Shown in pieces: positions 1-26,698 of a DNA stretch of 26,698 bases; positions within the stretch are counted from its first letter, which is position 1; every line of letters begins with the position of its first letter. Origin of the DNA: a virus; IMG/VR virus record IMGVR_UViG_3300025086_000192, positions 1 through 26,698 of that record, one strand, 5' to 3'. The notes beneath the pieces are model-generated. The model was not told the DNA's origin. It was given only the letters and a program-made list of their open reading frames with translations, and made no database searches. Both the position numbers and the translations under genes were made by a program.

Positions 1-2
1 AG

Positions 3-383
3 ACAGGACAACCATCTTTCCCTTGGTCATTCGAGGAGAGTGATTTAGTTATCAGACTAAAGAAAAATTATAAAGGCATGAAGGGTATCAATACACCTGT
101 TGCTTTCTATAAGACTGAAGAACAAAGTGGTCAAGTAGTTCTTATGAATGAGGATGAAAGATTACAGATGGAGAAGATAAGTCCAGAGACAGAAGGACAA
201 GTATCTTTCTTAGCTTCTGGATATAACGCAGGTGGTAATGGTGTAGGTATTAGATGTATGCCATTAAGTATTTGCTTTAGAAATATAGTTCCCTTTACAG
301 GTGGAGGTGGAGCAAGTGACTTCGAGACAGCAGAACCAACGACCTACGAAGAGAAAGCGACTGCCACAGCAGCCGACTTCTAA
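3..383 (+). CDS. Single-stranded DNA-binding protein, T7 gp2.5-like (5' truncated by window)
   Basis: The reading frame is open from the first full codon at position 3, so the gene starts upstream of the window and only the last 126 residues are seen. The C-terminal part resembles T7 gp2.5: a beta-rich stretch (VGIRCMPLSICFRNIVPF, then a GGGG turn) followed by an acidic, low-complexity tail ending in Asp-Phe. A terminal aromatic residue after an acidic tail is the hallmark of phage and bacterial SSBs and is known in T7 to contact the polymerase and helicase. The inferred role is coating ssDNA during replication and recruiting replisome partners. Endonuclease I begins inside the last 68 bases in another frame, which supports a replication operon. 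The Met at 78 is internal, not the start. The tail is less acidic than in T7 (it is interrupted by Ala and Thr), so the identification rests on pattern plus gene order. Confidence 0.75.
   Translation, partial: TGQPSFPWSFEESDLVIRLKKNYKGMKGINTPVAFYKTEEQSGQVVLMNEDERLQMEKISPETEGQVSFLASGYNAGGNGVGIRCMPLSICFRNIVPFTGGGGASDFETAEPTTYEEKATATAADF
303..307 (+). promoter_or_regulatory. Shine-Dalgarno site for endonuclease I
   Basis: GGAGG lies 8 bases before GTG at 316. It decides that start over the upstream in-frame GTG codons at 301 and 307, which have no such motif before them. The site lies inside the coding sequence of the SSB gene, where it encodes part of a glycine run. Confidence 0.6.
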
Positions 384-741
384 ATACAAAAGCAAGTTTG
401 AAGCTGCTTTTGCCGACAGTTTACACAAAAAGAAAATAAAATTTACTTATGAAACTATCAGCATTGACTACACAATTAGCTACAGCTACAAGCCTGACTT
501 TATCCTCAACAATTTTATTGTTGAAACGAAAGGATATTTTTCGACTGAAGACCGCAGAAAGCATCTTGTTATTAAGGAGACAAGACCCGAACTAGACATC
601 AGGTTTTGTTTTCAAAATAGCAAGACACGATTAAGCAAAGCAAAGAGAAGCCTTACCTATGGTGCATGGTGCGATAGGCATGGGTTTCTCTACTGCGATA
701 AAACAATTCCTTCTGAATGGTATGACTTACCCACAACCTGA
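316..741 (+). CDS. Endonuclease I, Holliday-junction resolvase (T7 gp3-like)
   Basis: The 141-residue product closely follows T7 endonuclease I (149 aa). That enzyme is a dimeric resolvase that cuts branched DNA and, with the phage exonuclease, helps break down host DNA. The catalytic set is visible in order: E29 in SKFEAAF, D61 in PDF, and E70 and K72 in VETKG, equivalent to T7 E20, D55, E65 and K67. Further matching blocks are RRKHLVIKETRPELDIRF, SYGAWC-like LTYGAWCDRHG, and the end PSEWYDLP. I chose GTG at 316 because GGAGG lies 8 bases upstream; GTG at 301 would add only five residues. The N-terminus before the core is strongly basic (RPTKRKRLPQQ) and is encoded in the same DNA as the SSB acidic tail. 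The 3' end overlaps the next small gene by 20 bases. Confidence 0.9.
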   Translation: MTSRQQNQRPTKRKRLPQQPTSKYKSKFEAAFADSLHKKKIKFTYETISIDYTISYSYKPDFILNNFIVETKGYFSTEDRRKHLVIKETRPELDIRFCFQNSKTRLSKAKRSLTYGAWCDRHGFLYCDKTIPSEWYDLPTT

Positions 742-874
742 TAACCCTAAAGCAGGTGATACTTTTTTTGACCCAGTTAATAAAATGTGGAGAGTTTTCA
801 ATGGCATGACTTGGGTTGAAGTTAATTTACAAGAACACAAATGTAACTTAGATGAAGAGTCAATACAAGAATAA
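722..874 (+). CDS. Small conserved phage protein of unknown function
   Basis: This 50-residue product has the pattern PKAGDTFFDPVNKMWRVFNG followed by MTWVEV. I recognise this type of motif from small phage proteins and from tails of fibre proteins in marine phages, where a 'GD-FFD... v-NG--W' unit recurs; no function is known to me. I prefer ATG at 722 over the in-frame ATG at 659, because the earlier start would overlap endonuclease I by 83 bases and adds a stretch with no similarity to the motif. With the chosen start it overlaps endonuclease I by 20 bases and the primase-helicase by 23 bases. This fits translational coupling, since neither start has a clear Shine-Dalgarno site. Whether it acts in replication is unknown. 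Confidence 0.6.
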   Translation: MTYPQPDNPKAGDTFFDPVNKMWRVFNGMTWVEVNLQEHKCNLDEESIQE

Positions 875-2465
875 AAAGATTTGCCCTGAGTGTGGCAAAA
901 AAAACTGTGCAGTCTTTGATGATGGGCATGAACATTGCTTCACTATGGATTGCGAATACACGTACTACCCCAACCAAGACAAAGAAAAGAAAGTGAGTAA
1001 CATCATTCCATTAAAGAAAACAAATCCAAAACTATTAAAGGTAACACCTATACCTTTAGTTAAACGTGGAATCACCAAAGAGACTTGCGAACTATTTGGT
1101 TATGGACAGGCAGAATATAGAGGACAGCCTGTTCAAGTTGCTACTTATAAAGACCAACAAGGTAGAGATGTAGCACAACACGTACGATTTCAAGACAAGA
1201 AGTTTGTTTGGATAGGAGACATATCTAACGTACAACTATGGGGTCAACACTTATGGCGACAACATGGCAGCAATGGATCTGTATTCGTAAGCTGCTTTGA
1301 AGGTGAGATTGATTGCATGAGTGGATCTCAAATACAAGGCAACAAGTTTCCTTGTGTATCAATACCATCAGGGGTGCAGTCAGCAGCTAAGTATTTGGCA
1401 GCCAACTACAAATGGTTAGATACTTATTGTCGTATAGTTCTTTGCTTTGATAACGATGATGCAGGGAATAAAGCAGCAGAGAAGTGTATGGAAATTTTAC
1501 CCAAAGGTAAGGTTGCAATAGCAAGACTAGATCGTAATGATGTTAACGATCATCTTGTACAAGGTGAAGGAGATTTAGTACAAGAAAGATTATGGAAAGC
1601 TAGACCAGTAAGACCTGATTGTTTGATCAATGCTGCTGATGCTTGGGATTTATTTACTAAAGAAACAAGTAAAGCTGTAACAGATTTTCCTTTTCCTAAA
1701 CTAAATGATTTTACAAAAGGATTATTTCCTAGCCAATTATTTACAGTAGCTTCCGCAAGTGGGGCAGGTAAGTCCACAATCTGTAGAGAATTTTGCCATC
1801 ACTTTTTGAAGAGAGGATTAAAGGTTGGTTATATAGGACTAGAAGAATCAGTACAAAGAACACTTCAAGGTTTGGTAGGCATTGACTTGAATGTTCCTTT
1901 ACATCTAACTGAAGATGGTATAGATGAAGCGAGCTTAAAGACTGCCTTTGATAAACTTACTTCAAGTCGTAATTTGTTTTTATACAATCACTTCGGTAGT
2001 CTTGAACCTGATGTATTGCTTGAACAGATCAGATACTTAGCAACAGTTGATGGAGTGCAGGTAGTAATTCTTGACCACATCAGTATAGTTTTATCTGGTC
2101 TTGAGTTAGACAATGAACGCAAAGCAATAGATATTATAATGACCAAGCTAAGAAGTTTATGTGAAGCCACAGGTATAGCTCTTGTATTGGTCAGTCACTT
2201 ACGCAGACCACAAGGACAATCACATGAGTCAGGCAGGGAGGTTGATACCTCAGACTTGAGGGGATCTCATTCACTACTTCAACTATCAGATGTCGTACTC
2301 TCGGCTTCTAGAAACCAGACAGGAAATGCTAGTGAGAGACAGCGATTACAGCTAAAGGTACTCAAGTCTAGACATACAGGGATGACAGGAGAAGTAGATA
2401 AATTATTATACGACCAAAAGACAGGTCGATTAATTGTATATGAAAATGATTTTGCTGAACTATGA
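852..2465 (+). CDS. Bifunctional DNA primase-helicase (T7 gp4-like)
   Basis: The protein has 537 residues (T7 gp4 has 566) and all gp4 parts in order. A zinc-binding domain has C11-x2-C14 and C29-x4-C34 for template recognition. The TOPRIM primase core has E150 in EGEID and D200-N-D202 in CFDNDD. After a linker around 240-280 comes a RecA-type hexameric helicase domain with Walker A SGAGKST (K307), Walker B VVILDH (D408), a VSHLRRP block near 448 and the DLRGSHSLLQLSDVV block (468-482) that carries the helicase H4-type DNA-binding loop. It should unwind the fork on the lagging strand and make primers for the phage polymerase. The start overlaps the preceding small gene by 23 bases, and its stop overlaps the exonuclease start as ATGA. 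In T7 the DNA polymerase gene comes between gp4 and gp6; here it does not. Confidence 0.96.
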   Translation: MKSQYKNKKICPECGKKNCAVFDDGHEHCFTMDCEYTYYPNQDKEKKVSNIIPLKKTNPKLLKVTPIPLVKRGITKETCELFGYGQAEYRGQPVQVATYKDQQGRDVAQHVRFQDKKFVWIGDISNVQLWGQHLWRQHGSNGSVFVSCFEGEIDCMSGSQIQGNKFPCVSIPSGVQSAAKYLAANYKWLDTYCRIVLCFDNDDAGNKAAEKCMEILPKGKVAIARLDRNDVNDHLVQGEGDLVQERLWKARPVRPDCLINAADAWDLFTKETSKAVTDFPFPKLNDFTKGLFPSQLFTVASASGAGKSTICREFCHHFLKRGLKVGYIGLEESVQRTLQGLVGIDLNVPLHLTEDGIDEASLKTAFDKLTSSRNLFLYNHFGSLEPDVLLEQIRYLATVDGVQVVILDHISIVLSGLELDNERKAIDIIMTKLRSLCEATGIALVLVSHLRRPQGQSHESGREVDTSDLRGSHSLLQLSDVVLSASRNQTGNASERQRLQLKVLKSRHTGMTGEVDKLLYDQKTGRLIVYENDFAEL

Positions 2466-3196
2466 CTTTATTAATTGATGCTGATTGGCTAGTTTATTCT
2501 TCTTGTTGTGCTTGTGAAATAGATACAAGATGGAATGAATGGCAACATACTCTTCACTCTGATGAAAGAGATATAATGAACCTGATTGAAAGCAGGTTAG
2601 AAGTATATAAACAGATAGCAGAAGACAAGCATGATGTGGTTATGTGCTTTACTTCTTACCCTACATTTCGACATGAGATATTTCCTGAGTACAAAATGAA
2701 TAGGATAGGTAAACGAAAACCATTAGCACTAAAAAGTATTATTAAAAAAATTAAGAATGAATATGAATCTGCTGCCTATCCAAACCTAGAAGGAGATGAT
2801 GTTCTTGGATTGTTGGCTACCAATGGTCAGTATAAAAATCCAATCATAGTCTCAGTAGATAAAGACATGAAGACTATACCTTGTAAGTTAATACAAGAAG
2901 ATGAGATCTTACATATAACAGAGAAGAAAGCAGATAGGCATTGGTTTGAGATGTCACTAGCTGGTGACTCTGGTGATGGTATCGCAGGTCTTAAAGGTAT
3001 GGGTATGGTTACTGCTTCCAAGACACTAGCCAATACTCCAGATACTAGAGATGCACTTTGGTCTAAGGTACAGGAGACATATACAAAGAAAGGTTATAGT
3101 ATTGCTGATGCTATTCTCAATGTAAGACTTACAAGAATACTAAGAGAAGGAGATTATAACTACAGCACAGGTGAAGTAAAACTTTGGCAGCCATAA
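2462..3196 (+). CDS. 5'-3' exonuclease, FEN/PIN type (T7 gp6-like)
   Basis: The 244-residue protein carries the metal-binding acidic residues of the flap-endonuclease family: D6 and D8 in LLIDADWL, E110, D112 and D113 in LEGDD, D133 and D135 in SVDKDMK, and D169 and D172 in AGDSGDG. A helix-hairpin-helix-like segment GIAGLKGMGMVTASKTL follows. FR (69-70) and YKMNR (77-81) resemble the arch residues that bind DNA in this family. In T7, gp6 removes RNA primers and degrades host DNA after endonuclease cutting. It is shorter than T7 gp6 (300 aa), but the catalytic set is complete. It starts within the stop of the primase-helicase gene (ATGA), so translation is probably coupled. It is the last gene before a strong terminator. 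Confidence 0.88.
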   Translation: MTLLIDADWLVYSSCCACEIDTRWNEWQHTLHSDERDIMNLIESRLEVYKQIAEDKHDVVMCFTSYPTFRHEIFPEYKMNRIGKRKPLALKSIIKKIKNEYESAAYPNLEGDDVLGLLATNGQYKNPIIVSVDKDMKTIPCKLIQEDEILHITEKKADRHWFEMSLAGDSGDGIAGLKGMGMVTASKTLANTPDTRDALWSKVQETYTKKGYSIADAILNVRLTRILREGDYNYSTGEVKLWQP

Positions 3197-3236
3197 AAAA
3201 ATCTCTAGATAGAACCACTTACCTAGAGATTTTTTA
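3196..3236 (+). terminator. Rho-independent terminator ending the replication module
   Basis: A perfect 13-bp inverted repeat is visible: AAAAAATCTCTAG at 3196-3208 and CTAGAGATTTTTT at 3223-3235, with a 14-base loop. The right arm ends in a run of T. The A-rich left arm means the hairpin could also act in reverse, but no convergent gene exists. It begins on the last base of the exonuclease stop codon and separates replication genes from virion genes. Confidence 0.85.
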
Positions 3237-3240
3237 TTGC

Positions 3241-3311
3241 GTTGCAACAAGGTAACCACTCCTTGCTATCTACAGCGTAACATATAATATAGATATATCT
3301 TTTAAATCTTT
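3241..3311 (+). promoter_or_regulatory. Probable promoter region for the virion gene cluster
   Basis: This gene-free segment lies between the terminator and the first virion gene. It holds a perfect bacterial -10 box, TATAAT at 3283-3288. The best -35 candidate, TTGCTA at 3263-3268, is only 14 bases away, so a classical sigma70 promoter is imperfect. A small hairpin, CAAGG/CCTTG with an 8-base loop (3248-3265), and the palindrome GTTGCAAC (3241-3248) lie just upstream. A promoter for the phage's own RNA polymerase is equally possible, but I cannot recognise its consensus. Confidence 0.45.
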
Positions 3312-3506
3312 GTGTCTTTACCAGTAATTACTGACGAACTTATTGAAGCTTTAGATCAAGTGTTTCCTAATAGACATCCAGACCTATCGCTATCTGACAG
3401 AGAAGTATGGTATCGTGCAGGTCAAAGATCTCTTGTTGATTATTTAATTGAACAACAAGCTAGACAAAAAGAAACCATGTTAACCAATAGAGTACTGGAG
3501 AGATAG
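3312..3506 (+). CDS. Small conserved phage protein, first gene of the virion cluster
   Basis: The product has 64 residues and begins with GTG; no ATG is available before the conserved part and there is no clear Shine-Dalgarno motif. The core DREVWYRAGQRSLVDYLIEQQ resembles a short helical protein I know from many podoviruses just ahead of the portal region, with no assigned function. No membrane segment or signal peptide is visible. It is followed after two bases by the first gp6.7-like gene, so the two are probably co-translated. Position suggests a minor virion or assembly protein, but this is inference only. Confidence 0.65.
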   Translation: MSLPVITDELIEALDQVFPNRHPDLSLSDREVWYRAGQRSLVDYLIEQQARQKETMLTNRVLER

Positions 3507-3508
3507 TT

Positions 3509-3847
3509 ATGTGTCTTGGAGGAGGTGTAGCTAGAATGACTCCACCAAAAAGTGAATATCAAAATAGACCTGTTACTGTAACTGGTTCACAGACAGGAGT
3601 TGATGACGCTAAAGATACAGTCAAAGCAACAGAAAGTTTAAAGATAAAGAGACAAAAAGAAGAAGGAACTTATGTAGATCCAAACCTTACAACTGTACAA
3701 AAACTTACAAGAAGTGGAGGTGGAAACAAAACTGCACAACAAAAAGCTAATATATCTGCAAATAGAAAAAAAGCACAAAGCATGGCAAAGGCTAGAATGA
3801 GAAGTAAATCACGAATGTCTGGCAGTAGGTCAGGAGGGAGACGTTAA
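3509..3847 (+). CDS. gp6.7-like small virion protein (first of two tandem)
   Basis: The product has 112 residues and starts MCLGGG. It is followed by a polar, disordered-looking chain that becomes strongly basic (a KARMRSKSRMSGSRSGGRR end). T7 gp6.7, a minor virion protein ejected at infection, likewise starts Met-Cys, is about 88 residues and ends in a basic Ser/Lys tail, and sits just before the portal gene. The similarity is in start, composition and position, not strong sequence identity. GGAG lies 8 bases before the ATG. The gene follows its upstream neighbour by two bases and is followed by a second Met-Cys protein. The high content of Ser, Arg and Gly in the tail suggests nucleic-acid contact. 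Confidence 0.6.
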   Translation: MCLGGGVARMTPPKSEYQNRPVTVTGSQTGVDDAKDTVKATESLKIKRQKEEGTYVDPNLTTVQKLTRSGGGNKTAQQKANISANRKKAQSMAKARMRSKSRMSGSRSGGRR

Positions 3848-3849
3848 CT

Positions 3850-4104
3850 ATGTGTTTAGGAAGACCAAGCCCACCACCATTACCAGATCCAGAACCAGTT
3901 GATTCTGCTATCGAGAAGACTGCAACCAAAGTTGCTATTGGTGACAATAGAACTATGGGGCAATCTAAGAAAAAGAAAACAGGAAATAAAGTTACAGGAG
4001 GTAAGATTGCTAGAGCAGTAGCACCAAGAAGATTAGGTACAAGGTCTTTACAAATACCTTTACTATCTAATTCTTCTAGTACTGGAAACTTAAACTACTC
4101 TTAA
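3850..4104 (+). CDS. gp6.7-like small virion protein (second of two tandem)
   Basis: This 84-residue product starts MCLG and continues with a proline-rich segment (RPSPPPLPDPEP), a basic middle (QSKKKKTGNK) and an end containing GTRSLQIPL. I recognise a terminal 'GTssL-IPL' pattern from small head-proximal proteins of podoviruses. Length and Met-Cys start match T7 gp6.7 better than the preceding gene does. It has a strong purine-rich stretch, GGAGG at 3833-3837, 12 bases before the ATG. It precedes the portal by one base. A head-to-tail or ejected role is inferred from position; the molecular function is unknown. Confidence 0.6.
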   Translation: MCLGRPSPPPLPDPEPVDSAIEKTATKVAIGDNRTMGQSKKKKTGNKVTGGKIARAVAPRRLGTRSLQIPLLSNSSSTGNLNYS

Positions 4105-4105
4105 A

Positions 4106-5713
4106 ATGGAATACACTTCACAAGGCACAACCGCAGCAGGTAGATATGAAGCTCTTGTTAGTAGTAGATCAACCTACGATAGAGAAGCAAAAGAATCATC
4201 AAAGCTAACGATACCTAGTTTAATACCAGAACAAACATCAGGTACTAGAGCTAGGATCAAGACACCTTTCCAAGCTACTGGTAGTCGTGGAGTTAATAGC
4301 TTATCAAATAAATTATTAATGACTTTGCTTCCACCAAGCACAGCATTTTTTAAATTAGAAATAGATGATCTTGAAATAAAAAAGCAAGGACAAGAAGCAC
4401 TACAAAGTGAGATAGATAAAGGACTACGCACAATAGAAAATGCTTTGATGAATCAGATAGAAATATCTAATGATAGGGTTGCTATGTTTGAAGCACTTAA
4501 GCATTTAGTTGTATCAGGTAATGTTCTTCTTTACCTAACAGATAAAGGATTAAAAGTATATCCACTATCTAAGTTTGTTTGCAAGCGTGATGAAGTCGGT
4601 AATGTTTTAGAGATCTTAATTAAAGAGACAGTACATCCACAAGCTTTACCTCTTGAGTTCTTAGAGCAGATTAAAAAGAAAGAGAACTATGATTCAGATA
4701 TGATGAAGGGAGACTTGGATATATATACATCTATCAAAAGAATGAATGATGACTTCTTTTGGTTTCAAGAATGTAAAGGAGAAAAGATACCTAACACAGA
4801 TGGCAGATCAAAAGTAGATGTCACTCCCTTTATTCCTCTCAGGTTCATTCGGGTGGATGGTGAAGATTACGGAAGAGGATATGTTGAAGAGTATCGTGGC
4901 GACTTGATTAGTCTTGAGTCTTTAATGCAAGCAATCATTGAAGGTGCTGCTGCTTCTGCTAAAACTTTATTCTTAGTTAATCCTAATGGTATTACAAGAG
5001 CAGCCACTATAGCTAAAGCACCGAATGGTGCTATACGAGAAGGGCAAGCTTCTGATATTTCTGTGATGCAAGTAGGAAAGAGTGGAGATTTTTCTGTTGC
5101 TTTTAGTGCAATACAAAGAATAGAAGCAAGACTTGAGTTTGCTTTCTTGATGGCTAGATCAGTACAACGTGACGCAGAAAGAGTAACAGCAGCCGAGATA
5201 AATCTTATGGCACAAGAACTAGAGAATAGTCTTGGTGGTATCTACAGTATCTTGACCCAAGAGTTTCAACTACCATACCTCAGACGTAGGATGCACCTGT
5301 TAGTAAGACAAGGCAAAGTTCCTAAGTTACCTGATGATCTAGTCAAACCTAAGATAGTGACAGGGCTACAAGGACTTGGTAGAGGTAATGATAGAAACAA
5401 ACTTATAGAGTTTATTGGAACTGTAGCTCAAGCTCTAGGACCAGATGTAATGAGACAGTACGTTAATGTGGATGAAGCGGTCAAACGTCTTGCTACCAGT
5501 ATCGGAATAGATACTGCTAACCTAGTAAAAACACAAGAGGAGATCCAAGCCGAGCAACAAGCTGCACAACAACAACAGCTTATTCAAAGTCTTGGACCTG
5601 CTGCTTTAGGTTCACGTTTGCTTGATCCTAAAGTAAATGCTGAAGCTGGTTTAGCTGATGCACAGGCACAACAATTACAAGGAGGACAACCTGATGCCAA
5701 CCAAGAAGCCTAG
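4106..5713 (+). CDS. Portal (head-tail connector) protein, T7 gp8-like
   Basis: The 535-residue protein is almost exactly the length of T7 gp8 (536) and matches it along the whole chain. Matching blocks include LTIPSLIPEQ, TPFQATGSRGVNSLSNKLL, LLPPSTAFFKLE, RVAMFEALKHLVVSGNVLLYL, FIPLRFIRVDGEDYGRGYVEEY, GDLISLESLMQAI, RLEFAFLMARSVQRDAERVTAAEI and LGGIYSILTQEFQLP. It forms the dodecameric ring at one capsid vertex through which DNA is packaged and released, and to which the tail binds. The C-terminal 50 residues are Gln/Ala-rich. The last 20 bases overlap the next small gene, whose Shine-Dalgarno site lies inside this gene. Confidence 0.97.
   Translation: MEYTSQGTTAAGRYEALVSSRSTYDREAKESSKLTIPSLIPEQTSGTRARIKTPFQATGSRGVNSLSNKLLMTLLPPSTAFFKLEIDDLEIKKQGQEALQSEIDKGLRTIENALMNQIEISNDRVAMFEALKHLVVSGNVLLYLTDKGLKVYPLSKFVCKRDEVGNVLEILIKETVHPQALPLEFLEQIKKKENYDSDMMKGDLDIYTSIKRMNDDFFWFQECKGEKIPNTDGRSKVDVTPFIPLRFIRVDGEDYGRGYVEEYRGDLISLESLMQAIIEGAAASAKTLFLVNPNGITRAATIAKAPNGAIREGQASDISVMQVGKSGDFSVAFSAIQRIEARLEFAFLMARSVQRDAERVTAAEINLMAQELENSLGGIYSILTQEFQLPYLRRRMHLLVRQGKVPKLPDDLVKPKIVTGLQGLGRGNDRNKLIEFIGTVAQALGPDVMRQYVNVDEAVKRLATSIGIDTANLVKTQEEIQAEQQAAQQQQLIQSLGPAALGSRLLDPKVNAEAGLADAQAQQLQGGQPDANQEA
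5681..5685 (+). promoter_or_regulatory. Shine-Dalgarno site inside the portal gene
   Basis: GGAGG lies 8 bases before ATG 5694. It supports that start for the small overlapping gene rather than the in-frame ATG at 5658, which lacks such a motif. Confidence 0.6.
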
Positions 5714-5858
5714 TAGAAAAAGAGATGATGACGGAAAGTTTATTTCTGAATCTGAAAAAGCAATCGTTAGTCCCATAGGAGAGAACGAAAAGAACCCTGT
5801 ACCAGACAAGTCAGGCGACCACGTTACTGGCAATGGTAATACAATTCACTATAGTTAA
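5694..5858 (+). CDS. Small hydrophilic protein of unknown function, overlapping portal
   Basis: The product has 54 residues, begins PTKKPSRKRDDDGKFISE and ends GDHVTGNGNTIHYS. It is highly polar, with a basic start and no hydrophobic segment. The start is fixed by GGAGG 8 bases upstream. The gene lies between portal and scaffold and overlaps the portal end by 20 bases, so it is probably expressed with the capsid assembly genes. I do not recognise the family. Its position suggests a small assembly or head-decoration factor, but nothing in the sequence proves this. Confidence 0.6.
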   Translation: MPTKKPSRKRDDDGKFISESEKAIVSPIGENEKNPVPDKSGDHVTGNGNTIHYS

Positions 5859-5870
5859 ATAAAAAACACT

Positions 5871-6722
5871 ATGACTTCATCACAAGTACAAGTCTCTGAA
5901 ACCCCACCAGTTTCCCAACAAGACCTCGAAGGTTTAAAAGATGAGAATGGTTTGTATGCTGGTAAATTTAAAACTGTAGAAGATCTTGCTAATAGCTACA
6001 AAGAACTAGAAGGTAAGCTTGGTACAGTAACAGAAGAAGCACCAGCAACAGAAGAAGTAGAAGAATCTACTGGTGTACCAGAAGGATATGAAGATTACTA
6101 CCAAGAAGATGGAACTGTAGATTACGCTTCTGTAAATGAAAACTACGGAGAAATATTAGGTGAGATCTTTAAAGAGAACAGCATTGATCCTTATAAAATT
6201 AGTGCAGAGTTTCATAAGAATGAAGGTGAGATACCAGAAGAAATGTATCAGTCTTTATTAGATGCAGGTCTATCTAAAGGTGCTGTTGACCGATACCTTA
6301 CTGGTGCAGCAGTAGATAGTGGTTATACAGAAGAAGGTGAAGAAGGTGCTGCTGCTGAACTGCCATCTCAAGAAGTAAAAGATATAAGAGACTCAATAGG
6401 GGGAGATGAAGCTTATGGCAAGATGGTTAGTTGGGCTTTAGATAACTTACCTAAACCTGAGATCGAAGCTTTCAATGATGCAACAAATACAATGTCTGGT
6501 CCACAACTAGGTATGATGGTACAAGGACTATATACAAGATACCAAAACGCTATGGGAGTTGAACCAAATCTTTATTCTGGTAAGTCTGCTTCTAGTGGAG
6601 TTGCACCTTACAGATCAACAGCAGAAGTTATAGCTGCTATGGGTGATCCTCGTTGGGAAAAAGATATGACTTATACAGAACAAGTTAAAGCACGTTTAGA
6701 AAATAGTAACGTCTTTGGGTAA
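5871..6722 (+). CDS. Capsid scaffolding protein (T7 gp9-like)
   Basis: The 283-residue protein is acidic in its N-terminal two thirds (runs such as EEAPATEEVEE and EEGEEGAAAE), which is typical of scaffold proteins; T7 gp9 has 307 residues. The N-terminus has the DLxGLKDENGLYAGKFKTVEDLANSYKELEGKL pattern (residues about 18-50) that I know from scaffold or capsid-assembly proteins of marine podoviruses. The C-terminus (TAEVIAAMGDPRWEKDMTYTEQVKARL) matches the conserved end of that family, which probably binds the coat protein. It should guide capsid shell assembly and then leave the procapsid. Its stop overlaps the next gene's start as TAATG. There is no Shine-Dalgarno motif before its ATG, which follows a 12-base gap. 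Confidence 0.88.
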   Translation: MTSSQVQVSETPPVSQQDLEGLKDENGLYAGKFKTVEDLANSYKELEGKLGTVTEEAPATEEVEESTGVPEGYEDYYQEDGTVDYASVNENYGEILGEIFKENSIDPYKISAEFHKNEGEIPEEMYQSLLDAGLSKGAVDRYLTGAAVDSGYTEEGEEGAAAELPSQEVKDIRDSIGGDEAYGKMVSWALDNLPKPEIEAFNDATNTMSGPQLGMMVQGLYTRYQNAMGVEPNLYSGKSASSGVAPYRSTAEVIAAMGDPRWEKDMTYTEQVKARLENSNVFG

Positions 6723-6892
6723 TGGCTAAGTTATGTGCCAGAGGTAAAGCAGCAGCCAAGCGTAAGTTTAAGGTTTATCCTTCTGCTTACGCTAATGCTT
6801 ACGGAGTCAAGGTCTGTAAAGGACAAGTCAAAGTAGGTGGTAAAAAGAAAGTAGCTAGTGGCTACACTAGAAAATCATTGAGGGTATCTTAA
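6722..6892 (+). CDS. Small basic protein of the KRKFKVYPSAYANAY family
   Basis: The 56-residue product contains GKAAAKRKFKVYPSAYANAYGVKVCKG, a motif I recognise from tiny proteins widespread in marine phages (a domain of unknown function). It is rich in Lys and has two Cys (C5 and C32). The start ATG overlaps the scaffold stop (TAATG), so translation is likely coupled. It is the first of five small basic genes between scaffold and capsid, a spot that is empty or nearly so in T7. A structural or DNA-associated role in the head is possible, but the function is unknown. Confidence 0.7.
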   Translation: MAKLCARGKAAAKRKFKVYPSAYANAYGVKVCKGQVKVGGKKKVASGYTRKSLRVS

Positions 6893-6894
6893 TC

Positions 6895-7005
6895 ATGCTT
6901 AAAGGAAATCAAAATAAATTAGACGTTAATAAAGATGGCAAGATAAGTCGTGAAGACTTTAAAATTTTAGGTAAGAACTCTAAGAAAAAGAAGAAGAAGA
7001 AATGA
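6895..7005 (+). CDS. 36-residue EF-hand-like miniprotein with poly-lysine tail
   Basis: The product has the loop DVNKDGKISRED (residues 10-21), which fits the 12-residue EF-hand calcium loop D-x-N-x-D-G-x-I-x-x-x-D, with Asp instead of the usual Glu at position 12. It is followed by FKIL, then SKKKKKKK to the end. Short single EF-hand or dockerin-like proteins of this type occur in marine phages. It starts two bases after the previous stop (TAA-TC-ATG), and its stop overlaps the next gene as ATGA. With only one loop, stable calcium binding would need dimerisation or pairing with another protein; that is inference. Confidence 0.65.
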   Translation: MLKGNQNKLDVNKDGKISREDFKILGKNSKKKKKKK

Positions 7006-7154
7006 GTAAACTTACACCTAAACAAATAGTTACTCTCAACAAACATTCCAAACATCATTCCAAAAAACACATGGATATGATGAAGAAGCTTATGCGTGAA
7101 GGTATATCATTTAAAGCTGCACATGAGAAAGCACAAAAGCAAGTAGGTAAATGA
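7002..7154 (+). CDS. Small His/Lys-rich phage protein (KHSKHH family)
   Basis: The 50-residue product has LTPKQIVTLNKHSKHHSKKH followed by MDMMKKLMREGISFKAAHEKAQKQVGK. I recognise the 'LT-KQ--TL-KHSKHHS-KHM--M---M--G-SF--AH--A---VGK' pattern from small proteins in marine phages; the function is unknown. It is predicted helical, basic and histidine-rich. Both ends overlap neighbours as ATGA, so it is translationally coupled inside the small-gene cluster. The histidines could bind metal, but no fixed motif such as HxH or HExxH is present. Confidence 0.65.
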   Translation: MSKLTPKQIVTLNKHSKHHSKKHMDMMKKLMREGISFKAAHEKAQKQVGK

Positions 7155-7411
7155 GTTTACGCAGATGGTTTAAAGAAGAATGGGTAGACGTTAAAACAGG
7201 TAAGCCTTGTGGTCGTCAGAAAGGTGAGAAGCGTAGTGGCTACCCTGCTTGCAGACCTTCTAAAAGAGTTAGTAGCAAGACTCCAAAGACTACAAAAGAA
7301 ATGAGTGGTAGTGAGACTAGAAAATTTAAAGCAAGTAAGACCAGTTCAAGGAAGATAGCTTATCAACATAGACGCAAAAAAAATAATCGCAAGAGTTTAA
7401 AGATTGCGTAA
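7151..7411 (+). CDS. Small basic protein of the WVDV-CGR...YPACRP type
   Basis: The 86-residue product begins SLRRWFKEEWVDVKTGKPCG, then RQKGEKRSGYPACRPSKR, and ends in a long Lys/Arg/Ser-rich tail. Related small proteins with WVD, PCGR and YPxCRP motifs occur in marine phages as a family of unknown function. Two Cys (C20 and C34) flank the basic loop and might bind zinc with partners, but there are too few for a classic finger. It overlaps the previous gene as ATGA. It is followed by a 32-base gap with an AT-rich inverted repeat. Confidence 0.7.
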   Translation: MSLRRWFKEEWVDVKTGKPCGRQKGEKRSGYPACRPSKRVSSKTPKTTKEMSGSETRKFKASKTSSRKIAYQHRRKKNNRKSLKIA

Positions 7412-7415
7412 TAAT

Positions 7416-7432
7416 GCTATATTTTAAATAGC
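7416..7432 (+). repeat. AT-rich inverted repeat before the last small basic gene
   Basis: GCTAT at 7416-7420 and ATAGC at 7428-7432 are separated by 7 A/T bases. No T-run follows, so it is not a good terminator. It may be a weak promoter element or a translation control hairpin 11 bases before ATG 7444, which lacks a Shine-Dalgarno motif. Confidence 0.3.
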
Positions 7433-7443
7433 TTACATCTTTT

Positions 7444-7707
7444 ATGTCTAAAGGAGTATCTCTTACTAAGAAGGACAAAGACCCTACAGGGGGTTTGACT
7501 GCTTCTGGTCGTAGGAAATATAACCGAGCAACAGGTGGAAACTTGCAAGCACCTGTTACTAAAAAGACAGGTCTTTCGCCTAGACAAAAATCAAGAAGGA
7601 AATCTTTTTGTGCAAGAATGTCAAAAGCAAAAGGACCGTTAAAGAAAGATGGTAAGTTAACTCGCAAAGCCCTTGCTTTAAGGAAGTGGAATTGTGGGTC
7701 AGTATAA
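7444..7707 (+). CDS. Small basic protein (GLTASGRRKYNRATGGNL family)
   Basis: The 87-residue product has GGLTASGRRKYNRATGGNLQAP then VTKKTG, RRKSFCARMSKAKGP and TRKALALRKWNC. I recognise this from short proteins common in cyanophages and other marine phages (a domain of unknown function), also reported next to other short basic proteins. It is strongly basic with two conserved Cys (C56 in SFCARM and C84 in KWNC). It lies directly before the capsid leader. The abundance of Lys and Arg suggests binding to DNA or to the acidic scaffold; this is inference. Confidence 0.7.
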   Translation: MSKGVSLTKKDKDPTGGLTASGRRKYNRATGGNLQAPVTKKTGLSPRQKSRRKSFCARMSKAKGPLKKDGKLTRKALALRKWNCGSV

Positions 7708-7733
7708 ATTAACAAAGTAGAAATCTAAATATC

Positions 7734-7794
7734 TAAGTGCCTGATGCGTCAGATAACACTTGTGAGAAAGGATTGAAGCAAAGTTAGTTTCTCA
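7734..7794 (+). promoter_or_regulatory. Double-hairpin leader before the major capsid gene
   Basis: The first hairpin pairs AAGTG (7735-7739) with CACTT (7757-7761) and, inside it, CTGA (7741-7744) with TCAG (7749-7752) around a TGCG loop. The second pairs TGAGAAA (7763-7769) with TTTCTCA (7788-7794) around an 18-base loop. Neither ends in a T-run, so they are not terminators. In T7, capsid mRNA has its own promoter and an RNase III site in the same place, so a processing or stability element is plausible. No promoter consensus is recognisable. Confidence 0.45.
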
Positions 7795-7825
7795 AATTTG
7801 TAAACATTAATCAAGGAATTTTACT

Positions 7826-8809
7826 ATGGCTAACGCTACAGTCTCACGCCTTGGTTTGGTTAACAATAGTGGAACAGGCTTTGATGCCCTGTTTTTAAAA
7901 ATTTTCTCAGGTGAGGTCCTAACTTCGTTCACCAGAAATAACATTTTTAATGAACAGCTTCATTCAGTTCGTACTATTACAAGTGGAAAATCAGCACAGT
8001 TTCCTGTTCTAGGAACTGCGACTGCGGCTTATCATACAGTCGGAAATCCATTGGTAGGAGCAAACCAAATCAAGGCAAATGAAAAGATTATCACAATAGA
8101 TGATCTTCTAATTGCACAGAGTTTCATTGCTAACATTGATGAACTCAAGAATCATTATGACGTAAGAGCAACTTACGCTGATGAGCTAGGAAAGGCACTA
8201 GCTAAAACGTATGATGAAAACGTAGCCAAGCAAATTGCTAATGCTTCCAGAGCTTCTACTACTCTTAGTGGTGGTAATGGTGGTATTGTCTTAACACTTG
8301 CTAATGGTAATACAGCATCTTCTGATGTTACTGGTGATGAGATAGCAGCAGCTATCTATGATATTGCACAGACAATGGATGAAAGAGACATTCCTCCAAC
8401 AGATCGTTTCTGTGTACTACCACCTGCTGAGTACTACAAGCTTGCTGAATCTGCTACTAGAACTGTAGACACAGACTTTAACCCACAAGGTAATGGTTCG
8501 TTTGCTTCTGGTAAGGTACAACAAGTTGCTGGCATCCCTGTAATGATGTCTAACAACGTACCTCAGTCAAACAGATCAGCAGCATCAGGTGAGAACAACG
8601 CTTACAACGGTGACGACAGTAAGACTATTGGTTTAGTTTTCCATAAGTCGGCTGTTGGTACAGTTAAGTTGATGGATATGACTACTGAGATCTCTGGTTC
8701 AGATTATGGCATAATGTATCAAGGAACCTTAATGGTTGCTAAGTATGCGTTAGGTCATGGAATCCTAAGACCAGAATGTGCAGCTACTATTAAGTTATCT
8801 GCTTCTTAA
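7826..8809 (+). CDS. Major capsid protein (T7 gp10A-like, HK97 fold)
   Basis: The 327-residue protein matches T7 gp10A (345 aa) at several places: FLKIFSGEVLTSFTR near residue 24, RTITSGKSAQFPVLGTATAAYH near 49, HYDVRATYADELGKALA near 109, IGLVFHKSAVGTVKLMDM near 267 and MVAKYALGHGILRPECAA near the end. It builds the icosahedral shell around the scaffold. It has its own leader with hairpins, and AAGGA lies 8 bases before the ATG, one of the better ribosome sites in the window. This suits a protein needed in hundreds of copies. The gene is followed 12 bases later by a strong terminator, which lets it be expressed above its neighbours. Confidence 0.97.
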   Translation: MANATVSRLGLVNNSGTGFDALFLKIFSGEVLTSFTRNNIFNEQLHSVRTITSGKSAQFPVLGTATAAYHTVGNPLVGANQIKANEKIITIDDLLIAQSFIANIDELKNHYDVRATYADELGKALAKTYDENVAKQIANASRASTTLSGGNGGIVLTLANGNTASSDVTGDEIAAAIYDIAQTMDERDIPPTDRFCVLPPAEYYKLAESATRTVDTDFNPQGNGSFASGKVQQVAGIPVMMSNNVPQSNRSAASGENNAYNGDDSKTIGLVFHKSAVGTVKLMDMTTEISGSDYGIMYQGTLMVAKYALGHGILRPECAATIKLSAS

Positions 8810-8821
8810 TTTCAATTTATA

Positions 8822-8852
8822 GGGTATCTTATTAATAGATACCCTTTTTTTT
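8822..8852 (+). terminator. Rho-independent terminator after the capsid gene (Tphi position)
   Basis: GGGTATCT (8822-8829) pairs perfectly with AGATACCC (8837-8844) around a 7-base loop and is followed by eight T (8845-8852). It lies between the capsid gene and the gp11 homologue, exactly where T7 has its single late terminator Tphi. It probably reduces tail and core gene transcription relative to capsid. Confidence 0.93.
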
Positions 8853-8858
8853 ATCATT

Positions 8859-8930
8859 ATGTATTCATCAAAGAAAAAGAAGAAGAAGAAAAAAGGTGGG
8901 AGGGATTCACTTAAAATAAAAAAGTATTAA
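8859..8930 (+). CDS. Possible 23-residue lysine-rich peptide gene
   Basis: A short open frame begins ATG 8859 and encodes MYSSKKKKKKKKGG, then RDSLKIKKY. It lies between the capsid terminator and the gp11 gene and stops three bases before the gp11 start, the same close packing as real genes here. There is no Shine-Dalgarno motif. Poly-lysine also ends the 36-residue EF-hand protein, so lysine-only tails are a habit of this phage. It could be a leader peptide coupling translation into gp11, or simply an A-rich spacer with an accidental frame. Confidence 0.35.
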   Translation: MYSSKKKKKKKKGGRDSLKIKKY

Positions 8931-8933
8931 ACA

Positions 8934-9542
8934 ATGACTGTAGCTGCAACCACAGAGCTTGAAGCAATCAACATAATGTTAGCTGCTATAGCGGAAGCTC
9001 CAATAAATAGTTTGACAGGCACACTTCCAGTAGATGCTGTAACTGCCAGATCAACTCTTACTGAATTTAATAAAGAAGTACAGTCAGAAGGTTGGTCTTT
9101 TAATACTGAGATAGATGTAACTCTTACTAGAAATGGATCAAATCAAATTAGTTTGCCAGCTAACGTCTTAAGAGTAGATGCAAATATACATCAACATCCA
9201 ACAATAGATCCTATACAACGTGGATTAAAATTATACGACAGACAAAATAATAAGTTTGAATTTGAAGAAGATTTAATTTGTACTGTTGTTTACTTTAGAA
9301 CTTTTGATGAGATTCCAGAACAGGCAAGAAGATATATCAACATCAAAGCTGCAAGAGTATTTGTTGATAGGTTGGTAGGAGATCAAGGGCTAAGAACATA
9401 TACACAAGAAGATGAAGTTAGAGCAAGAACTATACTTACAGAGACAGATTATGCAAATGCAGATCATAATTTATTAAGAGGAGATCCTTCTCTTACCAGT
9501 ATCTTTGATACTTATAATCCTTCTAGTGCATTAATTAGATAG
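8934..9542 (+). CDS. Tail tubular protein A / adaptor (T7 gp11-like)
   Basis: The 202-residue protein (T7 gp11 has 196) shows the family pattern: TELEAINIMLAAIAEAPINSL at the start, EFNKEVQSEGWSFNTE near residue 44, and ARRYINIKAARVFVDRLVGDQ near residue 131. It forms the dodecameric ring that adapts the portal to the tail nozzle and holds the fibre attachment site. It is followed after two bases by the gp12 gene, its assembly partner. No Shine-Dalgarno motif precedes its ATG; an A-rich stretch does. Confidence 0.92.
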   Translation: MTVAATTELEAINIMLAAIAEAPINSLTGTLPVDAVTARSTLTEFNKEVQSEGWSFNTEIDVTLTRNGSNQISLPANVLRVDANIHQHPTIDPIQRGLKLYDRQNNKFEFEEDLICTVVYFRTFDEIPEQARRYINIKAARVFVDRLVGDQGLRTYTQEDEVRARTILTETDYANADHNLLRGDPSLTSIFDTYNPSSALIR

Positions 9543-9544
9543 CT

Positions 9545-11992
9545 ATGCCTGTTATATCAAGAGCTATACCTACATTATTGAGAGGTATATCACAGTCTTC
9601 GGATGCTTTAAAGCAACCAGATCATGCAGATATACAAGACAATGCAGATAGTAACCCTGTTCTTGGTCTAACAAAACGAAGTGGTTTTCAATATGTAACT
9701 GCTTTATCTTCTTCAACCCTTGGTAATGTTCATATTCAAACTATTAATAGAGACTTAAGTGAAAGATATGTAGCTGTATTTAGTAATGGAAATGTAAAAG
9801 TTTTTGAATTAGATGGTACAGAACTAACAGTAAACAAACCTGACGGTACTGCCTATTTAAATACTTCTACACCTAGAAGTGTAATGAAGACTGTTACTAT
9901 TGCTGACTTTACATTTGTAGTTAATACAAGTATTACAGCAGCAATGGACACTACTCTTAGCGGTGGTACTGGAACAAAAGCAATTATATTTATTAATCAG
10001 GCAACAGCAGATACAACCTACTCAGTAACGATAGATGGAGTTACGGTTACTGATGATACTTCTGGAGATTCTACTCTTAGTACAGATACCATAGCTGCTG
10101 ATTTAAAGTCTGGTCTTGATTCTGGTCTGTCTGGTTTTACGATTGCTAGAAATGGTCCTGTTTTATATGTAAGAAAAAATGATAATTCTAATTTTTCTAT
10201 AGATGGTAGTGATACTCAAGGTGATACCAAGATGACAATAATAAAAGATTCAGTACAAAGGTTTACTGATCTACCAACAGTTTCACCTAATGGATATGTA
10301 GTAGAAATAAAAGGAGATGACGATACAAACTTTGATAACTACTATGTAAAATTTGTTACTAATAATGGTGGTGCTTTTGAAGAAGGGCAATGGGAAGAAA
10401 CAGTAGAAGCTGGTATTCCTTTTAAGTTTGACTATGCCACTATGCCCCATGTCTTGATAAGACAAGCAGATGGTAATTTTAGATTTGCAAGAGTAGATGG
10501 TGATACTTATACAGCAGGTGGTCAATCATTTACATTACCTAAATGGGGAGAAAGAACTGTAGGTGATGTTATATCTGCACCTGATCCTTCCTTTATTGGT
10601 CAAAAAATTAATAACGTATTCTTCTTTAGAAACAGATTAGGTTTTCTTGCAGGTGATAATGTAATTCTTTCTAGGGTATCTGAATTTTTTAACTTCTTTC
10701 CTGAGACAGTTGTATCTGTTTTAGATAATGAACCTATTGATGTGGCTGCTTCTCATACAAAAGTAGCGATATTAAAAAGTGCAGTAACTATGGGAGAGAA
10801 ACTAATACTTTTCTCAGAACAAACTCAGTTTGTATTAGCAAGTTCAGCAGATAACCTTACACCTAAGACAGCTAACGTACTGGTAATAACTGAATTTGAA
10901 AGTAGTTCTGCTGCACAACCTGTACCTTCTGGTAGTTCTATCTACTTTTTAACTCAGAAAGGATCTTTTGCTGGTATTAGAGAATATATTTTACAAGGAG
11001 AATCACAGATAAGAGATGCAGCAAACATAACTATCCATGTACCAAGACTGATACCAAGCAATATATTTAAAATGGCAGTATCAACCAATCAAGATATTCT
11101 TGTCTTATTAGGTTCAGATGATCCTAATAAATTATATGTATATAGATGGTTATATGGAAGAGAAGGCAAGTCATTAAGTGCTTGGTTTACTTATACAATC
11201 AATACAAATAGATCTATCTTAAATGTAGATTTTATTGGTACAGATTTGTTTGCAGTTATTGAAGAAGCAAACAAAGTAACTTTAGAAAAGATACCATTTG
11301 AAACTGAATTTAAAGAACCTAATGCAGAATTTGAATATCATCTTGACCATAAAGTAACTGAAGCAACTACTGGTGTATCAGTATCTTATAGCTCTGGTAC
11401 TGGTCTATCTACCTTTACAGTTCCTTATAGATTAAGAGCAAGCATGAATATAATTGGTAGATATTTAGCTAATGGAGAAACAAGTACTTTTGTAGATGCT
11501 CAAGGCAATACAAAGACTCTTGTATCAGGACAAGTCTTGAGTACTTCTAATACAACAAATGGATCTACTTCTACTATTACTGCTATAGGAGACTATAGAA
11601 ATAGTAAATTTATTATTGGTGAACCTTATGAAATGCACTACAGATTTAGTAAGCAAAGACTAACAGAACAAGGTGCTGGTTCTCCTGAGTATGTAGGTAC
11701 AAGATTACAACTACATCATTTTTATATAAAGTACGAAGAAGCTGGATTTTTTAAAGTAGAAGTAACACCTGAGAATAGAAACACAAGTACTCATAAATTT
11801 ACTGGTCGTCTGCTTGGTGCTGCGTCTGCTGCTATCGGTCAGATAAACCTTGATACTGGTACATTTAAAGTACCTATAATGAGTAAGTCTGATAGGGTAG
11901 ATATAGATATAAAAAATGATACTTTTCTTCCTACACGTTTAGCAGGTGCAGAGTATGAAGGTACTTTTCATATAAGGAGCAGAAGAATATAG
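9545..11992 (+). CDS. Tail tubular protein B / nozzle (T7 gp12-like)
   Basis: The 815-residue protein (T7 gp12 has 794) starts with the conserved SRAIPTLLRGISQSSDALKQP and then KRSGFQYV, typical of gp12. Other family blocks are KINNVFFFRNRLGFLAGDNVILS (about 358-380) and VAILKSAVTMGEKLILFSEQTQFVLAS (about 410-437). It forms the hexameric nozzle of the short tail through which DNA leaves. A central Thr/Ser/Asp-rich part (about 140-230) looks like an inserted beta domain. It starts two bases after gp11 with no Shine-Dalgarno motif, so expression probably depends on gp11 translation. Confidence 0.95.
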   Translation: MPVISRAIPTLLRGISQSSDALKQPDHADIQDNADSNPVLGLTKRSGFQYVTALSSSTLGNVHIQTINRDLSERYVAVFSNGNVKVFELDGTELTVNKPDGTAYLNTSTPRSVMKTVTIADFTFVVNTSITAAMDTTLSGGTGTKAIIFINQATADTTYSVTIDGVTVTDDTSGDSTLSTDTIAADLKSGLDSGLSGFTIARNGPVLYVRKNDNSNFSIDGSDTQGDTKMTIIKDSVQRFTDLPTVSPNGYVVEIKGDDDTNFDNYYVKFVTNNGGAFEEGQWEETVEAGIPFKFDYATMPHVLIRQADGNFRFARVDGDTYTAGGQSFTLPKWGERTVGDVISAPDPSFIGQKINNVFFFRNRLGFLAGDNVILSRVSEFFNFFPETVVSVLDNEPIDVAASHTKVAILKSAVTMGEKLILFSEQTQFVLASSADNLTPKTANVLVITEFESSSAAQPVPSGSSIYFLTQKGSFAGIREYILQGESQIRDAANITIHVPRLIPSNIFKMAVSTNQDILVLLGSDDPNKLYVYRWLYGREGKSLSAWFTYTINTNRSILNVDFIGTDLFAVIEEANKVTLEKIPFETEFKEPNAEFEYHLDHKVTEATTGVSVSYSSGTGLSTFTVPYRLRASMNIIGRYLANGETSTFVDAQGNTKTLVSGQVLSTSNTTNGSTSTITAIGDYRNSKFIIGEPYEMHYRFSKQRLTEQGAGSPEYVGTRLQLHHFYIKYEEAGFFKVEVTPENRNTSTHKFTGRLLGAASAAIGQINLDTGTFKVPIMSKSDRVDIDIKNDTFLPTRLAGAEYEGTFHIRSRRI

Positions 11993-12444
11993 TGGGTTAT
12001 TTAAGAAAATCTAAGCTAGAAGATTTTAAATTTGTAGTAGAAAACATGAGAGAAATGGACAGGCTTGAATCTTTCTATCAAACAGATATGACTCCAGAAG
12101 ATGCACTTAGTTATACTTTTTTAGGTAGTAAAACTAATATGACTATTGCTTCTGATGATGACCAGCCTATAGGTTTATGTGGTGTATTTAAAGATGGTTG
12201 CATATGGTGTATTGCTACAGATGAATTGTTTGATAATAAAAAATATAGAATACAATTAATAAGACAAGGCAGAGATTGGGTTGATAATCTACTTGAGTCT
12301 TATAAAATACTTTATAATTATGTATATGCAGAGAACACTTCTGCTATAAAATGGTTAAAAAGTCTTGGGTTTACTTTTGTGAAACTACATGAATGTTATG
12401 GTAAACAAAAGAAACCTTTCTACGAATTTCTGAGGATTGCCTAG
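11992..12444 (+). CDS. gp13-like internal virion protein with GNAT-type fold
   Basis: The 150-residue protein begins with GTG that overlaps the gp12 stop (TAGTG); GGAG lies 12 bases upstream. It is placed exactly where T7 has gene 13. T7 gp13 (138 aa) shares the C-terminal block NYVYAENTSAIKWLKSLGF, equivalent to NYVWVGNTSHIRFLKTIG. That block is also the signature of the last helices of GNAT acetyltransferases (Asn, Ile, Leu, Gly-Phe). The middle, DDQPIGLCGVFKDGCIWCIATDE, fits the GNAT beta-sheet, but the acetyl-CoA binding loop (R/Q-x-x-G-x-G/A) is not clear. I infer a structural relic of an acetyltransferase needed for core assembly, not a proven enzyme. Confidence 0.82.
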   Translation: MGYLRKSKLEDFKFVVENMREMDRLESFYQTDMTPEDALSYTFLGSKTNMTIASDDDQPIGLCGVFKDGCIWCIATDELFDNKKYRIQLIRQGRDWVDNLLESYKILYNYVYAENTSAIKWLKSLGFTFVKLHECYGKQKKPFYEFLRIA

Positions 12445-13029
12445 ATGTGTGTTGGTGCTGCATTATTAGGAGCAGGTTCTACAACAGCAGTAGCAGGTGG
12501 TATATCTGCTGCCACAGCATTGAATATAGGCTTGGGTCTTACTGTAGCCAATGCTTTTGTCGGTAGGGCTGCTGCTAAAGATAGAGCTAATCAAACTTAT
12601 AACCAAGCATTGATAGCTAACCAATCAGCAGAAGATGACAAAAGACAACGACAATTAGCTCTTTCAGAAAGAAAAGCAGAAGAAGAAAAGTTTGCAGCAC
12701 AAGATAAGTTTGCTAAAACTATTGATGCTTTACAAGCTAGTCGATCTATAATAGCTTCAGAACAAGCTGGTTCAACTGTAGGATTATTATTAATGGATCA
12801 AGATAGACAAGCTGCTAACTATAGAGAAAAAATAAATCAGAGTATTGAATCAATGAATAGACAGTATCTATTTAATATTCAACAAACAGAATCACAATTT
12901 GACAGTAGAAGAAATCAATTACAAAGTAATATAAATGAAGCTTATAACGCTATACCAAGTCTAGGTCAAACCTTATTAAATATCGGTACTCAAGGTGTCG
13001 GTATGTATCTCGGAGCAGCAGCTATCTAA
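12445..13029 (+). CDS. Internal core protein gp14-like (ejected, outer-membrane channel)
   Basis: The 194-residue protein (T7 gp14 has 196) starts Met-Cys like T7 gp14 (MCWAAA) and has a hydrophobic, Ala/Gly-rich N-terminus (GAALLGAGSTTAVAGGISAATALNIGLGLTVANAFVG). A long Gln/Glu/Arg-rich helix follows (about 47-155, likely coiled coil), then a hydrophobic end (LNIGTQGVGMYLGAAAI). In T7, gp14 is ejected first and forms the outer-membrane pore. The hydrophobic ends around a coiled coil fit that. Its ATG directly abuts the gp13 stop, and GAGG lies 9 bases upstream. Confidence 0.85.
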   Translation: MCVGAALLGAGSTTAVAGGISAATALNIGLGLTVANAFVGRAAAKDRANQTYNQALIANQSAEDDKRQRQLALSERKAEEEKFAAQDKFAKTIDALQASRSIIASEQAGSTVGLLLMDQDRQAANYREKINQSIESMNRQYLFNIQQTESQFDSRRNQLQSNINEAYNAIPSLGQTLLNIGTQGVGMYLGAAAI

Positions 13030-13031
13030 TT

Positions 13032-15482
13032 ATGGTTTTACAAGTTGGCACTACAAATTTTCAAAGTACAGCAGGTGAAAGTTCTAGAAATCCTGTAAAT
13101 ACTTTTGTTGAACCTGTAAGCGTTTTACCTAAAACTGGATTGATGGAGTTGGCTGATACTTTAAAATCTATAAACCCTACATTACAAAAACTTGTTAACT
13201 TTCAAATAGATAAAGCAAAACAAGAAGGTGTATTAGCTGGTCAAAATCAAGTCTTAGGTTCTACTCCTACAGAAATTAATAAAATAAAAAAACAATTAGA
13301 AGCAAAAGAAGGTAAAAGATTTGCTAGGAATTTTATTGGTGGAAACATTTACACGCAGTATGGAATAGAAAAACAAATAGCTTTGAATTTAGGTAACTCA
13401 TCAAAAGCAAAAACTAAAAAGTTTTTTGATGAGTATGTTGTTCAATTTGAAACTAAAGATGGTGTAATTCCTATGCCACTAAGTCAATTTGATGTTGGAT
13501 CTGAACAATTTGAAGTAGCTTTATCAGATTTTAATGCAACTCAATTAACAGATACAAAAGGTATTAGGCCAGAAATATTAAATGAACATTTTTTTCCAAG
13601 TCAAAACTTAGCTCTACAAGAAGTCTTTAAAGATCACGAAGAAAAAAGATCAGAACAAAAAATTGGTATATTTGAAAATAGTTTTAGTGATTCTATACTT
13701 ATAAATTTCCGAAGTATTAATGAAGATAATGACGATATAGATGATAAATTTGTCAAGTTAGATAATGTTCAAAATAATATTAATAATATGGTTACTTATG
13801 GTTTAACAGATAGCGTATCACCTAAAAAAATTGTTGATTATACACAAAATAACATCAATACAATTATTAGTGACTTTGAAGATGGTGAATTAGATTGGAT
13901 TGAAGCTGAAGCTGAAATATATGATCTTATTGATTTTGTAAAAGAATTAAGAGTAGGACCACAACAAACTAAATTAGGTGATTTCACAGATAAAGATGGC
14001 AGTTTTAATGTAATGTTAAAAGAAACCTTTAAAGTTATAAATGATAAAAAAGAAGAAGAAGTTAAATTTGCAAATCTATCAGAGCAATCAGATATAGATA
14101 CTAGGCTTTCACAATTAGATTACAATACTAAAAGTTTTGCCACTATTAGAAATAATGCAAACATAATAAGTGGTTTAACAAAAGATTTTCCAGATCAAAT
14201 TGAATTTATAAAAGAAAAATATGCAGATTTAAACTACAACGTAGATGCTTGGTGGTTAAACTTTCACAAAAGATATAATAATGGTGAATTTAAGGATAAA
14301 CAACAAGCAAAGACAACTTTATATGGCTTTATGGAAACTCTAGGTCCAGCAGCAACAAAAGAAGATGTAGATAATTTTAATAGATTATTTAATTATGTTG
14401 ATAGCAATACTAATAAAGGTTTGTTTGAATCAAGACCAGAATTAAAAAGACTTATAAAACAAGGAGATAGGGTTTTAAGTCAGAGAGGATTATTTACTTT
14501 AGAAGTTAAAGGACAATACGTTCAACAAAAATTTGATTTAGATGAACACTTTAGATTAGAATTAGACAAATGGAGCATAGGACAATATGCCAATGAAGCA
14601 GCAAAAGAAACTAAATACCAAGAAATAATTTCTAATTATAAGGAAGATCTAAAAAAAATTAAATCAGGCAAATCAGCAAGTGAAGGTGGATATGACTATT
14701 ACAATGCTGATAACTTTATATTTGATCCGACCAGTTATGAAGGAGAAAAAGAAGCTGGTGAAATTTTTAAAGGTCTTGGGATTGAAGGTGGTGCATTTTC
14801 AGAAGGTGGTTTTACAACAGTTGACGTAAGTTCTGGTGATACTTTATCTGGTATTGCAAATGATCTTGACACTTCTGTTGAAGCTATTAAAAAAGCAAAT
14901 GGAATGACAACTAATAAAATTCAAATAGGTGATGTTTTAGTAATTCCAGAAGGTATTACTGATTTAGACAAAGTAGATGCTCCTAAGTTTGACATGAATA
15001 AACTGATTACAAGTAAAGACCATCCATTTAATCCTGTTAGAGAAAAACATAATTTCCAAGTTATTTATAATATTGCTAAAGAAATAGGTATTAAATATCC
15101 CGAACTTGTAGCTGCACAAGCTATGGAAGAAACAGGTTTTGGTAAAACTCAATCAGCAAAAAATAATTTCTTAGGTCTTCAAGCTACATCTTCAGAAGTT
15201 AAAAGAGGTGAATCTGAAAGAAAATTAACTACTGAATTTAGAGGTCAAGGTGAACAACTAGAAGAAGCAGACTTTAAAACATTTAATAATATTAGAGCAA
15301 TGATGATGCAATACAAGAAACAATGGAATGATAACTTCTTGGGTAGAAAAGGTATAGTAAATGCAAACAGTATTAAAGAAGCAATTAAAATGCTACAAGC
15401 TGAAGATTATGCAACCAATCCAGATTATGATAAAAATGTATTAAGTATTATTGATCGTGGTATCAAAGAAGGGTGGTTTTAA
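13032..15482 (+). CDS. gp15-like internal virion protein with C-terminal LysM and glucosaminidase domains
   Basis: The 816-residue protein lies between gp14 and gp16 and is close to T7 gp15 (747 aa) in size and position. Residues 1 to about 590 are polar, helical and without recognised motifs. Residues about 597-640 form a LysM peptidoglycan-binding domain (SSGDTLSGIANDLDTSVEAI, KKANGM, IQIGDVLVIP). Residues about 674-816 resemble GH73/FlgJ-type N-acetylglucosaminidase: AQAMEETGFGKT (probable catalytic E700) corresponds to AQAALESGWGKS, then NNFLGL and the end block YATNPDYDKNVLSII. The inferred role is to cut peptidoglycan during DNA ejection. T7 gp15 has no such domain, and T7's lytic activity lies on the gp16 N-terminus. 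It starts two bases after gp14. Confidence 0.85.
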   Translation: MVLQVGTTNFQSTAGESSRNPVNTFVEPVSVLPKTGLMELADTLKSINPTLQKLVNFQIDKAKQEGVLAGQNQVLGSTPTEINKIKKQLEAKEGKRFARNFIGGNIYTQYGIEKQIALNLGNSSKAKTKKFFDEYVVQFETKDGVIPMPLSQFDVGSEQFEVALSDFNATQLTDTKGIRPEILNEHFFPSQNLALQEVFKDHEEKRSEQKIGIFENSFSDSILINFRSINEDNDDIDDKFVKLDNVQNNINNMVTYGLTDSVSPKKIVDYTQNNINTIISDFEDGELDWIEAEAEIYDLIDFVKELRVGPQQTKLGDFTDKDGSFNVMLKETFKVINDKKEEEVKFANLSEQSDIDTRLSQLDYNTKSFATIRNNANIISGLTKDFPDQIEFIKEKYADLNYNVDAWWLNFHKRYNNGEFKDKQQAKTTLYGFMETLGPAATKEDVDNFNRLFNYVDSNTNKGLFESRPELKRLIKQGDRVLSQRGLFTLEVKGQYVQQKFDLDEHFRLELDKWSIGQYANEAAKETKYQEIISNYKEDLKKIKSGKSASEGGYDYYNADNFIFDPTSYEGEKEAGEIFKGLGIEGGAFSEGGFTTVDVSSGDTLSGIANDLDTSVEAIKKANGMTTNKIQIGDVLVIPEGITDLDKVDAPKFDMNKLITSKDHPFNPVREKHNFQVIYNIAKEIGIKYPELVAAQAMEETGFGKTQSAKNNFLGLQATSSEVKRGESERKLTTEFRGQGEQLEEADFKTFNNIRAMMMQYKKQWNDNFLGRKGIVNANSIKEAIKMLQAEDYATNPDYDKNVLSIIDRGIKEGWF

Positions 15483-15485
15483 ATT

Positions 15486-18400
15486 ATGACAGATTCAAAT
15501 TTACAATTTTCAGATACAGATAAAAAAGATACGAACTTAGAATTTAACGAAACAAATAATGATGCTAACTTAGAATTTGGTGGTCAAACACAAACTAATA
15601 ATTTAGAGTTTAGTTCTGAAAACAAACAAAAAAATATACCAACAACTAACCAGAACGAAACAAGTTTTAAATCAAATTTCGGTAGTAGTTTATTTAACGA
15701 GAACCTAAGTCTTATAGATTTTAATACTGAGTTTGATTTTAGTGATACTGTTAATAGCTTATTTTTAAATCAAAATGATGTTTTTGATTTTAAAGAACAA
15801 GATTTTAGTATTACTAGAAAAATATTTGAAGATATGACAGTTAAAGACGAAGGAGAAAAAGCTGCTTCTGTCTCACCTGCAATATTAAATTACTTAACTA
15901 TGTTTGATTTTCTTCAAGGAAATCAATTCTCTGATATGGGTTTTAGTAATAAACCTATTGAAAGACCTAATGATTTGAAAAACATTAATAAGTTAATGAA
16001 AAAAGAATTGGGTTATTCATATAATCAATTCAATAACAATCAAATACCTAGAGATGTTTTAGAGTCTGATAAATTTCAAAATGGATTATTAAATATAAGA
16101 AAGTTTTATGAAACTAAAAATTTTAATATTCAAGATGTAAAAGCTGATAATGAAGCACAATTAAACAAGTTAGGTAAAAGTTTAGGTATTGAAATTAGTG
16201 GTGGTATTGCTGCTGATGTTGCTTTAGCACCACTATTAACTTTTGGTCCTTATGGAATAGGATCTTATCTTGTTGGTCAATTTAGTATTGGTTATGGCTT
16301 AAATATTAATGCACAGAAAACAAGAATAGGTAGAGAAAATTTAGCAGGTGATAATAGCAAAATAAGTCAAGCAGAAGCTATATCAGCAGGTCTTATTCAA
16401 ATGATTCCTTTTGGTGTAGGTGCAAAAGGTTGGAAGGGTATAAGAAGAAGTGCTGCTTTTGGAGGTAGTTTAAGTGTTAGTGAAACTTTTTTAAGAGATA
16501 TACTTGGAGATGAAGTAGCACCAGAAGAATATTGGTTAGCGTTAGGTCTTGGTACTACTTTTGGAGGTAGTTTTAAAGGTGCAGTAGAAGGTCTAGATAA
16601 TATATTTGTTAAATACAAAGGAAAAACAATTAAAGAAATTGATAGTAGTTTGACTATTAAAGAAAAGAAAACTATCAATGACTCTGTAGAAATTATTGAC
16701 GAAGCTAACGAAGCTATCAATACAAAATTAGATAGTGAAGGAGTAAGTAAAACTGATCTTGAAAATGAAATTAAAACTCAGACAACAGGTGAACAAGTAA
16801 AACCAAAAACAGAAGGAGATGAAATAAGAACTTATGTAATGCCTTCTGCTTACAAAAATACAAAACCTAATTATGGTAGTGCCAAAATTATTTTTGAGTC
16901 TGATTTTGATAAGATGGCATATTCTTTAAGACTTGGTAAAAAAGCACCTGATACACAATTTAAAATAGATAAGGAGAAAAAAATATTACAGACATTTATA
17001 ACTCAAGGGTTTACAGAAGCAGAAATCAGAAAACATGGTGCAGAACTACATAAAAAAGTAAAAGCTTTTGTTACTGACAAGACAGGTAGTGCTACCGCAT
17101 CACCTTCTAATACAAAAGGGTTAGTTATAGAGATTGCAGCAGACATAACATACAAAGATCAAGTAAATACTGTTTTAAATAAAACTGCAAATAAAAAATT
17201 AGATTTAGGAGATGTCAATAAAAATCCACAAAAAGCTAGTTTTATTGAAAAGAATCCAAATTTAAAAGAAGGACAACAAGAATTTTTAGCAGCAAATATA
17301 AGAAAGAAAAAAGATGAAAATACTTTACCTCCAATTACACAAAGAAAATCTCAACAAGAAACAAAAGCAAAAGCATTAGATTTGCTTGCAGGTAATAAAA
17401 CACCTAAAGATGACAATGTTGTTAGTATTGCTAACTCTAAATTATTAAAAGAAAGACATCAACTTAAATCAAAACTATATGATGAGTTTCCAGATGATGA
17501 ACAGATTTATGCAGAAGCACAAGAAATAATTTTACAAACAGAAAATGTTGCAAAAATAAATGACAAACTAATGGAGACTTATAAAACTAAGAATCCAAAA
17601 CTTATAGAAGCAGAAATTAACAATCTTATAGAAGCATTAGATGAAGTTGATGATTGGTTAACAATGGGTCTTAGTACAAGAACTAGAGTTGCTAGAGCCT
17701 TCAAGACTATGGGTATGAAACCAGATGTAGGTTTAGAAGGTAAAAAGCCAGCAGAAATAATGGATCTTACACCAGCAGCAAAGAGAAAATTACAAGAAGA
17801 ATCTATAGATGTATCACCAGTTTTAAATGAGTTAATACAACAAAATGTAGATTTAAAAAATGACATGATAGATGCTGTTAGACGAGCTAATGAGACAGGA
17901 GATTACTCTGAATTAATAAAACAATCACAATTAATAAAAGATATATCAGGTGATGCAAGAAATTTAGTTGCAGTTAAAAGTGGCAACGTAATTAATGTAT
18001 GGAAAGGTCTAGAAGGTTTTGGTCGAGTAATGAATGAGATTGGTATTAATGCTGTTTTATCAGGACCAAGCACACAAAAAGTAAATTTATTTTCTGGTGT
18101 CGCTATGACCTTTATGCGTTCATTAAATAATTTTGCAGGTGCTAATAATGTGACAGAATTAAAAGCTGCTAAAGAACATTTATTTGCTTTATTTTATAAC
18201 CTTGATTTTGCAGCACAGACATGGAAAAGATCATGGGATATGGAAGATAATTTTGTAAATGTTGGCAACATGAAAGGTCAAGTTAGCCAAAGATTTATGA
18301 TTTCTTCTGATAATCAAGGAAGTTTTGGAAGACTTGCAGACAAAGCAATAGAACCAATCGGAAGAAAAACTGGTCTTATTCCAACAGATGCACCATATTT

Positions 18401-20510
18401 TCCTTTTAATGCTATTGATTTTACTGGTAAAACATTAAGATTACCTAGTAGATTAATGACAGCAAATGACGCATTAATACAAACTCCTAACATTATTGGT
18501 GCTACAGCATTTTATTCTTTTAACGAAGGAATGAAAAAAGGTCTTAGTGGGTCAGAGCTAAGTAGATATGTAAAAAGCAACATTGATGGAGTTATACATT
18601 ATATTTTAAAAGGTCAAGAAGGAACTATAGGCAGACTTGTAGATCCAGAGTTAGGTGCAGGTCCACAACAATTCATTCCTGATCTAGTAACAGAAAGAAT
18701 ACTTTTAAAAGCTAAAGAATTTGGTAAACAAATAACATTTACACAAGACATTAGAACAGAAGATTTATTTGGTAAAGGTGCAGACTTTATTAATAATATG
18801 GCTATAAAAAATCCTCTTGTAAGGTTCTGGTTAAAATTTACAAGAAGTCCTACAAATATGTTTAAAGAATCAGGTAGATATTTACCTTATGTCAATACTC
18901 CTATGGTAGTAAGGTTTCCTGACCAATTACCTTTTAAAGCTGGATTTGGTATAGATGAATTTTATCAAAACAGAATAGGAGGTAAAAGACAAAACCTTAA
19001 CTTTGTAAATGAATTTTTATTGCCAGAAATAAGGGCTGACTTAGCAAGTCCTGATCCTTTAGTGCGTCAAAATACAGTTGGTCAAATAAGAATGGGTTAT
19101 GCCTATGCAAGTCTTTTGATGTTAGCTGCACACAAAAACAATGAAGATCCTCATGTAGGTGGTGAACCACCACACATGTTTTTAACAGGTGGTGGTCCTA
19201 ATTATTTTAATAAGAATGGTGCTGTTGAATGGATTTCTAAATACAAAAATGGGTGGCGACCATATAGTGTTGCTACTTTAAAATATGATGAAGATGGAGA
19301 TATAGTTTATAGAAATGGTAAACCTGTTTATGTATATAAAAGCTTAGAAGGCATACCTGACCCTATGGCTTCTCTTGTAAGGATATTTTTAGATTTTGCA
19401 GAAATGGCTCCAATGTCAACAAAAGATAAAGATATTGGTGAGTTCATAAAAGTTTGGGTTGCTTTTGCAGGTAGAAACATGTTTAACAAAACTTATACAG
19501 CACCTTTAAATGAACTGCTTAATATTATTGCAGCAGTACCAGATTTAGGAGAAAATGCAGACCCAGAAGAAGGTGTAAGTTATACAAAGAAAAAATGGTT
19601 TGATTATGTTGGCAGACAAGTTGGTAATAGTATTTTGCCTTATTCCTCTCTACTAAAAAGAATAGGAAGAACACCAACAGATATTTTAAGAATTATGGGT
19701 GTGACAGATGAAATAGCAAAAATAAAAGCTATTGAAGAAGGTGATTATTCTGATTTAAAATGGTTTTTAAAACCAGATACTAAAACTAGAGCAGGTGATA
19801 CTGCAAATGAAAATGTAAAATATGGTGACGAAGAATTTAATAAAGTAGATTCTTTTATACAAATAGCAGACAATATTCTTAATAAGATAAGAGAATCAGT
19901 CGGATATAATCTTGGTGGTACAGCTGTTCCACAAGTAGAACATATTACAAATGAATTTGTTACTTATCCTCAAAAAGCAGGTTTAAATTTATTTTCAACA
20001 ACTCCTATTAGCGAAAGCAAGAATTTTAGATTATATGAAGCTACAGGATTAATTGGAAGAATGATGTCTCCACCACCCGAAGTTATTAGAGGATCTAATT
20101 TTACAGGAGTAGGATCAAAAGGTTTTGTACCTAAGAAATTAGATAAGAAAGAATATAATAAATTACAAATTTATGTAAATACTGTCAAAATTAATGTTGG
20201 TGGTTCTAATAAAATGGATATAAAACAAGCTATGAATAGATTTTTTGATAGCGATATTTACCAAAATGCTAAGACAACAATCGAAGATGATGGTAGAGAT
20301 TCAGATGTAGGTAAACTAGCAGCAGAACTTATTTTTAATGAAATGAATAAAATCAATACTCAATATATTAAAGCAGGTATTAACCTTTATAGAGAAAAAG
20401 AGATGACTCAAGAAGAATATCAAGGTAGGATAAATGCAAAACAAAATATTAAAAAGAAGTTCCTTGATAAAATGAATGTAAATTATCAAAATTACAATTT
20501 AAATAATTAA
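15486..20510 (+). CDS. gp16-like giant internal core/ejection protein
   Basis: The 1674-residue protein is the largest gene and lies where T7 has gp16 (1318 aa), between gp15 and the tail fibre. The N-terminus has four NLEF-type motifs (residues 5-42) and a long disordered Asn/Asp/Glu-rich lead, with no lytic transglycosylase domain visible. A hydrophobic stretch near residues 232-275 (GIAADVALAPLLTFGPYGIG and following) and another near 298-312 (GLIQMIPFGVGA) could insert in membranes. A region near 461-545 (FESDFDKMAYSL... FTEAEIRKHGAELHKKV) resembles a domain I have seen in large phage virion proteins. The C-terminal half is mixed helical. It should form the inner-membrane part of the ejection channel with gp15. 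The gene starts three bases after gp15. Confidence 0.82.
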   Translation: MTDSNLQFSDTDKKDTNLEFNETNNDANLEFGGQTQTNNLEFSSENKQKNIPTTNQNETSFKSNFGSSLFNENLSLIDFNTEFDFSDTVNSLFLNQNDVFDFKEQDFSITRKIFEDMTVKDEGEKAASVSPAILNYLTMFDFLQGNQFSDMGFSNKPIERPNDLKNINKLMKKELGYSYNQFNNNQIPRDVLESDKFQNGLLNIRKFYETKNFNIQDVKADNEAQLNKLGKSLGIEISGGIAADVALAPLLTFGPYGIGSYLVGQFSIGYGLNINAQKTRIGRENLAGDNSKISQAEAISAGLIQMIPFGVGAKGWKGIRRSAAFGGSLSVSETFLRDILGDEVAPEEYWLALGLGTTFGGSFKGAVEGLDNIFVKYKGKTIKEIDSSLTIKEKKTINDSVEIIDEANEAINTKLDSEGVSKTDLENEIKTQTTGEQVKPKTEGDEIRTYVMPSAYKNTKPNYGSAKIIFESDFDKMAYSLRLGKKAPDTQFKIDKEKKILQTFITQGFTEAEIRKHGAELHKKVKAFVTDKTGSATASPSNTKGLVIEIAADITYKDQVNTVLNKTANKKLDLGDVNKNPQKASFIEKNPNLKEGQQEFLAANIRKKKDENTLPPITQRKSQQETKAKALDLLAGNKTPKDDNVVSIANSKLLKERHQLKSKLYDEFPDDEQIYAEAQEIILQTENVAKINDKLMETYKTKNPKLIEAEINNLIEALDEVDDWLTMGLSTRTRVARAFKTMGMKPDVGLEGKKPAEIMDLTPAAKRKLQEESIDVSPVLNELIQQNVDLKNDMIDAVRRANETGDYSELIKQSQLIKDISGDARNLVAVKSGNVINVWKGLEGFGRVMNEIGINAVLSGPSTQKVNLFSGVAMTFMRSLNNFAGANNVTELKAAKEHLFALFYNLDFAAQTWKRSWDMEDNFVNVGNMKGQVSQRFMISSDNQGSFGRLADKAIEPIGRKTGLIPTDAPYFPFNAIDFTGKTLRLPSRLMTANDALIQTPNIIGATAFYSFNEGMKKGLSGSELSRYVKSNIDGVIHYILKGQEGTIGRLVDPELGAGPQQFIPDLVTERILLKAKEFGKQITFTQDIRTEDLFGKGADFINNMAIKNPLVRFWLKFTRSPTNMFKESGRYLPYVNTPMVVRFPDQLPFKAGFGIDEFYQNRIGGKRQNLNFVNEFLLPEIRADLASPDPLVRQNTVGQIRMGYAYASLLMLAAHKNNEDPHVGGEPPHMFLTGGGPNYFNKNGAVEWISKYKNGWRPYSVATLKYDEDGDIVYRNGKPVYVYKSLEGIPDPMASLVRIFLDFAEMAPMSTKDKDIGEFIKVWVAFAGRNMFNKTYTAPLNELLNIIAAVPDLGENADPEEGVSYTKKKWFDYVGRQVGNSILPYSSLLKRIGRTPTDILRIMGVTDEIAKIKAIEEGDYSDLKWFLKPDTKTRAGDTANENVKYGDEEFNKVDSFIQIADNILNKIRESVGYNLGGTAVPQVEHITNEFVTYPQKAGLNLFSTTPISESKNFRLYEATGLIGRMMSPPPEVIRGSNFTGVGSKGFVPKKLDKKEYNKLQIYVNTVKINVGGSNKMDIKQAMNRFFDSDIYQNAKTTIEDDGRDSDVGKLAAELIFNEMNKINTQYIKAGINLYREKEMTQEEYQGRINAKQNIKKKFLDKMNVNYQNYNLNN
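15498..15611 (+). repeat. Four NLEF/NLQF motif repeats at the gp16 N-terminus
   Basis: Residues NLQF (5-8), NLEF (17-20), NLEF (28-31) and NLEF (39-42) recur with 11-12 residue spacing, separated by polar Asp/Thr/Asn/Gln linkers. Such evenly spaced short motifs in a disordered segment look like repeated binding sites for another core protein, for example gp15 or the portal. That function is inference. Confidence 0.7.
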
Positions 20511-20512
20511 TC

Positions 20513-22219
20513 ATGGCTACTAATACCACAGCGACAGCAACAACACATACTGGTAATGGTAGTACTAATAACTTTGCAATATCTTTTACGTTCTTAGCTA
20601 ACAATGAAGTAGATGTAACAGTAGCAGGTGTCTTAAAAACATTAGATACTCATTACACAATTAGCGGATCAACAGTTACCTTTACTTCTGGTAACACCCC
20701 TGCTAATGGTGCTGCTGTTAAATTTCAAAGAGATACAAATATATCTGCAAAGAAAGTAGATTTTCAAGATGGTAGTGTTTTAACAGAAACAGATTTAGAT
20801 ACAAATAGTGACCAAGTATTATTTGCTCAACAAGAGATTACAGATAAATTATCAGGTATAGAAGAAGGAGCTACAGGAGATCAGACAAATGCAGAAATCA
20901 GAACAGCAGTAGAAGCTGCAACTGATAGTAATGTCTTTACAGACGCAGATCATTCTAAGTTAAATGCAATAGAAGCTTCTGCTACAGCAGACCAAACAGC
21001 AGCAGAGATAAGAACACTTGTAGAAAGTGCTAGTGATAGTAACGTGTTTACTGATGCTGACCACACTAAGTTGAATGGTATTGAAGCTAGTGCAACTGCT
21101 GACCAAACTAATGCTGAGATAAGAGCAGCAGTAGAAGCAGCTTCAGATTCTAATGTCTTTACTGATGCAGACCATACAAAACTAAATGCTATAGAAGCAG
21201 GTGCTACAACCGATCAGACTGCTAGTGAAATAAGAGGATTAGTTGAGTCGGCTTCTGACAGTAACGTATTTACAGATGCAGACCACAGTAAATTAAATGC
21301 AATAGAAGCTAATGCTGATGTAACTGATGCCACTAATGTAGATGCTGCTGGTGCAGTAATGAACAGCGATCTTGATACTAAAGGTGAGATCTTAGTTGGT
21401 GATGGCTCTGGCGATCCTTCAGCCCTTTCTGTTGGACAGAATAACTATGTATTAACTGCTGATAGTAATGAAGCTACAGGTGTTAAATGGGCTGCTGCTC
21501 AAGGTGGTGGTGGTGGTGGTGGAATAAGTAATGTTGTTGAAGATACTACTCCACAATTAGGTGGTAACTTAGATGTTCAAGCTAGTGAGATTAATACAAG
21601 TACAACTAATGGCAATATAAAATTAAATCCAAACGGTACTGGTGTTGTTGAAGTAAAAGGTGATGGCAGTAGTGCTGATGGAACAGTACAACTTAACTGT
21701 TCACAAAATAGTCATGGTGTAAAAATTAAATCACCAGCCCATAGTGCAGGTGCAAGCTATACATTAACTTTGCCTGTAAATGTTGTTAATGGTCAGTTCT
21801 TAAAAACAGATACAAATGGAGTTTTAAGTTGGGCTGCTGTTGATTTAACTGCTTTAAGTGCATCAAACTTAACTTCTGGAACTGTACCAGATGCCAGGTT
21901 CCCTGCAACTTTACCAGCTATTAGTGCAGCTAACCTAACTTCTATACCAGCAGGTAACTTAACTGGAACTGTTGCTGATGCGAGGATCTCTGCTCTTACA
22001 TCATCTAAACTGACAGGTGCTTTACCTGCTATTGATGGGTCAGCTTTAACAGGTGTTGCATCTACAACTGGTGGTGGTGCGATCTACGAGAATAGTGCTA
22101 CGATTAGTGCATCACGAACAATCCCTTCAGGGTCTAATGGTATGAGTGCAGGTCCTATTGCCGTAGCAAGCGGAATTACATTAACTGTCAGTTCTGGCAG
22201 CGTCTATACAGTAGTTTAA
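20513..22219 (+). CDS. Tail fibre protein (T7 gp17-like N-terminus)
   Basis: The 568-residue protein (T7 gp17 has 553) has an N-terminal tail-attachment domain (residues about 1-112: FAISFTFLANNEVDVTVAG, THYTISGSTVTFTSGNTPANGAAVKFQRDT) typical of gp17-type fibres. Four tandem 37-residue repeats follow (116-263), then a glycine run (331-337). Next is a shaft module with DTTPQLGGNLD and a 'KIKSPA...SYTLTLP...NGQFLKTD.NGVLSW' module. The C-terminus IPSGSNGMSAGPIAVASGITLTVSSGSVYTVV is a common ending in marine phage fibres. It is likely the anchor fibre bound to the tail ring; the downstream adhesins may attach to it. It starts two bases after gp16 without a Shine-Dalgarno motif. Confidence 0.9.
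   Translation: MATNTTATATTHTGNGSTNNFAISFTFLANNEVDVTVAGVLKTLDTHYTISGSTVTFTSGNTPANGAAVKFQRDTNISAKKVDFQDGSVLTETDLDTNSDQVLFAQQEITDKLSGIEEGATGDQTNAEIRTAVEAATDSNVFTDADHSKLNAIEASATADQTAAEIRTLVESASDSNVFTDADHTKLNGIEASATADQTNAEIRAAVEAASDSNVFTDADHTKLNAIEAGATTDQTASEIRGLVESASDSNVFTDADHSKLNAIEANADVTDATNVDAAGAVMNSDLDTKGEILVGDGSGDPSALSVGQNNYVLTADSNEATGVKWAAAQGGGGGGGISNVVEDTTPQLGGNLDVQASEINTSTTNGNIKLNPNGTGVVEVKGDGSSADGTVQLNCSQNSHGVKIKSPAHSAGASYTLTLPVNVVNGQFLKTDTNGVLSWAAVDLTALSASNLTSGTVPDARFPATLPAISAANLTSIPAGNLTGTVADARISALTSSKLTGALPAIDGSALTGVASTTGGGAIYENSATISASRTIPSGSNGMSAGPIAVASGITLTVSSGSVYTVV
20858..21301 (+). repeat. Four 111-bp tandem coding repeats in the tail fibre
   Basis: Units begin at 20858, 20969, 21080 and 21191, each 37 codons, with consensus IEA-AT-DQT-AEIR--VE followed by -ASDSNVFTDADH-KLN-. 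A fifth partial unit (IEANADVTDATN) follows at 21302. The amino acids are highly conserved, yet synonymous codons differ widely between units. The repeat probably builds a trimeric helical or beta stalk. Confidence 0.9.
21503..21520 (+). repeat. GGT trinucleotide run encoding a glycine hinge
   Basis: Six GGT codons in a row followed by GGA give seven glycines between the repeat stalk and the next fibre module. It is in frame, so length change would alter hinge length, not switch the gene off. Confidence 0.8.
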
Positions 22220-22221
22220 TT

Positions 22222-22851
22222 ATGGCAATTTCTATAAACGGATCTACAAATGTTATATCTGGTGTAGCCGTTGGTGGACTTCCTGATGGAATAGTAGATG
22301 CAGATATGCTTGCTGCTAATGCTGTTACTGCTGCAAAACTTGCAAGTGGTGCAGTTGGGAAATGGACTCATGTAAATTATACCTCTATAGGAACTGGTGG
22401 AAGTTATACATTCTCAGGAATACCAACTGATGCAATCGCTCTTCGTATAAATTTTATAAATCTATCAAGTAATACAGGTTCTAATGGAAGTGAAAGTTAT
22501 GCAGCATTAAGATTAGGTACTGCTTCTGGTCTTATTGATAGTTATAACTCTATTGTTAGTTATCTTGAAACTAGTTATCAAAGAGTTGATACATGGACAA
22601 GTAGGCATATGTTATACAATGAGAATTATGGAAGAGCAGAAAATGTTTTTAATGGTCAAATTCAATGTTGGAAAACTGCTGGTACGGATAGATGGAATAT
22701 AATGTCAGATGTAACTAGAGGTAATAATTCAACTTATTATTGGGGTCAGGGTTATTGTAATTTAGCTGCAAATATTACACAAGCTCAATTATTTTTAAAT
22801 ACTGGCTCATTTGATAATGGTTCAGCATCACTAAGTTATTATCAAGATTAA
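22222..22851 (+). CDS. Accessory tail adhesin 1
   Basis: The 209-residue protein begins MAISINGSTNVISGVAVGGLP, then GIVDADMLAANAVTAAKLASGAVGKW, a short attachment-type lead common to phage fibre proteins ('I-G---I-GV--GGLPDG-VD-D-LA--AVT--KLA'). From residue about 48 a separate domain begins (WTHVNYTSIGTGGSYTFSGIP and onward), rich in Tyr, Trp, Ser and Asn. It is predicted beta-sandwich and typical of receptor-binding tips. No enzyme motif is visible. It begins two bases after the fibre gene with no Shine-Dalgarno motif and is followed one base later by a tail chaperone-type gene, which suggests a partner pair. Confidence 0.7.
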   Translation: MAISINGSTNVISGVAVGGLPDGIVDADMLAANAVTAAKLASGAVGKWTHVNYTSIGTGGSYTFSGIPTDAIALRINFINLSSNTGSNGSESYAALRLGTASGLIDSYNSIVSYLETSYQRVDTWTSRHMLYNENYGRAENVFNGQIQCWKTAGTDRWNIMSDVTRGNNSTYYWGQGYCNLAANITQAQLFLNTGSFDNGSASLSYYQD

Positions 22852-22852
22852 T

Positions 22853-23107
22853 ATGAAAAATACTACACTTGACATACAAACAGGCAAAATAACAGAAACA
22901 ACAATTTCTGATACACCGCCTACAGATGCAGAAGCACTTGCAAATTTAAGGTCTAGAAGAAATTTATTATTAGCTGAAACTGACTATTTAGCACTTGCAG
23001 ATCATACACTTACAGACGCAATGAAAACTTATAGACAAGCTCTTAGAGACTTACCAGCTAATACTGCTGACCCTCACAACGTAACTTATCCAACAAAACC
23101 TAGTTAA
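22853..23107 (+). CDS. Tail assembly chaperone-like protein
   Basis: The 84-residue product has RSRRNLLLAETDYLALAD (residues 33-50), then MKTYRQALRDLP (57-68) and an end VTYPTKPS. This is the signature of the phage tail-fibre assembly chaperone family ('R--LL-etDw---D---...YRqaLRdlP...nv-wPtkP'). Members help fold or assemble fibre proteins. It follows adhesin 1 by one base, which points to that protein as client. Its last 14 coding bases, CAAAACCTAGTTAA, are identical to the end of the gene at 23691. Confidence 0.85.
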   Translation: MKNTTLDIQTGKITETTISDTPPTDAEALANLRSRRNLLLAETDYLALADHTLTDAMKTYRQALRDLPANTADPHNVTYPTKPS

Positions 23108-23109
23108 CC

Positions 23110-23694
23110 ATGACAGCAAAGATTAAACTAAACGCAGCATCAGGTGGTGGGTCTTTCAGCTTACAAGCACCCTCTTCTTCTGCTAATAACAGAGTTATGA
23201 CTCTTCCTGACGTTGCAGATGGTAACCTTTTAACGACATCAAATTCACAAGTTGTCTCAGTTAATAAAACAGATACTTTTTCTACTAACTCAACAAGTAA
23301 AGTAGACATTACGGGAATGAGTGTATCAATTACACCATCTTCAACTTCAAGTAAAATCATGGTTTTTGCTGAAATAAATCATGGTGGTTATGATTATAAT
23401 TTTTATCTTGATTTACTAAGAGATTCTACTCGTTTAAGAATACCTGCAAGTGGTAATAATCCAGCTACTATTCAAGCACCGGGAATAAGTGAAGCAAGTA
23501 GTTTTCTTTGGACTACGTGGACAAGAACTATAGCTCTTTTAGACAGTCCAGCAACTAACAGTTCTATAACATATAAATTGCAAGTTGCCTGTCAAAGTGG
23601 TGGATATTTTTATTTAAACAGACCAAGAAGAAGTGGTAACTCTGTTGATGGTGTTTGTGGTTCTACTATTACAGTTATGGAGGTAGCGGCATGA
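23110..23694 (+). CDS. Accessory tail adhesin 2
   Basis: The 194-residue protein begins TAKIKLNAASGGGSFSLQAP, then SSSANNRVMTLPD, a common N-terminal module of marine phage tail proteins that is also related in pattern to the KIKSPA...LTLP module of the main fibre. Residues about 55-192 form a beta-rich domain (DITGMSVSITPSSTSSKIMV, FAEINHGG...YLDLLRDSTRL...TITVMEV), probably a jelly-roll or lectin-like receptor-binding head. It starts two bases after the chaperone stop without a Shine-Dalgarno motif and ends within the start of the next gene (ATGA). Confidence 0.75.
   Translation: MTAKIKLNAASGGGSFSLQAPSSSANNRVMTLPDVADGNLLTTSNSQVVSVNKTDTFSTNSTSKVDITGMSVSITPSSTSSKIMVFAEINHGGYDYNFYLDLLRDSTRLRIPASGNNPATIQAPGISEASSFLWTTWTRTIALLDSPATNSSITYKLQVACQSGGYFYLNRPRRSGNSVDGVCGSTITVMEVAA
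23679..23683 (+). promoter_or_regulatory. Shine-Dalgarno site deciding the start at 23691
   Basis: GGAGG lies 7 bases before ATG 23691, inside the 3' end of adhesin 2. The alternative in-frame ATG at 23655 has no such motif and would give a 40-base overlap. Confidence 0.65.
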
Positions 23695-23999
23695 GTTTAG
23701 ACCATGAAGCAATACGCAAAGCATATCCTGATGCTGTATCTATTGATGATTCTACAGGAGCTTTCAAAGCAGACGGCTCACAGATAACACTTGTTCAATC
23801 TGATATTGACGCTGCAAGAGTTACGTTAAATGCTGAAGCTGCTGCGGTTAAGTACAAAACTGATAGACAACTTTTATATCCATCTTTAGGTGAATTTGCA
23901 GATGCAATGTACTGGAATAGTAAGGGTGATTCTAGTAAACTAACTGCATACTATACAGCTTGCGAAAAAGTCAAAACCGACAATCCAAAACCTAGTTAA
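23691..23999 (+). CDS. Small tail-fibre-associated protein, likely adhesin partner
   Basis: The 102-residue product begins SLDHEAIRKAYPDAVSIDDS, then TGAFKADGSQITL, with a middle helical part (DAARVTLNAEAAAVKYKTDRQ) and an end LLYPSLGEFADAMYWNSKGD, VKTDNPKPS. I recognise the pattern 'YPs--e--DA-YW---GD...VK...PKPS' from small proteins beside tail fibres in marine phages; a chaperone or tail-tip role is suspected. It overlaps adhesin 2 by four bases. It shares its final 14 bases with the chaperone gene ending at 23107. The function is not proven. Confidence 0.75.
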   Translation: MSLDHEAIRKAYPDAVSIDDSTGAFKADGSQITLVQSDIDAARVTLNAEAAAVKYKTDRQLLYPSLGEFADAMYWNSKGDSSKLTAYYTACEKVKTDNPKPS

Positions 24000-24001
24000 T
24001 T

Positions 24002-25108
24002 ATGTCAGAGATCAAGGTAAATTCGATAAAAGGGGTAGGAGCTAGTGTTGCTGCTATTACCGTAAATAATTCTGATGGAACGTGTACTGCCAATATTACT
24101 AATAAACCTAATCGTAATTTAATAATTAACGGAGCTATGCAAGTGGCTCAACGTGGTACAAGTTTTTCTGCTGTACAAAATACTTTTACTTTAGATAGAT
24201 TTAAGTTTAAAAGAGAAAGTACTGCTGCTAATTTTACTATGGCACAATCTACTACTTCTCCAGATGGTTTTGCAAAAAGTCTTAAAATGACTTGTACGGC
24301 TGCCGATACTTCAACTGCCCATAATGAATTTGTAATGGTGCGTTATCACGTTGAAGCACAGGATTTACAAAGTTTAGGTTATGGCACAGCAGCAGCAAAG
24401 CCATTAGTTCTCAGTTTTTATGTTAGGTCAAGTCTAACAGGTACTTATAATATCAATTGTGTACAAAACGACAATTCAAATAGAATATATAGTCGAACTT
24501 ATACTATAAACTCTGCTAACACTTGGGAGAAAAAGACTATCTCTATTCCAGCAGATACTTCAGGTTTTTTTAATGATGATAATGGTGCTGGATTACAGAT
24601 TAATTTTTCTTTAATTTTGGGTTCTACTTACAAAGGTGGTGCAGTTAGTACAGCTTGGGAAAGTTATGCAAATTCAGTATTTGGTTCACAACATGGAGTA
24701 AATTTTGGTAGTAGCACATCAAATGATTGGTATCTTACAGGAGTTCAATTAGAAGTAGGCAGCGTGGCAACAGATTTTGAGCATAGGTCATTCGGTCAGG
24801 AGCTTCAACTTTGCAAACGCTATTACGAGGTTTTTAATCCAGGTTTATACGTGTTAGGAAGATATAGTTCTGGTTCAACTGGAGCAGCATATAATTTTCA
24901 TAGTTTTGAAGTAGAAAAAAGAGCAGCACCTACAAGTTCATTTTCTGGTACTTTCACTAGTTCTGGTGGTTATGCTGGTGATCCTGTCTTTTTTCAGCCA
25001 GATACTCGTGGAGTTGCAATTTATTCAACAAATACAGTTGCGAGTGGTGGGATATTATACTTAGATGATAGCGGTAGTGCATTTTGTAAATTTGATGCGG
25101 AGCTTTAA
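24002..25108 (+). CDS. Accessory tail adhesin 3 (NLIINGAMQVAQRG family)
   Basis: The 368-residue protein begins SEIKVNSIKGVGASVAAITV, then has NRNLIINGAMQVAQRGTSF (residues 38-56), TFTLDRFKF, LSFYVRSSLTGTYNINCVQN and, near 248-280, GVQLEVGSVATDFEHRSFGQ with LQLCKRYYE. This set is typical of a widespread phage tail protein with a carbohydrate-binding-module-like beta-sandwich. The last 90 residues vary (Ser/Gly/Tyr-rich) and probably form the tip. It starts two bases after its neighbour, has no Shine-Dalgarno motif, and is followed after two bases by a 55-residue gene. No catalytic motif is seen, so binding rather than hydrolysis is inferred. Confidence 0.8.
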   Translation: MSEIKVNSIKGVGASVAAITVNNSDGTCTANITNKPNRNLIINGAMQVAQRGTSFSAVQNTFTLDRFKFKRESTAANFTMAQSTTSPDGFAKSLKMTCTAADTSTAHNEFVMVRYHVEAQDLQSLGYGTAAAKPLVLSFYVRSSLTGTYNINCVQNDNSNRIYSRTYTINSANTWEKKTISIPADTSGFFNDDNGAGLQINFSLILGSTYKGGAVSTAWESYANSVFGSQHGVNFGSSTSNDWYLTGVQLEVGSVATDFEHRSFGQELQLCKRYYEVFNPGLYVLGRYSSGSTGAAYNFHSFEVEKRAAPTSSFSGTFTSSGGYAGDPVFFQPDTRGVAIYSTNTVASGGILYLDDSGSAFCKFDAEL

Positions 25109-25110
25109 TT

Positions 25111-25278
25111 ATGTCTTACACTTATAAACAATTAAAAAATCAGTTAACTAACGAAATTGATACAAAAATGATTTTAAGAAAAGAAGATAATGCTTTTATC
25201 CCATTTAATGAAGCAAACACCGACTACCAAGAATACTTGGAGTGGGCTAAAACTAATACAGCAGAGGAGGCAGACTAA
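25111..25278 (+). CDS. Small tail-associated protein (FIPFNEANTDYQEYLEW motif)
   Basis: The 55-residue product starts MSYTYKQLKNQLTNEIDTKM and contains DNAFIPFNEANTDYQEYLEWAK, then ends AEEAD. The 'IPfd-aN-DYqeYl-W' motif is one I recognise from small proteins and protein ends next to phage tail fibres, where the role is unclear. GGAG lies 8 bases before its ATG. It is too short for many gene finders but is well supported by codon structure, the two-base gap upstream and the stop/start overlap (TAATG) with the next gene. It may serve adhesin 3 as a chaperone; that is inference. Confidence 0.75.
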   Translation: MSYTYKQLKNQLTNEIDTKMILRKEDNAFIPFNEANTDYQEYLEWAKTNTAEEAD

Positions 25279-26429
25279 TGGGACTAACCAAAACACAATC
25301 AGGTGGACTTGAAGATCAATCTGTAACTTTAGATAAATTACCTCATGGTGATGGATCTAGTGATGGTAAGTTCTTGCGAGCAAACAACGGAGCAGATCCT
25401 AGCTTTGAAACAGTAAGTACAGACTTAGTTGCAGATACAAGTCCACAGCTAGGCGGTAACTTAGATGCTGGAAGTCACAGTATTATTTTTGATGATAATA
25501 GTAAACTAAAACTTGGAAACAATAATGACCTACAAATTTATCACGATGGAACGAACAGCCACCTTCTAAATACTACAAACGCTTTAATTATTAGATCAGA
25601 TGCTCTTAGGTTGAATGATGGTGGCAATACTGAGACAATGATAAAAGCAGATGCTAACGGAGCAGTAGAGCTATATCACGACAACAGTAAAAAGTTTGAG
25701 ACACACGCTAATGGTGCTCAAGTTCAAAATGCTGGTGCAGACACTACATTCTTTGTTACAGGTGCAGAGGGTCGTAGTTCTGAGATCCAATTCTTAGCTG
25801 ATGAAGGTGATGATTATGCTGATTACAGTCGTATACATAAAGATCAATCTACTGGAAAACTACATTTCCAAAACTATGCAGGTGGTGGTTGGGAAAATAA
25901 TTTAGTTCTTGTTAATGATGGAGCAGTAGAGCTATATCACGACGACGTAAAACAGGTAGAAACTACCGAGAATGGAATCCTTTTACCTAAAGGTTGTATT
26001 CGTGGCCTAGGTGGTAATAAAGTTATTATTGGTGGTACTATAGACCCTAGTCAAGATAGGACTTGGAATTTTTCTTTTAATGGTAATGCTAATGGAACTA
26101 ATAATGGGGTTGTGTTTAACGTAAAATTTTATATGAACCATTGGAATACTGGTGGTTATTATAAATACATTGAAAATATTATTGTTACCAGAGGAAACAC
26201 AACAGCATTTGAAAGAATCAATCTAATAAATAATGTAGGTACAGGTAGTACTGGTTGGACAAATGGACATATAGATAATCAAATTGTCCTTAGTGGTGGA
26301 ACTATAGATGGTTCTAGTTCACATTTGTTTAAAGTTAAATATGATGCTGACGGAGCACCTAGTTATACTTCTGGTTATTATTTAGAAGTTAACTACAGTA
26401 ATCAAATAGGAACAATAACTATTACTTAA
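25278..26429 (+). CDS. Accessory tail adhesin 4 with YHD repeat modules
   Basis: The 383-residue protein begins GLTKTQSGGLEDQSVTLDKL, then DTSPQLGGNLDAGSHSIIF (53-71). Three related modules follow with LQIYHDGTNS (Y88), AVELYHDNSKKFET (Y133) and AVELYHDDVKQVET (Y220), a pattern common in marine phage fibres. The C-terminal domain from about 240 (GNKVIIGGTID... YMNHWNTGGYYKYIENIIV) is beta-rich and is the likely receptor tip. The DTSPQLGGNLD block is shared with the main fibre at 21542, showing module exchange. GGAGG at 25266-25270 lies 7 bases before its ATG, which overlaps the previous stop. Confidence 0.8.
   Translation: MGLTKTQSGGLEDQSVTLDKLPHGDGSSDGKFLRANNGADPSFETVSTDLVADTSPQLGGNLDAGSHSIIFDDNSKLKLGNNNDLQIYHDGTNSHLLNTTNALIIRSDALRLNDGGNTETMIKADANGAVELYHDNSKKFETHANGAQVQNAGADTTFFVTGAEGRSSEIQFLADEGDDYADYSRIHKDQSTGKLHFQNYAGGGWENNLVLVNDGAVELYHDDVKQVETTENGILLPKGCIRGLGGNKVIIGGTIDPSQDRTWNFSFNGNANGTNNGVVFNVKFYMNHWNTGGYYKYIENIIVTRGNTTAFERINLINNVGTGSTGWTNGHIDNQIVLSGGTIDGSSSHLFKVKYDADGAPSYTSGYYLEVNYSNQIGTITIT
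25659..25943 (+). repeat. Exact 24-bp direct repeat within adhesin 4
   Basis: The same 24 bases, encoding GAVELYHD, occur at 25659-25682 and 25920-25943, 261 bases apart and in frame. Identity at synonymous positions points to a recent copy or gene conversion, in contrast to the diverged fibre repeats. Confidence 0.85.
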
Positions 26430-26431
26430 TT

Positions 26432-26623
26432 ATGAATTATTATTTTGAAAAAGATTCAAGAAAATTTAGTTTTTCTTGTGATGTTGAAGTAGGATATGAT
26501 CCAACAAAACACGTTAAAGTTTGGGTAGAAGATCCTTCTACAATAGATATGTTATTTAGTTGGACTTTAGATTCTGACGATAAAACCTTAATTAAAGGAG
26601 CAGAGTGTCACGCACCTGACTGA
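26432..26623 (+). CDS. Small protein after adhesin 4, unknown
   Basis: The 63-residue product is acidic and Phe/Trp-rich (MNYYFEKDSRKFSFSCDVEV, then YDPTKHVKVWVEDPSTIDML and FSWTLDSDDKTLIKGAECHAPD). I do not recognise the family. Its position, two bases after adhesin 4 and with no Shine-Dalgarno motif, repeats the adhesin/small-partner arrangement seen upstream. It has two Cys and no membrane segment. A chaperone or tail-tip role is possible only by analogy. Confidence 0.65.
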   Translation: MNYYFEKDSRKFSFSCDVEVGYDPTKHVKVWVEDPSTIDMLFSWTLDSDDKTLIKGAECHAPD

Positions 26624-26625
26624 TT

Positions 26626-26698
26626 ATGCCAAAGCCACTAGATCTCCTCATAAAAAAATACGAAGAACAACTTCTTCTAATTCAAAAACAAAAGAAAG
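26626..26698 (+). CDS. Start of a small charged, helical protein (3' truncated by window)
   Basis: An open frame begins ATG 26626, two bases after the previous stop (TGA-TT-ATG), and runs off the window after 24 residues: MPKPLDLLIKKYEEQLLLIQ, then KQKK. The Leu/Ile spacing suggests an amphipathic helix or coiled coil. The gene junction matches the others in the window, which supports it. Function unknown; lysis or packaging genes are expected downstream in T7 order, but this fragment is too short to assign. Confidence 0.55.
   Translation, partial: MPKPLDLLIKKYEEQLLLIQKQKK

Follow-up and report, generated by a model that had tools for sequence, protein, structure and literature searches.

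In Pam3 (gp24/gp25) and Mu (S/U, the latter being Tfa), a fibre tip is followed by a small chaperone. The variable N-terminal domain of Pam3 gp25 binds the TNF-like fibre tip, and its conserved C-terminal domain trimerises (PMC9608196). In the Alteromonas phages A5 and V22, a tail fibre and its cognate chaperone pass together, as one module, between phages that are not related (PMC10579305). The Ackermannviridae tailspikes TSP1-4 form a branched complex in which conserved N-terminal domains set the position and the C-termini are exchangeable (PMC11414711). Among marine phages, fibre and C1q-like genes are hypervariable, and tail-fibre ends are among the most variable regions, lying in metaviromic islands (PMC3909814). 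The fibre in the P-SCSP1u structure is resolved at its N-termini only (PMC10575957).

We analysed IMGVR_UViG_3300025086_000192, a 26.7-kb IMG/VR fragment of a marine T7-like podovirus (the window, 26,698 nucleotides). It carries, in T7 order, genes for primase/helicase, exonuclease, portal, scaffold, capsid, tail and internal proteins. Judged by its nozzle protein (gp12), the closest named phage is Prochlorococcus phage P-SCSP2 at 81.5% identity, and the next named phages listed are at about 40%. As in Pam3 and Mu, a tip gene here is followed by a small gene, and the tip of the second adhesin (a2C) is TNF-like by fold, as is the Pam3 tip. Unlike those systems, which have one pair, the window has four tandem pairs, and its adhesins have slot-specific N-termini. 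The features are as follows.

20513 to 22219, + strand: main tail fibre, 568 aa, with a T7-type N-terminal domain (PF03906, E=2.3e-17; phrog_21412 tail fiber, E=2.6e-95)
22058 to 22219, + strand: fibC, the C-terminal module (about 53 aa) of the main fibre and its proposed docking end
22222 to 22851, + strand: adhesin a1, 209 aa, with slot-1 N-terminal domain a1N (about residues 1-48), common to many adhesins with other tips, and tip a1C
22853 to 23107, + strand: s1, 84 aa, tail-fibre assembly chaperone with PF16778 as its C-terminal half (E=2.7e-15; tail fibre assembly PHROGs)
23110 to 23694, + strand: adhesin a2, 194 aa, with slot-2 N-terminal domain a2N (about residues 1-46) and predicted TNF/C1q-like tip a2C
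23691 to 23999, + strand: s2, 102 aa, ATG start, partner of a2-type tips (phrog_9114)
24002 to 25108, + strand: adhesin a3, 368 aa, with slot-3 N-terminal domain a3N (about residues 1-36), a core predicted to be a CBM-like beta-sandwich, and a variable C-terminal tail (phrog_4492 tail fiber, E=2.6e-56)
25111 to 25278, + strand: s3, 55 aa, putative chaperone N-terminal half that lacks the PF16778 half
25278 to 26429, + strand: adhesin or short fibre a4, 383 aa, with slot-4 N-terminal domain, repeat-bearing shaft a4M and tip a4C (about residues 245-383; phrog_13518, phrog_8745)
26432 to 26623, + strand: s4, 63 aa, partner of the a4C tip
26626 to 26698, + strand: first part of a conserved gene, found at the close of such arrays in relatives (profile match, E=8.9e-11) and truncated here by the contig end

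All eight ORFs that a sequence-only reading had placed behind the main fibre were found at these positions. From a1 to s4 they are packed with gaps of 1 to 2 nt or with stop/start overlaps (ATGA at 23691-23694 between a2 and s2, TAATG between s3 and a4). They are not chance ORFs, as relatives of s1, s2 and s3 number in the hundreds and s4 recurs in 17 near-identical isolates. That reading had called the four adhesins large and beta-rich. Beta structure is borne out by the models of a2 and a3; a3 and a4 are indeed large, but a1 and a2 are only about 200 aa long.

Nature of the tips and partners

The a2 model is mainly beta (mean pLDDT 81). Foldseek matches of a2C are TNF-like lectins, the model has a TNF/C1q-like fold, and a profile of a2C matched the C-terminus of orf22, an 18-copy protein in PDB 9efk (E=7.6e-37). 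The model of a3 is also mainly beta, and its core matched CBM4, CBM11 and CBM16 in Foldseek. Because the modelled a2C resembles TNF-like lectins and the a3 core carbohydrate-binding modules, these folds suggest sugars as the receptors of both.

The PF16778 match of s1 agrees with its earlier identification as a tail assembly chaperone. In s2, whose phrog_9114 is of unknown function, PF16778 occurs only in chimaeras. The matches of s3 itself are to PHROGs of unknown function; its longer relatives consist of s3 plus a terminal PF16778. No significant match was found for s4 in the Pfam or PHROG libraries. Natural chimaeras of the N-terminal half of s2 (s2N) with PF16778, and of s3 with PF16778, sit behind a2 and a3 tips, respectively. 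These show, as far as gene sequences go, that the putative chaperone halves are exchangeable. Since the s3 chimaeras lie behind a3 tips, we take s3 to be the half of a chaperone that faces the fibre, with PF16778 missing. A profile probability of over 99% for homology among s1, s2 and s3 was rejected, as the underlying alignments shared chimaeric members. Profiles without chimaeras gave no detectable homology among the three, and we therefore do not claim common ancestry. Compared with Pam3 and Mu, s3 lacks the C-terminal half and that of s2 is not PF16778.

The small proteins might instead remain in the virion as tip or cap proteins that share in receptor binding, like Tfa of Mu. Some Tfa proteins do stay in the virion (Mu, Ur-lambda; PMC9608196), s3 would be the fibre-binding half only, and the partner N-termini co-vary with the tips, as described below. 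However, s1 belongs to a family named as an assembly chaperone, and the Pam3 chaperone is not found in virions (PMC9608196). We consider lasting caps unlikely.

Partner type and adhesin tip

Our comparison set comprised about 490 fetched loci with relatives of gp11, s1, s2, s3, a1 or a3, to which we added named phages, the regions that follow the main fibre in 20 relatives, and 7 more contigs. Genes were called by a script with strand weighting for the main tables, and the domains of the window proteins were made into profiles. Each adhesin and its next gene were tabulated as a pair, with exact duplicates excluded. Loci were selected by similarity to one member, so that the neighbouring gene played no part in selection. 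Because loci overlap or share contigs or lineages, the pair counts that follow measure consistency and are not numbers of independent events.

In the non-redundant set, every s3-type small gene (197/197) lies behind an a3 tip. Genes with s2N lie behind an a2 tip in 158 of 167 cases, the remaining nine being unclassified, and those with the N-terminal half of s1 lie behind an a1C tip in 5/5. Counted conversely, s3 comes next after 215 of the 229 a3-tip genes. The adhesin tip predicts the type of small gene better than the adhesin N-terminus does (Cramer V, 0.87 versus 0.61). Within the a2N slot, adhesins with the a2C tip are followed by s2N in 78 cases and never by s3, and those with the a3 core tip (a3M) are followed by s3 in 16 of 17 cases and never by s2N. 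Single loci give the same picture: an a2N adhesin with an a3M tip is followed by s3 (L474), an a1N adhesin with an a2C tip is followed by s2 (L475), and one locus (L250) holds a1N with a1C and s1, a2N with a3M and s3, and a3N with a3M and s3.

The match between tip and partner also holds in other slots and on the main fibre. The main fibre of P-SCSP2 terminates in the a3 core (42% identity, a3M tip), and a relative of s3 comes next. Prochlorococcus phage MED4-184 has a 581-aa protein with an a2C end, followed by s2. P-SCSP1h carries the a4 tip as a gene of its own, 150 aa long (43% identity to a4C), immediately after the main fibre; next comes a relative of s4 (68 aa, 61% identity). Relatives of a4C and s4 are both present in all 17 P-SCSP1 isolates. 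This fourth pair recurs only in P-SCSP1 phages, and neither s4 nor the a4 tip had relatives in IMG/VR; a1/s1 has few relatives behind it. All of s1, s2, s3 and s4 come immediately after a gene for a fibre or adhesin tip, the position expected of an assembly chaperone. We looked for ORFs in which an adhesin and its partner are naturally fused and found none.

Thus, the type of small gene is tied to the C-terminal tip in any slot or shaft, and the small genes are therefore not inherited independently of the upstream adhesin. The earlier idea that pairs move together between phages holds, and its proposal of interchangeable tips fits the same tip and partner recurring in different slots and on different shafts. 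The array is like the A5/V22 module in that fibre and chaperone are exchangeable together, but there a single fibre is involved, with no ordered array.

A "dedicated" partner for each adhesin, as first proposed, agrees with the match by tip type but is too strict. About a fifth of a2-tip adhesins (42/227) have another adhesin directly behind them, and 18 of 42 such cases come just ahead of an a2-tip adhesin with s2. The array of the Prochlorococcus podovirus P-SSP7 (PSSP7_036-041) is like the window in having a fibC fibre end followed by a1N and a2N adhesins, a further a2C adhesin with s2, and then a3N. Unlike the window, it has one small partner only, and all of its tips are of the a2C type; apart from the fibre (gp17), its genes are annotated as uncharacterized. 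Because of the partnerless a2-tip adhesins and the P-SSP7 array, we conclude that the partner can be absent or shared. Predicting the presence of a partner from the a2C tip by nearest neighbours was only a little more successful than with shuffles and broke down at distances above 50%.

At a finer scale, distances among a2C tips and among s2N correlate across 155 a2C/s2N pairs (rho 0.245; shuffle standard deviation, 0.051). For the C-terminal half of s2 in the same 155 pairs, rho was -0.02. In 21 loci with two a2C/s2N pairs, exchanging the partners within the locus lowered the correlation from 0.319 to 0.125, and 0 of 1000 shuffles reached the observed value. Among 98 a3/s3 pairs, the s3 N-terminus correlates with the variable adhesin tail (0.184) versus 0.007 with the core. 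A variable partner N-terminus with a C-terminal half that does not co-vary fits the pattern expected, by analogy, of modular tail-fibre assembly chaperones such as Pam3 gp25 and Mu Tfa. In both, the tip-binding N-terminal domain is variable and the C-terminal half conserved; the sequence co-variation seen here fits this, and a Pam3-like division of labour would explain it.

The co-variation is modest and could in part stem from the tight physical linkage between sequences that lie so close together. Adjacent genes also tend to co-transfer, and the pairs could then be mere neighbours, kept together by linkage, with the small genes doing something else. Yet the C-terminal half of s2 is nearly as close to the tip as s2N and does not co-vary, within a single slot the type of partner changes with the tip, and s1 and the chimaeric relatives are chaperones by PF16778. 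We regard linkage as a very improbable explanation of the pairs.

Slot order and the fibC fibre

The N-terminal domains of the adhesins are slot-specific, and the order a1N, a2N, a3N is nearly always kept. The next adhesin after a1N is of the a2N type in 110/113 cases, and that after a2N is of the a3N type in 135/155. An a1N adhesin follows 50 of 59 fibC fibres and 81 of 113 other genes that end in fibC, versus 2 of 39 fibres without it. Of the complete main fibres that have two genes behind them, a1N comes next in 19/25 with fibC versus 0/17 without (p=5e-7). The median length of the main fibre is 606 aa with fibC versus 983 aa without. From this we infer that fibC takes the place of the fibre's own tip and bears the slots. 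In two loci (L484 and L485), a short fibC-ended gene opens a second a1N-a2N-a3N round.

Like the Ackermannviridae TSP1-4 cluster, the locus thus encodes several putative receptor-binding proteins with position-specific N-termini and exchangeable C-termini, as in a branched complex. The Ackermannviridae proteins are large enzymatic spikes with XD/gp10-like and TD adaptor domains, and PMC11414711 mentions no chaperones. Here, in contrast, N-termini of about 36 to 48 aa sit on short adhesins with partners, and the Pfam scan reported no adaptor domains for the window. The array combines two known kinds of system, the fibre/chaperone pair and the branched receptor-binding complex. New here are the predicted slot-specific adhesin N-termini in a near-fixed order, and an array tied to fibC on a shorter main fibre; the sequence-only reading had noted neither. 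Our literature search, mostly outside subscription journals, found no description of ordered tip/chaperone arrays.

Two other arrangements of the adhesins were considered. Instead of sitting at the main fibre's end, they could be bound directly to the nozzle or adaptor of the tail, or be linked one to the next as a chain. The fixed a1N-a2N-a3N order would suit a chain too, but the presence of the array is associated with fibC on the main fibre, and in L484 and L485 the second round comes after a separate gene ending in fibC; we think attachment elsewhere rather unlikely. Alternatively, the tips could compete for one dock and give mixed virions with one alternative per fibre, like the alternative fibres of Mu. 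Tips do occur on different N-termini, as this would need, but the N-termini are slot-specific, differently built and in fixed order, which suggests different docks used together. Competition for one dock therefore seems improbable to us.

A proposed tip-cassette model

Taken together, we believe that the locus is an array of tip cassettes, each with a slot-specific N-terminus, an exchangeable tip and a tip-matched chaperone, docked on a fibC fibre. We give this reading a probability of roughly 60%. It builds on the gene order, tip/partner linkage, slot order and fibC link observed across the loci; the chaperone action, the docking on the main fibre and the use of several receptors are what we infer. 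The main fibre, with its long distal part missing and fibC at its end, would serve as the shaft. Adhesins 1 to 3 would attach to it at fixed positions through a1N, a2N and a3N, and a4, with a tip and partner to itself, may form a second short fibre. In assembly, the variable N-terminus of the small protein would hold the distal adhesin tip for trimerisation, aided by an exchangeable C-terminal half (PF16778 or that of s2; absent from s3).

More tentatively, and at somewhat less than even odds, a shortened fibC fibre may act as a plug-board that carries three adhesins at once, in slots set by N-terminal plugs, each tip with its own chaperone. A short fibC-ended protein could then start a second round, and such arrays would be widespread in marine podoviruses and present in the long-studied P-SSP7.

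That partners keep to their kind of tip from slot to slot across hundreds of related viruses suggests that tips are swapped or multiplied through a plug-in system. With tip and chaperone inherited as one unit, receptor specificity would be swapped or added by the cassette, leaving the docks undisturbed. If true, the cassette rule (a tip plus its matching chaperone in a numbered slot) would explain how tips are swapped with the tail intact. The rule is directly testable in the P-SSP7 and P-SCSP1/2 isolates. If it holds, much unannotated sequence in phages of Prochlorococcus, Synechococcus and Pelagibacter would become readable.

The 816-aa protein

Internal virion proteins flank an 816-aa protein (13032-15482). 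Its residues ~670-813 match endolysin PHROGs, and by this similarity its C-terminal end is possibly a cell-wall-cutting domain.

Fibre and adhesin shafts

The shaft of the main tail fibre (20513-22219) contains about four protein repeats of ~38 aa (SDSNVFTDADHTKLNAIEASATADQT...), the DNA of which is already divergent between copies. Two copies of a GAVELYHD... segment lie in a4M, the shaft of the fourth adhesin, a4 (25278-26429). Among the fetched loci, the a4M region has relatives in many marine fibre proteins.

Fibre-end modules and a possible partner gene in other loci

At L484 and L485, the adhesin series with N-terminal domains a1N-a2N-a3N occurs twice in succession, and a 109-aa gene ending in fibC, the C-terminal module of the main fibre, opens the second round. 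A ~230-aa gene also ending in fibC often follows the longer, PF16778-containing relatives of the small gene s3 (L249, L263, L264, L273, and others).

In the P-SCSP phages of Prochlorococcus, a ~95-aa phrog_6228 gene follows the a4N-type fibre:

L002:10502-10795, ~95-aa gene, phrog_6228
L003:11868-12152, ~95-aa gene, phrog_6228

This gene is unlike s4, the small gene behind a4, and is perhaps a further partner type.
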